From positions 248,001 to 312,000 of the forward strand of contig MKVH01000021.1 in assembly GCA_001899175.1 (NCBI GenBank): a stretch of 64,000 nucleotides of DNA, given 5' to 3'. Below, in pieces: positions 1-64,000 of this stretch (positions are counted from its first letter, which is position 1; every line of letters begins with the position of its first letter). Both the position numbers and the translations under genes were made by a program. The notes under the pieces were generated by a model. It ran no database searches. It was not told the DNA's origin and worked only from the letters and a program-made list of their open reading frames with translations. The stretch comes from Candidatus Kapaibacterium thiocyanatum (lineage in GTDB: Bacteria > Bacteroidota > Ignavibacteria > Kapaibacteriales > Kapaibacteriaceae).

Positions 1-379
1 CCGCACGGGGCGTTATGGGGCACATACAACCACTGACATCTCCCGCTTCCTTCAGCGCACTCCGTACCTGCGTCTGTCCCCAAGCAAGGTTCTCAGCATC
101 ACAGGGTGAACCGCGTACGTAGACTGGTTCGGCGTCGTACCAGTCAAGGTTCTGCTAAGGTGACGCATAGCTGGTCATGTGCTAGGTTGCGCCCGTACCG
201 CTCACGGTCGTAGCCACCGATAGTACATACATGGCATGAATCGCTAGGGATGAGCGGCGTACCGTCTGGCCACACCATGCCGGACATGCACCGGGGAGAA
301 CGAAGCAATTCGGTGGCAGGGAGCCTGCAACGGGTTACCCTGCGGATATTTCCATCAATACTGTAGATTGGGAGTAGAC
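1..379. other. Intergenic or upstream stretch without a convincing gene
   Basis: No frame here has a start, a ribosome binding site and protein-like composition together. An open minus-strand frame in this stretch is antisense to the start of the next gene. A nine-base direct repeat (CAAGGTTCT) occurs twice near 85 and 146, and CGTAC occurs several times. I see no tRNA, terminator or clear promoter. It may be an upstream regulatory region or the tail of something outside the window. Confidence 0.4.
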
Positions 380-1867
380 ATGCGAATGTTGACTACGATA
401 GTATCCACTGGGGTGTGCGCGGGGCTTCTGGCCCTGTCGTCATTCCCCGCATGGGGACAAGAGCCCATCGACACGTCGCAGACGCGTACGATGACTGTTG
501 TGTGGAAGAATGTCTTTGGCGGCTCGATGGGCGCACCCACGTTCTTTCCGAACTTCTGCGGACAAGAAGGCAGTGACATCTTGCTCATTGCTTCGACAAA
601 ACGGGGCGCGTTCTGGAAGACCCGCCCGAAACTGGATACGACAATATCCGTGGGAGCCTGGCCAGCACTGTATGCCAAGCCGATTGATTACGATGGTATT
701 CCGCCTCATGAGTACATCAATCATAATGGTATCACCTTTCGGTGTGAGGGAACCGGAGACATCACGCAAATGGTCCCCATCGATACCATCGGCGCAGATT
801 GTTGGGGAGGGGCAAATACTCTTCTAAATGCCGCCTACAGTGCCGACGTTGATGGAGACGGCTTCCTCGACGTCGTTGCGGACATTGCCGGCGATAACAA
901 GACATGCCGTATCATCATGGGCGGCCCGCAGTCCGGCAAGGGCTGTGCGCGGGTCTTTCCCATCGACAGATTCGGTAGTAGGGACAACCGCTACGCCCAA
1001 GCTTTCTTCCGCTCGGCCACCGGGAAATGGCGCGTCGTCCAGCACGAGCGAAACGATAATGACTTATCGACATGGCTGGTCATCTACGACATGGACATCT
1101 TCCGGCAGGATGGTCGGGTGCAGTTCCGCGCTGTCAAGCGTGACTCTCTGCACGGCCCTTGCACGTCGCTCGACGACGATCCGTTGGGATTCAGCGCGTC
1201 GGTCGCAGACACGCTTGCGAAGAAGGACTGGCTTGTCATGTTCCATCGTCTCAGTACGACAGGACCGTGGGTGCTGGAGCGATTCGACATCACGAATGGG
1301 AAATTCATCTCGGTCGAGCAGGTAATACCAAAAGACGCTGGTCCGATAGCACATGACCTTGGCTATAGCCTCGGCACGGACCACCCCGTCGTTCGCATCA
1401 ACGGTCTTTTCTTCTACGCCAACAATCTCCGCCAGCCGTTCGCACGATGGATTGTAAAGGGATCGGGACTACAGGGATTGGAAGGCATGACGGCCATCAA
1501 TGACCAGACAGGTGACGGCGTACCGGACCTTGTCATGACAGGCGGCCCTGTAGACAATGGTGTTGTCGCTCTCTATACGCTTGACCCCGCCGTTTCCGTT
1601 GACGACGATCCCGTTCCTCCAAAGATCATGTCGTCTGCCCGCATGACAGGCGACGTCTTGGAACTCTCGCTGGTGCAACCAGCCTCCGTATCCGCTCATA
1701 TCGTGGGCATCGAAGGGCGCGAAGCCGTCCTGCTTACGCAGCAGCAATATCCGGCAGGCATGAGCCGCATCGATCTAGCCCCCCTGCTTCGCACGTACCC
1801 GCGCGGAGCCTATTACCTGCGCGTTCGCATGGGCGACGCTCTCCACACCATCAACCTCATTCGGTAA
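380..1867 (+). CDS. Secreted FG-GAP/VCBS-like repeat protein with T9SS-type C-terminal domain
   Basis: This encodes a 495-residue exported protein of unknown function. ATG 380 is preferred over the longer TTG start because GGGAG at 370-374 sits five bases upstream and the protein then begins with a clean signal peptide ending near AWGQ. Two Asp-rich segments, ADVDGDGFLDVV and NDQTGDGVPDLV, resemble calcium-binding FG-GAP/VCBS beta-propeller blades. The last 80 or so residues (hydrophobic strands, GIEGREAV, YPRGAYYLRV) resemble a type A T9SS sorting domain, though the usual YPNP motif is missing. The next gene starts 14 bases after the stop, so the two are probably co-transcribed. The function is not recognisable. 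Cell-surface or secreted location is inferred from the two terminal signals. Confidence 0.75.
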   Translation: MRMLTTIVSTGVCAGLLALSSFPAWGQEPIDTSQTRTMTVVWKNVFGGSMGAPTFFPNFCGQEGSDILLIASTKRGAFWKTRPKLDTTISVGAWPALYAKPIDYDGIPPHEYINHNGITFRCEGTGDITQMVPIDTIGADCWGGANTLLNAAYSADVDGDGFLDVVADIAGDNKTCRIIMGGPQSGKGCARVFPIDRFGSRDNRYAQAFFRSATGKWRVVQHERNDNDLSTWLVIYDMDIFRQDGRVQFRAVKRDSLHGPCTSLDDDPLGFSASVADTLAKKDWLVMFHRLSTTGPWVLERFDITNGKFISVEQVIPKDAGPIAHDLGYSLGTDHPVVRINGLFFYANNLRQPFARWIVKGSGLQGLEGMTAINDQTGDGVPDLVMTGGPVDNGVVALYTLDPAVSVDDDPVPPKIMSSARMTGDVLELSLVQPASVSAHIVGIEGREAVLLTQQQYPAGMSRIDLAPLLRTYPRGAYYLRVRMGDALHTINLIR

Positions 1868-1881
1868 CGGGAGCATCCGTC

Positions 1882-4800
1882 ATGAAGAACACTACACGCA
1901 CCATCATGGTGCTGGCCGCCGCATTTGTATGTATCGCCAGCACGCTCACCGCACAGAACACCATCATTCCCGCGCCGCTTCAGTCGTACAAACCGAACTA
2001 CTGGAACAGCGACGTCTTCTCCGCAAGCGTACCGACCTTTGCCCTTGGTCATCAGTGGGGCGGGGCTGCATTGGACAAGATCAACACGGCCTTCAAGATG
2101 AACGTAACGGGTGGGAACTGGGGCTACCTGCACCTCAACGAAAAGGAACTCTACAAACTCGGCAAGGGCTACAAGGACACGAACTATGTCGTATGGGCCG
2201 CGCCCCTCATGCACACGACGGAAGGGTGGATCGGCGAAATCTTCCGCGTCAACTGGTATGGAATGCGGTGGGAGCCTGCCGAGAATCCCGGTATCGATAA
2301 CCGGGACTGGCAGGCGCGTGACGCCGACGCATGGCCGCTATCCTTCGGAGCCCGGCATCATGGCACGGTACCATCGTCGCCGAGTGACGTGAACTACCGC
2401 CGCTTCAAACTTGACCCTGCGGGAATGCCCTCGAATCCTGTGCGCGTTCTGGATTCCGTCGAGCCGAGGAATCTCATGCGCATGTGGTACTACGACGACC
2501 GCGTCCGCGCGAAGGTGAAGTGGGAGAACTACCTCGGCTTCAAGTTCGCCAAGGACAGCACGAACACAGGCGGCACATGGTCGTATACCTACTATGAGGA
2601 TTCGACCGACGGCCGCAGGCTTCAGCTTGTCGTCAATCTTCGCCGTACGGACGCCACGGATACGATTCTTGATGATCAGCCCGTGGTGTCCATCACCGTC
2701 CCGTATCAACTGCGCTGGAAAGATCAGCAGGATACGAATCCAAACTTCCGTTCAGATCGCTTCAAGATGCCCTTCACCCTTGTGCCGTGGAATACGAAGG
2801 ACAGTACCTTCGCGCTTCCACGTGGCCGTGGTCTGGAGATGAAGACCCGTGCGCCGGCGGGCTTTACGGACTCCATCGTCATCACGCGCCGCATGCTGCC
2901 GAGGCACAGCGATCCCGGCGGCCCCGACGTTACCATCGTCGCAGAGTTCAGAACGGATACGATCATGGACGACCTCTTTGGCGCACCAACGCGTCGCCCC
3001 CACATGCTGAAGAGCGGCGTCACCGACTATCCGGCCTTCTTCGAACATGACTCGACATTGGGAATAGTCGGTACGTCAGCACCTGCCAACAAACGCTACC
3101 GTGCTATCGACTCCCTCGGTATCACGGTATGGTATCACGGCAATTCCGCCGTCGCCATCCGCTCGGCATCGCTTCTCACCCCCATCACCAAACGCGCCAC
3201 CTCCGGCTATCATGATAGTCTCTGGGCCTCGAAGTTCGAGGATCACAGGGTCAGAATCAAAATCCAGATCGACACACTCCGAAGCCGCATCGGTCGCCAT
3301 ACCCGCGTTCTTGCCTTCTACACGAACGACGAGTTCGAGATGGACCAGCTTCTGGGTATGCGCTACAAAGCCGAATTCCTTGACAGACGTCTCACGTCCG
3401 AAACGGGATACATCGGAAGCCGCTTCGCGGTCGGGAACACCGTCACGGAGTACGGCCGGCAGAAGATGCAGGGGTTCCCGACGAAGTTCCCGTGGACGGC
3501 AGGTCTCACGCAGCCGACACGGGCAACATCCGCGCCCTACATATCGCGCGGTAGTGTGGGCGAAGAGATTCGGACGGCGACCATGCCCGTGCCATCGCCC
3601 ATCATGAGCATCAAATCGGGCTTCCTCTGGACCGGAGACAATGCCCCCTATCGCCGATTCGAGACGGACATTTCTACCAAGACGACGGGTACATGGGCGC
3701 AGCTTGCCCTGCCCTTCCCGACGACGCCCTTCGACTTCACGAGCCTTACGGCCTACGAAGACATGATGCACTCGAACATGTCCCAGGTCGGCCCCGCTGC
3801 CATGCAGGAGCATTCCGTCTACGTGAACATGTACCAGAATGCCGCCTACTACTTCGGCAAGCGCAAGAACTTCTGGATGAACTTCTTCTACCATATCGAT
3901 CCCAAGTTCGGGTATGATTCGAGCGGCCGGGCATACGTCCGGTACAACAACTTCCAGCCTCTCATTGGCGAGTCCGTACGCCTCGGACACGGGACAGCCC
4001 TGAATCTCGGCACACGCGGCTTCATGTACGATAAATGGAAGTATCAGGACAGCCCCGACTATCTCATCCCGCATCCGGATTCCGTGCGTTCACCGGACAA
4101 GTATGGTAGTGAGAACATCATTTCGGATTCCTACTTCCCCGGCTATGTCACCGAGGATCCGACGTCCTTCGTCATGGATACGACGAGCAGCGTCACCCCG
4201 GAAGACCTCCTGCTCTCCGAGCATATCGGCGGAGACTACTACACGGTGGGTGAGCGCATTAATATCAACGACTGGACACCGTTTACGACGCTTGCATCGG
4301 AAATGCGTCTGGACCGAATCATACCCGGCGACGTCACGAAGAAGGTCTACGCAGGACGCCTGTCCGTACGGTGGGAAACGAAGTGGTGGCACGATCTCGT
4401 CACCGACACCGTGACGCGCTTCAAGCGTAGCACGGACATCTCCAACGCCGAACTCTTCATGAAGTCCAGACCCGTCGGATGGTACGGCCACGGCTACCGC
4501 ACCCTCATCGGCGGCGATACGACGCGTCTTCGCCAGTGGGTTACCGCCTATTCAGGTGTCGTGGGGATGCAGCGGTGGGCGCGGACATCGAACGCCGATA
4601 CGACGCTTCGCCTCGAAACGGAACCGGAAGCCGAACGGCTCTATGACATCGTCCTTCTCGACACGGCTGAAACAGGCGCTTCGGACGAAGACTGTATCAT
4701 CAGTATCACGAACAGAAGAACGTCGCCGTTCCTCTTCAACAACGCCATGCCGGACTCAGTCCAGTTCATTACCTCCTATGAACACGACACGCTGACGCGC

Positions 4801-7683
4801 GGCAGTCGTCCGGACCTCCGGTACCAGCAGGTGGGTGCCCGGCGGATCACGCTTCCCCTCAACTACACCGTTGACGTGACGAAGCCCTACCTTCTGCATG
4901 TACGTGAGCTGCGTCCAGCCTACGACGGAGCGCTCACGCTCGACACCATCGTGAACGGCAAGTCGAATCTCGCGCTCGACCTCCGCCCCGGCGACGTACG
5001 GTTCTTCCGGATCAAACGCCTTCAGGCCATCGACACGACGAATACTGGATACCTCGCCTTTTCGACGCAGAACAAGATGGTCGCCTACCGGATTCCCAAG
5101 GCCGACTTCAGTGGCTATACGGACAGCATTCGCTACCACGCGGTCTTCCATCGCCGGGACACCGATCCCATGCGCACGGGACCGTGGACGGTCTACTATC
5201 AGCGGTCGAAAGCCTATCACCGTGATAGTCTTCCGCTCGTCTCCGGCCTCGATTGGGAGACGCCCATCCGCCTCAGTCGCCTCACGACATCGAGCGTGCA
5301 GAATACGGACGGCCTGAACCGGACGCTCTACTACGACGTCAACCCCGTGGCCTACCTCGCGAACGTGCCGCCCATGACGAATCCGCAGAAGGATTGCTCG
5401 TGCGGCTTCCCGAGCATCGTCGTGCGTGAAGTCGTCCCCAACAGACCGAAGGTCCACATCGTTTACACATGCGAAGACGAGTGGATACCGACAGGGTTCA
5501 AGTTCAACTTCGCCCATATCGTCGAGAATGCGTTTCTCGACAACCCTGTCCTGAATCCCGCGCTTCTCGATGCCAATGGCAAGTCGCTCGTCATCATCGG
5601 CAAGGGTGGCCCGCATGACGGCGGTATGGATACCCTGAAGTCCCTTGCCCGGTGGGGTACGCCCGTCATCAATGCGTCGGCCGAGGGACGCATGTACTAT
5701 GCGTGGTCTGCCGTCGGTGCCGGTATCGGCGCAGGAACGAAAAGCACTGGTCTCGACTGGTTCCCGGCGGCCAACGCCATCACCGCCATTCCTACGCCGA
5801 CCATCACATGGCACTATGCCCACGACGACATCATCGATACCATCATGATCGACGGTGGTGCGCCCCGGTATCCGTCCCTGAACGTCTACTCGAACATCGC
5901 CCAGGGCAGGACCGATGCCACGCTCGTATGGGAAGAAGGCACCATGAACCGCCATATCCGCTACACACGTCTCGTTCCGGGTCTCGGCATGGCCATCGGC
6001 CGGATGCTGCCGCTGTTCGCGCCGATGTCCTACGCTCCCGGACGGCCGCCGACCATTCCCGGCGACGGACCCAATTCCATCGCCGTCATCGGCGGGGCCT
6101 TGCCGGAAGACGAGGCCGAGACACCCGTCGTTCTCCGGTCCCTGCAACGCGACACCATGTCGATGTTCATTCGGGACACGGACGGTTCGCCGAACGGACT
6201 CTACCGCTACAACCACGAAACCGTGGCGTGGTCGGAATACAGTCCGTGGGAGACCCGCAACAGGATCAAGTACAATCACCTCATCGACATGCAAGGCTTC
6301 GGGCTGGATGAACTCCACTACTGGTGGACAAATACGACCTACTCACTGGGCAACAGTCTCTTCCATCCTGTCATCACCAATGGCAGCGTGCGTATGGACT
6401 CGCTCACGTGGCAAGGTGTCGTGGATGACAGCCTCATCACCTACGGCGACAGTCTCCATATCGTGAGGGGCAACATTTCGGACTCGGCCGTGATCGTGAA
6501 CTACAGCGTCCTCGACACTCCGAACTTCTCCGATCTGTATGCGCAGAAGCAGTACAGCTACGCCAGCTACTGGACCGGACATCGGCAGTTCCCGAATATC
6601 CGGGGACAGCAGATCATGGTGCGGAGAATGCCGGGCGTCCCCGCGCCGCCGACAGTACTTCTCGACGTGGACTATCTCCGGGCACCCGGACCGTGGCCAC
6701 ACCTTGCCATGCGGCAACGGGAAGACACGCCCATCGGCATCCAATCGGTACGAAGAATCCTCCAATACACGAACGACAACGCCCCGAAGCTCGTCGCCTC
6801 GGCCGAGCAGTTCTACAAGGTGACGGACGCCCAGGAAGAAGAGCCCGTCGTTTCCGGTGGTGTCGAAGTGCAGGGCAGGAAACTCACGGCCCGCGCCGTG
6901 CTGGCGGACGGCCGGACGCTCTCCTTCCGGCCTGTCTATGACGACGTCATGCCGAACGGGTATGGCGGCAGCATGGACTATGCCTGGCAAATGGCGTCGA
7001 TGACGAAGCCCGTCACGGACCTTGTCACGGAATCCTTCACCGTAGGTGACGTGGATGAAATGAAGCTCGTCGCCACGGGCGGAATGCGTGGAAACGTGGA
7101 CGTGTCCATCGAGGAAGTGCAGCCTGACGTACCACTCGTGGGTGGAAGGACAATGACGGACTTCCGGAGTATGCGTAGCGTCCGTATGGGTCTTGCCGAA
7201 GCCGACCAGCGCAAGCCCGATGCACCGGCACGGTCGCTCTTCTACCTCACAGGTGGCGACGAGAAGATCTATCGTCTCCGGATGAAGTACACCGGGGACG
7301 GCGGCATCTTCCGGGAAGACCTCGACATCACGCCGGAGAAGGAGTCCTTCGGCAAGACCGCCGAAGCCGCTCGTATCATCGACCTCAACGCCATGCGCGG
7401 GACCGACGCTACGACGGAAGGACTGCATATCTATCCGAATCCAGCCCGTGAGCGGGTAACGATCATCGTGGGCGGCCCAGCGTCATCCGGCATCCAAGGT
7501 CGTACCCTCACGATGGACATCGTAGGCGCACTCGGCAATGTCGTCATGACGACTACCGTGGCATCCCATGAGGCCGTGGACGTCGTGGGCCTGCCGTCCG
7601 GCGTCTACAGCGTACGGGTCAGGATGGATGGTGGGGTACTGCCTGTGACCATCGGAACGGGCAAGTTCACCGTCGTGAAGTAA
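1882..7683 (+). CDS. Giant (1933 aa) secreted protein with T9SS type A sorting domain
   Basis: The protein starts with a signal peptide (about residues 1-25, ending STLTAQ) and ends with a classical T9SS type A domain from about residue 1846: IYPNPARERVTIIV, then a DIVGALG turn, GLPSGVYSVRV and a terminal KFTVVK. The sorting domain normally sends a protein through the outer membrane, after which it is cut off and the cargo released or anchored. The roughly 1800 residues between are Tyr/Trp/Asp-rich and beta-like, with no catalytic motif I recognise. Cysteine is scarce. It follows the preceding gene by 14 bases, so both may form a two-gene cargo operon. A stem-loop lies shortly after the stop. 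Role unknown; adhesin-like or structural surface functions are possible but not shown. Confidence 0.8.
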   Translation: MKNTTRTIMVLAAAFVCIASTLTAQNTIIPAPLQSYKPNYWNSDVFSASVPTFALGHQWGGAALDKINTAFKMNVTGGNWGYLHLNEKELYKLGKGYKDTNYVVWAAPLMHTTEGWIGEIFRVNWYGMRWEPAENPGIDNRDWQARDADAWPLSFGARHHGTVPSSPSDVNYRRFKLDPAGMPSNPVRVLDSVEPRNLMRMWYYDDRVRAKVKWENYLGFKFAKDSTNTGGTWSYTYYEDSTDGRRLQLVVNLRRTDATDTILDDQPVVSITVPYQLRWKDQQDTNPNFRSDRFKMPFTLVPWNTKDSTFALPRGRGLEMKTRAPAGFTDSIVITRRMLPRHSDPGGPDVTIVAEFRTDTIMDDLFGAPTRRPHMLKSGVTDYPAFFEHDSTLGIVGTSAPANKRYRAIDSLGITVWYHGNSAVAIRSASLLTPITKRATSGYHDSLWASKFEDHRVRIKIQIDTLRSRIGRHTRVLAFYTNDEFEMDQLLGMRYKAEFLDRRLTSETGYIGSRFAVGNTVTEYGRQKMQGFPTKFPWTAGLTQPTRATSAPYISRGSVGEEIRTATMPVPSPIMSIKSGFLWTGDNAPYRRFETDISTKTTGTWAQLALPFPTTPFDFTSLTAYEDMMHSNMSQVGPAAMQEHSVYVNMYQNAAYYFGKRKNFWMNFFYHIDPKFGYDSSGRAYVRYNNFQPLIGESVRLGHGTALNLGTRGFMYDKWKYQDSPDYLIPHPDSVRSPDKYGSENIISDSYFPGYVTEDPTSFVMDTTSSVTPEDLLLSEHIGGDYYTVGERININDWTPFTTLASEMRLDRIIPGDVTKKVYAGRLSVRWETKWWHDLVTDTVTRFKRSTDISNAELFMKSRPVGWYGHGYRTLIGGDTTRLRQWVTAYSGVVGMQRWARTSNADTTLRLETEPEAERLYDIVLLDTAETGASDEDCIISITNRRTSPFLFNNAMPDSVQFITSYEHDTLTRGSRPDLRYQQVGARRITLPLNYTVDVTKPYLLHVRELRPAYDGALTLDTIVNGKSNLALDLRPGDVRFFRIKRLQAIDTTNTGYLAFSTQNKMVAYRIPKADFSGYTDSIRYHAVFHRRDTDPMRTGPWTVYYQRSKAYHRDSLPLVSGLDWETPIRLSRLTTSSVQNTDGLNRTLYYDVNPVAYLANVPPMTNPQKDCSCGFPSIVVREVVPNRPKVHIVYTCEDEWIPTGFKFNFAHIVENAFLDNPVLNPALLDANGKSLVIIGKGGPHDGGMDTLKSLARWGTPVINASAEGRMYYAWSAVGAGIGAGTKSTGLDWFPAANAITAIPTPTITWHYAHDDIIDTIMIDGGAPRYPSLNVYSNIAQGRTDATLVWEEGTMNRHIRYTRLVPGLGMAIGRMLPLFAPMSYAPGRPPTIPGDGPNSIAVIGGALPEDEAETPVVLRSLQRDTMSMFIRDTDGSPNGLYRYNHETVAWSEYSPWETRNRIKYNHLIDMQGFGLDELHYWWTNTTYSLGNSLFHPVITNGSVRMDSLTWQGVVDDSLITYGDSLHIVRGNISDSAVIVNYSVLDTPNFSDLYAQKQYSYASYWTGHRQFPNIRGQQIMVRRMPGVPAPPTVLLDVDYLRAPGPWPHLAMRQREDTPIGIQSVRRILQYTNDNAPKLVASAEQFYKVTDAQEEEPVVSGGVEVQGRKLTARAVLADGRTLSFRPVYDDVMPNGYGGSMDYAWQMASMTKPVTDLVTESFTVGDVDEMKLVATGGMRGNVDVSIEEVQPDVPLVGGRTMTDFRSMRSVRMGLAEADQRKPDAPARSLFYLTGGDEKIYRLRMKYTGDGGIFREDLDITPEKESFGKTAEAARIIDLNAMRGTDATTEGLHIYPNPARERVTIIVGGPASSGIQGRTLTMDIVGALGNVVMTTTVASHEAVDVVGLPSGVYSVRVRMDGGVLPVTIGTGKFTVVK

Positions 7684-7703
7684 ACGATACGTCGTATGTT
7701 GAT

Positions 7704-7736
7704 TGTGGGGCCTTCCGATGTTGGGTAGGCTCCACA
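7704..7736 (+). terminator. Stem-loop downstream of the giant secreted protein gene
   Basis: TGTGGGGCCT (7704-7713) pairs with AGGCTCCACA (7727-7736), including one G-U pair, around a 13-base loop. There is no T-tract after it, so it is a weak intrinsic terminator or an mRNA 3' stabiliser. Confidence 0.4.
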
Positions 7737-7820
7737 CATCAATAGAACAGCATGGATTGATACCTGTATCACTGACCATTTCGAATACCTGATCGTAGAC
7801 ATGATCATGGAGGCAGAATC

Positions 7821-8879
7821 ATGAAGGGTATCCTGTTCCTCGTTTGTATTGCTCTAGGCGGGCATACAATGACGGCAGCCGAGATTGCCGTCACCTGTGT
7901 TCGTAGTATGGATGGGAAGCTGCTCACTGCTGATTCGATTCACGTCGAATGTCCGGACCTCCACGTGCGATATACGACGAAGGATTCGGTCCTCGTGCTT
8001 CCCACCATGACATCGGTGCTTCCTTCGAGCGGCCTATCGGCATCGATGGAGACCGCTGATCTCTATGACGTCCGTGGTCGTTTCGTGGCCCGTATCGAGC
8101 AGGCCCCATGCGCATCCGGAATGCGATGGCACAGGGACTACGGTCTCGTCTATGTCGTCCCCACGCCGGCAGCAAAGCATAGACAAGACAAGACCGACGG
8201 CATGATCATGGGCACACCAATGGTCACATTGACGGCATGGCGAGACGGATATGCGCCAACGACCGTCGTCCTTCCCGTTCCAGCGACCGATACGAATGTA
8301 TCCGTCGTGATGGACCTGCTTCCATGGTGGCATCGGATCCATACCGTCGTTCTAACAGCGTCCGCACCTCTTGTGCGGTACTATTCTGGCAGTAATGGAG
8401 GACGTGATACTACATCCAGATCGTACTCATTCGGAGCATGGTCCGGTATCGCAAATAGACCTGAACCAGCCATGCCCACGTCATGGACGACAACCGATTC
8501 ATCCTTCGAGTATCTCTATGACTTCAACGATCACGGGCTTCCATACGGGATCACCACACGCGGAATGTTGATGATGGATACCGTACGGAATACGGTCGAA
8601 TGGCTGTCGGTAAGCAATGGGTCATCTGAACCAACAGGAGGAAACAGTTCCGGAATCATCGTACACCGTCTCCCCGAATGGGATACGGTAACGACAGGAA
8701 AACTGGTCCTCTCCATGACTGACAGCATTGCTAATCGATGCCTCTACCACGTCACCTATTCATCGAGGCATAACTGGACGGATACGCGCCCCTATACTTC
8801 GGAATCGATCGTTGTTGGACCGCACGTACCATCCGAGAAAGACATCAGTGTCAAATGCGTGATCCTGTTGAAGGAATAG
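7821..8879 (+). CDS. Secreted protein of unknown function
   Basis: This encodes 352 residues with an N-terminal signal peptide (about 1-20, ending HTMTAAE). The start ATG is preceded by GGAGGCAG about 9-10 bases upstream. The first 150 or so residues alternate beta-like stretches with a YDVRGRFVARIE segment typical of extracellular beta-sandwich domains. A second segment around DGYAPTTVVLPVP recalls carboxypeptidase-like regulatory folds. I see no C-terminal T9SS motif and no catalytic residues. It sits 137 bases after the giant secreted gene, behind a stem-loop, so it may have its own promoter. It is the last gene before the gene-poor edge of the integrated element and could be either chromosomal or cargo. 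Confidence 0.65.
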   Translation: MKGILFLVCIALGGHTMTAAEIAVTCVRSMDGKLLTADSIHVECPDLHVRYTTKDSVLVLPTMTSVLPSSGLSASMETADLYDVRGRFVARIEQAPCASGMRWHRDYGLVYVVPTPAAKHRQDKTDGMIMGTPMVTLTAWRDGYAPTTVVLPVPATDTNVSVVMDLLPWWHRIHTVVLTASAPLVRYYSGSNGGRDTTSRSYSFGAWSGIANRPEPAMPTSWTTTDSSFEYLYDFNDHGLPYGITTRGMLMMDTVRNTVEWLSVSNGSSEPTGGNSSGIIVHRLPEWDTVTTGKLVLSMTDSIANRCLYHVTYSSRHNWTDTRPYTSESIVVGPHVPSEKDISVKCVILLKE

Positions 8880-9007
8880 GCTGGTCGCCAGCGGACTTGC
8901 TCTGGTATTTGCTTCAGACCACCTGTCTGCGACACTCCCCTTTCACAGCTTCCATCCCGCCACCGCACTCGGCGGACGCGTGCGCGCGTACAGAGCAGCC
9001 CTGATCG

Positions 9008-9043
9008 CAGAAACCCGCATGGCACTGCCACGCGGGTTTTCTG
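9008..9043. terminator. Long bidirectional stem-loop
   Basis: AAACCCGCATGGC (9011-9023) pairs with GCCACGCGGGTTT (9027-9039), with a single A-C mismatch and a three-base loop, and is followed by a short T-rich run. It lies 130 bases after the preceding plus-strand gene and may terminate it. Confidence 0.5.
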
Positions 9044-9277
9044 TATGGGGATAGTGCGTATGGCCGGGCCATCCTGTACGCTAGACGCGCGCGCGGTCTT
9101 ATGATCATCCAAGCCGGGGCTACCCATCATACAGCCGGGCATCGGCGATCACCCGATGATCGTCGTTCACATGATGCCAGAGACGTAGTATCTTCATCTA
9201 CGCATCTACTACCGTCAGGCTGCTCCCATCATTTTCCGGGACATGTATGTCATGGGCAGGAATAGCCTATTTCACCC

Positions 9278-9304
9278 AACCCACATGTGGGTCGCATGTG
9301 GGTT
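9278..9304 (+). terminator. Intrinsic terminator-like hairpin
   Basis: A perfect ten-base stem AACCCACATG (9278-9287) / CATGTGGGTT (9295-9304) with a seven-base loop is followed by the T-rich run TGTTATTGTTGTT. No annotated gene ends immediately before it, so it may end an unseen small RNA or a long read-through transcript. Confidence 0.5.
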
Positions 9305-9983
9305 TGTTATTGTTGTTCTGCGCTAAGCCTGTCCGTGGGCGTCAGGTATTCGTGCAGCGGCACACCTGTCATGCAGGAAATACCCCGCCATCTACACGGC
9401 CAAAGCTGAACTATCTGGCCCGTAGACCTTACCTACGTGTTGCTTGGACCGAATGCCGGGCATGGACATCTCGCTCGAATGCAAGAAAACCGCTCACCTA
9501 TTCCGTCCGTGGCGGGAAATGAAGACCGAAAACACCTCTCACGGCACGCACATGCCCTTGATCGAGACGTCATAGGGCACATTTGAGGCCATTTCATCCA
9601 TTGTTCGCGCGCTTGTGAAGACCTGCGAAGGCACTAACCGGGTATCCTTCACGAAACAGGCGTCCTCATACACGAGAATGGCGGTTTTGGATTGAATAGT
9701 GACTTCTCGTGATCCTTCGCCGGGTCATTCGTAAGCGAAATGTGATCGATAGTAAGCGATATTGTGCGATAGTGTTCGTGTTTGTGCAGGATTGTGGCAG
9801 GTCTTTCCCTCCTGATCGCGTTGGTTCGCGGAGAATCGCTGCATATTGACTGTGTTGTGAGCGCAGATAGTCCACGATGATCACGGATGATACCGAGATG
9901 GTCCGTGATACTGCCTCTATAGTGACAGAACACACCATTTTTCCCATTGCAACGATCCGGAGGACCCCATTCCGGATACAGGA

Positions 9984-10013
9984 ATGGCCGCCTCGCGGGT
10001 GCGAAGCGGCCAT
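9984..10013 (-). terminator. Terminator-like hairpin of the acidic HTH gene
   Basis: ATGGCCGC (9984-9991) pairs with GCGGCCAT (10006-10013). An inner TCGC/GCGA stem is separated from it by one C-A mismatch, and the loop is GGGT. It lies about 30 bases beyond the stop of the minus-strand HTH gene. A second, competing hairpin CATTCC/GGAATG (9968-9973, 9981-9986) overlaps its base. Confidence 0.5.
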
Positions 10014-10044
10014 ATGTCTGTGGGAGTATTCGACTAGACGCCTG

Positions 10045-10614
10045 TCACGCTTCGTACTCATCATCGTCGGCATCATCCGAATCGCCGTCGTCGTCCTCGT
10101 CGTCGCCATCTTCGTCATACTCATAGCTATCGTCAGGATCGCCGTCATCCTCGTCGTCATCCGAATCGTCCCGGTCGTCGTCATCCTGCAGGTTGTCATC
10201 CTCGTCCCATTCGCCTTCTGACCGTGCGGTAACGATCTCGTGCAGCGAACGCGGGCGTCTCGACTTCGGTTCCTCTTCCTCGTCGCCATCAGCCAATCCG
10301 TCCTGGCCACCGAGCAGGACCCGGACGCGCACGCCACCCGAAAGGCGACGGGATAGACGCGCCGCCGCGCGGTCGCACTCGCCCTTCATGATACAGCGGC
10401 GAGCGCTTCGGTAAGCGGCATCGAAGACGTCGCTTCCCATCATTTCCCGAAGACTGTGGATGTACCGTAGCTGGACGGGCGTACGTCCACGGACGAGATT
10501 GCTGACGAACGACTCCGAGCGGCCAAGCTGGTCAGCATAGTCGGCCTGTGTGTATCCGGCAGCACGGAGCGTTTCGCGCAGCTCGTCTGCGGTCATGGTG
10601 TGAACAGTTCTCAT
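10045..10614 (-). CDS. XRE-like HTH protein with a long Asp/Glu-rich tail
   Basis: The 189-residue protein opens with a helix-turn-helix segment at about residues 8-50: TQADYADQLGRSESFVSNLV is typical of XRE/Cro-like folds. A basic middle region (residues 70-100) follows. From about residue 135 to the end the protein is almost pure Asp/Glu (for example DDDDRDDSDDDEDDGD). The tail is encoded by a low-complexity GAT/GAC/GAG run, so the opposite strand shows a misleading hydrophobic frame. ATG 10614 is used; AGGA lies about ten bases before it. It sits just beyond the inverted repeat array, which occupies its upstream region, so it is a candidate array-binding or auto-regulatory protein. Acidic tails can mimic DNA or modulate DNA binding; that role is inference. 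Confidence 0.7.
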   Translation of the reverse strand: MRTVHTMTADELRETLRAAGYTQADYADQLGRSESFVSNLVRGRTPVQLRYIHSLREMMGSDVFDAAYRSARRCIMKGECDRAAARLSRRLSGGVRVRVLLGGQDGLADGDEEEEPKSRRPRSLHEIVTARSEGEWDEDDNLQDDDDRDDSDDDEDDGDPDDSYEYDEDGDDEDDDGDSDDADDDEYEA

Positions 10615-10682
10615 CGTAGGTGTTCCTGAAAGAAGTGAACAAGGTTCTCCGCTGTGGTAGGCGGAATAGTGTTGGGAAGGCT

Positions 10683-10703
10683 CGCCGAAGGCCCCCTTCG
10701 GCG
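10683..10703. repeat. Perfect stem-loop upstream of the acidic HTH gene
   Basis: CGCCGAAGG (10683-10691) and CCTTCGGCG (10695-10703) form a perfect nine-base stem with a CCC loop. There is no T-tract. It lies in the 5' region of the HTH gene, between its start and the repeat array, and could be a leader structure or protein-binding site. Confidence 0.45.
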
Positions 10704-10820
10704 ACGCGCGTCGGATATGGCGAACGCGGTACTGTCCCCCGTGGAAGGTGGGGTATGGTGGAACTGATATGCGGCAAGGTCCTCGTCATAGTGAACGAAT
10801 CGTTGTTGTAGAAAGTACCT

Positions 10821-11235
10821 GTGGCGGTTTGGCGGAAGTGGCGGTTTGGCCGCAAACATGATGGCTCTATGAGATAGGTGTTGCTACAGAAAATACCAGT
10901 GGCGGTTTGGCGGAAGTGGCGGTTTCATAGCGGAACGACCGGGAACCGTGAATGAGCGCGAAAACCGGCAAAAAGCATCCATTTCGAGTAAAAACAGGCC
11001 ATTTTCACGCGAAAAGACCATAGAAACCACTGATTTCGACATTCCTGCTATCCACCCAATACCCGCCACGAAACCGCCACTTCCGCCAAACCGCCACAGC
11101 CACTTCTGTATGCGTCATTGGATTGGGGACCATCCCAGAAACCGCCACTTCCGCCAAACCGCCACAACCACTTCTGTATATACGTCATTGGATTGGGGTC
11201 TCTCCCGGAAACCGCCACTTCCGCCAAACCGCCAC
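10821..11235. repeat. Inverted array of five identical 27-bp iteron-like repeats
   Basis: Each copy is two direct 10-mers (AAACCGCCAC) separated by TTCCGCC. On the plus strand the motif appears reverse-complemented at 10821-10847 and 10899-10925, and forward at 11071-11097, 11139-11165 and 11209-11235. All five copies are identical over 27 bp. The left pair faces the right trio across a more AT-rich core of about 145 bp (10926-11070), which contains two GCGAAAA words and a small TTTTC/GAAAA hairpin (11002-11015). The side next to GTGGCGG is also partly conserved: ACAGAA occurs there in four copies and TAGAAA in the fifth. Spacings of 78, 68 and 70 bp exclude coding repeats. The array fills the space between the primase stop and the HTH gene start. 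Likely roles are replication-origin iterons, a partition site or transposase-type binding sites. Confidence 0.85.
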
Positions 11236-11272
11236 AGGCATTTTCTGTAACGTCACCCCGTGCGTCCGATGC

Positions 11273-13528
11273 TCACGGGGGTGCCTTCCGGTATTGGCCT
11301 CGGCCATCCCGCTCAAACAGGAGTGTATTCTTCAAGGCCCGTTCCACGGTCCGCTTCGAGGCCCCGTATTGCTCACCCAGGACGATCGCTTCGCGTGTGG
11401 ACACCAGATCGGGCAGGGCCGCATACCATTCGGTCGTGCTGCTGCGGTGTCCCGAAAGAGCCGGATTCACCTGCCGCGGCAGGTAGCCCGTAACCGCTGA
11501 CGCCGTTTGCAGGAAGTAGCCGCTGAGGGCCGATGCCGTACGGTAGTCCTCTTCCGAGCAAATGAGAAGGCGCGGCATCCCCGTGCGTTCCGCCTGCCAA
11601 TGCCGTAGGACCGTCAGAATCATGGCAATCCGCATTTCGCTGACGGCGAGGCGGTGAATTGCTCCCACCATGTTTCCATGCTCATCGACATGAAGACCCT
11701 TCCAGCGGCCATACCTCATCTTGAATTCCTGCTGCTGTTCTTCCGTAAGTCTGAACTCTATGGCATTCTCCGGCAACGATGTCAGGAATTCATACAAGGC
11801 GTCCACGTCCGGGGCCACAGTGCGGATGGTGTCTTGTAGGTCATGCTCGTGATTCGCGAAGGGATCGAGGAAGGCATCCTTGCCCCGGACGAGGTGGAAC
11901 AGAAACCGGGACGTGAGTCCGTTTTCCGTGCTTCTGAGGAGAGGTAGGAGTTGCTTCGGAGTGCCGGAAAGAAGGACCGTAAGGCGTGGCCGCGCGCAGG
12001 TGACAAAGCGTCGGTCCTGCATACGACTGATCGATATCTGCTCATGGGAGAAGGCCTTGCGAAGCGTGGGCGACAGGTCGCCGTGGTCGCTGTTAAGGGC
12101 CGTTGCCAGCGTATCAGCTTCGGAGTCCGATATGAGGATACTCCCGTTGGCCGCAAGAAGAAGGTTGATGGATGGTGCCGTCGAATCGGCGGGAGCCATA
12201 AGGCATCGACGTTCCGGCATCACGGGCATGTCGCTGCGTGGTGTGGTGGGTCCTTTCACACCCCTGGGTGGCTTTTGCACGGTCCTGCGGTATTCCTCCA
12301 TTTCCCGATTGTAGCGGGTCATGTTCGCTTCATGGATACGTGCGAGACGTTCCTCGATGACCTGTGCGAGTTCGGGCGCGTAGCGTGCGATCCCCTTGCC
12401 GCTCCCCGCCGGGCCGACGATGAACAGATACAGCGGGGCATTGAGGACGTACCGGCCATAGCGGAAGAAGACGTTAGGCAGCACTGCCGAGAACACCACG
12501 ATACAGGAAAGAAGCAGGGTGGACCGCTCTTCCATATCGTCGATGCCCTGCACGATACCTGAAAGCGGCTCCGGCAGATGGTCGTAGATGCCACTGGGGA
12601 CGACGGGATGACGTTCGGTCTCGGACGTCCCTTCCTCGTATGACACGACGTCGGGTAGTGTCTCTGCGTAGGCAAGAAGCGTATCAATGTCGCCGCCTCG
12701 TTCCAGATAGTCGGTAACGTCGGACTTCTCCGGAAGTGTGGCGTCGAGGTCGTGCAGGTTCAGTATCCGGAGAGATGCCGGTGAGCCGTTCTCCAGAAGG
12801 GAGTCCTTGACGATCCCTGCATGTTTCCGTCCAACGTCGTCCAGATCGGGAATGATAAGGACGTCAGCCCCATCAAAGAATCTGGAATGGTCCTTCGGCC
12901 ATTTACACGCGCCATAGGTTGCCGTCGTCGCGACGAGGCCCAAGGCAGTAAGCGTATCGGCGTCTTTCTCTCCTTCGACGATGAAGACGTGCTTGCCGTC
13001 CTGAATGCCCTGCAAGAGGCCCGGCAGACGGTAGAGAACAGGGTCAAGGCCCTCCATCGTCGCGGCGAAGGTTGTGCCGTTCCATCGCTCGGCAAGGGTC
13101 TTCTTACCGTTCTTGTGCTTCCAGAGGCGGACGCGGTAGAGAAGGTTGCTGTTCTCGTCATGGTAGAAATGTTCCCGCCATGCGCCATTCAAGGTAGTAG
13201 AGGATGAAGTCATATCAGTATCGGATGTGAAGGGGTCGTGTTCCCATGCAGCGGCATCCATGTCCGGACGAACGTCCGCTGCGCTGGTATGGTGGATGTA
13301 GGAAGGGGCGTATGAACCGCGATAGGCCGGACGTCGTTCTTGGCTTCGTTCGGTGGTCCGTGACGGTGAAAAGGACTCCTGTGGCGGGAAGAATTTCTGA
13401 CCACATTTACTGCTATGACACTTGCCGCCACCACCCGGTGAATCGAGAAGGGGGCAATAGCTCCGCGATTTGCCGCATGGACATTGCTGCTTCGGTCCGA
13501 AGCGATGCCGTTTCGTTTCCTTCCTCAT
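11273..13528 (-). CDS. Primase/helicase-like replication protein (zinc ribbon, TOPRIM, DUF3987 P-loop)
   Basis: A 751-residue multidomain protein. Residues 16-42 hold a zinc-ribbon-like cysteine set (C16, C18, C25, C37, C42). Residues about 180-250 form a TOPRIM-like domain with EGEKDAD (185-191) and DLDDVG (228-233). From about residue 310 a DUF3987-type ATPase begins, with Walker A GPAGSGKG (372-379) and a Walker B-like ILISDSEAD further on. This order is typical of replication proteins in plasmids, phages and integrated elements, where they prime and unwind DNA. The start ATG overlaps the stop of the upstream excisionase-like gene (ATGA), so they are translationally coupled. It ends 37 bases from the last copy of the repeat array, which fits an initiator or primase acting near its own origin. 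Actual primase activity is not shown by sequence alone. Confidence 0.8.
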   Translation of the reverse strand: MRKETKRHRFGPKQQCPCGKSRSYCPLLDSPGGGGKCHSSKCGQKFFPPQESFSPSRTTERSQERRPAYRGSYAPSYIHHTSAADVRPDMDAAAWEHDPFTSDTDMTSSSTTLNGAWREHFYHDENSNLLYRVRLWKHKNGKKTLAERWNGTTFAATMEGLDPVLYRLPGLLQGIQDGKHVFIVEGEKDADTLTALGLVATTATYGACKWPKDHSRFFDGADVLIIPDLDDVGRKHAGIVKDSLLENGSPASLRILNLHDLDATLPEKSDVTDYLERGGDIDTLLAYAETLPDVVSYEEGTSETERHPVVPSGIYDHLPEPLSGIVQGIDDMEERSTLLLSCIVVFSAVLPNVFFRYGRYVLNAPLYLFIVGPAGSGKGIARYAPELAQVIEERLARIHEANMTRYNREMEEYRRTVQKPPRGVKGPTTPRSDMPVMPERRCLMAPADSTAPSINLLLAANGSILISDSEADTLATALNSDHGDLSPTLRKAFSHEQISISRMQDRRFVTCARPRLTVLLSGTPKQLLPLLRSTENGLTSRFLFHLVRGKDAFLDPFANHEHDLQDTIRTVAPDVDALYEFLTSLPENAIEFRLTEEQQQEFKMRYGRWKGLHVDEHGNMVGAIHRLAVSEMRIAMILTVLRHWQAERTGMPRLLICSEEDYRTASALSGYFLQTASAVTGYLPRQVNPALSGHRSSTTEWYAALPDLVSTREAIVLGEQYGASKRTVERALKNTLLFERDGRGQYRKAPP

Positions 13529-13917
13529 CGGCCTGTCCTCGACGTTGGTCTATCGCTGCGGCGTCTGGACGTACGCGGTGCAGCACGTAATCGTAGCCGA
13601 GGACCGCTTGCACCCCCATCGGCGTTACACTGAAGGCAGGCGTCAAGGTCTCCCTTACGGAACAAGACACGCGCACCCATGCGAACGCAGGCAATGTGCT
13701 TGTCCCGGATACGACGCTGAAGGGAAGGGACGGAGATACGGAGATACTTGGCGGCCTCCCGTCTCGTGAGTAATTCAGGGGCCTCCGCGTCCTTCTTCTG
13801 CGGAGAGCCATAGCCACGCGCGTCAAGCGCACGTTCTATTTCTTCGCGCATGACGCTGCGAATATCCTGTAGGGTTACCCCTTGGATCAGGGTTGAGATG
13901 GTGGTATCGATGGACAT
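13525..13917 (-). CDS. Excisionase-like HTH protein
   Basis: A 130-residue protein. Residues 48-92 (LLTRREAAKYLRISVPSL, then RRIRDKHIACVRMGARVLF) match the excisionase/MerR-type winged HTH family (HTH_17), whose members bend DNA to direct excision or act as element regulators. The N-terminal 45 residues look helical, and the last 30 are Arg-rich and low complexity. The stop overlaps the start of the primase-like gene by four bases, so both belong to one operon. A Bacteroidota-type promoter candidate and a repeat-rich operator region lie 220-350 bases upstream. Whether it acts as a recombination directionality factor or as a repressor of the operon cannot be decided from sequence. Confidence 0.7.
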   Translation of the reverse strand: MSIDTTISTLIQGVTLQDIRSVMREEIERALDARGYGSPQKKDAEAPELLTRREAAKYLRISVPSLQRRIRDKHIACVRMGARVLFRKGDLDACLQCNADGGASGPRLRLRAAPRTSRRRSDRPTSRTGR

Positions 13918-14136
13918 GGAAGTCCTCCCGACCGTATGTGGAGCAATAGCACTGTTGAAAGTCAGTGCGCGAATCGAGTCTTGTCAGAAGAGAAGTACGT
14001 CAGCGTTCGATGGGCAGGTCAAACCCATTCATACTTCTGCAAAAGAATGAGCGGTACGTTCGTTGTCAACATTCCCCACGGCGTGAATTATGCCGATGAC
14101 GTCAAAAATGATCGTCTAGTGTCATAGGCATACACA

Positions 14137-14168
14137 CAAACCTACGGCACCGAATCACTCCGGTCAAG
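14137..14168 (-). promoter_or_regulatory. Candidate Bacteroidota-type promoter for the xis-primase operon
   Basis: On the minus strand TAGGTTTG (14144-14137) fits the -7 consensus TAnnTTTG. A CTTGA containing TTG lies 20 bases further upstream (14168-14164), one base off the ideal spacing. It would give a leader of about 210 bases to the excisionase-like gene. Confidence 0.4.
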
Positions 14169-14198
14169 AGGTCATCGAATATATTAACTCTGAGAATG

Positions 14199-14270
14199 GC
14201 AAGTATCCAAGCGGCGTAGCAAGTATGCGCGCAAGTATGCGTACATAGTTGTGCGCAAACTTGTGCGCAC
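14199..14270. promoter_or_regulatory. Operator-like repeat cluster upstream of the xis-primase operon
   Basis: GCAAGTAT occurs at 14199, 14219 and 14231. The last two copies extend to the 11-mer GCAAGTATGCG, with a 12-bp period. An inverted repeat GTGCGCA (14251-14257) / TGCGCAC (14264-14270) follows. The cluster lies just upstream of the candidate promoter at 14137-14168, where an activator or repressor could bind. The region 13918-14664 otherwise holds no gene. Confidence 0.45.
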
Positions 14271-14484
14271 AAAAGCGTCAACAACACGTTGTCTACTAAT
14301 TATTCATTCTGAACCAGTTCATGAGGTGTCACGTGGTGTCATTTCGTGCGGATAGATGTACATAGATCAGCTTAGATTGTCATAGATCATCATTTCTTGT
14401 GCAGTTTCTGTGCAGTCTTGGTGAATAGGTCAGATGGCTTACCCCAAAAATGAGGCACTTCCGTTGGGCTCAAGGGCCGCATTT

Positions 14485-14549
14485 GCCCTGTCACGCCCTC
14501 CTGTGCCCTACGGCGTCCTCTTGCGCCCTCGTGTGCCCCGAACTGCCCT
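14485..14549. repeat. Seven GCCCT pentamers phased at exactly 10 bp
   Basis: Pentamers start at 14485, 14495, 14505, 14515, 14525, 14535 and 14545. Five read GCCCT; the fourth is GTCCT and the sixth GCCCC. The five bases between them are not conserved. The array lies beyond the terminator of the integrase gene, about 115-180 bases past its stop. One site per helical turn puts all motifs on the same DNA face, which suggests cooperative protein binding rather than coding sequence. Confidence 0.7.
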
Positions 14550-14613
14550 CGTTTCTGCATGGCATGACCCGAAAGGGGGTCATATGCGGCGCGAAATGCA
14601 CCCCGAAAACAAC

Positions 14614-14647
14614 AAAGGCCCCCGAACCACTCGGTCCGGGGGCCTTT
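14614..14647 (-). terminator. Strong intrinsic terminator of the integrase gene
   Basis: AAAGGCCCCCG (14614-14624) pairs perfectly with CGGGGGCCTTT (14637-14647). On the minus strand the stem is followed by GTTGTTTTC. It lies 18 bases beyond the integrase stop codon. Confidence 0.8.
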
Positions 14648-14664
14648 GGCGTCCAATTGTTGCC

Positions 14665-15957
14665 TTAGAATGCTGCCCACGCATTACAGACGGCGGTCTT
14701 AATGCCTTCCCTCGTTCCTTTGAAGTATCGGGCTGCTACCCTGTTCGTTGGTTTGTGTCCGGTGACGCGAAATACGACCTGTTCCGGAAGGCCAAATTCC
14801 TCGATACTTATGGTCGTAAAGGTTCGCCGGGCCGAATGTGTCGTAAGCAGTTGCCATTTCGGGACGACCGTCTCGATGCGCTTGCCACCTTGATGTTTAC
14901 AGACAATGACGGGTGCATCAATACCAAGCATTTGCCCAAGTTCCTTAAGGTGCCGATTCTGGTGCCAATTGCAATAGAACTCAATCTGAAGCGACGGGAG
15001 TGCCTTAAGAAGGTCTTCACAGGGTTGAATCATGGGAATAATGACATTCTTGGACCCCGTCTTCTTAATTGGCGAGACAACGAATTTGTTCTTGAAGTCG
15101 TAGTTCATGGGCTCCAACAGTTCCAGATCGCTGTATCGAAGTGCCGTGAACGTCTGGAGTAGATACGTATCACGAGTCTTCTGCAAACGCTCGATACTGG
15201 ATAGGTCGGCATCGCGGAGAAGTCGTAGCTCCTGTAATGTCAGGGCAACCCCTTGCTCATTCTCATCCGACATTGCCCGGTAGAATTTCATGAAGGCAAT
15301 GTTCGAGTGGAGCTTCCGCTCGTCATCCATCGCCCACTTCATGAAGACTTTGAGGCACTTGATATTATTGCCTGCGGAACTGTCGAGAAAATTCCGCTTC
15401 GTTACCATCCAGTGCATGAACCCACGATAGAAGTTCATATCAATGGCATCGAAGGTTAGAGTCATGCCGTGTTCACTAGCATACTGTCGTAGAACTTTGC
15501 CAGTATTTTCATAGGCACGAATTGTATTATCCGATGGTCGCCGTATTGTCACTTTCCCGGTACTGGTCGTAATCGTATAGGTTCGAACGAACTCGTCGTA
15601 GTACCCCATAAGGTCCGGCGTAGCTCCCGCCGCTGATGCTGTTGCACCCGGCTTGATACGTGCCTTGACACGTCTCTTGAACTCCTTCGCATCCGCCTCG
15701 GTAGTAATTCTTCCAACCGCTTCAAGGTCCATCTGTTCATACACTTCCTTGGCGATGGCTTCAATTCTGTCCAGCCGCTGCTGATGGGCAACGCGCAATG
15801 GATCGGCGGCACGTATCTGTTGCTTGTCATGATTCCAGTATGCGGGGATAAGAGAAAGACCTGTACTGAAGCGGGGCCGTTCGCCACCGAAGGTAACGTC
15901 GGCCATCAGCGTTGTTTGCTCTGCTGAGGGCTTGTCGAGATAGAAAGTAATGTTCAT
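14665..15957 (-). CDS. Tyrosine recombinase (integrase) of the first element
   Basis: A 430-residue integrase of the type common in Bacteroidota mobile elements. The N-terminal 100 residues form an arm-binding-like domain (RFSTGLSLIPAYWN). A SAM-like core-binding domain follows at about 115-225, and the catalytic domain at about 240-420. Catalytic residues are visible: R274 in TALRYSD, K298 or K299, H374 and R377 in HSARRTF, H401 in GHKP and Y411 in ARYF. ATG 15957 is chosen because the longer frame adds residues unlike the family. It should integrate and, with the excisionase-like protein, excise the element. The gene is followed by a strong terminator and then the 10-bp-phased pentamer array. 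Its upstream region carries further repeats that may be attachment-site parts. Confidence 0.88.
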   Translation of the reverse strand: MNITFYLDKPSAEQTTLMADVTFGGERPRFSTGLSLIPAYWNHDKQQIRAADPLRVAHQQRLDRIEAIAKEVYEQMDLEAVGRITTEADAKEFKRRVKARIKPGATASAAGATPDLMGYYDEFVRTYTITTSTGKVTIRRPSDNTIRAYENTGKVLRQYASEHGMTLTFDAIDMNFYRGFMHWMVTKRNFLDSSAGNNIKCLKVFMKWAMDDERKLHSNIAFMKFYRAMSDENEQGVALTLQELRLLRDADLSSIERLQKTRDTYLLQTFTALRYSDLELLEPMNYDFKNKFVVSPIKKTGSKNVIIPMIQPCEDLLKALPSLQIEFYCNWHQNRHLKELGQMLGIDAPVIVCKHQGGKRIETVVPKWQLLTTHSARRTFTTISIEEFGLPEQVVFRVTGHKPTNRVAARYFKGTREGIKTAVCNAWAAF

Positions 15958-16027
15958 CGCAGAACCTATAGGTAGATGGGCGTGAAACTGTATGGCCCAA
16001 TATACTGGCAAAAACACTGACAGAAAA

Positions 16028-16140
16028 TCTGATCCCTATTAATCAGAATTGAACCGAAATGAACACATGATTCTTGGTAACTACTTAAAGAAACATATAG
16101 TTATACGATCACGGAATATCATAAGGAATCATGGAATATC
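16028..16140. other. Candidate right attachment/arm-site region upstream of the integrase
   Basis: TCTGAT (16028-16033) and ATCAGA (16042-16047) form an inverted repeat around an eight-base spacer, the geometry of a tyrosine recombinase core site. GAATTGAACC (16046-16055) and GAAATGAACA (16056-16065) form an imperfect direct repeat with a 10-bp period. GGAATATCA occurs at 16113 and 16133, two helical turns apart. The stretch is AT-rich compared with the window. Assignment as attR is inference; no matching left copy was found. Confidence 0.35.
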
Positions 16141-16167
16141 AATCTCTTAGTCCACACTGGAAACGAA

Positions 16168-16192
16168 GAACGCCATCCGGAGGATGGCGTTC
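16168..16192 (-). terminator. Terminator of the lipoprotein gene
   Basis: GAACGCCATCC (16168-16178) and GGATGGCGTTC (16182-16192) form a perfect 11-base stem with a three-base loop. On the minus strand it is followed by TTCGTTTCC. It lies 27 bases past the lipoprotein stop and marks the chromosomal side of the element junction. Confidence 0.75.
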
Positions 16193-16219
16193 CCTGAATC
16201 GTTCTATCGATGTTCCGTC

Positions 16220-16741
16220 TCAGTTCGTCGCGATGTGCTTCACGTTGAACTTGCCATCGGTGATGTTCATGGTCAGGCTGGGCGGCGCGGTGAGCTGTCC
16301 TGTGAACGTACCCTTGCAGTTGCTGCCGATAGCTCCCCACTCCGTGATCGTGATCGTACCCGATACGCCGAAGTAGGACACCGCGGAAGAACCGGAGTTG
16401 GCGATCGTGAGGCTCATGGCGTTACCTTCCGTCGCGTTGACCGTGTACGAACCGGGCTTGACGTCCTTGACCATCAGCGTCAGAACGAAGGATTCGTTGT
16501 TCTTGCCCGTAAGACCGGAGAAGACGACGAGGCCATCGGATCCTTCGACGGTCGCGATACCGGCCGAGTCGACGTTGAAGCCCTTGAAGACGGTGTTGCT
16601 GTATCCGCCTCCATTGGCCGTGAAGCTGTTCGTGGCGCTCGTCTGCGGGCTCGTCGGATTGTTGTTGTCGCTGCTGTCCGACTTGCATGCCGTTGCGAAC
16701 AATGCCACGACCAGACCGAGCGTAACCAAGACGTTCTTCAT
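16220..16741 (-). CDS. Small putative lipoprotein of unknown function
   Basis: A 173-residue protein with a lipoprotein-type signal: about 18 hydrophobic residues ending in FATAC, with Cys19 as the likely lipidated residue. The lipobox is looser than the classical LAGC. A Ser/Asp/Asn-rich linker follows (KSDSSDNNNPTSPQ). The rest (about 40-173) is rich in Gly, Thr and alternating hydrophobic residues and looks like one beta-sandwich domain, similar in style to small Bacteroidota lipoproteins of unknown role. It starts 40 bases after the nuoL stop and may be the last gene of that transcript. A clear terminator follows. Confidence 0.7.
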   Translation of the reverse strand: MKNVLVTLGLVVALFATACKSDSSDNNNPTSPQTSATNSFTANGGGYSNTVFKGFNVDSAGIATVEGSDGLVVFSGLTGKNNESFVLTLMVKDVKPGSYTVNATEGNAMSLTIANSGSSAVSYFGVSGTITITEWGAIGSNCKGTFTGQLTAPPSLTMNITDGKFNVKHIATN

Positions 16742-16781
16742 TCCAGACTCCAGATTGTAGATGGTGATTCCGTTCAGTACG

Positions 16782-18731
16782 TCAGCGGAGCATCGGCATG
16801 ACGGCGATGGCGATCAGCACGATGATGCCGAGCATCATGAGGAGGGCGTAGTTCTGTGCTACACCGGACTGCATACGACGCAGGATGTTGCCACCCGCAC
16901 CTACGGCACGTGCGGAACCGTTGATGAGGCCATCGATCAGGATGACGTCGACGACCTTCCACAGGAAATCACGGGAGATCATGAAGATCGGGCTGACGAT
17001 GGCCATCTGATAGATTTCGTCGACCCAATACTTGTTCCAGAGCAGTTTGTGCAGACCCGAGAATCGGGATGCGATGGACGCGGCCACGTCCGTACCGTTC
17101 TTGTAGATGTTGCGCGCCAGCAGGATACCGCTGACGGCGATGACGGTGGAAACCGCCATGAGCGTGAATTCGAGCGTCGTGTGTTCGCCGTGATGCTGGG
17201 GCAGGATGGCCATCGCCTTGGCGAAGATCGGCTCCAGCCAGCCTTCGAGGAGGTTGGGCATATGGAAGACGTGGGGGATGCCGAGGAAGCCTCCCACGGC
17301 CGAGAGTACCGCGAGGATGATCAGCGGCACCGTCATCGATGCAGGCGATTCGTGCGGATGGACGTGATGATGGTCGAAGCGTTCTTCACCATGGAACGTC
17401 AGCGTCGTCAGACGCCACATGTAGAATGCCGTACAGAAGGCCGCCACTGCGCCGATACCCCACAGGAGCGGGCTGCCGTTGAGCCATGCGAACCAGAGGA
17501 TCTCGTCCTTCGAGAAGAAGCCCGACAAGGGGAAGATACCGGAGATGGCGAGCGTGCCGATGAGAAAGGTCTTGTACGTCACCGGCATGTACTTCTTCAG
17601 GCCGCCCATCTTCTGGATGTCCTGTTCCTCGTGCATACCGTGGATGACGGAACCGGAACCGAGGAAGAGCAGGGCCTTGAAGAAGGCGTGCGTCATCACG
17701 TGGAACACGCCTGCGGTGAAGGCACCTACGCCGAGTGCCACGAACATGAAGCCGAGCTGGGACACCGTGGAATAGGCCAGGACCTTCTTGATGTCGTTCT
17801 GCACGATGCCGATCGTACCGGCGATCAGGGCCGTTGCGATACCGATGATCGTGACGACCGTCATCGTCGTGGGCGACAGGGCGAAGAGCACGTTCGTACG
17901 GGCGATGAGGAAGATACCCGACGTCACCATCGTTGCGGCGTGGATGAGGGCGGAGACGGGAGTCGGACCTGCCATGGCGTCGGGCAGCCACACGCCGAGC
18001 GGAATCTGTGCGGACTTACCGGTACATCCGAGGAAGAGCAGGAGCGTGATGATCGTCACAGCCGTATCGCCTACGACGAAGCGCTGGGGGGCCATCGCGT
18101 TGATGGTCGAATAGTCGAGCGTGCCGAAGAGATTGAACAGCATGAACATGGCGATCAGCACGCCGAAGTCGCCGATACGGTTCACGATGAACGCCTTTTT
18201 GGCCGCATCGCCGGTCCAGGTGATGTTCGTACCGTCGAACTTCCGGTCGTACCAGAAGCCGATGAGCAGATAGGAGGCCAGGCCCACGCCTTCCCAACCG
18301 AGGAAGGTCAGCAGGAAGTTGCTGCTCAGCACGAGGTTCAACATCATGAAGACGAAGAGGTTCAGGTATGCGAAGAATCGCGGGAAGCTCTTGTCTCCGT
18401 GCATGTATCCGATGGAATACACGTGGATGAGGAAGCCGATACCGGTGATGATCAGCGTGAACAGGATGGAGAGCTGGTCGAACTGATAGGCGATGTCGAC
18501 CGAGAAGCTACCCGTGGCGATCCACGAATAGATCGGAACGACGACGGAGCGTTCTTCGGCCGGGCGTGCCATCAGCCCCATGAAGACCGAGACGGCGATG
18601 GCGAAGCTGGCCAGGATGGCTGCGCTCGCGATCGTGCCGACGAGTTTTTCGCTCTTGAGTTTCTTGCCGAACAATCCCGTTATCAGAAAACCGACCAACG
18701 GGAACAGTGGGATCAGCGCTGCGTAGTTCAT
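16782..18731 (-). CDS. nuoL: NADH-quinone oxidoreductase subunit L
   Basis: A 649-residue polytopic membrane protein matching NuoL, a proton-pumping antiporter-like subunit of respiratory complex I. Family signatures are clear: GWEGVGLASYLLIGFW contains the conserved Glu, and GKSAQIPLGVWL followed by DAMAGPTPVSALIHAAT contains the conserved Lys and His of the proton path. Further Lys/His residues occur in the second antiporter half, and the C-terminal lateral helix and last membrane segment are present. It starts three bases after the stop of a glutamine amidotransferase gene, and no nuoK or nuoM is adjacent. It is therefore separated from any complex I operon in this window. The protein appears complete, so it is probably functional. 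Confidence 0.93.
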   Translation of the reverse strand: MNYAALIPLFPLVGFLITGLFGKKLKSEKLVGTIASAAILASFAIAVSVFMGLMARPAEERSVVVPIYSWIATGSFSVDIAYQFDQLSILFTLIITGIGFLIHVYSIGYMHGDKSFPRFFAYLNLFVFMMLNLVLSSNFLLTFLGWEGVGLASYLLIGFWYDRKFDGTNITWTGDAAKKAFIVNRIGDFGVLIAMFMLFNLFGTLDYSTINAMAPQRFVVGDTAVTIITLLLFLGCTGKSAQIPLGVWLPDAMAGPTPVSALIHAATMVTSGIFLIARTNVLFALSPTTMTVVTIIGIATALIAGTIGIVQNDIKKVLAYSTVSQLGFMFVALGVGAFTAGVFHVMTHAFFKALLFLGSGSVIHGMHEEQDIQKMGGLKKYMPVTYKTFLIGTLAISGIFPLSGFFSKDEILWFAWLNGSPLLWGIGAVAAFCTAFYMWRLTTLTFHGEERFDHHHVHPHESPASMTVPLIILAVLSAVGGFLGIPHVFHMPNLLEGWLEPIFAKAMAILPQHHGEHTTLEFTLMAVSTVIAVSGILLARNIYKNGTDVAASIASRFSGLHKLLWNKYWVDEIYQMAIVSPIFMISRDFLWKVVDVILIDGLINGSARAVGAGGNILRRMQSGVAQNYALLMMLGIIVLIAIAVMPMLR

Positions 18732-18734
18732 GCC

Positions 18735-19643
18735 TTATCCGATCTCCGGTGCAATAGGTTCGAATTCCATTTTTTCCATTTCCATTTGTACGTGATGGAA
18801 CTTGATGCGCATCGTTTCATCGACGACCATCATTCCATTACGCTCCACCTTCATCCAGTCCGAACGCCGTGCCGTGAACGGCTCCGATGCCACGACGATG
18901 GCACTCGGCCGTCCGAACGTCGGCTCCATCATACAGACGTCACCCCGGCAGTGGTATTCCTTGCCGAACATGTAGTACAGCGAGGCCGGTTGCACGTTGG
19001 GATTCGTCGTATACCGTACCGCCACCAACGACGTACCGTTGGTGACGGCGAGGTTGAGGTACGAATGCTGCCGCACACCGGCTTCGATGAGCAGCGCATC
19101 CAGATCCTCGAACATCTTCATCATCGCATGGACCATTTCCTCGCACGTCACGCTTCCCAGCGGGTTGGCGATGTGATTGAGGAACAGACCGAACATGTGT
19201 TCCGAGTCCGTCGATCCCTGAATGGCATCGTATGCAGTGTCATTGAGCCCGCGGAGCAGGGCACGACGTATCTGCTTGTATCCGCCGAGCACTCCGTTGT
19301 GCATGAACATCAACTGTCCGCACGAGAACGGATGGGAGTTCACCTCTTCGACCGTGAGGCCGGGAGATGCGGCCCGGATATGGGCGAAGATGCACGGCGA
19401 ATAGATCTTCCTCGCCAGGTTCTTCAGGTTATGATCACTCCACGAGGGCTTGATGCTTCTGAAGACGCATGGTTCGTTGTCGAGTTCGGGCGCATACCAC
19501 CCTATGCCGAAGCCGTCGCCATTGACGGCAACGGACATTTCTCCGGCATTCACACTTTGGGCCGTCACCAGCGAGAACCTGGGCTTGTAGAGCAGGTCAT
19601 CGGCCAGGATCGGCGGCCCTATGTATGCGACAAAACGACACAT
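18735..19643 (-). CDS. Class II glutamine amidotransferase (YafJ/EgtC-like)
   Basis: A 302-residue protein starting MCRFVAYIG. Cys2 becomes the N-terminal nucleophile after Met removal, as in class II (Ntn) amidotransferases. Other family motifs are NGDGFGIGWY, FAHIRAASPG and HPFSCGQLMFMHNGVLGG, which form the glutamine pocket. These enzymes hydrolyse glutamine or gamma-glutamyl amides. Relatives act in ergothioneine synthesis or glutathione turnover, but no ergothioneine partner genes are nearby, so the substrate is unknown. The gene leads directly into nuoL (three-base gap). Upstream it is separated from the CADD-type gene by a strong terminator, so its own promoter must lie in 19644-19680. 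Confidence 0.85.
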   Translation of the reverse strand: MCRFVAYIGPPILADDLLYKPRFSLVTAQSVNAGEMSVAVNGDGFGIGWYAPELDNEPCVFRSIKPSWSDHNLKNLARKIYSPCIFAHIRAASPGLTVEEVNSHPFSCGQLMFMHNGVLGGYKQIRRALLRGLNDTAYDAIQGSTDSEHMFGLFLNHIANPLGSVTCEEMVHAMMKMFEDLDALLIEAGVRQHSYLNLAVTNGTSLVAVRYTTNPNVQPASLYYMFGKEYHCRGDVCMMEPTFGRPSAIVVASEPFTARRSDWMKVERNGMMVVDETMRIKFHHVQMEMEKMEFEPIAPEIG

Positions 19644-19681
19644 GCGTTAGGGAGCCTGATAAGGGGCGTAAAAATACAAAA

Positions 19682-19709
19682 CGGAAGCCGGTATCACTAC
19701 CGGCTTCCG
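19682..19709 (-). terminator. Strong terminator of the CADD-type gene
   Basis: CGGAAGCCGGTA (19682-19693) and TACCGGCTTCCG (19698-19709) form a perfect 12-base stem with loop TCAC. On the minus strand it is followed by TTTTGTATTTTTACG. It lies 27 bases past the stop of the upstream gene. Confidence 0.85.
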
Positions 19710-19735
19710 CCGCAAAACGTCGGACTGCGTCAGGC

Positions 19736-20428
19736 TCAGTTGAGGGCGGCCTTCTCCGTGCACCAGGTGTTGTAGACACCGTCCAGCAGGAGGTTGAAGG
19801 CATCGGCAGCTTCGCGGGCCGCATCGAGGGCAGCCTGCTTCTGTTCGTCGGACTGGCACATATGCACCAGGGCCTCGCGCGTCACCGTGCGGTGGATTTC
19901 GTCGGCATGTTCGTGCACGGCGAAGAATTCCAGGGCGTTGGGCGTATCGAGGTCGTACCACTTCTTCAGTCCGGCGATCTTCGTCGTCGAGATTTCCGGG
20001 ATCTGCGATTCGTAGGCATAGAGGGCAGCCAGGCCTTCCGCCGGGTTGTTGCGGCGGGCGAGTTCCTTGAGGATGCTCACCGAGGCGCGCGTATGGGGCA
20101 GGAAGCGGCGCTGCTTGATCTCTTCGCGCGAGACGCCGAGGGATTCGGCGAAGCGCAGCCAGAGTTCGGGGTGGTTGTTGGCACCGTGCTCTTCTTCGAT
20201 GAGGTTCTCGAGGAGCATCTGGCGGATTTCCATATCGTCACAGTTCGCATGCGTCGCGCTGACGTACGTCGGGAACGCATGGACCTGATGGTAGTATTCC
20301 CTTGCATACTCACGGAGCATGTCGACCGTCAGTTGACCTTCGTTCCACATGATGTAGAACGGGTGCTGCAGCATGTGGCGTTCGGTAACGATCTCGTCCA
20401 GCCGGGCGAGGAATTCTTCTGTTGTCAT
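19736..20428 (-). CDS. CADD-type 4-aminobenzoate (pABA) synthase
   Basis: A 230-residue helical protein of the CADD/PqqC-like di-metal oxygenase family. In Chlamydia this enzyme makes pABA for folate from one of its own tyrosines. Relative to my recollection of chlamydial CADD numbering, every key residue is present at a constant offset of two. These are the sacrificial tyrosine Y25 (in HPFYIMW), K150 (in ISTTKIAGLKKWY), and metal ligands E79, H86, E140, H172, D176 and H179. ATG 20428 is chosen over the longer frame because GAGG lies about ten bases upstream and family members start here. It is monocistronic, with its own Bacteroidota-type promoter and a strong terminator. Function is a confident family inference, not demonstrated. 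Confidence 0.85.
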   Translation of the reverse strand: MTTEEFLARLDEIVTERHMLQHPFYIMWNEGQLTVDMLREYAREYYHQVHAFPTYVSATHANCDDMEIRQMLLENLIEEEHGANNHPELWLRFAESLGVSREEIKQRRFLPHTRASVSILKELARRNNPAEGLAALYAYESQIPEISTTKIAGLKKWYDLDTPNALEFFAVHEHADEIHRTVTREALVHMCQSDEQKQAALDAAREAADAFNLLLDGVYNTWCTEKAALN

Positions 20429-20470
20429 GGACGTAACCTCTGATGAGGATTGATTGATACGCAAGGAAGC

Positions 20471-20501
20471 CAAAGATAGCGGATTTCGTAATTTTGCCAA
20501 C
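20471..20501 (-). promoter_or_regulatory. Bacteroidota-type promoter of the CADD-type gene
   Basis: On the minus strand GTTG (20501-20498) and TATCTTTG (20478-20471) are separated by exactly 19 bases, matching the TTTG-N19-TAnnTTTG pattern except for one base in the -33 element. The predicted leader is about 37 bases. Confidence 0.6.
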
Positions 20502-20536
20502 CACAGGAATTCAACACAACAGCTCGAACAGGCAAC

Positions 20537-20833
20537 ATGTCCACGGACGTTCCTTTTCTCCCTTTCGAACAGGGCGATCCTTCGCATGACGAAGTGGTCG
20601 AAATCGCCCTACCGACGCGCGTCGTCCTCTACAACGACGACTGGCACACGTTCGACGAGGTCATCGAGCAGATCATCAGGGCCACGAGTTGCAGCTACGA
20701 TCATGCGGAAGCCTGCACCTACGAAGTGCATCACCACGGCAAGTCCATCGTCTTCGAAGGCGACATGGGCGACTGCCTGCGCGTGAGCTCGGTCCTGGAA
20801 GAGATATCCCTCCATACCCAGCTCGAGTGCTAA
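20537..20833 (+). CDS. clpS: ATP-dependent Clp protease adaptor ClpS
   Basis: A 98-residue protein whose core (about 28-95) matches Clp[16 protein letters not shown] contains the NDD-x-H-T-F signature of the N-degron pocket. A conserved [14 protein letters not shown] segment and a final helix-strand follow. ClpS binds the ClpA/ClpC N-domain and delivers proteins with destabilising N-terminal residues. The first 25 residues are the usual disordered extension. It is divergent from the CADD-type gene, with 108 bases between starts, and converges with the next gene, whose stop lies six bases beyond. A TAATTTTG at 20489-20496 could be its -7 element, but no good -33 element precedes it. Confidence 0.88.
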
Positions 20834-20839
20834 GCGTCG

Positions 20840-22978
20840 CTACGGCTTTCTGACCGGTGGCTGCTGGTTACCGGTGCTGTCCTTCTGCATACCGGGCATG
20901 GTACCCGGCAATGCCCCCTGCTGGAGCCCCTTCATCTGCCTCTGGAGCATATCGTTCACGGACGCGGGCTTGCCATCGGCTCCCGGAGGCGTGAGCCCCG
21001 GAATGTTGGGCAAGGCTCCGTTGGGTCCGGTGACCTGCAGGGCATTCTGGTTGTTCTTGATCATCTGCTGCAGAGGATCGAGCTCGCCGGCCTTGGCCTT
21101 GTCGTAGAGTTCCTTGTCGAGATCGCGCAGAAGCAGCGAATCGCTCACCTCGACCCCATTGCGCTTGGCGAGGGCGAATTCGAGACTCGGACGGATTTCC
21201 CGGGCGTACTCGGACCTGGGATAGCTCTCGACGAGCATCCCGTAGTAATACAGGGCACTGTCCTTGTCACCTATGTCCTTCTCGTACATCCATCCCAGCG
21301 CGTACAGTGCCTTGGGTGCGAAATCGCTCTTGGGGAACTGCTGGACGAGATTCCTGTACTGACGCGAGGCATAGGCATAGTCCTTGACGAGCCGGAAGCT
21401 GTTGCCACTGCGGTAGAGTTCAGCCGCATCGTCGATGACGACGTCGGCCGTATAGCCGAGATTCGTCTGCGCCTGGCGGGCGAATTCGGACTTCGGGTAC
21501 TTTTCGGCCATGACTTCGAGAAGCGAATCGGCGGTTTCGGGATCCTTCTGCCGCACGATACGGGCTTCGGAGAAGAGATACCGTGCCCGCTCCTGATCAT
21601 CGGCAGTCGTGCTGTCGGCCGCCATACGGTAGTATGCCAGGGCGGAGTCGACGTTACCCATCTGCTCGTGGACGCGCCCCAGCGAGAACACTTCCTTCGA
21701 CCTGTTGCGTCGTATGGTGTCCATGAACTCGGCTCGCTCGTTGGTCACCAGAGCCAGTTGATTGATCTTCCGATGCTGCTCTTCCCACTGCTTGATAAGC
21801 GTGAAGTACTTGTTGGCGACGTCATACACGGGAGTCCGGACGACCTTGGCCTTGGCGAAATACTTCAGTGCGTCTTCGTACTTGCTCTGCTTGTAGAGTT
21901 CCATCCCCTTCTGGAAGGCCTGGGCCATCAGCTCCGGCCGGCCGATGAAGGCCGTGTCCGCCTTCCGCTCCTGGGCGATGACGGACGGATCGTTGATGTT
22001 GCCCTTCTGGAGGCGGTCCATGGCCATGCGTTCGGCAGCCAGATATGACGACCATTCGTCGAAGTTCCGGTTCTGCTCGAGGTCCATGAAGATCCGCTCC
22101 GCTTCCTGATACCGTCCGAGACGTGCCAGCGACGCCGCCCGATACAGCAGGGACTCGAATTCGGCCAGCGGATCCGGTATGTAGGTGAAGACCTTGGCGA
22201 AGGCCCGTTCGGCCATGTCGTACTTGCCGAGACGATAATAGAGCGATGCGACGTCTACCTGCCAGCGAGCGCGCTGCTCGCTGTCCTCGCTCTGGGCAAT
22301 GGCCTGCTTGTAGGGCTGCACGGCCTTGTCCACGTCCCCTTCCTCGAGCGACAATTCGGCCTGGAGCCTGTAGGCTTCGCTCAGGATGTCGTAGCGGTCC
22401 TTGAACCAGGCGACGTCGACGGTCTTCGACAGCATCGTACGGCCCTGCGACATCTTGCGCTGGATCAGGTAGTTCTTGGCGAGCATGAGGTGGGCATCCG
22501 GCGAATAATCTCCCTCCGAGTACCGCTCGATGAGTTCGATGCACTTCTGTTGCGAGGGCAGCCATTCCTGACGATAGAAGTAGCTCTTGGCCATCAGGAA
22601 GAGCGTGCCTTCGACATAGTTCGACTTGGGATGGTTTGCCAGGATCTTCGACCCCTTGATGAGGATGGAGTCGACCTTCGTGGCCACGGGCTGGAGTTTC
22701 GCCCGTTCGATGATGAAGGTCCTCAGGAAAACGGGCGGCCCGCTGTTGTTGTTCTCCGTCTTGGTATCCACGCCTTCGATCGGCGGCACCAGCACCCGGG
22801 GCTTGACACGCTTGTTCTCGTCCTGGAAGAGGAATTCATCCTCGACCTCTCCCATGATCCGCTTGGCGTTGTAGTAGGTGTTGAAGAACGTCGTCTGGTT
22901 ATCGTACCACGAACAACCCGCCACAGTCAGGGCGAGCAGCAGGACGGAAACGGGCAGGATGGTAGGACGGATGTTCAC
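20840..22978 (-). CDS. TPR-repeat lipoprotein, PorW/SprE-like
   Basis: A 712-residue lipoprotein: the signal peptide ends ALTVAGC, with Cys22 as the lipidation site. Right after it comes a segment, TTFFNTYYNAKRIMGEVEDE, resembling the N-terminus of PorW/SprE. Those T9SS-associated lipoproteins link the PorKN ring to the translocon. From about residue 90 to 600 the protein is built of TPR-like helical pairs (LGRYQEAERIF, LGKYDMAERAFAKVF, SEYAREIRPSLEFAL). The C-terminal 90 residues are Pro/Gly/Gln-rich and disordered. It is the last gene of an eight-gene envelope operon, four bases after the M61 peptidase. Its stop lies six bases from that of clpS. The T9SS assignment is inferred from the N-terminal match and the abundance of T9SS cargo nearby. 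Confidence 0.7.
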   Translation of the reverse strand: MNIRPTILPVSVLLLALTVAGCSWYDNQTTFFNTYYNAKRIMGEVEDEFLFQDENKRVKPRVLVPPIEGVDTKTENNNSGPPVFLRTFIIERAKLQPVATKVDSILIKGSKILANHPKSNYVEGTLFLMAKSYFYRQEWLPSQQKCIELIERYSEGDYSPDAHLMLAKNYLIQRKMSQGRTMLSKTVDVAWFKDRYDILSEAYRLQAELSLEEGDVDKAVQPYKQAIAQSEDSEQRARWQVDVASLYYRLGKYDMAERAFAKVFTYIPDPLAEFESLLYRAASLARLGRYQEAERIFMDLEQNRNFDEWSSYLAAERMAMDRLQKGNINDPSVIAQERKADTAFIGRPELMAQAFQKGMELYKQSKYEDALKYFAKAKVVRTPVYDVANKYFTLIKQWEEQHRKINQLALVTNERAEFMDTIRRNRSKEVFSLGRVHEQMGNVDSALAYYRMAADSTTADDQERARYLFSEARIVRQKDPETADSLLEVMAEKYPKSEFARQAQTNLGYTADVVIDDAAELYRSGNSFRLVKDYAYASRQYRNLVQQFPKSDFAPKALYALGWMYEKDIGDKDSALYYYGMLVESYPRSEYAREIRPSLEFALAKRNGVEVSDSLLLRDLDKELYDKAKAGELDPLQQMIKNNQNALQVTGPNGALPNIPGLTPPGADGKPASVNDMLQRQMKGLQQGALPGTMPGMQKDSTGNQQPPVRKP

Positions 22979-22981
22979 GGA

Positions 22982-24823
22982 TCACTTCGCGAGCCAGGTG
23001 CGGCGTATGGTTTTCTGACGTTCGGACGGTGTGGCGACGTCGACGAGTTTGTAGACCTTCTGATAGTCGGGATCGAGGGTCGTGGCATAGATGCGGCCAT
23101 CGCACTGTGCCGTGATCTGGACCGCACCTCCACCTGGTTCGGCGACGTACTGGTCGAGCTGGGTAACGGACGTGACGCGTTTGCCGTGAACGGCGATGAT
23201 TTCGTCGTCGATGCCGATGCCCGCCTGCGCCGCAGGCGACCCGTCTTCCACGGCCTTCACCACGATGCGACCGCCTTCCTCGCGGCAGCTCCACCCGCAA
23301 AACAGTGTCACAGGTACCGAAGCGAAGGTACGATTCTCGCCGAAGGTTATTGCCTCCGCACGCTTGTCCTCGATGGACAGGCGCATCCCGACGGCGCCGA
23401 GGATTTCGTCGTAGGGCAATTCGTCCGTACCGTCGAGCCAGGTCATGAGCAGTTCCCGCAACTGCACTCCCGTTCCCCGCTCGAGAAGGGCGATACAGTC
23501 GGCCTCGGTGAGACCCTTGTCCGGACTCGCCTGGTAGTTGGCCCAGAGCGTACGCAGTCCGTCATCCAGCCTCTTCTTGCCGTCCGTATGGTCGATGATG
23601 TAGATATCGAGCAGCAGGAAGATGACGCCACCCTTCAGATAGTAGGACGGGAAACGGTTGTTCGCGTCCGGACTCTGCATGTAGAGCTTGAGCCATGCGA
23701 GAAGGGAGCTGTCGCGGACGGACATCTGACGGCGGCCGGGTACACGCATGAGCCTGGACACGTGATCGCGGCCGAGCTGGGCGATATACTCCGTTTCCGT
23801 CGTGAAGCCGCAGCGATAGGTGAGCAGGTCGTCGTAGTAGGAAGTCATCCCCTCGGCCAGCCACAGCATGGGTGTGTATGCCTCGTGACGATAGTCGAAG
23901 GGGCCGAGCTCGACCGGACGGATGCGCTTGACATTCCAGAGATGGAAGTATTCGTGACACAGCAGGGAGAGGAGGTCGATTCCCTTGGTCTTGTCGAGCA
24001 GCGCGGACGGATCGACGGCATTGACCGACGACCGCGTGTGCTCGAGGCCGCCACCCGCTCCGGGATAGGCCTGGACGATGAAGACGTAGCGGTCGTACGG
24101 CACTCCGCCGAACAACTTCGCCTCGGTATCGACGATGATCTTCAGTTGCTCCGTGAGCCACCTGTCGTCGAGCGAATACGGTCCGACCAGCGCCAGCTCG
24201 TGTTCCGCACCGGCTGCGGTGAACTTGCGGACGACATGGTCACCGATCTCGATCGGCGAATCCGCAAGAATGTCGTAGTTCAGCGCTCCGAGCAGAAGGC
24301 CCGGCCCCGGCGTGCCACCGGGATAGACGGGCGACAACTGCGTCGATACATTGGGCCAGCGATTCGTGTCGTGTTTGAGCAGGACGTGATGGATTTCCTC
24401 CGTACGCCCTTCGACGTACATGAGCGTCGCCACCGGCATCAGGAAAGCATGCCAGCGGTTGATGTGGTTCGTACGGACGGTACGTTCCAGACCGTAGACG
24501 ACGTAGTCGAGATGGATTTCCGATGCACCGCCGGTCGTGATCTCCAGCGACGCCTTGTCCCGCCAGCGCGAGACGGCGGGTTCGCGTTTGCCGTCGACGA
24601 TACGCCAGGCGCGGACGTTCCCCTGATAGCCTGCGTAGTCGCGGATCTTGTAACTGCCCGGCGCCCACGATGGCATCACGCACGTAAGCGTACTTCCCTT
24701 CACGTTCGTGACGCGCATGGAGACACCGACGAGGTGCTGTGCGGCACGATCGAACGACAGTTCATAGACGATGTCCGCCGTGGTGCTTACGAGCTGCTCG
24801 TCACGCTGTTCTATCGAATACAT
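22982..24823 (-). CDS. M61 family metallopeptidase with PDZ domain
   Basis: A 613-residue peptidase of the M61 (glycyl aminopeptidase) family. The N-terminal beta domain (1-180) contains MPSWAPGSYKIRDYAG, typical of the family. The zinc motif HEYFHLWNVKRIRP places H290, E291 and H294, with the likely third ligand E324 in WLAEGMTSYY. A PDZ-like domain follows near 515-595 (GSPAAQAGIGIDDEIIAVHGK). M61 enzymes prefer N-terminal Gly or Ala. No signal peptide is evident, so it may act in the cytoplasm or be exported by another route. It lies four bases from the PorW-like gene and 12 bases after the J-domain gene, inside the envelope operon. Confidence 0.88.
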   Translation of the reverse strand: MYSIEQRDEQLVSTTADIVYELSFDRAAQHLVGVSMRVTNVKGSTLTCVMPSWAPGSYKIRDYAGYQGNVRAWRIVDGKREPAVSRWRDKASLEITTGGASEIHLDYVVYGLERTVRTNHINRWHAFLMPVATLMYVEGRTEEIHHVLLKHDTNRWPNVSTQLSPVYPGGTPGPGLLLGALNYDILADSPIEIGDHVVRKFTAAGAEHELALVGPYSLDDRWLTEQLKIIVDTEAKLFGGVPYDRYVFIVQAYPGAGGGLEHTRSSVNAVDPSALLDKTKGIDLLSLLCHEYFHLWNVKRIRPVELGPFDYRHEAYTPMLWLAEGMTSYYDDLLTYRCGFTTETEYIAQLGRDHVSRLMRVPGRRQMSVRDSSLLAWLKLYMQSPDANNRFPSYYLKGGVIFLLLDIYIIDHTDGKKRLDDGLRTLWANYQASPDKGLTEADCIALLERGTGVQLRELLMTWLDGTDELPYDEILGAVGMRLSIEDKRAEAITFGENRTFASVPVTLFCGWSCREEGGRIVVKAVEDGSPAAQAGIGIDDEIIAVHGKRVTSVTQLDQYVAEPGGGAVQITAQCDGRIYATTLDPDYQKVYKLVDVATPSERQKTIRRTWLAK

Positions 24824-24834
24824 CGAGATTCCTT

Positions 24835-25752
24835 TCAGCGCGACCCGAAGTACGTCTTCTCCATGAAGTCGCGTTCAAATTTCTGTTGCTCATCGTTTCC
24901 GTTCTGCGTCGTCGATGCACCGGCCATCGATCCCGGAGCATCGTTGCCGGTCATCTCACGATAGCGCATGCGGTGCTCCTCGATCTCCCTGCGCTTGGCC
25001 GCGATCGACTGCTCGATATCCCGACGATGCCAGGTACACCAGTTCTCGTTCTCCAGATCCTGTGCCAGGATGAACGGCTCCTGGCCACGCAACCTGTCGA
25101 GCTTCCGACGCTCCATCCGGAGACGCGCGTCGAGACGCTCGGCTTCACGCGACAACCGCTCGAGGTCCCAGCCTTCCATCTCACCGGCCGCCGCATCGTC
25201 CGCATTCAACAGATCGACGATGCTCTGCAACTGCCGGATGTTCTTGTCCCTGTAGGCATCCTGTACACGCTGCCATACACCGGACAGTTCGGGTTGATCG
25301 CCGACGGCATCGGGATGGAGACGTTTGGCCAGCGTACGGTACATTTTCACCAGCTCTCCATCCTCGGCATCGTCTCCACGTTCCGACGTGGCCTTGTCGC
25401 GTTCGTAGGCCGTCATGTCGAAGGCCTCCTTCATGCGCTGGCGCAGACGTGCATATTCCTTGTCCACGATCAAGTTCACCATCTGCACGATGTCCGGCGT
25501 GATGCGTTCGCCACGTGCGACCTTGATGCTCAGCAATTCCACACGACGGAATATCTCCGCACCTTCGAGGGCGAGCTTCTGCCGCTCCTTCTCGAGGTCC
25601 CCGAAATGCCGGTCGTAGATGGCGAGCAGTCGGGGCCTCTCGATGGCCGACAGCCTGTGCCATTCCTCGGCGACTTCACGCAGCGAGGCCCTGTACCGGG
25701 CACATTGCTCGCGCAGTCGTTCGATCTCGGGATGTGTGGATGGGCTCGTCAT
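24835..25752 (-). CDS. J-domain-like coiled-coil protein
   Basis: A 305-residue soluble protein. Residues 10-125 are a long charged helical region, probably coiled coil. Residues about 133-185 resemble a DnaJ J-domain: LVKMYRTLAKRLHPDAVGD has the HPD tripeptide at 146-148, and an amphipathic helix follows. The region 195-260 is helical and Arg/Glu-rich, and the C-terminal 30 residues are disordered. J-domains stimulate DnaK-type ATPases, but this one lacks the Gly/Phe and zinc-finger regions of DnaJ, so it is a specialised co-chaperone or only J-like. It is 22 bases from the BatA-type gene in the same operon, so a client in the envelope pathway is possible. Confidence 0.7.
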   Translation of the reverse strand: MTSPSTHPEIERLREQCARYRASLREVAEEWHRLSAIERPRLLAIYDRHFGDLEKERQKLALEGAEIFRRVELLSIKVARGERITPDIVQMVNLIVDKEYARLRQRMKEAFDMTAYERDKATSERGDDAEDGELVKMYRTLAKRLHPDAVGDQPELSGVWQRVQDAYRDKNIRQLQSIVDLLNADDAAAGEMEGWDLERLSREAERLDARLRMERRKLDRLRGQEPFILAQDLENENWCTWHRRDIEQSIAAKRREIEEHRMRYREMTGNDAPGSMAGASTTQNGNDEQQKFERDFMEKTYFGSR

Positions 25753-25774
25753 CGCTATTCGATATCACTGGCTA

Positions 25775-27874
25775 TCATGGAGTTGCCGGAACCGGGCGCT
25801 CTTCGCCGACGCCGTATCGCGAAACGGCCATTTCGGCCAGTGCACATGCCAATGCCAGCACGATGCATAGCGGCCAGAGCTCGGATCCCGTCCGTGCACG
25901 TTGTATCTCGCTCATCATATCGCGCGATGCATCCAGTACCGTCACATGATCCGGAACGGATACCATCGCTGCCGTTTCCTTCTTCCATGCTTCGTCGGGA
26001 AGATACGTCAACATCGATTCATCCGTCGGCGCATTCACGCTCACCGTCATGACGGCCGCGGAATCCGGGGTCACGACCTTCACGACACCTGCCCGATACT
26101 GGGCGGGTATTGCAAGCACCGGTCCCGACGGCAGACGTGCAGGCAACAGTTCGGTTGCCGCTCCCGTGGCATCGACCAGCAGGAAACGATCCCTGCCCGA
26201 CAGCCTGGGCGGTACGGGTACCGTGACGGGTTCACCCGGGCGGGCCTCCACGCCCTTGTCCCGTGGCGCCACGAGATAGGACACGCTGCGGACGAGGACC
26301 GTAGGGAACAATCCCGTCACCGGGAACGTGCCCCAGGACGGATCGTCGCCGACGCCGCAGTAGATCACACGACCATTGCCCGAGGATATCTCCGTGAGGA
26401 GGCTGCCGCCACCCGTACGAAGGAGATCGAAGCCGCCGCTGGCGGGACGAAGACGTCGGATGCGCGGGCTTTCGACCTGACGCACATCACCGCTCCCGCC
26501 CTTGAATACGCCCTGGAACAGCGGGTGGGCACGTTCGACGTGCGTAAGCTGCCACGGATCGTCCTTGGGCGACTCGGTCAGACCGGACAATGAGAGCCCG
26601 AATGCCGAAGCGAGTGAGGCCGGAGCATCGCCGTCGGCAGCGAACAGCACGAGGCTACCGCCGTTGTCGACATACTGCCGAAGTATCGCGACGTCGCCCG
26701 ACGTCACGACACCGCCATCGATCATGATGACGTCGAACGCAGAACCGGTGGCTGCTGCTTCGGATGCCCGGACGAAGGCCGTGACCTCCGGAGCGGATGC
26801 CCCAAGACCCGGGAGCTGGAGTGCGACCTTCGCGAACGGAAGGTTCCCTACCAGGGCCACGCGTGCGCGATCCGGGACATGAATTCCGGCATATCGCACA
26901 TTGTCACGATCGATAGCATCGTTGTCCAGTTCCATCGACACGGCGATCAGTCCCCTGCGCTGCGGCGGAGCCGACAGTACGATGGATCGTGTTCCACCCG
27001 CCGGGAGGTCGAGAGCGCGCTGTGCGACGCGCACGCCATCGAAGGCCATCGACACCATGATGGCCGAAGCGTCCTTGTCACTGCCGTTCCGGAGCCAGGC
27101 TTCCACTTCCACGGGTTTGTCGGGCTGGAACAGTTGCGTGAGCACACGCATGGAGTCGATGGAGATATTCTGCTCCAGCGCAGCCGTGCCCTTGCCGATC
27201 CTCACCAGGAAGACGGACGCATCGCGGTCCAGGATGGCCGAACTGTCCGGCCCGTCCCGCAGCACCAGACTCGACTGCGCGTCGCTCACGACGTAGACTT
27301 CGCGGTGCGGATGCAGGGCATCGTCGAGAAGCGGCCGAATAAGGCGCATCGTCGATGGCATGTCGGCCTTTCCGTCGGCCAGTCTCATGCGGTCGATCTG
27401 ATCCTTCGCCGCCGCGAAGGTGCGCGTGAAGGAAATGGCCCTGCCATGGTCGAAGGAAGCCAGCGGTATCACCGCCACTTCGTCCCCGTCCTTCAGTCCC
27501 GTCACGATACTCCGTGCCGCCGCCTGGGCTTGACGGAACCGCTGCCCCTGCTGGTCGGCAGCCTCCATGCTCGCCGAATTGTCCACGAGGATGACGACAC
27601 TCGCATGGGCTTCCGAACCGAGTAACGGAAGGTTGCTCTGCACGGTCGGGCGCGCGAAGGCCAGCACGGCGAACACGACGATGAGCGTCCGCAGGATCAG
27701 CAACAGGATCTGTTGCAGCTTCAGCTTGCGTACGCGCGTCTGCTGCAGCTCGAGGAGGAACCGGAGCGAACTGAACTCGATCGTACGCAGCTTGCGCAGA
27801 TTCAGCAGATGCAACAGCAACGGTATCCCGGCGGCAGCCAGACCCAGCAGAACGAACGGATTGAGAAAATTCAC
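25775..27874 (-). CDS. BatA-type membrane protein with von Willebrand A domain
   Basis: A 699-residue protein. The N-terminus (1-85) has two membrane helices with the BatA-domain signature (FLNPFVLLGLAAAGIPLLLH, then LRKLRTIEF). A VWA domain follows with an intact MIDAS start, DNSAS at 98-102. The middle (about 290-560) contains a beta region and a glutamine-amidotransferase-like segment (VIMIDGGVV, QYVDNGGSLVLF), as in other long BatA-like proteins of Bacteroidota. A final membrane helix precedes the C-terminus (LWPLCIVLALACALAEMAV). Its start overlaps the stop of rluB by four bases. Bat-type proteins are linked to aerotolerance and envelope stress, but this stand-alone version without an MoxR ATPase is of uncertain role. 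Confidence 0.8.
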   Translation of the reverse strand: MNFLNPFVLLGLAAAGIPLLLHLLNLRKLRTIEFSSLRFLLELQQTRVRKLKLQQILLLILRTLIVVFAVLAFARPTVQSNLPLLGSEAHASVVILVDNSASMEAADQQGQRFRQAQAAARSIVTGLKDGDEVAVIPLASFDHGRAISFTRTFAAAKDQIDRMRLADGKADMPSTMRLIRPLLDDALHPHREVYVVSDAQSSLVLRDGPDSSAILDRDASVFLVRIGKGTAALEQNISIDSMRVLTQLFQPDKPVEVEAWLRNGSDKDASAIMVSMAFDGVRVAQRALDLPAGGTRSIVLSAPPQRRGLIAVSMELDNDAIDRDNVRYAGIHVPDRARVALVGNLPFAKVALQLPGLGASAPEVTAFVRASEAAATGSAFDVIMIDGGVVTSGDVAILRQYVDNGGSLVLFAADGDAPASLASAFGLSLSGLTESPKDDPWQLTHVERAHPLFQGVFKGGSGDVRQVESPRIRRLRPASGGFDLLRTGGGSLLTEISSGNGRVIYCGVGDDPSWGTFPVTGLFPTVLVRSVSYLVAPRDKGVEARPGEPVTVPVPPRLSGRDRFLLVDATGAATELLPARLPSGPVLAIPAQYRAGVVKVVTPDSAAVMTVSVNAPTDESMLTYLPDEAWKKETAAMVSVPDHVTVLDASRDMMSEIQRARTGSELWPLCIVLALACALAEMAVSRYGVGEERPVPATP

Positions 27875-28689
27875 GCGAGTTTGACCAGACGTTTCAGTTC
27901 TTCCACCTCTTCACGGGTGAGATGACGATACTCGCCACGGTTCAGACCGCGCGTCGTCAGGAATGCATAGGACTTGCGGTCGAGACGCTTGACTTCGTAT
28001 CCCATTGCCTCGAAGATCCGGCGTACTTCGCGATTGCGTCCTTCATGGATCTGGAGCATGACGTTATAGTGATCGTCGGGATCGATCACGACTTCGCACG
28101 GAGCAGTAGGACCGTCTTCGAGCTCGATGCCGTGGGCGATCTTCCGCGCATGCTCCGGACGCAGCGGCTGATCCAGGCGCGCACGATAGACGCGCGGAAT
28201 CTCGTAACGCGGATGCATGAGGCGGTTGGCAAGATCGCCATCGTTGGTGAGCAGCAGCACACCCGTCGTATTGCGGTCCAGCCGCCCTACCGTGAACAGC
28301 CTCTGCTTGATACGCACGATGTCGAATACGGTGGCACGCCCCTTCTCGTCGCTCGACGTCGTGATGGCATCCTTCGGTTTGTTGAGGATGACGTACGTGA
28401 GATGCTTGTACCTCGTGATGGGCTCGCCGTTGACGTCGACGATATCATGGATGCCGACCTTCGTACCGAGCTCGGTCACGACCTTGCCGTTGACGCGAAC
28501 GCGTCCATCCCGGATCAGTTCGTCGGCATGACGACGCGATGCGACACCGGCGTCGGCGATGGCCCTGTTGAGTCGTACGGGCACGTCTGGCGCCACATCT
28601 TCCTTCGCCCTGGTGCGGCGCGGACCGGACTGCTTCGCGGTCTGCTTCTTCGCCACACCCTTCTGTGCTGGCCGTGACGGACGTTTCAT
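27871..28689 (-). CDS. rluB: Ribosomal large subunit pseudouridine synthase, RluB/RsuA family
   Basis: A 272-residue protein with a basic, Lys/Arg-rich N-terminal tail (1-35) and an S4 RNA-binding domain (about 37-95: RLNRAIADAGVASRRHADEL). The pseudouridine synthase domain has the catalytic Asp at D138 in GRLDRNTTGVLLLTNDG. The family isomerises uridine in rRNA; RluB acts on the 23S rRNA near position 2605 in E. coli numbering. RluE or RsuA specificity cannot be fully excluded, but the S4 domain plus the basic tail fits RluB best. The start is 18 bases after the stop of the glycosyltransferase gene. The stop overlaps the BatA-type start, so it is embedded in the envelope operon. Confidence 0.88.
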   Translation of the reverse strand: MKRPSRPAQKGVAKKQTAKQSGPRRTRAKEDVAPDVPVRLNRAIADAGVASRRHADELIRDGRVRVNGKVVTELGTKVGIHDIVDVNGEPITRYKHLTYVILNKPKDAITTSSDEKGRATVFDIVRIKQRLFTVGRLDRNTTGVLLLTNDGDLANRLMHPRYEIPRVYRARLDQPLRPEHARKIAHGIELEDGPTAPCEVVIDPDDHYNVMLQIHEGRNREVRRIFEAMGYEVKRLDRKSYAFLTTRGLNRGEYRHLTREEVEELKRLVKLA

Positions 28690-28706
28690 AGTGTATTCCG
28701 ATCTTC

Positions 28707-29717
28707 TTACTTCGTTAATAGTTCATCGAGAGCTCGGCCGACCGTATCGGGCCGGATGCCTGCAAGACACTCGTGCGTACCGATCGGACATTGCCGTGAA
28801 CCGTGCGGACTGCACGGCCGACATGCAAGATCGGCACGTTGCACGACTTGTGCACGTTTTCCGTACGGTGCGAAGCCGAATTCGGGGACGGTCGGACCGA
28901 ACAGGGCCAGAACGGGCACGCCCTGGAGCGAGGCGATGTGTATCGGCGCACTGTCGTTGGCCACGACCGCCCTGGCTCCACGAATGGCGGCGGCGGCCTG
29001 ACGCAGCGTCGTACGTCCGCACAGATCCACGACTCCGTCACCCGTTCCGATGCTGCCCGCCAGCGATGCATCGCCGACGATGACGACCTGCCGTCCGCTC
29101 CGACGCAGATCTCCGACGAACATGCGGACATGCTCCAGCGGCCATTGCTTCGTAGGCCATACGGTTCCGGGAGCGACGACGACGTAGTCCTGGCCGATGC
29201 CTTCCGCATCGAGGACCGAGCGAACGAACTGCCGATCTTCCTCGGTACAGATATCCAGACTGCCGACGCGTTCCTTCGTCCATACATCGTCGGGCAGCAT
29301 GGGACGAAGCAGGGCGAGCTGCCGGTCCGCATCGTGCAGCGGCCACGGATAGACGATGCGGTCGGTAGCATAGCGCCGTGCCGACGCATCGTCGAACGTC
29401 ACCAGACGCGGCGCACCGACGGGCTTCACGAGCATCGCCGTGCGGAAGCTCTTGTGAGGAACGAGGACCCAGTCGGGTTTCATATCGCGCAGCTCGGCGG
29501 ACAAGGCGCGCCGCGCCGCAGCGCCACGATGACGTCCGCGCTTGTCGAACACGACGACGTCCTCCGCATGCGGAAGACCGTCGACGACGGCAGCGGCCTG
29601 CGGAGTGGTCACGAGGACCCTGCGCACGCCCGGAAACGCGTGTCCAAGGGCACTCAGCAGTGGAAGCGAGAGCAGGACGTCACCGAGGAAGGCCGTTTGC
29701 ACGACGAGAACGGTCAT
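28707..29717 (-). CDS. GT9 heptosyltransferase-like protein (LPS core)
   Basis: A 336-residue glycosyltransferase of family 9. ATG 29717 is chosen because GGAGG lies seven bases upstream and MTVLVVQTAFLGDVLLSLPLL is the family N-terminus, with its glycine-containing loop. The C-terminal Rossmann half includes VVAPGTVWPTKQWPLEHV, the DLCGRTTLRQAAAAI segment and VVANDSAPIHIASLQGVPVL, which bind ADP-heptose. It probably adds heptose to the lipid A-core on the inner face of the inner membrane. The start overlaps the stop of the acyltransferase gene (ATGA), linking lipid A acylation and core glycosylation. WaaC versus WaaF cannot be told apart here. A cysteine-rich HXCRPCSPHG-like segment (ACRPCSPHG) occurs near the C-terminus, as in other Bacteroidota members. 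Confidence 0.85.
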   Translation of the reverse strand: MTVLVVQTAFLGDVLLSLPLLSALGHAFPGVRRVLVTTPQAAAVVDGLPHAEDVVVFDKRGRHRGAAARRALSAELRDMKPDWVLVPHKSFRTAMLVKPVGAPRLVTFDDASARRYATDRIVYPWPLHDADRQLALLRPMLPDDVWTKERVGSLDICTEEDRQFVRSVLDAEGIGQDYVVVAPGTVWPTKQWPLEHVRMFVGDLRRSGRQVVIVGDASLAGSIGTGDGVVDLCGRTTLRQAAAAIRGARAVVANDSAPIHIASLQGVPVLALFGPTVPEFGFAPYGKRAQVVQRADLACRPCSPHGSRQCPIGTHECLAGIRPDTVGRALDELLTK

Positions 29718-30601
29718 ACATCGTCCTCCCTCCATCGCCGATGCTGCCACGACCACATTCCCGGATGTGCCCTGACAGCATCCTCGAGAGCCTTGACGTG
29801 ACGTTCCGTCAGGATACGCACTCCCTCGCGATCGTTGGGGATATCGTCCATACGGATAGCTTCGAACGGAGCGACGTACCCGCCGTCGGCCTGTCGTACC
29901 GGGAACGCCGTATACATCTGCGCACCGTATCGGAGAGCGAGTGCGGCCGGAGCCTCGTAGGTCGGTGTCGGACGTCCGAAGAACGGGATCCATGCATCAC
30001 GCTGGGGATTCGCGTGCTGGTCGGCCAGGAAGGCCACCGAACCACCTTCGTCGAGAACCTTGACGAGGGTACGGGCAGCATTGCTCATCGACACGAGGCG
30101 GTTGCCGAACTTCGTTCGGTAGGAATTGAGCAGGTCATCGGCGAAGCGGTTCTTCTGCGGATGGACGACGATGGTGAAGGCCGTATCGGCATGGAGGGCA
30201 CCCGCCATAGCGAGCAGTTCCCAGTTCCCGTAATGACCCGATACGAGGACGCTCGGCTCACGTCGTTCCGCACGGGCGCGCAGGGCCTCGATACCGGGAA
30301 TGACCATATGTCTGCGGATATCGCCGGCACTCATCGAGGGAATCGCGAGCAGTTCGGCCAGCGTGATGCCGAGGTTATGGTACGATTCGCGAACGATGGA
30401 CCGGATCTCTCCGGAGGCCATCGACGGAAAGGCCCGTTCGACGTTCGTCGTCGTGATGTTCAGTCGCCGTCCATCCAGCTTCATCATCGCATCGCCCATG
30501 GCACGGCCGATGCCGATGCGCCGGCGGATGGATGCGGCTCTGCTCAGGGCTCCGAGTGCAAGCAGTCCGCCCGTGACGATACGATCGGAAAAGCTTCCCA
30601 T
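29714..30601 (-). CDS. Lipid A biosynthesis acyltransferase, LpxL/HtrB family
   Basis: A 295-residue lysophospholipid acyltransferase family protein. SGHYGNWELLAMAG carries the catalytic His of the H-x4-D/E motif, and FLADQHANP and FFGRPTPT are further family blocks. An N-terminal hydrophobic segment would anchor it in the inner membrane, where LpxL/LpxM-type enzymes add secondary acyl chains to Kdo-lipid A. ATG 30601 is used rather than the preceding TTG. It shares one base with the stop of the GWxTD gene (TGATG), and its own stop overlaps the GT9 start, so translation of the three is coupled. Which acyl chain it adds is unknown. Confidence 0.87.
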   Translation of the reverse strand: MGSFSDRIVTGGLLALGALSRAASIRRRIGIGRAMGDAMMKLDGRRLNITTTNVERAFPSMASGEIRSIVRESYHNLGITLAELLAIPSMSAGDIRRHMVIPGIEALRARAERREPSVLVSGHYGNWELLAMAGALHADTAFTIVVHPQKNRFADDLLNSYRTKFGNRLVSMSNAARTLVKVLDEGGSVAFLADQHANPQRDAWIPFFGRPTPTYEAPAALALRYGAQMYTAFPVRQADGGYVAPFEAIRMDDIPNDREGVRILTERHVKALEDAVRAHPGMWSWQHRRWREDDV

Positions 30602-32031
30602 CAACGCGTGCTGGGGCGCAGCGATTCGGTAGGATTGGGATCGGGGCTGAAGGCCTTGGCATACCGGTTGAACCAGTTCTCGTCACGCACTTCGCCGATA
30701 TAGGTCGAGTGCACGAGACGGTGGTTCTGCGTCAACTGCCAGTCGACGAAGTAGAAGGAGACACCACCCTGCAGTCCTTGATAGAACCATACTTCATAGG
30801 GCTTCGTGTCCTGCGTGAGCACGAACTGCTCGATCTGCGTGGGAATGCCGTAACGCAGAAGGATTCGTCCGCGATCCGTCCGCCATCCGTCCTTGAACGT
30901 CGGATTGCTGTAGAAGGCCTGGGCCCGCTGGTAGGCCTTGCGGAAATCGTCGAGACGTTCGTTGTCGGGCGTGGTGGGATCGGGATCGCGCATGCGCCAG
31001 AAGCGGTAGAGGTACTTCTGCTTCGCACGTTCGTCGATACAGCCTTCCAGCGTGATGCGCTCGGCAGGTGTAGCGATCACGTTCGAGAGATCGAGCTGGA
31101 GCTTGAGCCGCTCCCCTTCCAGTACGGCCCATTCCGAAGCCTGGAACTGCTCGTCCTCGGTCAGCATCACCGAGCCCTGCGGAGGAAGCTCGGGATTGAG
31201 GACGTAGAACCGCTCTTCCGCCATGGCATAGGTCGTGACGAGGTCCATGGACTTCACACTCATGCGCAGCAGGTATACACCGCTATGGATGGCACTGGCC
31301 GGGATGTCCACCCGCTCCACGAGGGCATCGCCCAGTCCCTGCTGCCGTACGTAGTTCGTCATCATTTCGCGGCGGACGTTATCCAGCACTTCGTAGACGA
31401 CGACGAAGGAATCGAGCTTGTTCGTCTTCGTGTTGTAGATCTCGCTGTACAGGGAAATGGTGGGATCCGTACCGATGCATTCGTGACGCGGATTGGGCAT
31501 GGCCTCCACGCCGTTCCTCATGAACCGGGGGTCGAGATCGTTCTTGCCCGTACTGCGCGTGGTGAACATGAGGTCACTGACGTCGACCTTGTCGGTATAG
31601 GGACGCACGATGACCGGGAAGGTGGAATTGCGCGCCGTGGAAGCATCGTTGATATCGTAGGCCGTGAGCTCGGCCAGGTACTGTCCGGGCTTGACATCGA
31701 ACGACTGCACTCCCGTATAGTAGAAGCTGTGCTCGAAGCGTGGTGTGGACGACGTGGGTGACACGAGCCATTCCCTGGACATGGTATCGCCCTGCGTCGT
31801 CTTCAGCATGAGCCTGAAGTGCAGGCCACCGACGAAGGTCGACTGTCCCGGTACGTAGCGAAGAGCCGTGTCGGGGAAGGAATAGTGGAACTCTAGTCGT
31901 ACCTGCCGTTCCTGGGCTCGGAACTGTAGGACGTCGCACACGAGATCCAGCTCCTTTGCGGAGCCTTCGATGCCGACGGTTACCAGAATGGCCACGATGG
32001 CGAAAAGCCGGTATGCGGATGCGATCTTCAT
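30601..32031 (-). CDS. Secreted GWxTD domain protein
   Basis: A 476-residue exported protein (signal peptide about 1-25, ending EGSAKEL). The C-terminal third (about 340-460) carries the motif KDGWRTDRGRILLRYGIP that defines the GWxTD domain, together with YEVWFYQ and the following strand. The N-terminal two thirds are beta-rich. GWxTD proteins are frequent in Bacteroidota, Chlorobiota and Acidobacteriota, are predicted periplasmic or outer-membrane associated, and have no established function. It is the first gene of the eight-gene minus-strand envelope operon. The upstream intergenic region contains a terminator but no clear consensus promoter. Confidence 0.82.
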   Translation of the reverse strand: MKIASAYRLFAIVAILVTVGIEGSAKELDLVCDVLQFRAQERQVRLEFHYSFPDTALRYVPGQSTFVGGLHFRLMLKTTQGDTMSREWLVSPTSSTPRFEHSFYYTGVQSFDVKPGQYLAELTAYDINDASTARNSTFPVIVRPYTDKVDVSDLMFTTRSTGKNDLDPRFMRNGVEAMPNPRHECIGTDPTISLYSEIYNTKTNKLDSFVVVYEVLDNVRREMMTNYVRQQGLGDALVERVDIPASAIHSGVYLLRMSVKSMDLVTTYAMAEERFYVLNPELPPQGSVMLTEDEQFQASEWAVLEGERLKLQLDLSNVIATPAERITLEGCIDERAKQKYLYRFWRMRDPDPTTPDNERLDDFRKAYQRAQAFYSNPTFKDGWRTDRGRILLRYGIPTQIEQFVLTQDTKPYEVWFYQGLQGGVSFYFVDWQLTQNHRLVHSTYIGEVRDENWFNRYAKAFSPDPNPTESLRPSTR

Positions 32032-32055
32032 GATTGGGAATCCCTGAGAACAAGA

Positions 32056-32087
32056 AATGCCGCCGGTCAGGCATGACCGACGGCATT
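32056..32087 (-). terminator. Terminator of the PorV-like gene
   Basis: AATGCCGCCGGTC (32056-32068) pairs with GACCGACGGCATT (32075-32087) with one C-A mismatch and a six-base loop. On the minus strand TTCTTGTTCTC follows. It lies between the PorV-like stop and the GWxTD gene start. Confidence 0.65.
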
Positions 32088-32109
32088 CGTGATGATCGTT
32101 GAACGGCGC

Positions 32110-33192
32110 TTAGTTGAAGCGCAGCGAGATACCGAGTCGGTTCACGAGGCCGAGGCTGCGAGACGGATTGATCGAATAGTCGATCGAACCTTCGAAATCT
32201 CCGCCGACGTACTTGAGGCCGACGCCACCGGCCAGACCGAACTGATCCTGACCGAAGCGATAGCCACCGCGGATACTGACGAATTCACGGAACGTGTATT
32301 CTGTACCTAGTGCGAACTGCTCCGAAACGTCCGAGAAGGTCTCGAAATCGCCCGCGACCAGCCATTGGTGCGTGACAGTGCCGTCGCCTTCGACTTCCGG
32401 ATGCTCGGACAGCACGCCGTTGAACATGTCCACTCCGAGACCTGCACGGAACGAGAGCGGAATGTTGAAGGACGACGTCTGGATACGCATGTCGAGAGGG
32501 CTGGTGGCGATACCACCGATCGGACGGTTCTGACGTCCGACTTCGGGACCGTCATAGGACTGCTGCGTTCCGAGACTGTTGACGGAGAAGCCGAGCATGA
32601 TTCCCTTGTAGCCGGTGTTGTACTTCGTTCCGATGTCGAAGACGAAGCCCGATGCCGACATGTTCGTGAAACCGTGCTGAACGTACTTGGCCGTAACGCC
32701 GAAGGAAAACTGATCCGTCAGATATCCGGCGAAGGAGAAGCCGATGGCGATATCGCTGACGTTGTACACGCCACCCGTACCATCCGGCTGATCCGTCGTC
32801 GTGATCTTGATGTCTCCGGAGTTGAAGGACGTGAAGCTCACGGCTCCACGATACTTCTCCGAGATCGGCAGCACGACGGCAGCGAAGCTGTGGCTCATAC
32901 CGGCGAACCAGAAGGTATGGTTCATGTCGGCAGCCCAGTTCTTGACGTCTGCGATACCGGCGGGATTCCAGAACAACGACGTGACGTCGTTCGAGATACC
33001 GCTATAGGCACCAGCCATACCGGTGGCGCGGGCGCCGACCGGAATCTTGAGGAATTGACCACCGGCAAGACCCACCTTCGTGAATTCTCCGGACGTCACA
33101 CTGATAAGCTGGGCGGATGCTGCCACGGGTGCGGCAGCGATCAGCAGAGCAAGCAAGGTTCCGCGCATCATCTTTTGTACGTGATACTTCAT
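32110..33192 (-). CDS. PorV/PorQ-family outer membrane barrel
   Basis: A 360-residue protein with a signal peptide (about 1-28, ending AASAQ). The region after it is typical of PorV/UPF0164 barrels: KVGLAGGQFLKIPVGARATG, then GMAGAYSG and DVTSLFWNPAGIA. The rest is a series of amphipathic beta strands ending in LGISLRFN. PorV shuttles T9SS cargo to the attachment complex, while PorQ and PorP relatives sit at other points of the system. This copy follows the 1413-aa secreted protein by 20 bases and a TonB receptor gene before that. It may therefore serve that module rather than the general T9SS. A terminator follows. Confidence 0.82.
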   Translation of the reverse strand: MKYHVQKMMRGTLLALLIAAAPVAASAQLISVTSGEFTKVGLAGGQFLKIPVGARATGMAGAYSGISNDVTSLFWNPAGIADVKNWAADMNHTFWFAGMSHSFAAVVLPISEKYRGAVSFTSFNSGDIKITTTDQPDGTGGVYNVSDIAIGFSFAGYLTDQFSFGVTAKYVQHGFTNMSASGFVFDIGTKYNTGYKGIMLGFSVNSLGTQQSYDGPEVGRQNRPIGGIATSPLDMRIQTSSFNIPLSFRAGLGVDMFNGVLSEHPEVEGDGTVTHQWLVAGDFETFSDVSEQFALGTEYTFREFVSIRGGYRFGQDQFGLAGGVGLKYVGGDFEGSIDYSINPSRSLGLVNRLGISLRFN

Positions 33193-33212
33193 GGGGGTTC
33201 TCCGTTAGGTCC

Positions 33213-36200
33213 TTACTCGGAATCACCGATGATGCGTGCCGGGCCCACTACGATCGAGAACTTGCGGATGACGCTGGCGCCTTCCGGTGTTTCGATCTTG
33301 GCAACCAGCATCTGGCTGGCAACGCGTTGATTGTTTCTCGTCATGAGATTCCACACGTCCATACCCATGCGGTCCGGGCTTTCGCTGGTGGCCTCATCGT
33401 GTTCGAACTTGCGGATAAGGTCACCGGCCGTCGTATAGATGCTGATCGTGGCCTTACGCGGCAGGCGCGTGAAGTAGATCTTGCCTTCATACGGCGAGCG
33501 CATGCCCTCGTGCGTGATGTAGTACGGATTGGGGACGACCTGAACCTGCTCGAGCTGGGCATCGGTGTAGTTCTGGTTCCGTGCACCCGGATCGTACTGC
33601 GCGACGTGTGCGTAGACCTTCGTGTAGTCGTACGGGAAGCCGAGAGCTCCACCGAGCGTGAAGAAGCGCACCTTGTCGCCGGCCTTGAAGTCTTCCGTAG
33701 GATACGCGGCAGGTGGTGCCGGCGTACCCGGAATGACGGCCTGTCCCGTACCGGAACGACGACCCTTCCAGGAATAGTCGATCACGAACTGTGCACCGCC
33801 CGTCGAGATGACGTGCAGGAAGTCCAGCGTATCCCGGCCCGTCGTGGACAGGACACGCGAACGATAGTAACGACCGGGCGAAGCGATCGGACGTCCACTG
33901 TTGGAGTCGGCGGCGAAGAGCCGACGACGGCTTGCCGTGTTGTCCCCGTTCTGCGAGTTACGGAAGCCATAGGCGCCTACCGAGAACTCGTCCGGACGAA
34001 GAGCCGACGGCTTGGGATAGTTCGCGAGATCGACCTGTTGCGTCGGAACGGCCTGGTCGACCTTCTTGTAGTCGAAGGGATAGCTGACCTTGTGCGTCGT
34101 GACCGCACCGTTCTTGTCTTCCTCACGATCGAATTCGATGAGGTTGCGCACCTTCATGTCGAGCCACTCGACGTTGTTGAAGGTCATGATGGACTGCTTG
34201 CCGGCGTCGCTGCCGCCTGCGTCGAGGATGAAGCCCGTCGTGACGTTCTCCGTACCGCCCGGAAGGAATTCGACTTCGTAGATGCCAGGACCGTTGTTGT
34301 AGCTGGCATCCCACATTCCCTGGAAGCCCGGGAACGGAAGTTGGAAGTACGCCGGTGGCGGATTGTCCGCACTCTGCGAATATCGCGCCGCCTGTGCACG
34401 GCCGGGGCCGATGTAGACGTTCTGCGGTCCCTGGATGAGCGACACGCTGTCCTGCGTGCGATAGATACCACCCCATTGCTGGATGGCGTAATCGAAGGCG
34501 AGGCCTACCGTACCGAGTGCATACTGGGCAGCGTTGAAGCACGATGCGTTGGTATAGAAGTTACCGTAGCGGATGAGCTTCTCGCGATTCTCCGGCAGAC
34601 CGAAGTCCACCGTATCGATACGCGGGGGGACCGTGTTGGCCGTATCGTAGCGGAGGGTATCGCCATCCACCCACGTATACGTGTTCTCCGTGAAGTATCC
34701 AGGAGCGCCACCGGTATTGCTGAAGACCTGACCGGCCGGACAGAGTTCGGGCGGCAGTGCCGTGAACCAGTTGCTGATGAGCTGCTTCGTGGCCGAGTCG
34801 CGCATGAAGACGACGAGGGCGTACAGACCGTTCGAGTTCGGCGTGGACGGGTTGTTGTCACGGTCGAGACCGAACCATGCACGATAGAACTCGAGCTCGA
34901 TGGATCGGCCACCGAAGATCTGGTTGAAGCGTTGCTCGTCCTGGATGAGCAGGCGGATGTTGTAGATACCGCCGAGGCGCGCGCCATTGGCGGAATCGAT
35001 GAGGATGGTCACGTTCGGCTTGTCGCCGGGACGCGATGCCAGAGGCGTGGTCTTGACCACGTTCGGCAGACCGATGGCCCTGGTATTGAGCTTCGGAGGC
35101 GTCGGAAGCAGATAGTCGCCTTCGTCGTACGCACGGATGGCATAGTAGTAGTCGACGTTGTTGATCAGCTTCTCGCTGTTGTTCGGATTCGGCGAATAGA
35201 GTACACGACCGTCGCCGTTGTCATCGCCTTGATCGTAGAATGTACGACCGTTGGTGATCGACCGCATGTAGCTGGCGATGACGCCGCGACGGACTTCGTT
35301 GGTCTCTTCCCACGGACGCAGGACGATACGCGTATCGAACTGGTCGGGTCCGGTGGGTGTCATGACCGTATCCTTGAACAGGAACGGAGCCATCTTGATA
35401 CGACGTGCGAGGATGAGCTTGATGAGGCTGTCGTGTGCACGCTTGGACTGCAGCGAATCCAGACCGAACCATGCCGGACCCGTCGCTCCGCCGCGGTTGA
35501 CGTCGGGCAGCGAGTCGAACTGCGTCGTAAAGTACGTGAAGCGGATGGAGTCGAGCTTGTCGAAGCGCGACACGTCGATCATGTTGTTCGCTCCTACCAC
35601 CAGTTGATAGGTGGAGGGACGGCGGCTCAACAGATCAGAGAAGTAGGCTCCCCACGGACCGGCGAACGATATGTTCCGTGAGACCAGGAACTTGCGATCG
35701 GTACGACGGATGGGATCGGCGAGCGTGAACTCGTCGATGTTGATTCCGTTGTTCGGGATGCTGACGTCGGACTTGATGAACGGGCTCAGCATTTCGTAAC
35801 GGCCGATCTGCTTCCAGCCGAGCGGTCCGAGACGACGCGAGGTGATGTCATCGACGTTGAACGAATCGAGATCGGTACGACGAGCGCGATAGATACGATA
35901 GCCGAAGAAGTCCAGACCACGCTCGAGCGTATCGATGGACATTTCCGACGTCGAGTCCCACTGGATGACCATGGCGTTGTTCAGCGGCAACCATCCCTGT
36001 GCGGGTACGGTGGCCATCGATCCGCCGGCATTCACACCCTTGATGATGGAATAGTCCGGAGCGCGGGGTGCGCGGAATTGATTGTCGTAGACGAACTGTG
36101 CGAAGCGGACCTTACGGATCAGCTCGACCATGTCGGCTTCCGTGCCCGTTGCATCCTTGCCCGTCGCCGTTTCACCGAGGATGATGCCGATCACGATACG

Positions 36201-37454
36201 TGCCGAATCACCGGGGCGGACGTTGAACGGTCCCGTAGCCATGAGCAGACGGATGTCGCCGGCGGGACGCTCACCGTCACGGATGGCCGCAGCCATGAAG
36301 TTGTAGCGGTCTTCGTTTTCGAGCGGGTCTTCTGCGATCGGCCAGTTACGGAACGTACGCATACCGAGCTGCTCCGATACCGGGAACTGGCGCTTGTCCT
36401 TGCGGAGGAAACCATCGGCATCGACGGCAGGGCTTTCGAGGAAGTTGAAGCCGAGATAGCCGAAGCCCTGGTTGGCTTCGCCCTGATCGCCGTTCGTCCA
36501 TTGGATGGCAAGATTGAGCGTCGTGTCCGTATCGTAGAACTTGGCCTTGTCGTTCGCGGCACCGCGCTGGAAGTTCGTGCTCAGCGTGATGTCGACGTCG
36601 AGCAGACCACCCATCCAGCACTGGAAGAGCGTATCCTTGAAGCTCTCCGGGTGGATGAACATGTACTTCAGGAAGACCATGTCGCGATAGTCACCGAAGC
36701 CCCACGAATAGATCGTCTGTTCGATCTGGAAGCCGAGGGGATAGCCTTCTGCCTGGCGCTTGGCGGTACCGCCCTCGTACAGGCTCAGGTCGGTGTCCTT
36801 GTAGACGGCGAAGATGTCTTCTTCGGAAATGAAGGCTGGGCCCTTGGAATAGGTTGCCTTGTTCCGTGCCGTGATATCGCCGATGTACTTACCGTAGTAG
36901 TTCTGGTAACGCAGCGTATCGTTGGGATCGGAGTCCCATACCGGCCAGTTGGGGGAACCGGCCAGGAAGGGCGTACCGTCGCTGGCGTTGAAGTCCGTGG
37001 AGAAGTACGTACGGTACTTGCTGACGCCGTCGGCGTCACGCTTGATCTCCTTGCCGTCCTCGATGGTACCGGGTGCCATCCAGGAATTACCGCTGTTGGG
37101 ATTGTACGTGACCATCACGCGCTTGCGGTAGGCATCGCTGTTCGGCTGACGCTTGAGGGCGGCGAACCATGCACCGGTTGCGAACAGGTACTGGTTCTGA
37201 CTGCCCCGCGGCCACAGACCACCGCCACGACCGTTTCGCACGTCGAAGCCGAAGATCCCGTAATTCGTCGTATAGAACTCGAAGTTCGACACGACATTGA
37301 GCTGCTGGTCGAATGGCCCGGTCGGGTCACGCTGTATCTGGTCGCCCTGGTTCTTGCCCTTGAGCGTATCCTTTGTCCGAGCGTCCATAGCTCCGACAGC
37401 GACCAGCGCCACAAGAAGCACGGCTACCAGAGACCTGTACCACCGGTGGTTCAT
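33213..37454 (-). CDS. 1413-aa secreted protein with T9SS-like C-terminal domain
   Basis: ATG 37454 is chosen because GAGG lies six bases before it and the signal peptide (MNHRWYRSLVAVLLVALVAV) then starts at residue 1. The protein is beta-rich, with many Asp/Asn/Tyr residues and segments such as FGYRIYRARR and YYYAIRAYDEGD that resemble fibronectin type III strands. The last 95 residues (VQVVPNPYYI, TISIYTTAGDLIRKFEH, VWNLMTRNNQRVAS) resemble a FlgD-like/T9SS sorting domain, but it ends with an atypical acidic GDSE. It lies between a TonB receptor (53 bases before its start) and a PorV-like barrel (20 bases after its stop). A surface partner of the receptor is a reasonable guess; no enzyme motif is seen. 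Confidence 0.75.
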   Translation of the reverse strand: MNHRWYRSLVAVLLVALVAVGAMDARTKDTLKGKNQGDQIQRDPTGPFDQQLNVVSNFEFYTTNYGIFGFDVRNGRGGGLWPRGSQNQYLFATGAWFAALKRQPNSDAYRKRVMVTYNPNSGNSWMAPGTIEDGKEIKRDADGVSKYRTYFSTDFNASDGTPFLAGSPNWPVWDSDPNDTLRYQNYYGKYIGDITARNKATYSKGPAFISEEDIFAVYKDTDLSLYEGGTAKRQAEGYPLGFQIEQTIYSWGFGDYRDMVFLKYMFIHPESFKDTLFQCWMGGLLDVDITLSTNFQRGAANDKAKFYDTDTTLNLAIQWTNGDQGEANQGFGYLGFNFLESPAVDADGFLRKDKRQFPVSEQLGMRTFRNWPIAEDPLENEDRYNFMAAAIRDGERPAGDIRLLMATGPFNVRPGDSARIVIGIILGETATGKDATGTEADMVELIRKVRFAQFVYDNQFRAPRAPDYSIIKGVNAGGSMATVPAQGWLPLNNAMVIQWDSTSEMSIDTLERGLDFFGYRIYRARRTDLDSFNVDDITSRRLGPLGWKQIGRYEMLSPFIKSDVSIPNNGINIDEFTLADPIRRTDRKFLVSRNISFAGPWGAYFSDLLSRRPSTYQLVVGANNMIDVSRFDKLDSIRFTYFTTQFDSLPDVNRGGATGPAWFGLDSLQSKRAHDSLIKLILARRIKMAPFLFKDTVMTPTGPDQFDTRIVLRPWEETNEVRRGVIASYMRSITNGRTFYDQGDDNGDGRVLYSPNPNNSEKLINNVDYYYAIRAYDEGDYLLPTPPKLNTRAIGLPNVVKTTPLASRPGDKPNVTILIDSANGARLGGIYNIRLLIQDEQRFNQIFGGRSIELEFYRAWFGLDRDNNPSTPNSNGLYALVVFMRDSATKQLISNWFTALPPELCPAGQVFSNTGGAPGYFTENTYTWVDGDTLRYDTANTVPPRIDTVDFGLPENREKLIRYGNFYTNASCFNAAQYALGTVGLAFDYAIQQWGGIYRTQDSVSLIQGPQNVYIGPGRAQAARYSQSADNPPPAYFQLPFPGFQGMWDASYNNGPGIYEVEFLPGGTENVTTGFILDAGGSDAGKQSIMTFNNVEWLDMKVRNLIEFDREEDKNGAVTTHKVSYPFDYKKVDQAVPTQQVDLANYPKPSALRPDEFSVGAYGFRNSQNGDNTASRRRLFAADSNSGRPIASPGRYYRSRVLSTTGRDTLDFLHVISTGGAQFVIDYSWKGRRSGTGQAVIPGTPAPPAAYPTEDFKAGDKVRFFTLGGALGFPYDYTKVYAHVAQYDPGARNQNYTDAQLEQVQVVPNPYYITHEGMRSPYEGKIYFTRLPRKATISIYTTAGDLIRKFEHDEATSESPDRMGMDVWNLMTRNNQRVASQMLVAKIETPEGASVIRKFSIVVGPARIIGDSE

Positions 37455-37507
37455 ATGTACCTCGAAGAAATGTTTTGTTCTCTGTTTCATGGTCGTGTTG
37501 CTGCGGA

Positions 37508-40500
37508 TCAGAATCGGAACGTCACGCCGAAATAGACCTGGCGCGGGAACTGGTAGTTACCCTGCTGGGCGACGACCGTCTGCACGTATTCCTGATAACC
37601 GCGATACGTTTCATCCTGCGTTACGATGCCATCGCTGTTATAGTCGATGCGCTCGTTGTAGAGGCGGCGACCGACACGATCGTACTGCGACGGAGCGACC
37701 GTTTCCTTGCGGCTCTTGTCACCCGTCTTGTAGTAGGCTGCTGCCGGGAAGTCCCCGGGCACACGGTTGAGAGCGAAGCCGTCGTAGTCCGGGCTGCCCG
37801 TACGCGTGTAGTAGCGGATGGCGTCGGTGAAGTTGAAGAGGTTCGTCGCATCGACGAAGATGTCGACGGACGTGTTGCCACCGATGACGTCACCGAGGGG
37901 GATGTTCCGTACGAGACGAAGTTCCGAGTTCCAGTTCGCCGGGAAGCGGCCGGAGTTGATCTGCCCCGTCGCTTGACCACGATAGTCGACCGGTGTGTAG
38001 GGCAGACCCGTCTGCCAGAAACCGGAGAGCGTGAACGTCACGTGTTCGAGGAAGGCAATGCCACCGATCGTGGGACCTTCATCACGACCCCATTCGAGGC
38101 TGATGGCACCGTTGACGCGATGACGACGGTCGTAGTCCAGCGGGAAGTCCGTAACCGGATAGGCAGGCTGACCCGTAGCCGGATCGAGACCGACGGCGAC
38201 GGCCGAGTTGTTGGCCGTACCCGTCGCCTGGGCGAGGGTGTAGTTGAGGTTGAACGACCAGTTGTTGGTCATGCGCTTCTGGAGCGTGAGCTCGAGACCG
38301 CGGGACGAACCGTAGTCGGCCAGGATACGCTGATAGAACGGAATCGGAACGATCCGCACGTAGGCGAGACCGGCCTGATTGTAGATGTCCTTGTAGTATC
38401 CCGTAGCCGTGATCGCGATGTCATCGTTGAACTGATGATTGTAGGCGATCTGATACTGGTTCGTACGCTGCATTTCCATGTTCGGGTTACCGAGAACCTG
38501 GCTGCCGCGAAGCTGGAAGGCGTTGAAGGAGTCGTAGTAGTCGGACCACGGCGGGGCCTGGTAGTAGATACCGTACGACAGGTTGAGGGTCTTGCGACCG
38601 TCATCGCTGACAGGATAGGTCACCGTGATACGCGGGCTGAGATAGAGCTTGGCCTTCGTGCTCGCGAAGCCGGTGGGGCTGCCGAAGGGATAGAAGATGT
38701 CGTATGACGTACGATACATGGCGTCCGAATTCATGTAGTCCACACGCAGACCGGGCGTGAAGACGAGACCCTTGAACTGGATCTGGTCCTGCACGAAGAA
38801 GCTGGCCGTGGTAGGCGTATAGGGCTTCTCGCTCGCGAGCTTGGCCGCTTCGGACTGCGGATCGTTCGGATTGATTTCGGCGTAGATGTTGCCGCCGTAA
38901 TCGGCGCCGTAGACGTCATAGAACGGCGAGCCATCCCACGGATTGGCATTGTAGTGGCGCGACAGGCGCAAGAGACGGAGTTCGAAACCGGCCTTGAACG
39001 TGTGACGCGTGTCACCCGTCAGGAGGTTATGCGTGATGCTTCCGTCCACCTGCCAGAAGCGTGCATTACGGAAGTCGACGCCACCTTCGTTACCGCGTGC
39101 GGCGAAGTAGCCGAGCAGACCGTAGGGGTTGGCCGTGGACTGGAAGTCGCCGATACCCTCGACGTACCCCGTGATGGGATTGGGTGCCGTGACTTCGAGC
39201 AGGGCGAGACCATCGTCGGAATAACGCTGCGTACGGAGGTAGTCGTAGGCGTCGACGATCTTGTTGGGTCCTTGCGTATAGACAGTATCCGCGAACGACA
39301 TGTTGTCTTCGGGATAGTAGAGATCGAAGCCGCTGAAGAGGCCGGGTGCATCACCGGTCTTGCGCTTGCCGGTTTCGGTGATCTTGCCGTTGAACGATAC
39401 ACGCAGTTCGTAGAACGTGTTCTCGCCGAGCGTGTGGTTGATCTGTGCGAAGGCGTTGTTGCTGAATTCCTGTACGGCGATCAGCTTGGCGTTCCGCGTG
39501 GGAACACCGTTGTACTGGGGCAGACCGTCGGCTCCGAGGATCGCGCGGCCGTTCATGTCGACCTTGTAGCCCTGGTCGTTGGCATAGAGCCATGCCCAGT
39601 CGGTACGCTCACCGTTCACCAGACCGTACATACCACCGACGAGGAGGAAGATGTCGTTGTTGAACTGGAACTTCAAACGACCCGTGATATTGCGGGACCA
39701 CGTGCGGTTGTTCGGCATCATACCGAGATTGTTGCCGATCGGGTCCATTACCTGGAGACCGAAGTTCCGGTTGTTCTGGAAGGTGTTACGGACGGAGACG
39801 AAGAACGTCGAACGGCCGATTCCGAGCGGGCCACCGAGCGTAGCATCGACGACGTCCTCAAGGGGAGATCCGGCCTGGATACCGTTGTTGGCCTTGCCGA
39901 ACAGGAAGGGAACGTCCTTCCTCCAGCGGAGGATACCTTCGAAGCGGTCGATCTTACCGGTCTTGACGACCGTGTTCACGACACCACCGATGGCGTTACC
40001 ATATTCGGCACCGAAGCCGCCGGTCTGTGCCTGGACTTCTTCCGTGGCGAGAGGGCTGGGCATCGCCGCCGAAACCGTGGCGCCCGAGTTACCGAGACCG
40101 CCCGTGAACTGGTCCGTCACGGTAAGACCGTCGACGAGTACCTGTGTTTCCGTCGTACGCGAGCCACGGATATTGAAACCGTTGCCCGATACCTGGACGC
40201 CGGCAACACGACCGAGGGCCGCCGCCGTATTGTCGATACCGAGCTTGACGAGGTCCGACCCCTTGATGGCCCGGCTCGTTCCGATGTCGGTCGTGCTGAC
40301 CATTTCCTTTTCGGCACTGACGTCGACGACCTTCGTCTGGATGCCGCCCTGGGCAAGCACGATGTTCAGCGTCACGGTCTGATCGGCCGAGATGCTTACG
40401 CGCTTGAGGGCCGTATCGTAGCCGATTGCCGTGATACGGATATCGTACGTACCGGCAACGATGTTGACGATGTTGTAATTACCATCACCTTTCGTGATGC

Positions 40501-40657
40501 CACCGCGTGTCGTTCCCAACACCCGAACCGTAGCGCCGGACACCGGTTTCTTATCCTGGCCTGTTACCTTACCCGTCAGGATGCCAGTGATGCCCGCCAC
40601 TGCGGTCGCAGCCGACATGGCCATGGCGATCACGACGATCAAGTACCTACGCAACAT
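37508..40657 (-). CDS. TonB-dependent receptor with carboxypeptidase-like N-terminal domain
   Basis: A 1049-residue outer membrane receptor. The start ATG 40657 follows GGGAG and gives a clean signal peptide (MLRRYLIVVIAMAMSAATAV). Residues about 25-105 form a carboxypeptidase D-like regulatory domain (GKVTGQDKKPVSGATVRVLG). Next is a plug domain (about 110-230) with AALGRVAGVQVSGNGFNIRG and GFGAEYGNAIGGVVNTVVKTG. A long 22-strand-type barrel ends in RQVYFGVTFRF, with the C-terminal Phe typical of outer membrane insertion. It belongs to the SusC/OmpC-like family of TonB receptors, but no SusD lipoprotein is adjacent; instead the next gene encodes the 1413-aa secreted protein. The substrate is unknown. 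Confidence 0.88.
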   Translation of the reverse strand: MLRRYLIVVIAMAMSAATAVAGITGILTGKVTGQDKKPVSGATVRVLGTTRGGITKGDGNYNIVNIVAGTYDIRITAIGYDTALKRVSISADQTVTLNIVLAQGGIQTKVVDVSAEKEMVSTTDIGTSRAIKGSDLVKLGIDNTAAALGRVAGVQVSGNGFNIRGSRTTETQVLVDGLTVTDQFTGGLGNSGATVSAAMPSPLATEEVQAQTGGFGAEYGNAIGGVVNTVVKTGKIDRFEGILRWRKDVPFLFGKANNGIQAGSPLEDVVDATLGGPLGIGRSTFFVSVRNTFQNNRNFGLQVMDPIGNNLGMMPNNRTWSRNITGRLKFQFNNDIFLLVGGMYGLVNGERTDWAWLYANDQGYKVDMNGRAILGADGLPQYNGVPTRNAKLIAVQEFSNNAFAQINHTLGENTFYELRVSFNGKITETGKRKTGDAPGLFSGFDLYYPEDNMSFADTVYTQGPNKIVDAYDYLRTQRYSDDGLALLEVTAPNPITGYVEGIGDFQSTANPYGLLGYFAARGNEGGVDFRNARFWQVDGSITHNLLTGDTRHTFKAGFELRLLRLSRHYNANPWDGSPFYDVYGADYGGNIYAEINPNDPQSEAAKLASEKPYTPTTASFFVQDQIQFKGLVFTPGLRVDYMNSDAMYRTSYDIFYPFGSPTGFASTKAKLYLSPRITVTYPVSDDGRKTLNLSYGIYYQAPPWSDYYDSFNAFQLRGSQVLGNPNMEMQRTNQYQIAYNHQFNDDIAITATGYYKDIYNQAGLAYVRIVPIPFYQRILADYGSSRGLELTLQKRMTNNWSFNLNYTLAQATGTANNSAVAVGLDPATGQPAYPVTDFPLDYDRRHRVNGAISLEWGRDEGPTIGGIAFLEHVTFTLSGFWQTGLPYTPVDYRGQATGQINSGRFPANWNSELRLVRNIPLGDVIGGNTSVDIFVDATNLFNFTDAIRYYTRTGSPDYDGFALNRVPGDFPAAAYYKTGDKSRKETVAPSQYDRVGRRLYNERIDYNSDGIVTQDETYRGYQEYVQTVVAQQGNYQFPRQVYFGVTFRF

Positions 40658-40708
40658 GAATGTACTCCCATGAGGAAACGTCATGACAACAAATAATCTC
40701 GTTTGTGT

Positions 40709-42742
40709 TTAGCGAACCACTGACAGCGTACGCGTCGTGCGCACACCATTCTGCTCGATGAGGCAGTAATACGTCCCGGTTGCCAGTGTGCTCGTCGGAA
40801 TGGAGACCGTCCAATCTCCCGTTCCTGCTGGATTCATCGACTGCATGATCGTCTCACCCAGCGCTGTAACGACGGACACGGTAATCGCGCCGTTGGTTAC
40901 GTTCCTGATGGAAAGATGTGCGACTTCGTTCGCCGGATTGGGGCTGAGCGTGATCGCCGCATCGAACGTGCGTTCGTTCTGCACACTGCTGATGACGTTC
41001 AGATCCGACGTCTTCATCGGATAGAAGTAGACCTTGGCGGTGTCCACCGCAAGTTCGACGTTCGTCACGCGATCGCCCGGCAGGGTGTTGACCGAGTAAC
41101 CGATATACATGCGGTCGTTGACGACATCGCACATCGTGGGGAAGTTCGCATTGACGCCGTCGGGCGTGATGTTCACCGGCGTCGACCACGTATCGTAGTT
41201 CTTCAGCTTGTGCGTGACGTAGACGTGGCCATAGAGACCATCGACGGTCGTCAGCGTGTCGACGTCGACCGTCGTGCGCGTCGTCGTGTCGACTTCCATG
41301 CTGACGACGTCGCCGTTCTTGGGAGCGGCATACGTCACGTAGATGTTGTCCTCTGCATCCATGCCCATCTGCGCATAGCGGCTGGGGCCGGTATACGGAC
41401 GACGGCTGATGATGACGCCCTGACCGTTCCACGGCTCGGCACCACCTGCGGCACCCATGCGTGTGAGGGTGGAATCACCTTCACGGTAGTAGAGCAGACC
41501 GAGACCGGCCATCAGTCGCGCATCGTCGACTTCGTAGATGGTTCCGCTGCGGGGATTGGACGTCGACGGTTCCTTCGGTCCCGTCTGGATGACGTACGTC
41601 AGCGTCTCGCCGATGATGTAGTGCGCGCGGCCTTCCGAGTCGATCATGACGTCGAGGTGGGAGGTCGGTCCGACGACGGTGTCGGACCATACGCGGATCT
41701 CGTTGTTGCCCGTCTCGACCGAGTCGATGAACGTATGCTGTCCGGTGAAGACCAGACGGTTGTCGTTCCACGTCTGGCCATTGTCCGTGGACTTGCGCGA
41801 GATGATGTTGAGACCTGCATCGATGTAGGCCACGACGACCGTATTGTCACGGGCGGCGATGGCATACGTGTCACCGCCACTGCCGTCACGCAGCGTTCCA
41901 CCGGAAGGAGGATTTACCGCGTTGGCACCGGTGAGCAGCATTTCCTGATCCCACGAATCACCGGCATCGGTCGAACGGCGGTACGCGACCTGATTGGCGT
42001 TGCTGCCCGTGAACCGGCGGTTGTAGATGAGATGGACATTCTCCTGTCCATCGATGGCGGCACGCGGCCAGAATGCCGAGTCGGCATCGACCGTCACGTC
42101 GAGGGGGAAGAAGTTGTCGTCGCCCACGGCGCCGTTGCGCCAGAACTTGATGGGGGCGTGGGACGGCGTCGCTGCGGAACCATCCTTGAACTGGATCAGG
42201 GAAGGCCAGCCCGTACGGTCCTGGTCGATCTTCTTGAATTCGGGGAGTCCAAGCGTCGGATTGTCGGGATCGGAGACTTCCATGAAGATGTAGTGTCCCC
42301 CACGGCCGTTGTTGTAGCCGGGTGCGCGGCTCGTGGCATCGCGCGACGGATCCTTGGAAGCCATCCAGAGCATCTGAGCGTAGGACTCGGCGCCTTCACG
42401 ATAGAAGGAAATCCGGTTGGGCATCGCGCCGTTGGTCTGGAAGTCGTAGAACGTATAGCCTACCTGGACACCAGGCACGTTGGCCTGTGCAACAGGTGCG
42501 AGAACCTTCGGCATCGACATCGGAGACGTGATCTGCGACGTCGTACCCGGAAGGCGTTCGACGGATTGCTGGAATGGCACCGTCTTGAGCACGACCGTAC
42601 CGTTCGTGCCAACGGATTGGCGCGGAACCGGCAAGGTTTTTGCTTGCACGGAAAGGGGTTGCTGTGCACCGGCATCCGTCGCACCCATTACGAGGCCCGA
42701 CGCGATACCGATATGTACAAACAGCGTAGAGAAACGTCCCAT
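40709..42742 (-). CDS. Sialidase-like Asp-box propeller protein with T9SS sorting domain
   Basis: A 677-residue exported protein. ATG 42742 is chosen because AGGGA lies eight bases upstream and a signal peptide follows (MGRFSTLFVHIGIA ... DAGAQQ); the longer frame adds an implausible Arg/Cys-rich stretch. BNR/Asp-box repeats are visible (STDAGDSWDQ, STDNGQTWND), pointing to a six-bladed beta-propeller as in sialidases, but the catalytic Arg triad and Tyr/Glu pair could not be confirmed. The last 85 residues are a classical T9SS type A domain (ITLSPNPANEVAHLSI, ATGTYYCLIEQNG, TRTLSVVR). It lies downstream of the sigma/anti-sigma pair, after an 85-base gap. A degenerate -7-like TATATTG occurs in the gap. 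Confidence 0.8.
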   Translation of the reverse strand: MGRFSTLFVHIGIASGLVMGATDAGAQQPLSVQAKTLPVPRQSVGTNGTVVLKTVPFQQSVERLPGTTSQITSPMSMPKVLAPVAQANVPGVQVGYTFYDFQTNGAMPNRISFYREGAESYAQMLWMASKDPSRDATSRAPGYNNGRGGHYIFMEVSDPDNPTLGLPEFKKIDQDRTGWPSLIQFKDGSAATPSHAPIKFWRNGAVGDDNFFPLDVTVDADSAFWPRAAIDGQENVHLIYNRRFTGSNANQVAYRRSTDAGDSWDQEMLLTGANAVNPPSGGTLRDGSGGDTYAIAARDNTVVVAYIDAGLNIISRKSTDNGQTWNDNRLVFTGQHTFIDSVETGNNEIRVWSDTVVGPTSHLDVMIDSEGRAHYIIGETLTYVIQTGPKEPSTSNPRSGTIYEVDDARLMAGLGLLYYREGDSTLTRMGAAGGAEPWNGQGVIISRRPYTGPSRYAQMGMDAEDNIYVTYAAPKNGDVVSMEVDTTTRTTVDVDTLTTVDGLYGHVYVTHKLKNYDTWSTPVNITPDGVNANFPTMCDVVNDRMYIGYSVNTLPGDRVTNVELAVDTAKVYFYPMKTSDLNVISSVQNERTFDAAITLSPNPANEVAHLSIRNVTNGAITVSVVTALGETIMQSMNPAGTGDWTVSIPTSTLATGTYYCLIEQNGVRTTRTLSVVR

Positions 42743-42827
42743 AGTTGTCCCTATGTATAGATTCCAGAGATGTCCCCGTCTTAAGCCGCGCAATATAACA
42801 AGTTCTTCACAATGGCTTCGGAACGGC

Positions 42828-44156
42828 TTACAGACGTATCTGCACACCGTACAACAGCGAGTAGATCGCACCATACGAACTTGATGTACTGACGCCGCCG
42901 ATGGCATTGGTACGGAACGGAACGTAGCGCGCTTCCGCACCCACCGTCAATGATACCGAACGATACAACTTGTATTCGCCCTGTATCCGGCCGTAAGCCA
43001 GCATGCCATCTTCACCGGCACCGAGAGCCGCACGTCCCTGTACGGCAAGGCCACCGGCATTCATGATCGATTGCTGCAGGAAGGCAGCACCCCATACCAT
43101 CTGTTCCGAATTCATCGAAACCGACGTCTGACGAAAATACGTTCCGACAGGTGAGTCACCAGGCAGGAGCTTCATGATTCCGCCATCCTCACGAGGAGGC
43201 GCAGCAGCACGGGCAGGACCTTCGGGCGTCCCGCCGATACGTACGCTTCCCTCATGGGAGCGCTCCACGTCATAGGACGTGGAACCGACTTCGAGACCGA
43301 ACACGCTCGACGGCGCGACGGCATATCCGAGACTTTGCGAGATCGATCGAACGTTCGAGGCCGATGGCAGCGACGTCGTCATGCCCTGCGTGTACAACGT
43401 CGCAAGCAGCACTTCCATGGGATAGTCGGCTTCGGCCACGGCAACCTTGGCCGGACCGCACGTCGCACAGGCGGCACGTGGATCGACCACCGACGCGTCG
43501 TCACGATCCGTCGACGATACGTCCGGAGTACGTCCGCCGAACCATACGCTCAGGGGTATGGCCCTGCCGGAATCATCGGCATCGGCTTCCGCCATGCGTC
43601 GTTCCGCGGCGGCGCCATCCATATCGGAGTCACCGTTCACGACGGACATGACGAAGGCATCGTCCGTCGACTCGTCGTTCTGCACATCCATCCTCGTGCG
43701 TACCGTCCGGATGCGGGAAACGGTCGTCGCTGCATGACCGGCTTCATCGAACGCGTTCAGGGCAGGAAGTTCGGGAAGGAGGACGGCCTGATCTCCACCC
43801 GTCGTGAACCAGTCGTGGCCGACGGGAACGACGAGCATGAGTACGGCGGCGACGAGCGACAGAACCCGGCGGCGGGATGCACGTGCGGCGGGATCGATGG
43901 CGACGGGCAGGGCCTTATGACGGTCCTCGTCATCGTCGATATGAGCCAGAATGTTGTCGTACACTTCCTCGGCTACGTCACCGGGAGTATCGGCAATGGC
44001 GTCGTCCTCGCATCGCATGGCGATATGGACGAGCACAGCGGCGTCGAACGCTTCCTTGGCCAGTGGATCGGCGGCAATGAGCCTGCGGAGTTCCGAGTCT
44101 TCCTCGGGACTGAGCTCGCCGTCGAGATATTTCGATATGAGGTGATCCAGGATCAT
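42828..44156 (-). CDS. Membrane anti-sigma factor-like protein with beta-rich C-terminal domain
   Basis: A 442-residue protein whose start overlaps the stop of the ECF sigma gene (ATGA), the usual arrangement for a cognate anti-sigma factor. Residues 1-60 (ISKYLDGELSPEEDSELRRL) resemble the cytoplasmic anti-sigma domain, without the zinc-binding HxxxCxxC motif. A single membrane helix lies at about 96-116 (RRVLSLVAAVLMLVVPVG). The outside part has a low-complexity acidic linker. Its last 150 residues then read like outer-membrane beta strands (LAYGRIQGEYKLYRSVSLTV, GAEARYVPF, YSLLYGVQIRL). That combination is unusual; the strands may form a periplasmic or envelope-sensing domain. Sigma control is inferred from position and the N-terminus. 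Confidence 0.72.
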   Translation of the reverse strand: MILDHLISKYLDGELSPEEDSELRRLIAADPLAKEAFDAAVLVHIAMRCEDDAIADTPGDVAEEVYDNILAHIDDDEDRHKALPVAIDPAARASRRRVLSLVAAVLMLVVPVGHDWFTTGGDQAVLLPELPALNAFDEAGHAATTVSRIRTVRTRMDVQNDESTDDAFVMSVVNGDSDMDGAAAERRMAEADADDSGRAIPLSVWFGGRTPDVSSTDRDDASVVDPRAACATCGPAKVAVAEADYPMEVLLATLYTQGMTTSLPSASNVRSISQSLGYAVAPSSVFGLEVGSTSYDVERSHEGSVRIGGTPEGPARAAAPPREDGGIMKLLPGDSPVGTYFRQTSVSMNSEQMVWGAAFLQQSIMNAGGLAVQGRAALGAGEDGMLAYGRIQGEYKLYRSVSLTVGAEARYVPFRTNAIGGVSTSSSYGAIYSLLYGVQIRL

Positions 44157-44719
44157 CGTTCGTTGAGTACCGGAGCCAGTAGTTTGCGCATCATCAGTCG
44201 TGCGCGATAGACGCGGACCTTGGCCAGTGAAAGATCGATACCGACGATATCGGCGATTTCCTGGTAGGAATGGCCTTCATATTCACGAAGTACGAGCGCC
44301 TCTCTCAGGGCGATGGGCAGATGCGTCAGCGCCTGCTCGATACGTTCCTTGAGGATGACATCGTGATCCACGACGTCGGGATGGGCATGGAACGTCTCAT
44401 CGAAGGGTTCGTGGCTCGCCCTGCGCGTGCGCAGCAGATTGAGGCAGGTGCGTCGGGCTATGGAGAACAGCCACGAGCGCACGTTGTCGCCACGCAGTTC
44501 CCTGCGATGTTCGTACATACGGATGAAGGTTTCCTGAAAAGCGTCCTTGGCCAACGCGTCGTCATTCGTCATGCGCCTGCAGAACCGGTAGATCTTGCTG
44601 TGGAACTGATCGTAGAGCGAACGGAAGGCATCACGATCCCCGCTTCGGAAGGCAGCGAGGATCAGGGCGAGCTCTTCGTCGCTGATCGACCGGGCGCTAT
44701 GATGATTGCTGGGTAGCAC
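44153..44719 (-). CDS. ECF RNA polymerase sigma factor
   Basis: A 188-residue sigma-70 family protein with region 2 at about 25-95 (FRSLYDQFHSKIYRFCRRMT, AFQETFIRMYEHRREL, WLFSIARRTCLNLLR). Region 4 lies at about 125-185 (LPIALREALVLREYEGHSYQ, then EIADIVGIDLSLAKVRVYRA). It lacks regions 1 and 3, as ECF factors do. The start ATG is preceded within 35 bases by the stop of the YIP1-like gene. It is translationally coupled to the anti-sigma-like gene. The regulon is probably an envelope stress set, given the neighbours (lnt, M16 peptidases, T9SS cargo), but this is inference. Confidence 0.9.
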   Translation of the reverse strand: MLPSNHHSARSISDEELALILAAFRSGDRDAFRSLYDQFHSKIYRFCRRMTNDDALAKDAFQETFIRMYEHRRELRGDNVRSWLFSIARRTCLNLLRTRRASHEPFDETFHAHPDVVDHDVILKERIEQALTHLPIALREALVLREYEGHSYQEIADIVGIDLSLAKVRVYRARLMMRKLLAPVLNER

Positions 44720-44752
44720 GACGCTCGGATGACAATCCCCACCCGAAAAAGG

Positions 44753-45406
44753 TTACAATGTCAGGATACCGTTGACCAGAGCCGCGCCTGCGAGTAGCAG
44801 GACTGCGACGATCCATACGATGAGGCCCACCACATATCCGAACCTGTGGTGCAGACCCGCCCCCGTGGTAAGGGCTATTCCGATGACAATGTAACGCCAG
44901 CAGTCGAATAGATCGACCTGGACGAGTACGGGATAGAGGATGGGATGGCTGGCCGGATCGACGAGGACGCCGGCATTCATGCCCGCCCGCGTCGTGTGGA
45001 ATACGACGTGAAGGATGGTATCCACTCCGATACCGATGACCTTGATGACGGAGGCCGCCGATACGGCGATGAGCGTCCGTCCGAAGGTATAGCTCTCGTC
45101 CGTGAGGAAACGGCACAGGACGAGAAAGAGTCCGGACAGCGACAGGATCTGTACGGTCGTGATCATGAGCAGGAAGCCCAGCGCTGCGGTGACGTGGCGC
45201 TGCGGACTCGACAGGTCGACGTTCCCTTCGACGTGCTGCTGGGGCACGTTGCCCATCTCGGCCAGCGTCATCGTCGTGGCAAGTACGGCAACGAAAAGCA
45301 CGGCCACGGCAAAGAGTGCCACCGGCCGTGCTTCATTCGCTTCGGAAACGCGCCATGGGGCCACAAGGGCATGCCACATGGCGCGTAATGCTATCGTGAT
45401 CTGCAT
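44753..45406 (-). CDS. YIP1-like integral membrane protein
   Basis: A 217-residue protein with five or so hydrophobic helices (ALFAVAVLFVAVLATTMTLA, VTAALGFLLMITTVQILSL, TLIAVSAASVIKVIGIGVD, YIVIGIALTTGAGL, VVGLIVWIVAVLLLAGAALV). This pattern, with the short MWHALVAPWRVSEAN start, matches YIP1-domain bacterial membrane proteins of unknown function. It starts six bases after the stop of the inactive M16 gene and is followed 33 bases later by the ECF sigma gene. It therefore sits in the middle of an lnt-M16-M16-YIP1-sigma-anti-sigma series. Confidence 0.7.
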   Translation of the reverse strand: MQITIALRAMWHALVAPWRVSEANEARPVALFAVAVLFVAVLATTMTLAEMGNVPQQHVEGNVDLSSPQRHVTAALGFLLMITTVQILSLSGLFLVLCRFLTDESYTFGRTLIAVSAASVIKVIGIGVDTILHVVFHTTRAGMNAGVLVDPASHPILYPVLVQVDLFDCWRYIVIGIALTTGAGLHHRFGYVVGLIVWIVAVLLLAGAALVNGILTL

Positions 45407-45412
45407 CGTCCG

Positions 45413-47602
45413 CTACTTGCCCGTCGATGGTACGAACGTCGCGTCGTCCACAGGAACGTTGACGCCATAGACGTTCTTCATCGTGATGCTGTAGACGGGA
45501 TTGGAGATCTTCGTCAGGGCCGGGAACTTCACGCCATCGACGGCTTCGTAGTTCTCGTAGCGTTCGACGATCGTGATGGGGCCCTGCTCCGTCGGCATGT
45601 CCTTCTCCACACGCGAAAGCAGGAACGTCGATGCATCGAAGAAATACTTTTCTGCGCGATCGGTCGGAGCCGTGGCTTCGACGACGATCTGGCCATCCTG
45701 CTTGCCGACGACCGTTACCTTGTACTTGAGATTCTTCCACTCGAGCACGGGGAAGATGTAGGCATCGAGCAACAGCTGGCGAACTTCCGCTTCGTCGGCC
45801 TGGGCTGCAGGACCGTTCATGAGCGCGATCCATGCACTCTTGCCGTCCACCCATTGCTCCTGCGTCATCACCTTCATGTCGATCTTCGAGTATTCCTTGC
45901 CCGGTGCCTTGAGCGTGCGGAGGATGATACCCGCCATCTTGTTGCCCTGCATCATCATTTCGGACTCGCTCTTGACGGTCAGCGACTGCACGGTCTTGAC
46001 GCGTTCGCCACCGATGGCTTCCGTGTACTTGCCGACGAGTTCGTCAACCGACATCGATACGGGTTCCATGGCTGCGCCCTGCTTCGCGGGCACCACGTCG
46101 ACGGTATAGTCGGAGATCTGACCGAACTGTTCGAGCTTCTCGCGCACCGACGGATCGCCGACGACGACGACACGAAGGTCGAGCATGTTGAGATAGCGCG
46201 AGGCCGCATTCTGTACGTCGGCCACCGATACGTTCTCGAGGCGTTCGGCATAGTTGCTCACGGCCGACAGCGGCACTTCGTTCAGCCATGCGTTCTGCAG
46301 CAGGGCCGCTACCGTACCGGCGCTTTCGAGGCTCATGCGATACTGCCCGGCTTCGAAGGTCACGCGGCGCTGGAGTGCCTCGTGATCCGGTCCTTCGCTC
46401 ACGAGACGGCGGATCTCGCGCATCATGACGATGATGGCGCTGTCCGTCACCGACGTCCGCACTTCCGCACCGAGGGCGATACGGTTGTAACGACGGCCAC
46501 GCGATACGAACCCGAAGGGAGAGTACGTGTAGGAGTACGTTTCACGGAGAGTATTGAAGAACAGGCTGCCGAAGCCCGAACCGATGTAGCTGCACGTGAC
46601 GTTGAGAGCGTCGAATTTGGGATCGCGCACGGCAGGAGCCGGCGCGCTCAGGATCACGGAGCTCTGGACGGAACCCTTGCGCGGAATGAAGTAGACACCT
46701 GCCGGAAGAGGCTTGATGTCGGGCATGTTCACCGTCGGAATGGTACCCTTCTCCCATGCACCGAAATGCTTCGACAGCCACTCGCGGACTTCCTTGACGG
46801 AGACGTCACCGACGAAGGCGACGGACGCGTTGTTCGGGCGCACGAAGTTGCTGTGGAAGGCTACCACGTCGGCACGCGTGATGTTCTTGACGCTTTCCTC
46901 GGACTGCTTCCGGGCCAGCGGATTCTCGGATCCGTAGACGACCTTGCGTGCGAGGGCCTGGGCCACTTCGAGTGGCTTGGAGCGCTCGTAGGCGATGTTG
47001 GCGATCATCTGCTGACGCAGCTTCTCAAGTTCCTCTTCGGGGAACGTAGGCTCGCGAAGTTCCTCGCTGAGGATGGACAGCAGAAGATTCGCATGCTTCT
47101 TCAGCGCCGAGCCGGACATCGTCATCGACTCGCCGGCGGACTGGATACGGAGCGAAGCACCGACGCCATCGAGGGCCGTGGCGATCTGGGCCGCACTGCG
47201 GCTCTTCGTGCCCTTGCTGAGAAGGTCCCCCATGACTGCCGCCACGCCTTCCTTCGAAGCGGGATCGTAGGCATCGCCGCCACGCATGGCGAGATTGACG
47301 GTGAGGATGGGTTGCTCGTGATTTTCGACGACGAAGACGTGCAGACCGTTGGGCAGCGTGAATTCTTCGTAGTGCGGGAACGTGAACGCCGTCGCTTCGA
47401 GCGGAGACGGCTGGTTGTCCAGATTCGGACGATCGTTACCGGGTTGTGCCTGGGCGTCCTGGGCAGACGTTGCCGCGGGCTTCGCCTTGGCGGACGTCGT
47501 GGACTTCTTTGCAGGCTTCTTGCCCTTCTGGGCCAGTCCTGGTTGTGCGGCGGCCATGGCCACGCACACGACCAACAGGAGCAGACGTGTGATCATGGTC
47601 AT
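45413..47602 (-). CDS. Inactive M16 peptidase subunit fused to a LolA-like domain
   Basis: A 729-residue exported protein (signal peptide about 1-25, ending QPGLAQ, then a Lys/Ala-rich linker). Residues about 70-480 are an M16 fold. However, the position of the zinc motif HxxEH reads VMGDLLSKGT, so it lacks the catalytic residues, as in beta subunits of processing-peptidase-type pairs. The substrate-binding Arg/Tyr segment LRETYSYTYSPFGF is kept. From about residue 490 the sequence (ELVGKYTEAIGGERVKTVQS, FFDASTFLLSRVEK, YEAVDGVKFPALTK) looks like a LolA/LppX-type half-barrel that binds lipids. AAAGGA precedes ATG 47602, two bases after the stop of the active M16 gene, so the two products probably form a heterodimer in the periplasm. 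Confidence 0.82.
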   Translation of the reverse strand: MTMITRLLLLVVCVAMAAAQPGLAQKGKKPAKKSTTSAKAKPAATSAQDAQAQPGNDRPNLDNQPSPLEATAFTFPHYEEFTLPNGLHVFVVENHEQPILTVNLAMRGGDAYDPASKEGVAAVMGDLLSKGTKSRSAAQIATALDGVGASLRIQSAGESMTMSGSALKKHANLLLSILSEELREPTFPEEELEKLRQQMIANIAYERSKPLEVAQALARKVVYGSENPLARKQSEESVKNITRADVVAFHSNFVRPNNASVAFVGDVSVKEVREWLSKHFGAWEKGTIPTVNMPDIKPLPAGVYFIPRKGSVQSSVILSAPAPAVRDPKFDALNVTCSYIGSGFGSLFFNTLRETYSYTYSPFGFVSRGRRYNRIALGAEVRTSVTDSAIIVMMREIRRLVSEGPDHEALQRRVTFEAGQYRMSLESAGTVAALLQNAWLNEVPLSAVSNYAERLENVSVADVQNAASRYLNMLDLRVVVVGDPSVREKLEQFGQISDYTVDVVPAKQGAAMEPVSMSVDELVGKYTEAIGGERVKTVQSLTVKSESEMMMQGNKMAGIILRTLKAPGKEYSKIDMKVMTQEQWVDGKSAWIALMNGPAAQADEAEVRQLLLDAYIFPVLEWKNLKYKVTVVGKQDGQIVVEATAPTDRAEKYFFDASTFLLSRVEKDMPTEQGPITIVERYENYEAVDGVKFPALTKISNPVYSITMKNVYGVNVPVDDATFVPSTGK

Positions 47603-47603
47603 G

Positions 47604-48944
47604 TTATCCTTTCACCGGGAGATACGTGATGACGGTACGATTCTTCGTGTCGAAAATGCGCTTCGCGACGCGCTGGATGTCGGCCTTGGTGACCTTGAGG
47701 TACTTGGCCAGTTCTTCGTTGATGAGCTTGGTGTCGCCGTAGAAGCGGTAGTAGTCGGCAAGGGCCAGTGCCTTGTCGTGGACACCCACGCGCTGACCGA
47801 TGAACTGGGCTTCGGTGATGTTCTTCGCCTTGGACAGGTCTTCATCCGATACACCGTTGGCGATCACACGCTGGAGTTCACGGTCGATGCTCTTCTCGAC
47901 GGCGCCGATATCCTTGCCCGGACCGGCGATACCGACGATGTAGGCCATACCGCCGTTGTCGCGTGCGAGATTGCCGAGGCTCACCTGCACGGCGACCTGC
48001 TCGCTGTCGACGACCGCGCGGTAGAGTCGCGAGCTTTCGCCCTGGGACATGATCGTGCTGAGGAGTTCCGTGGCATAGGCGTCGTCTTCCTTCATACCTA
48101 CACCGCGATAGCCGATGAAGATGGCGGGCAACTGGGCCTTGGCATCGTTGATCGTCTCACGCACTTCACCGTTCATCGACTGGAGTCCGGACACGGCAGG
48201 ACGCTTCGGTTCCGGTGCCTTGGGATAGCCGCCGAAGTAGGACTGGATGGTTTCACGGACCGTAGCTTCGTCGAAATCGCCGCTCACGACGAGTACCGCA
48301 TTGTTCGGCTGATAATACTGATCGTAGAAGGCCTTGAATTCGGCGATGGTGGCATTGTTGATGTGCTCGGGAGCACCGATGGGGGCCCAGGAATAGGACG
48401 TTCCTGCGAACAGCGTCGCGAACATCTTCTCCATCCAGCCACCGTAGGGTGCATTGTCGTAGCGGTTCTTCCGCTCTTCCTTGACCACGCCGCGCTGCGT
48501 TTCCACACCGATGTCGTTCACGTGGAGCTTGCGCATGCGCTGGGCTTCGATCCAGAGTGCGAGACGGACCTGATTCGACGGAACGTCGAAATGATAGACC
48601 GTCTGATCCTGCGACGTGAAGGCATTCAGTTCGCCACCCGCACCATTGATCATCTTGTCGATGGAGCCGCGCTCGATCTTGTCGGTAGCTTCGAACATGA
48701 GGTGTTCGAAGAAATGGGCGAAGCCCGTACGCCTGGGATCTTCGTCGCGGGAACCGACACGATAGTGCAGGACGGTCGAAACGACCGGTGCCGAATGGTC
48801 CTCGTGAAGGATCACGTGGAGTCCGTTGGCCAGGTCGTATTCCTTGAATTGCAGCGGCTTGTACTGCGCCTGGGCGGCAACGGCCGAAACGGCTGTCACG
48901 AACGCCAGGGCAAGCCCACGCACCGCACGGAACGATGTGGTCAT
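47604..48944 (-). CDS. M16 family zinc metallopeptidase (active subunit)
   Basis: A 446-residue exported peptidase (signal peptide ending AVAAQAQ). The inverted zinc motif HFFEH lies at residues 77-81 in RTGFAHFFEHLMFEAT, and a downstream Glu in LWIEAQRMRKL is the likely third ligand. The length equals one M16 module pair, as in PqqL/YmxG-type bacterial proteins. It cleaves peptides or unfolded polypeptides in the periplasm, most likely together with the adjacent non-catalytic partner. It lies six bases from the stop of lnt upstream and one base from the start of its partner, so the three are co-transcribed. Confidence 0.9.
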   Translation of the reverse strand: MTTSFRAVRGLALAFVTAVSAVAAQAQYKPLQFKEYDLANGLHVILHEDHSAPVVSTVLHYRVGSRDEDPRRTGFAHFFEHLMFEATDKIERGSIDKMINGAGGELNAFTSQDQTVYHFDVPSNQVRLALWIEAQRMRKLHVNDIGVETQRGVVKEERKNRYDNAPYGGWMEKMFATLFAGTSYSWAPIGAPEHINNATIAEFKAFYDQYYQPNNAVLVVSGDFDEATVRETIQSYFGGYPKAPEPKRPAVSGLQSMNGEVRETINDAKAQLPAIFIGYRGVGMKEDDAYATELLSTIMSQGESSRLYRAVVDSEQVAVQVSLGNLARDNGGMAYIVGIAGPGKDIGAVEKSIDRELQRVIANGVSDEDLSKAKNITEAQFIGQRVGVHDKALALADYYRFYGDTKLINEELAKYLKVTKADIQRVAKRIFDTKNRTVITYLPVKG

Positions 48945-48950
48945 GAAGGG

Positions 48951-50603
48951 TTATCCTTGATTCGAATTGGAATGAATAGGCAGTTTACGAAGAAGGCGCG
49001 GAAATCTTGTGAGGAGAAATGCCAGGAGCGCCGAGACGGCCCCGATGATGGGAACGACGTCGCCGACGACGGCATAGACCGTCCGTGACGACAGAGGCTC
49101 GGCACTACCGACGGCGATGGCCCGCGCCTGGGCGGGGATACGCACGCTCGGACGCCCGCTGGGGGCTATGATGCCCGTCATCCCCGAGTTGGCGCACCGC
49201 AGCAGCCACCGCCGCTGTTCGATGGCCCGCATACGGCTGATGACGAAGTGCTGCTCCGGACCCGGCGTTCCGTTGAACCAGGCGTCGTTGGTGATCACGC
49301 AGAGGACGTCGGCCCCCTCGTTGACGAGATCCCGGGCCACTTCCGGATAGATCGACTCGATGCAGACGATCATGCCGAGCCTGATGTTCGACACGGTACT
49401 GCCGTGCCTGATGGTGATGGGAAGCGGTATCCGCGTCCTCCCCTTCCCCCAGGCCGAGATTCCGACGCCCCATTCCACCCACGACATGGCGAAGGTGAGC
49501 TGGTCCGCGAAGGGTAGCCGCTCCGCGAACGGGGTCAGCATGGTCTTGTGATGGACGGGCACCACTGTCTGTCCCTTCTGCAGGACCATGGCGGCGTTGA
49601 AGGCATCGTACCGGAGCGTAGGGTCGAGCGCCGATTTCCGGGCCGATGGCGGGGCCTGCCCGGGCTCGTAGGTGACGAGATCGGCGAAACCGGTCACCAG
49701 AGCCACTCCGGACGTATCGATCCATCTGCGAAGTTCGTCGTAGTCAGCCCTGTTCGCAGGAGTACGGATCGTGGACGGTATGGCCGTCTCGCTCCATATC
49801 ACGACGTCCGCCCAGCCCTTCTTCCCTGCCCTGGCCGAGTCCACGAGACGGCGGTGGATCGTGATCTGGTCGCCCGCCGACGACCACTTGTCCCATGGAT
49901 CGATGTTGGGCTGCACCAGGGCAACCGTCAGCCGCTCAGGATCGGATTCCACGACGACGTCTTCCGAGCCGCCCAGTGCCACCAGGCCGTATCCGGCCCA
50001 GAGAACGTGCAGTGCAGCCAGGGCCGACATGAACTGCCAGCGCTTCGCAGGATTCTGCCACACCGAGATCACGGCGACGATGAGGACGTTCGTGACGAGG
50101 ATCAGGAAGCCCAGTCCGTACACTCCGACGATGTCTGCAAGCTGGGCGTAGGGGCCGGACATGATCATGTCGTAGCCGATCGAGAGCCATGGATACGAAG
50201 CATCCGTCTGGCCATGTATCCATTCGCACCCAGCCACGAGCAGCGGCGCCAGGGTGAGCATCGCACCACGTCCCCACAATCGCTGCACGGACGCGAGGAT
50301 ATACCATGGTAGCGAAAGGAAGACCGGATGGGCTATCCACAGGGCGATTCCGCTGGCGAACAGGTAGGGATCCGCCGCGTCCTGCCACGAGCTCACCCAC
50401 CAGTTGGCGATGCCGTGGTAGATGAAGAACGTGAGATAGAGCAGGCCGAAGAGCTTCGGGCGTGAGAGCCGCTCCGCATGATCACGCCATAGCAGCAGGA
50501 GCGGAACGAAGGCGACGAAGGCGAGCGCACCGAACGGCGAGGGCGGGAAGGCCGCACCGAGCAGCGCTCCGGTGAGCAAGGCGAGAATCAGGGGACGGTT
50601 CAT
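48951..50603 (-). CDS. lnt: Apolipoprotein N-acyltransferase
   Basis: A 550-residue inner membrane enzyme that adds the third acyl chain to the N-terminal Cys of lipoproteins. The N-terminal 200 residues have about six membrane helices. The nitrilase domain carries the triad E272 (IWSETAIP), K353 (HHKTMLTPFAERLPF) and C414 (GMIVCIESIYP), all intact. A final membrane helix lies near the C-terminus. ATG 50603 gives the family N-terminus; the longer frame overlaps a terminator. The -7-like TATTTTTG just upstream coincides with that terminator's T-tract. The presence of lnt fits the lipoproteins in the window. It is first in the lnt-M16-M16 series. Confidence 0.93.
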   Translation of the reverse strand: MNRPLILALLTGALLGAAFPPSPFGALAFVAFVPLLLLWRDHAERLSRPKLFGLLYLTFFIYHGIANWWVSSWQDAADPYLFASGIALWIAHPVFLSLPWYILASVQRLWGRGAMLTLAPLLVAGCEWIHGQTDASYPWLSIGYDMIMSGPYAQLADIVGVYGLGFLILVTNVLIVAVISVWQNPAKRWQFMSALAALHVLWAGYGLVALGGSEDVVVESDPERLTVALVQPNIDPWDKWSSAGDQITIHRRLVDSARAGKKGWADVVIWSETAIPSTIRTPANRADYDELRRWIDTSGVALVTGFADLVTYEPGQAPPSARKSALDPTLRYDAFNAAMVLQKGQTVVPVHHKTMLTPFAERLPFADQLTFAMSWVEWGVGISAWGKGRTRIPLPITIRHGSTVSNIRLGMIVCIESIYPEVARDLVNEGADVLCVITNDAWFNGTPGPEQHFVISRMRAIEQRRWLLRCANSGMTGIIAPSGRPSVRIPAQARAIAVGSAEPLSSRTVYAVVGDVVPIIGAVSALLAFLLTRFPRLLRKLPIHSNSNQG

Positions 50604-50617
50604 GCTGTGCAAAAATA

Positions 50618-50654
50618 GGAACCGCTCCTGCGCCGGAGGCACAGGAGCGGTTCC
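50618..50654 (-). terminator. Strong terminator of the 1808-aa secreted protein gene
   Basis: GGAACCGCTCCTG (50618-50630) and CAGGAGCGGTTCC (50642-50654) form a perfect 13-base stem with an 11-base loop. On the minus strand TATTTTTGC follows. It lies 22 bases past the stop and just upstream of lnt. Confidence 0.88.
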
Positions 50655-50676
50655 GCATGTGTCGTGTGACGATCTG

Positions 50677-53600
50677 TTACTTGACGACCGTTACGTTCTT
50701 CGTTGCCATGACACCGTTGGAGCGAAGCACCAGGCGGTAGGAACCTGCAGGCAGGTTCTCGACCGACAGATTGACCTCATGACGACCTGCGCCCGTGGGC
50801 ACGTTCGCCATCGTCATGACTTGTGCACCACTTGCATCGTAGAGCACGAGTTCGACGTTTCCTTCGGAGACGAGGTTGTACGATACCGTAGCCGTGGATG
50901 CGACCGGGTTCGGCGTGACGTCACCCAGCCACAGTGCATTGGCTTCGTCGGCGATCGTCACCTGTACGTCCGACGTCTGCATGCGCGAGCCATCCTTGTC
51001 GACGCTCGTCAGACGGTACGCATACGTACCTGCGGCGACGTTTTCGTCGACGACGCGGTAATCGCGGCGACCCGTCGAGTTACCGGCGGCGGGGTTCGTG
51101 CTGACGACGCTGTAGGCGCTGTTGCCTGCGGGCGATACCGAAGCACGCTCGACGACGAAGTAGGCGCTGTTCTCTTCCGAAGCCGTAGCCCAGAAGACGT
51201 CGACGTTATGACCACGAGCCTTGGCATCGAAGGCCACCAGTTCGACCGGTACAACCGTACCACCGTTGCTCTCGAAGAAGTCGATGATGCCACGGAGGAC
51301 ACGCTCGAGACCCGTGCGGACGGCCGGGCGTGCATAGTGACGCCAGTCGACGCCGAGATAGACGCTGTTCAGGTTCAGGCCTGCGACCGACGAACCCATG
51401 ATCGAGTCCACCGTCGTGCGATCACCCTTCTTGTACGAGTATGCCATGTTGGCAAGACCCGACGTCTGGGCATCGGAGTAGATCCTGATGAGGGCCGGAT
51501 TCGGCTCGGCATCGTTGGTGAAGCCGGTACGAACGATCGTTTCCTCGGTGTTGCGGGCATTGGCCTGGCCGATGATGCGCTTGAGGTTGTAGTTCGGCGA
51601 TGCCGGTGCACCAGGAGCCTGGTACTGGGCACGCAGAACGCGGCGTACGAAGACTTCATCGTTGTTCACCGTAAGTCCGATGTGCGCACGCGGCGGCACT
51701 TGCGAACCCATGGCGAGGTTCTTCTTCTGACCGGGGCGACCGGCGTTGACGAAGTTGCGGATGTCGTCACGTTCCGTACGCGTCAGCGGTGCAAGGTCAT
51801 GCGACCAGAACATCGTGCGGTAGAGCGTGTAGTCGACTGCGCGGTCTTCCCATGCATTACGTTCGAAGACGTCGTATGCATACAGGTTGGCAGCGGGGTT
51901 GTTCACGAAGCCGAGATCACCGAGGGCCTTCACGAGACTGTCCGAGTTGAGGTGACCGGCGATGTCGTTCTGTGCCGGCGTACCCGCAAGGATATCGGAC
52001 GTGGTTCCGCGCGAGGAGACGATGATTTCCATCTGCGACTTGCGCAGGTAGAAGCGGAGCGTCTTCGTTTGCGTGTTGTTGGGGTTGAACTCGTCCGACT
52101 GCGTCGTGACTTCGACCATGTAGCGCGGCGTCACGTTCGCGGACATCGTGCTGAAGCGCGTGGGAACGGTATATCCCGTGAGACCGAAGTACGTCTGCGG
52201 AGTCCAGTTCGGAATGCCGAAGCTCAGGTTCTTGAATTCGTTCGAATTCAGGTCGACCTTGATCGTGCGTTCCACGACCGGCGTCGTGCCGAAGGCCGGC
52301 GTTGCGAGCTGGGCGTTGTTCGAGGCGACCGTTTCGAGGAAGACGCGGACGCGGACGCTCACGTTCGTCTGGGCGAGAGCACCGTTGTTGCGGAGGCGTG
52401 CCGTGACGTCGATCGGAGCCTTCGTCATGATGTATTCGGCATCGCTCGTGGCACCCGTCGTACGGCGGTAAGCCGTCGGGCTCAGGATGTCCACCACTTC
52501 GATATCGCTCACGTAGAGGCGACCGTTGAATTCATCGGCGCCGATGTCGTAGCCGAGGCCGGCTTCACCGCGAGGCGTACCGTCGATATCCGTCGTGATG
52601 CTGGCGATGCGTTCGCCACGATTGTTCAGGATCGAACCGAGCGGCGGCTGCGGCGTGATCTTCACGCGGAGCTTCTGGTTCGGAGCTACGCCCTGGTATT
52701 CGTGTTCGGCGAGGAAGTCTCCGAGAACGGAGTTGATATCCTGCTTCGTCCACGAACGCCACTGCCTGATGTTCTTGAATTCATCCTGCGATCCGGACGA
52801 GATGAGTTCGCTGGTATGCGAGATCTCGATGAAGCGTGCGACGCTTGCATTCGGAGCGTTGAAGGCATTGCGGTTCGAGACCAGGGCTGCCGGAGCCGAT
52901 GCCGGGAGATAGTCCGTATTCATGCTGCCACCACGGAAGAGCGTGCCTTCGTAGAAGATGACGGCGTGCGAATAGGAAGCGGCGTTCGAAGCCCCTTGCA
53001 GTGCGATGGCGTTGTTGAGGATGGCCGTACCGTTACCGTGCTGCGATGCGACACCGGCGATGGCGCCCGTACCTACGATGTTATCGTTGGGGATGACGAT
53101 CGTGTTGTTGGCAACCGTGTCCTGGCGCGTGAAGTAGACCGTGCTGAATGGCGTCACCCGATCACCCGCCGTGGCGCGACGCGTCAGGAGGTGAACACCG
53201 GCCATGTCGCCACCCGTCGTGCTGCGCGAGATGCCCCAGATCGCATTACTGACGACCATGGTGTGCTCGGGGCGGTTCGGGAAGACGACCGTACCACCGG
53301 CCTGGAGGATGGACTGGAAGTCGTTGACGGCCTGCTCGACGACGATACCACGGCTCGAATTCGTGCCGCGCACGCCGCTGATCTCGTTACCGGAGATCCA
53401 GAGATCAATGTTGTTGTAGCGCGTCTCACCACCGGCGATGATACCGGCGACGTCGGCTTCCGTGCCACCCGTAGCGGCGACACCTACATTATAGATGCGG
53501 TTGTTCGTGATCTTCACGCCGTCTTCGTATCCGACGAAGATACCGGCACGACGGACGTTGTAGATCAGGTTGCCGGTGATTTCCGTGCCCGAGTTGTAGT

Positions 53601-56103
53601 ACGGGCGGAATTCGTTCACACCGGCCTTGATGAGGGCGCCCATACCCATCGAAGCGATACCGTAGCCGAAGCCGTTGATTTCGTTTCCGATGAACTTGTT
53701 GTTCTGGTTGATGAGCGTATCCAGGTTGCCGAGGTTATCCGGGTTGATCGTGTCACGTTGCGTGATACCGGCCGTGTAGCTGATGGTATTGTTACGCGTG
53801 TTGGGATCGAAACGGAACTGCTGCGAGCCGCCGTTGTACTGCACGACCGGCAGCGACGAGGCGTAGGACGGAACGACACCCGTCTGGTGCTCGATCAGCA
53901 GATTGCGGATCTGGATGTTCGACGAACCAGAGGACAGATAGACGGCCGACATGAACGGCGACGGGAAGGCGCTGACCGTCGTCTTGCGAACCGCAAGGCG
54001 GATGGAGCGCTGCGAACCACCGTCGATCGTGATGTATCCCGCCGAGTTGGCGTTGACCTGGTTCGAGAAGTAGAGCTGACGCTGGAGGGCGTTGGGATTG
54101 GCAGGAGCGACGTTCTGACCGAGCAGGATACCGACGCCGCTTTCCGTCGTCATGTTGATCGTGACGGCGCCACGCGTGAGCGAACGATCCAGGCTGGGCT
54201 TGAAGGTAAGCGTGTTGACGGCGCTGACACCGACGATCCTCGACGAAAGATCGATGGCCGGAATCGAGATGCCGACGCGCGTGACGTTATACGTTGCATC
54301 CGTGAATTCGAACGTTACCGGACCGCTGACGCCCTTGAGGTAGAGATCGTCGAGTGCGGCATCGATCGTGGTGTAGTTGCGCGGGCCGGGCTTCGAAACG
54401 CCGATGGTATAGATACCGCTCAGGTTGCCGATGACCGTACGCGTAACGCAGATCTCGTTGTTCGTTTCGACCGGATCGCCAGGATACTCGACACGGAAGC
54501 AGAAGCGATAGTCGCCACCTTCGGTCGGTGTGAATGCCGGGAAGGTATAGATCGACTTGTTGAACTGTCCGGAAGCGATGTCCTGGATGATACCTTGCTG
54601 ATTGTAGACCGGAACGCCACCGGGCATCTTCGTGATGATCAGACGAACGGGAACGTTCGAGAGATCCTGGATACCGTTGTTCTCGAAGATGGCTTCGGGA
54701 CGGAACGGGCGGTTGGCGATGAGGCGCTGCGTCGACGTCGGAACGCTGACGCTGTTGACACCCGGTTCGTCGTTATAGGCGACTTCGAACTTCCAGGTCG
54801 GGAAGCCAGGGCGAGGAGCGCAGTCGTTGAACGGCGTCATGTCCGGCGTGGGGTCGATCAGCTCACCGCAGACCTGTGCCGTATAGACACCGACCGTGTG
54901 GCCGACGGCACCCGTCGCCGTGAAGTTCTTGAACATCTGCGTCAGACGGGCACGCGCATTGAGGGGCTCGTTGACGACGACCGTATCCGTATATACGAGC
55001 GTACCGTTCGGATTCCAGAGCTTGGCGATACCACGGAACGATTCGATCCGCGTGAGACCGACGTTCTGGAAGATGGCTTCCACCGGAATGGGCGTCGTAT
55101 TGGGATAGCGGAAGTTCTTCGGAGCCGAATTGTCCTGCGGCGATCGGATCTGACGTACCGAAAGATCGCGATCGGCGGCGATGGTGAAGGCCTGGCGATA
55201 CTCGGCGACGCAGGCGCTGTTCGTTCCCACCAGACGGGAGTACATCGTGTACTCACCACCGACGGCAGGAATCGTATTGAGGATACCGCCGACGGACGCG
55301 AGCGGGCCCGTAGCACCCGGAACTTCGAACGTCACGAACTGCGGGAACGAACCACCGGACGGACCGACGGCCGAGAAATCGGCACGATAGACGGTATCCG
55401 TCAGGGGTAGCGGACCGATGAGGCGGTACTGGATGTTGAACGACTGATTGGGTTGGCCTACGCGAAGCGTGACCGACGGCTTCGGAAGTGCGGGGGACGA
55501 TCCGTCGTACAGGTTACCCTTGGCGAGAATCGACTGTGCGTCGCTGACCTCGCTCGGGAAGCTGCCCGTGTAGTCACCGACGATGTCCACGATATAGTCT
55601 TCGCACTCACCACCGACCTGCTGCGGGAATACGCAGGGATCGGAAGGTTCCGTGACCGAATTCGTATACATGATGACCCGCAGACGGGTCAGACCGACGT
55701 TGGCGGAACACGGAACGACGATCGTGCCGGTCCACAGAAGCTGGTTGAAGGACGTGCCCGAGAATACGCGTTCCTCGGGTCCGAAAATACCGTCCTGGTT
55801 CATGTCCAGCCAGATGGCTGCGGTACCCGGACCCCATGCGTTGGTCTCGATACGGAAGGTGTTCTCGACGTTCCGGGGAATGTCGATTCTCCGATCAGGA
55901 AAGATGAAGTATCCATCCTGACTGTTGTAGTCACTCGTTCCACTGAAGTTCTGGAACGTATTGAACTGGAAGAGAGTGATCCCGTTCCCCCACCAACCGT
56001 CCTGCAAGCGTGGGCGACAGTATTGGGCCGACAGGTCCGCGGTGCCGACCGCAAACACCATCAGCGCCACCACTCCCATGAGGCAAGAGTAGAGCCGATT
56101 CAT
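50677..56103 (-). CDS. 1808-aa secreted protein: GEVED domain, beta-helix, T9SS sorting domain
   Basis: ATG 56103 gives a signal peptide (MNRLYSCLMGVVALMVFAVG ... SAQ). A GEVED-type domain follows (about 25-190: WLDMNQDGIFGPEERVFSG, then GECEDYIVDI). Residues about 320-560 contain CARDB-like sandwich domains (PVEAIFQNVGLTRI, PEAIFENNGIQDLSN). Residues about 570-1000 form a right-handed parallel beta-helix, with repeats such as IQIRNLLIEHQ, GVKITNNRIYNVG and IDLWISGNEI. More sandwich domains come next, and then a type A T9SS domain (GDVTPNPVASTATVSYNL, ENLPAGSYRLVLRSNG, KNVTVVK). The architecture fits an adhesin-like or carbohydrate-binding surface protein. The complement has a very long open frame, which is a codon-bias shadow. 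A strong terminator follows. Confidence 0.85.
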   Translation of the reverse strand: MNRLYSCLMGVVALMVFAVGTADLSAQYCRPRLQDGWWGNGITLFQFNTFQNFSGTSDYNSQDGYFIFPDRRIDIPRNVENTFRIETNAWGPGTAAIWLDMNQDGIFGPEERVFSGTSFNQLLWTGTIVVPCSANVGLTRLRVIMYTNSVTEPSDPCVFPQQVGGECEDYIVDIVGDYTGSFPSEVSDAQSILAKGNLYDGSSPALPKPSVTLRVGQPNQSFNIQYRLIGPLPLTDTVYRADFSAVGPSGGSFPQFVTFEVPGATGPLASVGGILNTIPAVGGEYTMYSRLVGTNSACVAEYRQAFTIAADRDLSVRQIRSPQDNSAPKNFRYPNTTPIPVEAIFQNVGLTRIESFRGIAKLWNPNGTLVYTDTVVVNEPLNARARLTQMFKNFTATGAVGHTVGVYTAQVCGELIDPTPDMTPFNDCAPRPGFPTWKFEVAYNDEPGVNSVSVPTSTQRLIANRPFRPEAIFENNGIQDLSNVPVRLIITKMPGGVPVYNQQGIIQDIASGQFNKSIYTFPAFTPTEGGDYRFCFRVEYPGDPVETNNEICVTRTVIGNLSGIYTIGVSKPGPRNYTTIDAALDDLYLKGVSGPVTFEFTDATYNVTRVGISIPAIDLSSRIVGVSAVNTLTFKPSLDRSLTRGAVTINMTTESGVGILLGQNVAPANPNALQRQLYFSNQVNANSAGYITIDGGSQRSIRLAVRKTTVSAFPSPFMSAVYLSSGSSNIQIRNLLIEHQTGVVPSYASSLPVVQYNGGSQQFRFDPNTRNNTISYTAGITQRDTINPDNLGNLDTLINQNNKFIGNEINGFGYGIASMGMGALIKAGVNEFRPYYNSGTEITGNLIYNVRRAGIFVGYEDGVKITNNRIYNVGVAATGGTEADVAGIIAGGETRYNNIDLWISGNEISGVRGTNSSRGIVVEQAVNDFQSILQAGGTVVFPNRPEHTMVVSNAIWGISRSTTGGDMAGVHLLTRRATAGDRVTPFSTVYFTRQDTVANNTIVIPNDNIVGTGAIAGVASQHGNGTAILNNAIALQGASNAASYSHAVIFYEGTLFRGGSMNTDYLPASAPAALVSNRNAFNAPNASVARFIEISHTSELISSGSQDEFKNIRQWRSWTKQDINSVLGDFLAEHEYQGVAPNQKLRVKITPQPPLGSILNNRGERIASITTDIDGTPRGEAGLGYDIGADEFNGRLYVSDIEVVDILSPTAYRRTTGATSDAEYIMTKAPIDVTARLRNNGALAQTNVSVRVRVFLETVASNNAQLATPAFGTTPVVERTIKVDLNSNEFKNLSFGIPNWTPQTYFGLTGYTVPTRFSTMSANVTPRYMVEVTTQSDEFNPNNTQTKTLRFYLRKSQMEIIVSSRGTTSDILAGTPAQNDIAGHLNSDSLVKALGDLGFVNNPAANLYAYDVFERNAWEDRAVDYTLYRTMFWSHDLAPLTRTERDDIRNFVNAGRPGQKKNLAMGSQVPPRAHIGLTVNNDEVFVRRVLRAQYQAPGAPASPNYNLKRIIGQANARNTEETIVRTGFTNDAEPNPALIRIYSDAQTSGLANMAYSYKKGDRTTVDSIMGSSVAGLNLNSVYLGVDWRHYARPAVRTGLERVLRGIIDFFESNGGTVVPVELVAFDAKARGHNVDVFWATASEENSAYFVVERASVSPAGNSAYSVVSTNPAAGNSTGRRDYRVVDENVAAGTYAYRLTSVDKDGSRMQTSDVQVTIADEANALWLGDVTPNPVASTATVSYNLVSEGNVELVLYDASGAQVMTMANVPTGAGRHEVNLSVENLPAGSYRLVLRSNGVMATKNVTVVK

Positions 56104-56241
56104 ACAACCACCAGATAAATGAACATGAAATTTGCCATTGTTGACCAGCAGGCCGGAATGCTCATGCACAACCCCAGTTCACGGGGTGCCCAGTGCAGAC
56201 ACGCAATATACGGGTATTGCGGATCTACAAGAACAGAGCAG

Positions 56242-59200
56242 TCACGGTTTCGTTACAGTTCCGTCCTCGACAATTTTCTCCCTGTCGTAAAGGATGACTT
56301 GCCGTGCCCGACTCGAAACGACCAGATTGCATGACGACTGGGCCCTGTATCCGCTTCCGCAGTAGGCCTCCGTCTTTCTTTTCCGGCCATCCTCGAATAC
56401 CGTCATCGCATGCGTCACGCGAGCGGGATTCAAGGACATGACCCGAATACCGGCCGTATTGTTCAATTTGAAACTCTCGGCCTTTCCCTGATTGACAGCG
56501 GTGATCAACACCAGCGGAACGTCGGACGCACCGACATTCTTCGCCAGAACGACACCCCGCGTATCGAAGGGGCTTACGAAACCTGCCTCCGGAATCGGAA
56601 GCGGTCTGAACTCCCCGTTCCCATCACCCAACAGCACGAGTCCTTTACCGGCATCGTAGCGAACGACATCTTCCTCTGCTCCGTACATGTTGCCGACGGT
56701 CACCAGGTCGATGTTATCGTCATCGTTGAGGTCCAGAAATTCCGTTCCCAATAACGGAGAGATCTGGGCCATGTCCGGTAATGGCTTGATCGTAAATGTT
56801 TTGTTACCGTTGTTCAACAAAACAGCCGATTTCATCAGGGTAGCAGCCCGGTGCCATGCCGTATCCAGGGCCTCCCTGTCGATAACCTTGTCCAGCGGTG
56901 CCGACGCGAACTGGTAGTAATGATTGAACCTCCGGTTCAGAGTCGGCATCTGGCTGAGAATCTTTCCCCGGTCGCGCATAAGATACGGCTTATTGTCTTC
57001 CGGGAAAGGATAATAGGTTATCAAGGGGTCGATACTGCCGTTATCGTCGAAGTCGGCCGCCCATATTTCGATGGGCCGCTCGTCCGAAGCTTGGTACCTG
57101 TTATTCAGGCCAATGTTCCCAAGGACATAGTCGATATCGCCGTCGTTGTCGACGTCCGCTCCGTTGACGCTGTACCACCATCCGATGGTCTTGTCCAGCC
57201 CCGCCTGACCCGTAATGTTGACGAACGTTCCGGTACCGTCGTTATGGAAGAGTGTGATGGGCATCCATTCCCCTGCGACGAGCAGATCGAGGTGATTGTC
57301 GTTGTCGACATCGGTCCACAAGGCCGCACGGACGATCCCCACGTCCGACAGCCCGGGTGCGACGGAATCGGTGATGTCCCGGAAATATCCCTTGCCATTG
57401 TTACGGAGCACGTAGCTGCGGCTGGGTAATGGATACTGTGCCCCAACTCCTCCACCGATGAACAGGTCCACGGCACCATCGTGGTCATAGTCCGCCGCCA
57501 CGATGGTCGCGGCCGTCGTGCGGACGTTCGGCAGCCGACCCGACTGATCCTGCACGAACTGCCCCTTTCCGTCGTTGATGTAGACGAAGGAGAGCATCTC
57601 ATTGTCTTCATGATCGAACTCGACGCCACCGGCCGCCACGATGAGATCACGGTCGCCGTCGCCATCGATGTCGACCAGTACGATGGCCTGGTCCTCGGAG
57701 CCGAATTCATTGGCCAGTCCTGCCTTCGAAGCCTGGGTGAACGTGCCCGGCCTGGTCTGGAGATATATCTGCGTCGTGATTCCACGCGCACCGCCGAAGA
57801 CGACGTCGTCCAGACCGTCACCGTTCACGTCGGCGACGGCGACCGGGGGGCCGCCCCACGAGGCGCGTACCGGCATCATCCGGTACTTCTTGTAGTCGTC
57901 GAACTTGTTCTCGGTCTGGCGATAATCCAGCCCGGTCGTACCGGAGACGTCGGTGAAGAGCGGAGCTTCGGGTTTCGACAAGGCGAACATGCCCCGCGTC
58001 GGAATCGAGGCATCGCGATGATTCAGCGTCAGCATCTGGTCCGCAGGTACCTGCAGCCGGATCTCCGTACGACCATCGGGCCACTGGATGATCACCGAAT
58101 CCAGAACGGTTGCCGTTCCGGTACCGAAGTGCATCACGTCGTCCATGGTCGACAGGAAACCGCGTACCGGATACTGTTCAAGGTACTGCGACTCGCCCCC
58201 GTACGTAATACGCACCTTGGCGCCGAGGCCACGGCTGTTCCCGCCCGTCCCCACGAGTTTGACGCGCAGATAATGGCCGAGCTTGCGTTCGACGGCGGTA
58301 TTCCGATAGATGTACGGATTGTCGTCGATGTTACCGACGACGAGGTCGAGATCGCCGTCGTTGTCCAGGTCCACGTATGCCGCACCGAGGGATGCACTGG
58401 TATCTGCAAGGCCCCAGGCAGCGCTGACGTCTTCGAAGGCGATGCCTCCCTTGTTCCGGAACACGAAGTTCGGCTCCGTCAGGAAGCGCCCGTTCGAATC
58501 CTGATCGGCGGACATACGGCCGATGTTGTAGACGTAGTCCTGGTTACTGAGATCGGACGTGTATCCGTTCGCGATGAAGATATCCTTCCGTCCGTCGAGG
58601 TCTAGGTCCACCATGAGGCAGGCCCAGCTCCAGTCCGTAGCGGCGATACCCGTCATGTATCCGATATCGCTGAACTGGTTGTTGCCCCTGTTCAACTGCA
58701 GCATGTTGCGCATGATCTGCAACGAGTCATAGGTCGGATTGTAAATCGACATATCACCGGACGATCCGGAATTCGTGATCCTTCGTACATGGTTCTTGGG
58801 CAGCATGTCCGTCGTGACGATATCGGGCAGACCGTCGTTGTTGAAGTCGGCGATGTCGCTTCCCATGCTGAAGACGGAAGCGCGGCGCACCATCTTCCTG
58901 TGTTGGGTAGCGAACGATCCGTCACCGTTGTTGATGTAGATAAGGTCGGTGACGTTGAAGTCGTTGGCGACGTAGATGTCGGGCCAGCCGTCGAGGTTGA
59001 TGTCGCCGACGGTGGCACTCAGGCCCATGGCCTCGTCCGATATCCATGCCTGATAGGTAACGTCTCGGAACGTTCCGTTACCGTTGTTCTTCAGGAGGAC
59101 GTCAGCGGCACCCTTGTGTCGCAGTTCGATGGGGTTCAGCGGTTTTCTCTTGCTGTCCGCGAGCTCCTGCTGTTCCTGCTGCGTCGTGCCATAGCGAGGT

Positions 59201-59847
59201 ACGGCCATTTCCCGCTGCATCTGTTCGGATGCCCTGGCGATCTGATCACCCTTCCCCTCGAGCATCCTGCTGTTGACACCATGGTTGGAGTACGTTACCA
59301 CGTAGCAGTCGAGATAGCCGTCGCGGTCGTAGTCGAAGAAAACGCTGTTGATACACTCCGCGACGAGGTCGAGTTTGTAGGCATGGGCACGTTCGACGAA
59401 CTTCCCTTTGCCGTTGTTGATGTAGAGCCTGTTCGGCCGTTCGTTCCGGCAGACGTAGATATCGAGATCGCCATCTCCTTCGATATCGACGAGCGTGACG
59501 CCGACGGAGAAGATATTGCTGTCGACGATGATGCCGGCCTGCTTCGTGATGTCCTGGAAGGACATGTTGCCGTTGTTCTTGAAGATACCGAGACCACGGA
59601 AGCCGGAGAAGACGAGATCCGCCAGACCGTCACCATCGAGGTCTCCGGCGGCAACCCCGTTCCCGGGCACCATCGTGTTCGTGTGCTTCAGTACCGCTAG
59701 CGGGAACGGCAATCTGTTCGGATTGGCATTGAACCGAATGCCATGCCGATCCAAGGATACACGTTCCATCAATGGCTGGGCCTGTATCGATACCGATACC
59801 CCAAACATGATCAGAACTACGAAGCTGGTGAAAAGCTGTAGTAACAT
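56242..59847 (-). CDS. 1201-aa secreted FG-GAP/VCBS repeat protein with ASPIC/UnbV (CRTAC1-like) domain
   Basis: ATG 59847 is chosen because AAAGGG lies about seven bases upstream; ATG 59853 would leave no spacing, and the longer frame translates a tRNA. A signal peptide (MLLQLFTSFVVLIMFGVSVS) is followed by many FG-GAP/VCBS blades with calcium loops (GDLDGDGLADLVFSG, VDIEGDGDLDIYV, GDINLDGWPDIYV, ADVNGDGLDDVVFGG). These predict one or two beta-propellers. An ASPIC/UnbV segment lies near 560-640 (GLGAKVRITYGGESQYLEQ, IIQWPDGRTEIR). The last 100 residues have three cysteines and no T9SS motif, so its surface route is unclear. It begins about 50 bases downstream of tRNA-Leu and may share its transcript. 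Confidence 0.82.
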   Translation of the reverse strand: MLLQLFTSFVVLIMFGVSVSIQAQPLMERVSLDRHGIRFNANPNRLPFPLAVLKHTNTMVPGNGVAAGDLDGDGLADLVFSGFRGLGIFKNNGNMSFQDITKQAGIIVDSNIFSVGVTLVDIEGDGDLDIYVCRNERPNRLYINNGKGKFVERAHAYKLDLVAECINSVFFDYDRDGYLDCYVVTYSNHGVNSRMLEGKGDQIARASEQMQREMAVPRYGTTQQEQQELADSKRKPLNPIELRHKGAADVLLKNNGNGTFRDVTYQAWISDEAMGLSATVGDINLDGWPDIYVANDFNVTDLIYINNGDGSFATQHRKMVRRASVFSMGSDIADFNNDGLPDIVTTDMLPKNHVRRITNSGSSGDMSIYNPTYDSLQIMRNMLQLNRGNNQFSDIGYMTGIAATDWSWACLMVDLDLDGRKDIFIANGYTSDLSNQDYVYNIGRMSADQDSNGRFLTEPNFVFRNKGGIAFEDVSAAWGLADTSASLGAAYVDLDNDGDLDLVVGNIDDNPYIYRNTAVERKLGHYLRVKLVGTGGNSRGLGAKVRITYGGESQYLEQYPVRGFLSTMDDVMHFGTGTATVLDSVIIQWPDGRTEIRLQVPADQMLTLNHRDASIPTRGMFALSKPEAPLFTDVSGTTGLDYRQTENKFDDYKKYRMMPVRASWGGPPVAVADVNGDGLDDVVFGGARGITTQIYLQTRPGTFTQASKAGLANEFGSEDQAIVLVDIDGDGDRDLIVAAGGVEFDHEDNEMLSFVYINDGKGQFVQDQSGRLPNVRTTAATIVAADYDHDGAVDLFIGGGVGAQYPLPSRSYVLRNNGKGYFRDITDSVAPGLSDVGIVRAALWTDVDNDNHLDLLVAGEWMPITLFHNDGTGTFVNITGQAGLDKTIGWWYSVNGADVDNDGDIDYVLGNIGLNNRYQASDERPIEIWAADFDDNGSIDPLITYYPFPEDNKPYLMRDRGKILSQMPTLNRRFNHYYQFASAPLDKVIDREALDTAWHRAATLMKSAVLLNNGNKTFTIKPLPDMAQISPLLGTEFLDLNDDDNIDLVTVGNMYGAEEDVVRYDAGKGLVLLGDGNGEFRPLPIPEAGFVSPFDTRGVVLAKNVGASDVPLVLITAVNQGKAESFKLNNTAGIRVMSLNPARVTHAMTVFEDGRKRKTEAYCGSGYRAQSSCNLVVSSRARQVILYDREKIVEDGTVTKP

Positions 59848-59900
59848 CCCCATCCCTTTTTCCCCTGTGTACGCACTGCAAGATGCGATACGATGACATG

Positions 59901-59984
59901 TGCTTGGAGCGGGGCTTGAACCCGCACGTCCCGAAGGACACGAGATTTTAAGTCCCGTGCGTCTGCCAGTTCCGCCATCCAAGC
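59901..59984 (-). tRNA. tRNA-Leu (anticodon UAA)
   Basis: An 84-base tRNA with the acceptor pair GCTTGGA/TCCAAGC, a long variable arm typical of class II tRNAs (GTGTCCTTCGGGACGT region), and a T-arm with GGTTCAAGCC. The anticodon loop CTTAAAA gives anticodon UAA. CCA is not encoded. It lies between the DedA gene and the FG-GAP gene, and no integrase is next to it. Confidence 0.93.
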
Positions 59985-60040
59985 CAAGCGGGAAATTATG
60001 AAAAATGAACACCAGATATCGTTCACGAATGGAATCGCCG

Positions 60041-60685
60041 TTATGTCGTCCTGGTTCTCCGTGCCCTGATGACCTCCACCACGGCCGGAATGAAGCTCAA
60101 TACGATGATGGCCAGGATCACGAGTGTGAAGTTCTTCTTGACGAAAGGATCCGATGCGAATCCGTAGCCGAGAAGGGTGAATCCGACAACCCAGAGGACG
60201 GCACCCACGACGTTGTAGAGAAAGAACTTGCCGTACGTCATGGCCCCTACACCGGCCACGAACGGGGCGAACGTCCTGATGATCGGCATGAACCGGGCCA
60301 GGATGATCGTCTTCCCTCCATGCTTCTCATAGAAGGCATGAGTCCGCTCCAGGTGGGCCTTGTTGAACCATCTCGACGTCGAACTCCCGAAGAGCTTCTG
60401 TCCGATACGCGCCCCTATGGCATAGTTCACGGAATCGCCCAGGATGGCGGCCACGACCAGCAGTGCCATCAGTGCGGTCACGTCGAGCGATCCCAGTGCA
60501 CAGATCGCACCTGCGGCGAACAGGAGTGAATCGCCCGGCAGGAAGGGGGTAACGACGAGGCCCGTCTCGCAGAACACGATCAGGAAGAGAATGGCATACG
60601 TCCAGAGCCCGTACTCTGCCGTCAATGACTGCAACGAGCTGTCGATATGAAGAATGAAGTCGATCCCTGCCGAAAACCAGGTCAT
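60041..60685 (-). CDS. DedA family membrane protein
   Basis: A 214-residue polytopic inner membrane protein with the DedA/SNARE-associated signatures. [20 protein letters not shown] carries the re-entrant acidic motif, and [20 protein letters not shown] carries the conserved Arg residues. [21 protein letters not shown] also matches. DedA proteins are lipid flippases or transporters needed for envelope homeostasis and proton-motive force; some recycle undecaprenyl phosphate. It starts 66 bases downstream of the murQ stop and is followed 56 bases later by tRNA-Leu. A link to peptidoglycan recycling with murQ is suggestive but not shown. Confidence 0.9.
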
Positions 60686-60751
60686 TTCGTCCCTTATGGA
60701 TTGATTGATCGGACCGCCGCGACACGATTACGTCGCTATGTCGTTATAGGG

Positions 60752-61663
60752 TTACTCCAGGCTGCGCCGTACGAAGCCGTCGGCCCGCTCAAGACGCTCC
60801 CGGGCCTCGTCTTTCGAGCAGTGCAGAAGTCCCATGATCAGCGCCGTCTTCACGTGTCCGTCGGCCTCGCGGATCAACGATTCCGCTTCTTCATAGGTAA
60901 CACCGGCGATCGTCATCACGATACGTCGGGCACGTTCCTGGAGTTTGCGATTCGTCAATTGCAGGTCGACCATGACGTTGCCGTAGGTCTTTCCAATCCG
61001 GATCATGGCTGCCGTCGTGATCATGTTCAGCACCATCTTCTGCGCCGTCCCGCTCTTCATACGCGTCGAACCGGCAACCACTTCCGGACCGACGTGCGGG
61101 CATATAAGGACGTCGACGAACGGAACGAATTGCCCCACCGTCGACCGGTCGTTCGTGCTCACGAAGACCGTCCTGCATCCGGCCTCGTGCGCTGCACGTA
61201 CGGCTCCGACGACGAAGGGCGTGCGGCCGCTGGCGGCGATGCCGCATACGACGTCGGACGGCTGCAAGTCTATGGCCCGCAAGGCCCCTGCGCCCTCCTC
61301 TTCCGAATCCTCGGCGCCTTCCACGCTCCTGAATACCGCCCCCGGGCCGCCCGCGATGATTCCCTGCACCATGTCGGGCGATACTCCATACGTCGGTGGA
61401 CATTCGGATGCATCGACGATGCCGAGACGGCCGCTGGTGCCTGCCCCGACGTATATGAGACGTCCCCCGCGCCGGAAGGCAGCGGCTACATGGTCCACGG
61501 CAGCGGCTACGTGATCGAGCTCGAGTGCCACGGCGGCGGCCACTGTGGCATCCTCACGGTTGATCATTTCCACGATCTCCCGCGACGATGCAAGGTCTAT
61601 CTCCCGCGTGGTCGGATGTATCCCCTCGGTGGAAAGGGCTGCTAGCTGATCGAACAGGGACAT
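60752..61663 (-). CDS. murQ: N-acetylmuramic acid 6-phosphate etherase
   Basis: A 303-residue SIS-domain enzyme that splits the lactyl ether of MurNAc-6-phosphate to give GlcNAc-6-phosphate and D-lactate in muropeptide recycling. Family motifs are STEGIHPTTREID at the N-terminus, IYVGAGTSGRLGIVDASECP, GIAASGRTPFVVGAV, and GSTRMKSGTAQKMVLNMI. The C-terminal helical EAESLIREADGHVKTALIM segment is also present. Alternative longer starts lack support, so ATG 61663 is used. No good ribosome site precedes it; a -7-like TACCTTTG ends five bases upstream but lacks a -33 partner. It is divergent from rpsT. Confidence 0.92.
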   Translation of the reverse strand: MSLFDQLAALSTEGIHPTTREIDLASSREIVEMINREDATVAAAVALELDHVAAAVDHVAAAFRRGGRLIYVGAGTSGRLGIVDASECPPTYGVSPDMVQGIIAGGPGAVFRSVEGAEDSEEEGAGALRAIDLQPSDVVCGIAASGRTPFVVGAVRAAHEAGCRTVFVSTNDRSTVGQFVPFVDVLICPHVGPEVVAGSTRMKSGTAQKMVLNMITTAAMIRIGKTYGNVMVDLQLTNRKLQERARRIVMTIAGVTYEEAESLIREADGHVKTALIMGLLHCSKDEARERLERADGFVRRSLE

Positions 61664-61896
61664 GACGACAAAGGTACGAACCCTCCATGAAGTATCGGCT
61701 GGACGCCAACGATCGTGGCAGCGCCCGTTCCAGGCCGACGACGGAAACCGGATGATCTCCGTTATCCGCCATACCGGTATATTGGGCCCGCTCGCAGGTA
61801 GTGGAATCCCGTTTCCGGACGGCCACACGACGATCGTCCTCCCGTCCGTGGTTCCCCCTGCGCGGCACCGCAATTCGTGGAAAACGACAATGGATG

Positions 61897-61927
61897 TTTG
61901 GATTTTGTTTTCCATCCCGTATATTTG
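61897..61927 (+). promoter_or_regulatory. Perfect Bacteroidota-type promoter of rpsT
   Basis: TTTG (61897-61900) and TATATTTG (61920-61927) are separated by exactly 19 bases, a full match to the Bacteroidota sigma-A consensus TTTG-N19-TAnnTTTG. The predicted start of transcription is near 61932, giving a leader of about 30 bases before the ATG. Confidence 0.8.
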
Positions 61928-61963
61928 CGGTCCTTGTAAAAACGAATTCGACACTGACTCAAC

Positions 61964-62227
61964 ATGGCACATCATAAGTCAGCAATCAAGCGGATCCGCC
62001 AGTCGCGCCGCCGCCGCATCTACAATCGCGCCAACAACAAGATGTTGCGCGAAGCGGTAAAGGCCGTGCGCTCGGCAACCACGCTCGATGCAGCCAAGAC
62101 CGCTCTCAATAAGGCCTTCAGCGTTCTCGATCGCGTAACCGCACACGGCGTTCTGCACAAGAATGCCGCTGCCAATCGCAAGAGTTCGCTCTCGGCATTC
62201 GTCCGCAAAATGGAAGCCAAGGGCTAA
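61964..62227 (+). CDS. rpsT: 30S ribosomal protein S20
   Basis: An 87-residue basic protein, matching bS20 along its full length: MAHHKSAIKRIRQSRRRR at the start, then NKMLREAVKAVRSA, and ANRKSSLSAFVRKMEAKG at the end. S20 binds 16S rRNA early in small subunit assembly. It has a perfect consensus promoter. A GC-rich stem-loop without T-tract follows, then tRNA-Arg 63 bases after the stop, so both may be on one transcript. Confidence 0.96.
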   Translation: MAHHKSAIKRIRQSRRRRIYNRANNKMLREAVKAVRSATTLDAAKTALNKAFSVLDRVTAHGVLHKNAAANRKSSLSAFVRKMEAKG

Positions 62228-62242
62228 GGGCAAGCCCGATAT

Positions 62243-62267
62243 GTGTGCCGCACACCACACGGCACAC
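62243..62267 (+). repeat. Stem-loop between rpsT and tRNA-Arg
   Basis: GTGTGCCG (62243-62250) and CGGCACAC (62260-62267) form a perfect eight-base stem with a CACACCACA loop. There is no T-tract after it, so it is more likely an mRNA 3' end or processing structure than an efficient terminator. Confidence 0.45.
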
Positions 62268-62289
62268 GATGTCATCGACAGCTTCATAG

Positions 62290-62363
62290 GGACCCGTAGC
62301 TCAACTGGATAGAGCATCTGACTACGGATCAGAAGGTTTGGGGTTCGAATCCCTACGGGTCCG
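62290..62363 (+). tRNA. tRNA-Arg (anticodon ACG)
   Basis: A 74-base tRNA: acceptor GGACCCG/CGGGTCC, D-arm AGCTCAACTGGATAGAGC, anticodon stem TCTGA/TCAGA with loop CTACGGA (anticodon ACG), and T-arm with GGTTCGAATCC. CCA is not encoded. A terminator follows directly. The integrase gene remnants begin 182 bases downstream on the opposite strand, so the 3' end of this tRNA is the probable attachment site of the second element. Confidence 0.95.
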
Positions 62364-62370
62364 CAGAAGT

Positions 62371-62405
62371 AACCCTGTTAGTCTCAATGACTTGCAGGGT
62401 TTTTT
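62371..62405 (+). terminator. Terminator of tRNA-Arg
   Basis: AACCCTG (62371-62377) pairs with CAGGGTT (62395-62401) around a 17-base loop and runs straight into TTTTTCTTTTTT. Confidence 0.85.
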
Positions 62406-62430
62406 CTTTTTTGAGGTGCGTCTAACTTCT

Positions 62431-62465
62431 TCACGGAACATCACGAATACGGCCACTTTTTCACG
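62431..62465. repeat. TCACG motifs in helical phase between tRNA-Arg and the integrase
   Basis: TCACG starts at 62431, 62441 and 62461, that is 10 and 20 bp apart. A CCTTGA/TCAAGG inverted repeat (62494-62499, 62507-62512) follows. The position between the tRNA and integrase suits arm-type integrase sites, but three copies of five bases are weak evidence. Confidence 0.3.
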
Positions 62466-62545
62466 CCGATTTTCGGTTTTTTCCTCGCATTCCCCTTGAA
62501 TTTCCCTCAAGGAAATGACGAAAAGTGCTCTGCTCGAAGATGCGA

Positions 62546-63977
62546 TTATTCATCCTCGTCGCCGTCACCTTCATCCTCAACAGTATCCCCACGAAGGACG
62601 CCCATTCCCCGGTTCCGCAGGGCTTCTCTCAGCAGCGCCTCGTTCCGGTTGGCAGCTTCCCGGTCAGCCTGGTCCATGAGAGACGACATCGCGGCCTGCT
62701 CATACACCGTGTAGACCTCACGGGTCAGATTCGCATCCCGGTGCCGCAGGATCTTCGCGCTGTCATCCAGGGTCACGCCTCCCATCTTCAGATTGTGCCG
62801 GAACGTGCGCCGGAGCGTATGCCATCCATTCTTACCCTTGATCCCGACGCGCTCCATTGCAGCATTCAGGCGCTTCGTCAGGTTGGACTTTGACTTGTCG
62901 CTCCACGGAAAGAGCTTCGTCGTCAGGGCATCAACGATGATATTCCCGTCCTTGTCCTTGAGTGGCGACGAATCTATAAGACTCTTCGGATGCCAGCGGA
63001 ATCCACGCTCGGCCCTGACCTCGCGGAACAGCTCGTCCAGACGACGGCTTATCGGTAGCCATTCAGCCTGGGCATCCACCTTGTTCTCAATACAGACGGC
63101 CCGGACTCCGTCCAGATCATAGATCCATTTGTCGTCGAACCGTAGGGATTCTCCGATTCTCATCCCGCTGTGATAGATCGTCTCGACGAGCAACAGGAAT
63201 ATCCGCGCGCTTTTGCGCTGCGTTTCCGTCCTCACCTTGCCGTCGGCACCTACGGGTTCCGCTTTCTCAGCCAGGTCGACATACAATGCAACCCATTCCG
63301 GCCCTGTGAGGACGACAGGAACTTTCTTCGCCCCAACCTTTTGCCGGTATGGGGAGAGCTTCGGAATACGATCGAGGTACTTCTTTTCATAGCACCACTG
63401 CAGATACGTCGTGTAGTTCGTGAGGTAGGAGTTGATCGATCCCCGCTTCCCGGTCCAGTTCTCGACGAACACCATGACGGCCTCCTCGATCACCTCCGGC
63501 GTCAGTTCTACCGGCCGGAGCTTCAGATAGGCATCGAGATATGCCGTTACCGTCGTAGAAGCGAGCTTCCGCACCTTCAAGTACCGCTCGTACTCCTTCT
63601 ATGCTTCGTTAGGGGTAACCCGCTTGGGCTTCTTCGTCCTGCGTGGTTCTTCCGCCAGGACATCGTCGGGTGCGGCAACATGCGTTGGATGCGCCACAGG
63701 CTGTACTACCTGCTCCAGACCATTGGCTCGTCGCCACAGGATCCAGAGCATTTCGATCGCAATCGCCTTGTTCTCTTCCGTCGCTGGTAGCCCTGTTGCG
63801 ATCGGCGCGCTGCCCTTGAATTCGATATACAACCTGTTGCAGGCAGCCGGCTTGTACACGGAGCCAGGATACTCCTTGATGTTCTTCTTCTCTACCGCTT
63901 TTCTTCGAAGCGGACTTGCTCCTGGAGGCGGTCTTCTTCGGCTTCGGTTTTCCCGCGCCATTGGCTGTTCTGCCCAT
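62546..63977 (-). pseudogene. Tyrosine recombinase interrupted by an amber codon and a probable frameshift
   Basis: The catalytic part (344 residues from TTG 63580) has all active-site residues: R141 (GMRIGES), K167, H254 and R257 (HTLRRTF), H280 and Y290. Immediately upstream, in the same frame, a TAG at 63601-63599 separates it from 120 codons whose sequence, NRLYIEFKGSAPIATGLP then ATEENKAIAIEML, is a typical integrase arm-binding domain. The N-terminus of that part looks shifted. Reading from ATG 63977 gives a plausible Lys/Ser-rich start (MGRTANGAGKPKPKK), and removing one A from the AAAA run at 63902-63899 joins it to AVEKKNIKEYPGSVY. Two lesions suggest a decayed gene. A short active protein from an internal start, or assembly errors, remain possible. 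Confidence 0.75.
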
Positions 63978-64000
63978 CTCGGTCGTATGATGTCATTGTG

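Follow-up and report, generated by a model that had tools for sequence, protein, structure and literature searches.

The gene at positions 19736 to 20428 of the window (the whole stretch of 64,000 nucleotides of Candidatus Kapaibacterium thiocyanatum DNA that was analysed) very probably encodes a self-sacrificing pABA synthase of the CADD/PabS type, which would be the only source of pABA in an organism that is free of chorismate and would be fed by scavenged tyrosine. We infer the chemistry and the role as sole source from family membership, residues, fold, absences in the pathway, the presence of FolP and the distribution of the gene, where the chemistry itself is taken from the literature on CADD and NePabS. 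The original prediction was of a CADD-type pABA synthase outside Chlamydia: the enzyme type agrees with family model, residues and fold, and the location holds here, but the occurrence is not new, as NePabS of Nitrosomonas europaea has already been characterised (PMC11965152). CADD outside Chlamydia and the rare self-sacrificing chemistry are thus already known, and what is new is the context, i.e. the tie between CADD and the loss of chorismate synthesis. The features in the window that are referred to in the following are:

19736..20428, minus strand: CADD-type pABA synthase gene, as predicted by family model and fold (230 aa)
20354..20356, minus strand: codon of Tyr25, which is predicted to supply the pABA ring (CADD Tyr27, NePabS Tyr25); from sequence, invariant in 71/71 homologues
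19979..19981, minus strand: codon of Lys150, the predicted amino donor (CADD Lys152, NePabS Lys159); from sequence, invariant in 71/71 homologues
20471..20478, minus strand: TATCTTTG, Bacteroidota-type -7 promoter box, fits TAnnTTTG
19680..19711, minus strand: intrinsic terminator, stem-loop (14-pair stem, folding z -3.8) followed by a T-rich tail
20537..20833, plus strand: ClpS, divergent neighbour (PF02617, 52.5 bits)
18735..19643, minus strand: class II glutamine amidotransferase (GATase_4), neighbour downstream behind the terminator
16782-18731: NuoL (complex I), neighbour of the CADD gene

Family, fold and active-site residues

The open reading frame runs on the minus strand from an ATG at 20428, conserved across the relatives L002-L033, to the end of the stop codon at 19736. 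The protein scored 289.6 bits with TIGR04305, the CADD model of NCBIfam (cut-off 200), and is not a member of the PqqC (TIGR02111, 76.6 bits, cut-off 240) or TenA thiaminase II (TIGR04306, 22.4 bits, cut-off 130) families; the match to the BesC model (NCBIfam) was far under its cut-off as well. The Pfam matches were Haem_oxygenas_2 and TENA_THI-4. PqqC, TenA and other heme-oxygenase-like enzymes have the fold in common with the protein, but their profile scores stay far below the cut-offs. Among solved structures, 9pj4 (4-aminobenzoate synthase), CT610/CADD (1rcw) and CtCADD (8va9) are closest in sequence, and the identity to Chlamydia trachomatis CADD is 37%. An AlphaFold model based on 38 sequences (pLDDT 95.1, pTM 0.90) had C. 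trachomatis CADD (1rcw) as its top structural match over 994 aligned chains (Z 32.4, rmsd 1.1 A, 214 residues), with PqqC ranking lower (Z 28.1, 1.9 A) and UndA, FlcD, BesC and HrmI as other matches of the HDO fold. Most of the closest named loci carry the label Candidatus Kapaibacterium, Ignavibacteria or Bacteroidetes. Three records with proteins 75-84% identical to that of the window, L010 (Bradyrhizobiaceae), L021 (Melioribacter roseus) and L034 (Acidobacteria), probably carry a wrong taxon label; L010 and L021 also share the gene order of the window.

Up to the last metal ligand the protein runs at a constant offset of +2 to the numbering of CADD. The predicted metal ligands are E79, H86, E140, H172, D176 and H179. 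Together with Tyr25 and Lys150 this places all eight catalytic and metal-binding residues at +2, as had been claimed from the sequence, and no ligand is missing. These eight residues are invariant in 71/71 comparable homologues from several phyla (the alignment held 74 distinct rows, from which one with a masked X and two mini-CADDs, described below, were omitted). As 32 of the 230 positions are invariant, the chance that eight out of eight would be so is 6e-8, ignoring relatedness. The protein shares with CADD (CT610) the TIGR04305 family, the sacrificial Tyr and Lys and the six ligands, and the CADD dimetal site consists of three His and three carboxylates (PMC11965152). On the basis of these ligands and of the fold match we predict a dimetal site within the HDO fold.

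The residues that are consumed are Y27 and K152 in CADD and Y25 and K159 in NePabS (NE1434), and NePabS moreover needs Y41, with Y45 and W99 being important (PMC11965152). Their equivalents are all present (Tyr25, Tyr41, Tyr45, Trp90 and the Lys), whereas a loop of about 10 residues of NePabS is missing. The metal preference is set by Y141/Y170 in CADD versus F148/F177 in NePabS, and the F148Y variant of NePabS takes Fe/Fe and Mn/Fe about equally (PMC11965152). In the window protein these positions hold Y139, matching Tyr141 of CADD and differing from Phe148 of NePabS in the manner of the variant, and F168 beside the metals, which equals the Phe of NePabS and differs from Tyr170 of CADD. By analogy to the variant, the Y139/F168 pair predicts an enzyme that tolerates both Fe/Fe and Mn/Fe. 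The full residue pattern of the window protein recurs in 58 of the 74 rows, 13 others deviate solely by a Tyr at 168, and Phe at both positions (the NePabS state) was found in none of the 74.

TAnnTTTG is the promoter consensus of the Bacteroidota. In the window, a box that fits it lies about 50 bases 5' of the ATG. Such boxes occur in 33/33 upstream regions (window and L002-L033), where mononucleotide shuffles would give 1.39; a second promoter prediction falls at the same place (TTGGCA-16-TATCTT). With this box and the 14-pair terminator, the claim that the gene has its own promoter and terminator stands. The intergenic region of 108 bp (20429-20536) is common to the CADD gene and the divergent clpS, and their adjacency is kept in 21/21 close loci (L002-L022). 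We considered that ClpS might clear the spent enzyme and gave this no weight, because the adjacency was not found in L023-L029, L031 and L032, all of which retain the enzyme. A folate gene cluster was looked for around the gene and rejected: the genes nearby encode ClpS, a TPR protein, an M61 peptidase, the glutamine amidotransferase and NuoL, and FolP sits elsewhere on this contig at a distance of about 250 kb. In this the window gene differs from chlamydial CADD. A survey of 2007 had already placed CT610 with folate genes and reported the pab genes to be missing in Chlamydia (PMC1971073).

Chorismate and pABA genes in the genome and its relatives

The assembly of the organism (G000; 3.27 Mb in 28 contigs, 99.41% complete, 0.04% contaminated) was searched for the genes of the classical route, with 14 genomes as controls. 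The search gave: i) no match for Chorismate_bind, i.e. PabB, TrpE or MenF (control 14/14); ii) four weak matches for PabA/TrpG (TIGR00566), none above the cut-off (control 14/14); iii) no chorismate synthase, AroC (control 14/14); and iv) no DHQ synthase, AroB (control 11/14). FolP is present (G000:C21:18014-18757, PF00809, 271.7 bits). A full set of pab genes was therefore not found as far as PabA/TrpG and PabB are concerned, which supports the original prediction of a folate synthesis that bypasses PabA and PabB; the stronger point beyond it is that chorismate synthesis itself is missing. With neither chorismate synthase nor DHQ synthase in the genome, the organism would have to draw the ring from tyrosine that is taken up or salvaged rather than made, and as TrpE is absent too, tryptophan is probably supplied from outside. 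A separate observation concerns the respiratory quinone: complex I (NuoL) is present, chorismate synthase and isochorismate synthase are not, and to our knowledge every bacterial quinone route begins at chorismate.

Among 80 genomes of the order, 56 carry a full CADD, 8 a divergent form and 16 none; Chorismate_bind occurs in 21 and DHQ synthase in 24. Of the 56 full carriers, 45 are without Chorismate_bind and likewise, without exception, lack DHQ synthase. For nine of the 11 carriers with Chorismate_bind, only TrpE-like or isochorismate synthases were found, next to a CADD with intact residues:

G368, G488, G491, G496, G499, G502, G504, G507, G510: carriers in the order with TrpE-like or isochorismate synthase only

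Their whole TrpE-like proteins scored about 408-425 bits, below the TrpE cut-off of 517.7 and yet with TrpE as the clearly best model, and one is a fragment. Genome G485 holds an isochorismate synthase and a true PabB (460.2 bits, cut-off 275) next to an intact CADD, by which an absolute exclusion between CADD and PabB is refuted. The 16 genomes without CADD comprise 7 with Chorismate_bind and 9 with neither. The former include G106 with PabB (459.5 bits, cut-off 275), G376 with a TrpE-like protein and an isochorismate synthase, G431 with an isochorismate synthase and further unclassified Chorismate_bind pieces, and G405, G477, G521 and G524, whose short Chorismate_bind proteins were not counted as PabB.

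The same association was seen in the class (119 genomes), where CADD over the cut-off was found in 35, Chorismate_bind in 77, FolP in 115 and chorismate synthase in 84 genomes. Chorismate_bind was present in 1 and absent from 34 of the CADD carriers, against 76 and 8 of the rest (Fisher 6e-21, ignoring relatedness); for chorismate synthase the numbers were 10 and 25 against 74 and 10 (3e-10, ignoring relatedness). The sole overlap of CADD and Chorismate_bind in the class, G109, concerns an isochorismate synthase (294.3 bits, cut-off 224.75). FolP accompanies CADD in 34 of the 35 carriers, G085 being the one without a match. Within genus g21, CADD and PabB substitute for each other: G010, G072, G085 and G092 have CADD and no Chorismate_bind, G040 and G049 have PabB instead of CADD (442.7 and 435.7 bits, cut-off 275), and G030 holds unclassified Chorismate_bind pieces. 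Eight genomes of the class have neither a full CADD nor Chorismate_bind (G005, G008, G052, G062, G079, G088, G089 and G115); two of these, G062 and G089, have mini-CADDs, which leaves 6/119 without CADD of any kind or Chorismate_bind. Because such genomes make up 9/80 of the order and 6/119 of the class, scavenging of pABA probably occurs nearby in the lineage.

In other phyla the relation was inspected for the genomes of 31 (L034-L064) of 63 named loci; CADD homologues have been named in Wolbachia, Rickettsia, Chloroflexi, Sphingomonas and Nitrosomonas (PMC11965152). Chorismate_bind was present in 20 of the 31. Of these proteins 18 were classified, as TrpE-like (11), isochorismate-synthase-like (6, two of them under the cut-off) and salicylate synthase (1); none of the 18 is a PabB, which excludes PabB, as far as the assemblies go, for 24 of the 31 genomes only. 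The classification leaves aside one longer protein each in G123, G135, G136, G139, G142, G146 and G147, the loci L092 and L097, and protein fragments from G123 and G149. Viral contigs yielded no relatives, neither among the 165 pattern matches of the mini-CADD alignment nor for the single pattern match of the window protein.

Variant and shortened forms

Genome G494 of the order carries a CADD (L162:1667-2350, minus strand) with the changes Y25F, Y41F and K150F in which all metal ligands are retained. It passes TIGR04305 with 207 bits without the sacrificial residues, so that the score alone is no proof of function. In the tree it stands beside the CADD of G488 on a long branch (0.99 versus 0.29, support 85), and the genome encodes a protein of 617 aa, about the size of a fusion, that is best matched by PabB models, under their cut-offs (348.6 of 452 and 316.9 of 328.4). 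The CADD of G493 (L186:1086-1853, minus strand) has E140K, D176E and an insertion of 4 residues, and represents a decayed gene or a sequencing error; with these altered ligands and no Chorismate_bind in the genome, the organism may scavenge pABA.

A shorter form of about 185-190 residues, which we call mini-CADD, was found in seven genomes of the families f4 (G062, G089, G529, G531) and f25 (G455, G489, G492). It scores 70.9-82.1 bits with TIGR04305, under the cut-off of 200, and the seven sequences cluster together in the tree with a support of 100. Retained are Tyr25 within an HPFY motif, Trp28, Tyr41, Tyr45, Trp90, E140 and Lys150 with its surroundings, and the ligand motifs are spaced as E-xx-H and H-xx-E-xx-H, versus E-x6-H and H-x3-D-xx-H in CADD; the second motif of G089, as read by eye, has its acid in this position too. 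We infer that the respaced residues would still bind metal, and as the Tyr and the Lys are kept, the mini-CADDs may work like CADD although they fall outside the model. PabB was found in none of the seven genomes: four are without Chorismate_bind and three have isochorismate synthase only. In G062 a FolE gene (265.8 bits, cut-off 202) lies about 1.1 kb downstream of the mini-CADD. A profile search across the phylum (394 genomes) gave a match in 33, with only G062, G089 and G455 above 100 bits. G459 has a CADD of intermediate form (150.8 bits) with E-xx-H yet H-x3-D-xx-H. Two surroundings were noted by eye: the mini-CADD of G529 (L158:1-4457) adjoins an apparent regulator of the Rrf2 type and an operon for Fe-S clusters that resembles sufBCD, and the intermediate CADD of G459 (L149:4995-8131) lies between efp-accB-like and accC-like ORFs, which would place it inside an acetyl-CoA carboxylase operon.

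Within the literature covered, mostly outside the subscription journals and by title, start of the abstract and term counts, nothing was found on CADD or on loss of chorismate synthesis in Kapabacteria, nor on the order-wide link between the two, the G494 variant or the mini-CADD subfamily. PMC10409787 names a member of the Kapabacteria, with no word on folate in the passages covered.

Proposed mechanism, alternatives and meaning

For CADD and NePabS it has been described that O2 reacts at the dimetal site, that radical transfer leads to excision of a Tyr side chain, which leaves Gly, and to amination by Lys, that both carboxylate oxygens derive from O2 and that a chain yields one pABA at most (PMC11965152, PMC13108848; the latter reviews the CADD mechanism). 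In the window protein, the dimetal centre (E79, H86, E140, H172, D176, H179) would likewise activate O2 and the oxidising equivalent would pass via Tyr/Trp residues to Tyr25, whose Calpha-Cbeta bond would be cleaved so that Gly remains; the freed ring would be oxidised to the carboxylate and receive its amino group from Lys150. Each chain would thus supply no more than one pABA, and this would be the only recognisable supply for FolP in the genome. NePabS is reported to complement an E. coli pabABC deletion (PMC11965152).

A different reading, which we consider unlikely, is that pABA or folate is scavenged and that the CADD-like oxidase has another role, either the oxidation of an external substrate as in other HDO enzymes or signalling, as was first proposed for chlamydial CADD. 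The HDO fold indeed serves many reactions (PqqC, UndA, FlcD, BesC, HrmI), and since the relatives G008, G052, G079, G088 and G115 have FolP but neither CADD nor Chorismate_bind, uptake of pABA is likely possible in the class. The swap of CADD and PabB within genus g21 argues against this reading, and we know of no role besides pABA synthesis that needs both Tyr25 and Lys150. Against another role speak the invariance of these two residues throughout the homologues, at a distance from the metals that is about 14 A in CADD (PMC11965152), and their joint loss in G494, the genome with the PabB-like protein. That CADD-derived pABA is only a supplement to a main supply via an unrecognised, non-homologous PabB-like route is very improbable: G485 keeps both CADD and PabB, and unknown enzymes would be compatible with the absence of AroC and AroB homologues, but the genome has no homologue of TrpE, MenF, PabB, AroC or AroB and hence gives no hint that chorismate serves as a precursor.

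With the self-sacrificing synthase as the preferred reading, it seems on balance probable that most of the lineage makes folate without chorismate, from pABA cut out of tyrosine, and that related families do likewise via mini-CADD, a separate and undescribed subfamily. The swap in g21, the CADD of G494 and the mini-CADDs are natural variants that could serve to tell the metal chemistry and the self-sacrifice apart, and they reveal that naming by the current model can err both ways: the G494 protein passes without the sacrificial residues and the mini-CADDs fail with the Tyr and Lys in place. The puzzling cost of one protein of 230 residues per molecule of pABA would be explained in a genome without chorismate, a natural setting where PabABC would be unusable and FolP is still present. 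If this is true, the self-sacrificing route has been retained since it makes folate independent of the shikimate pathway.
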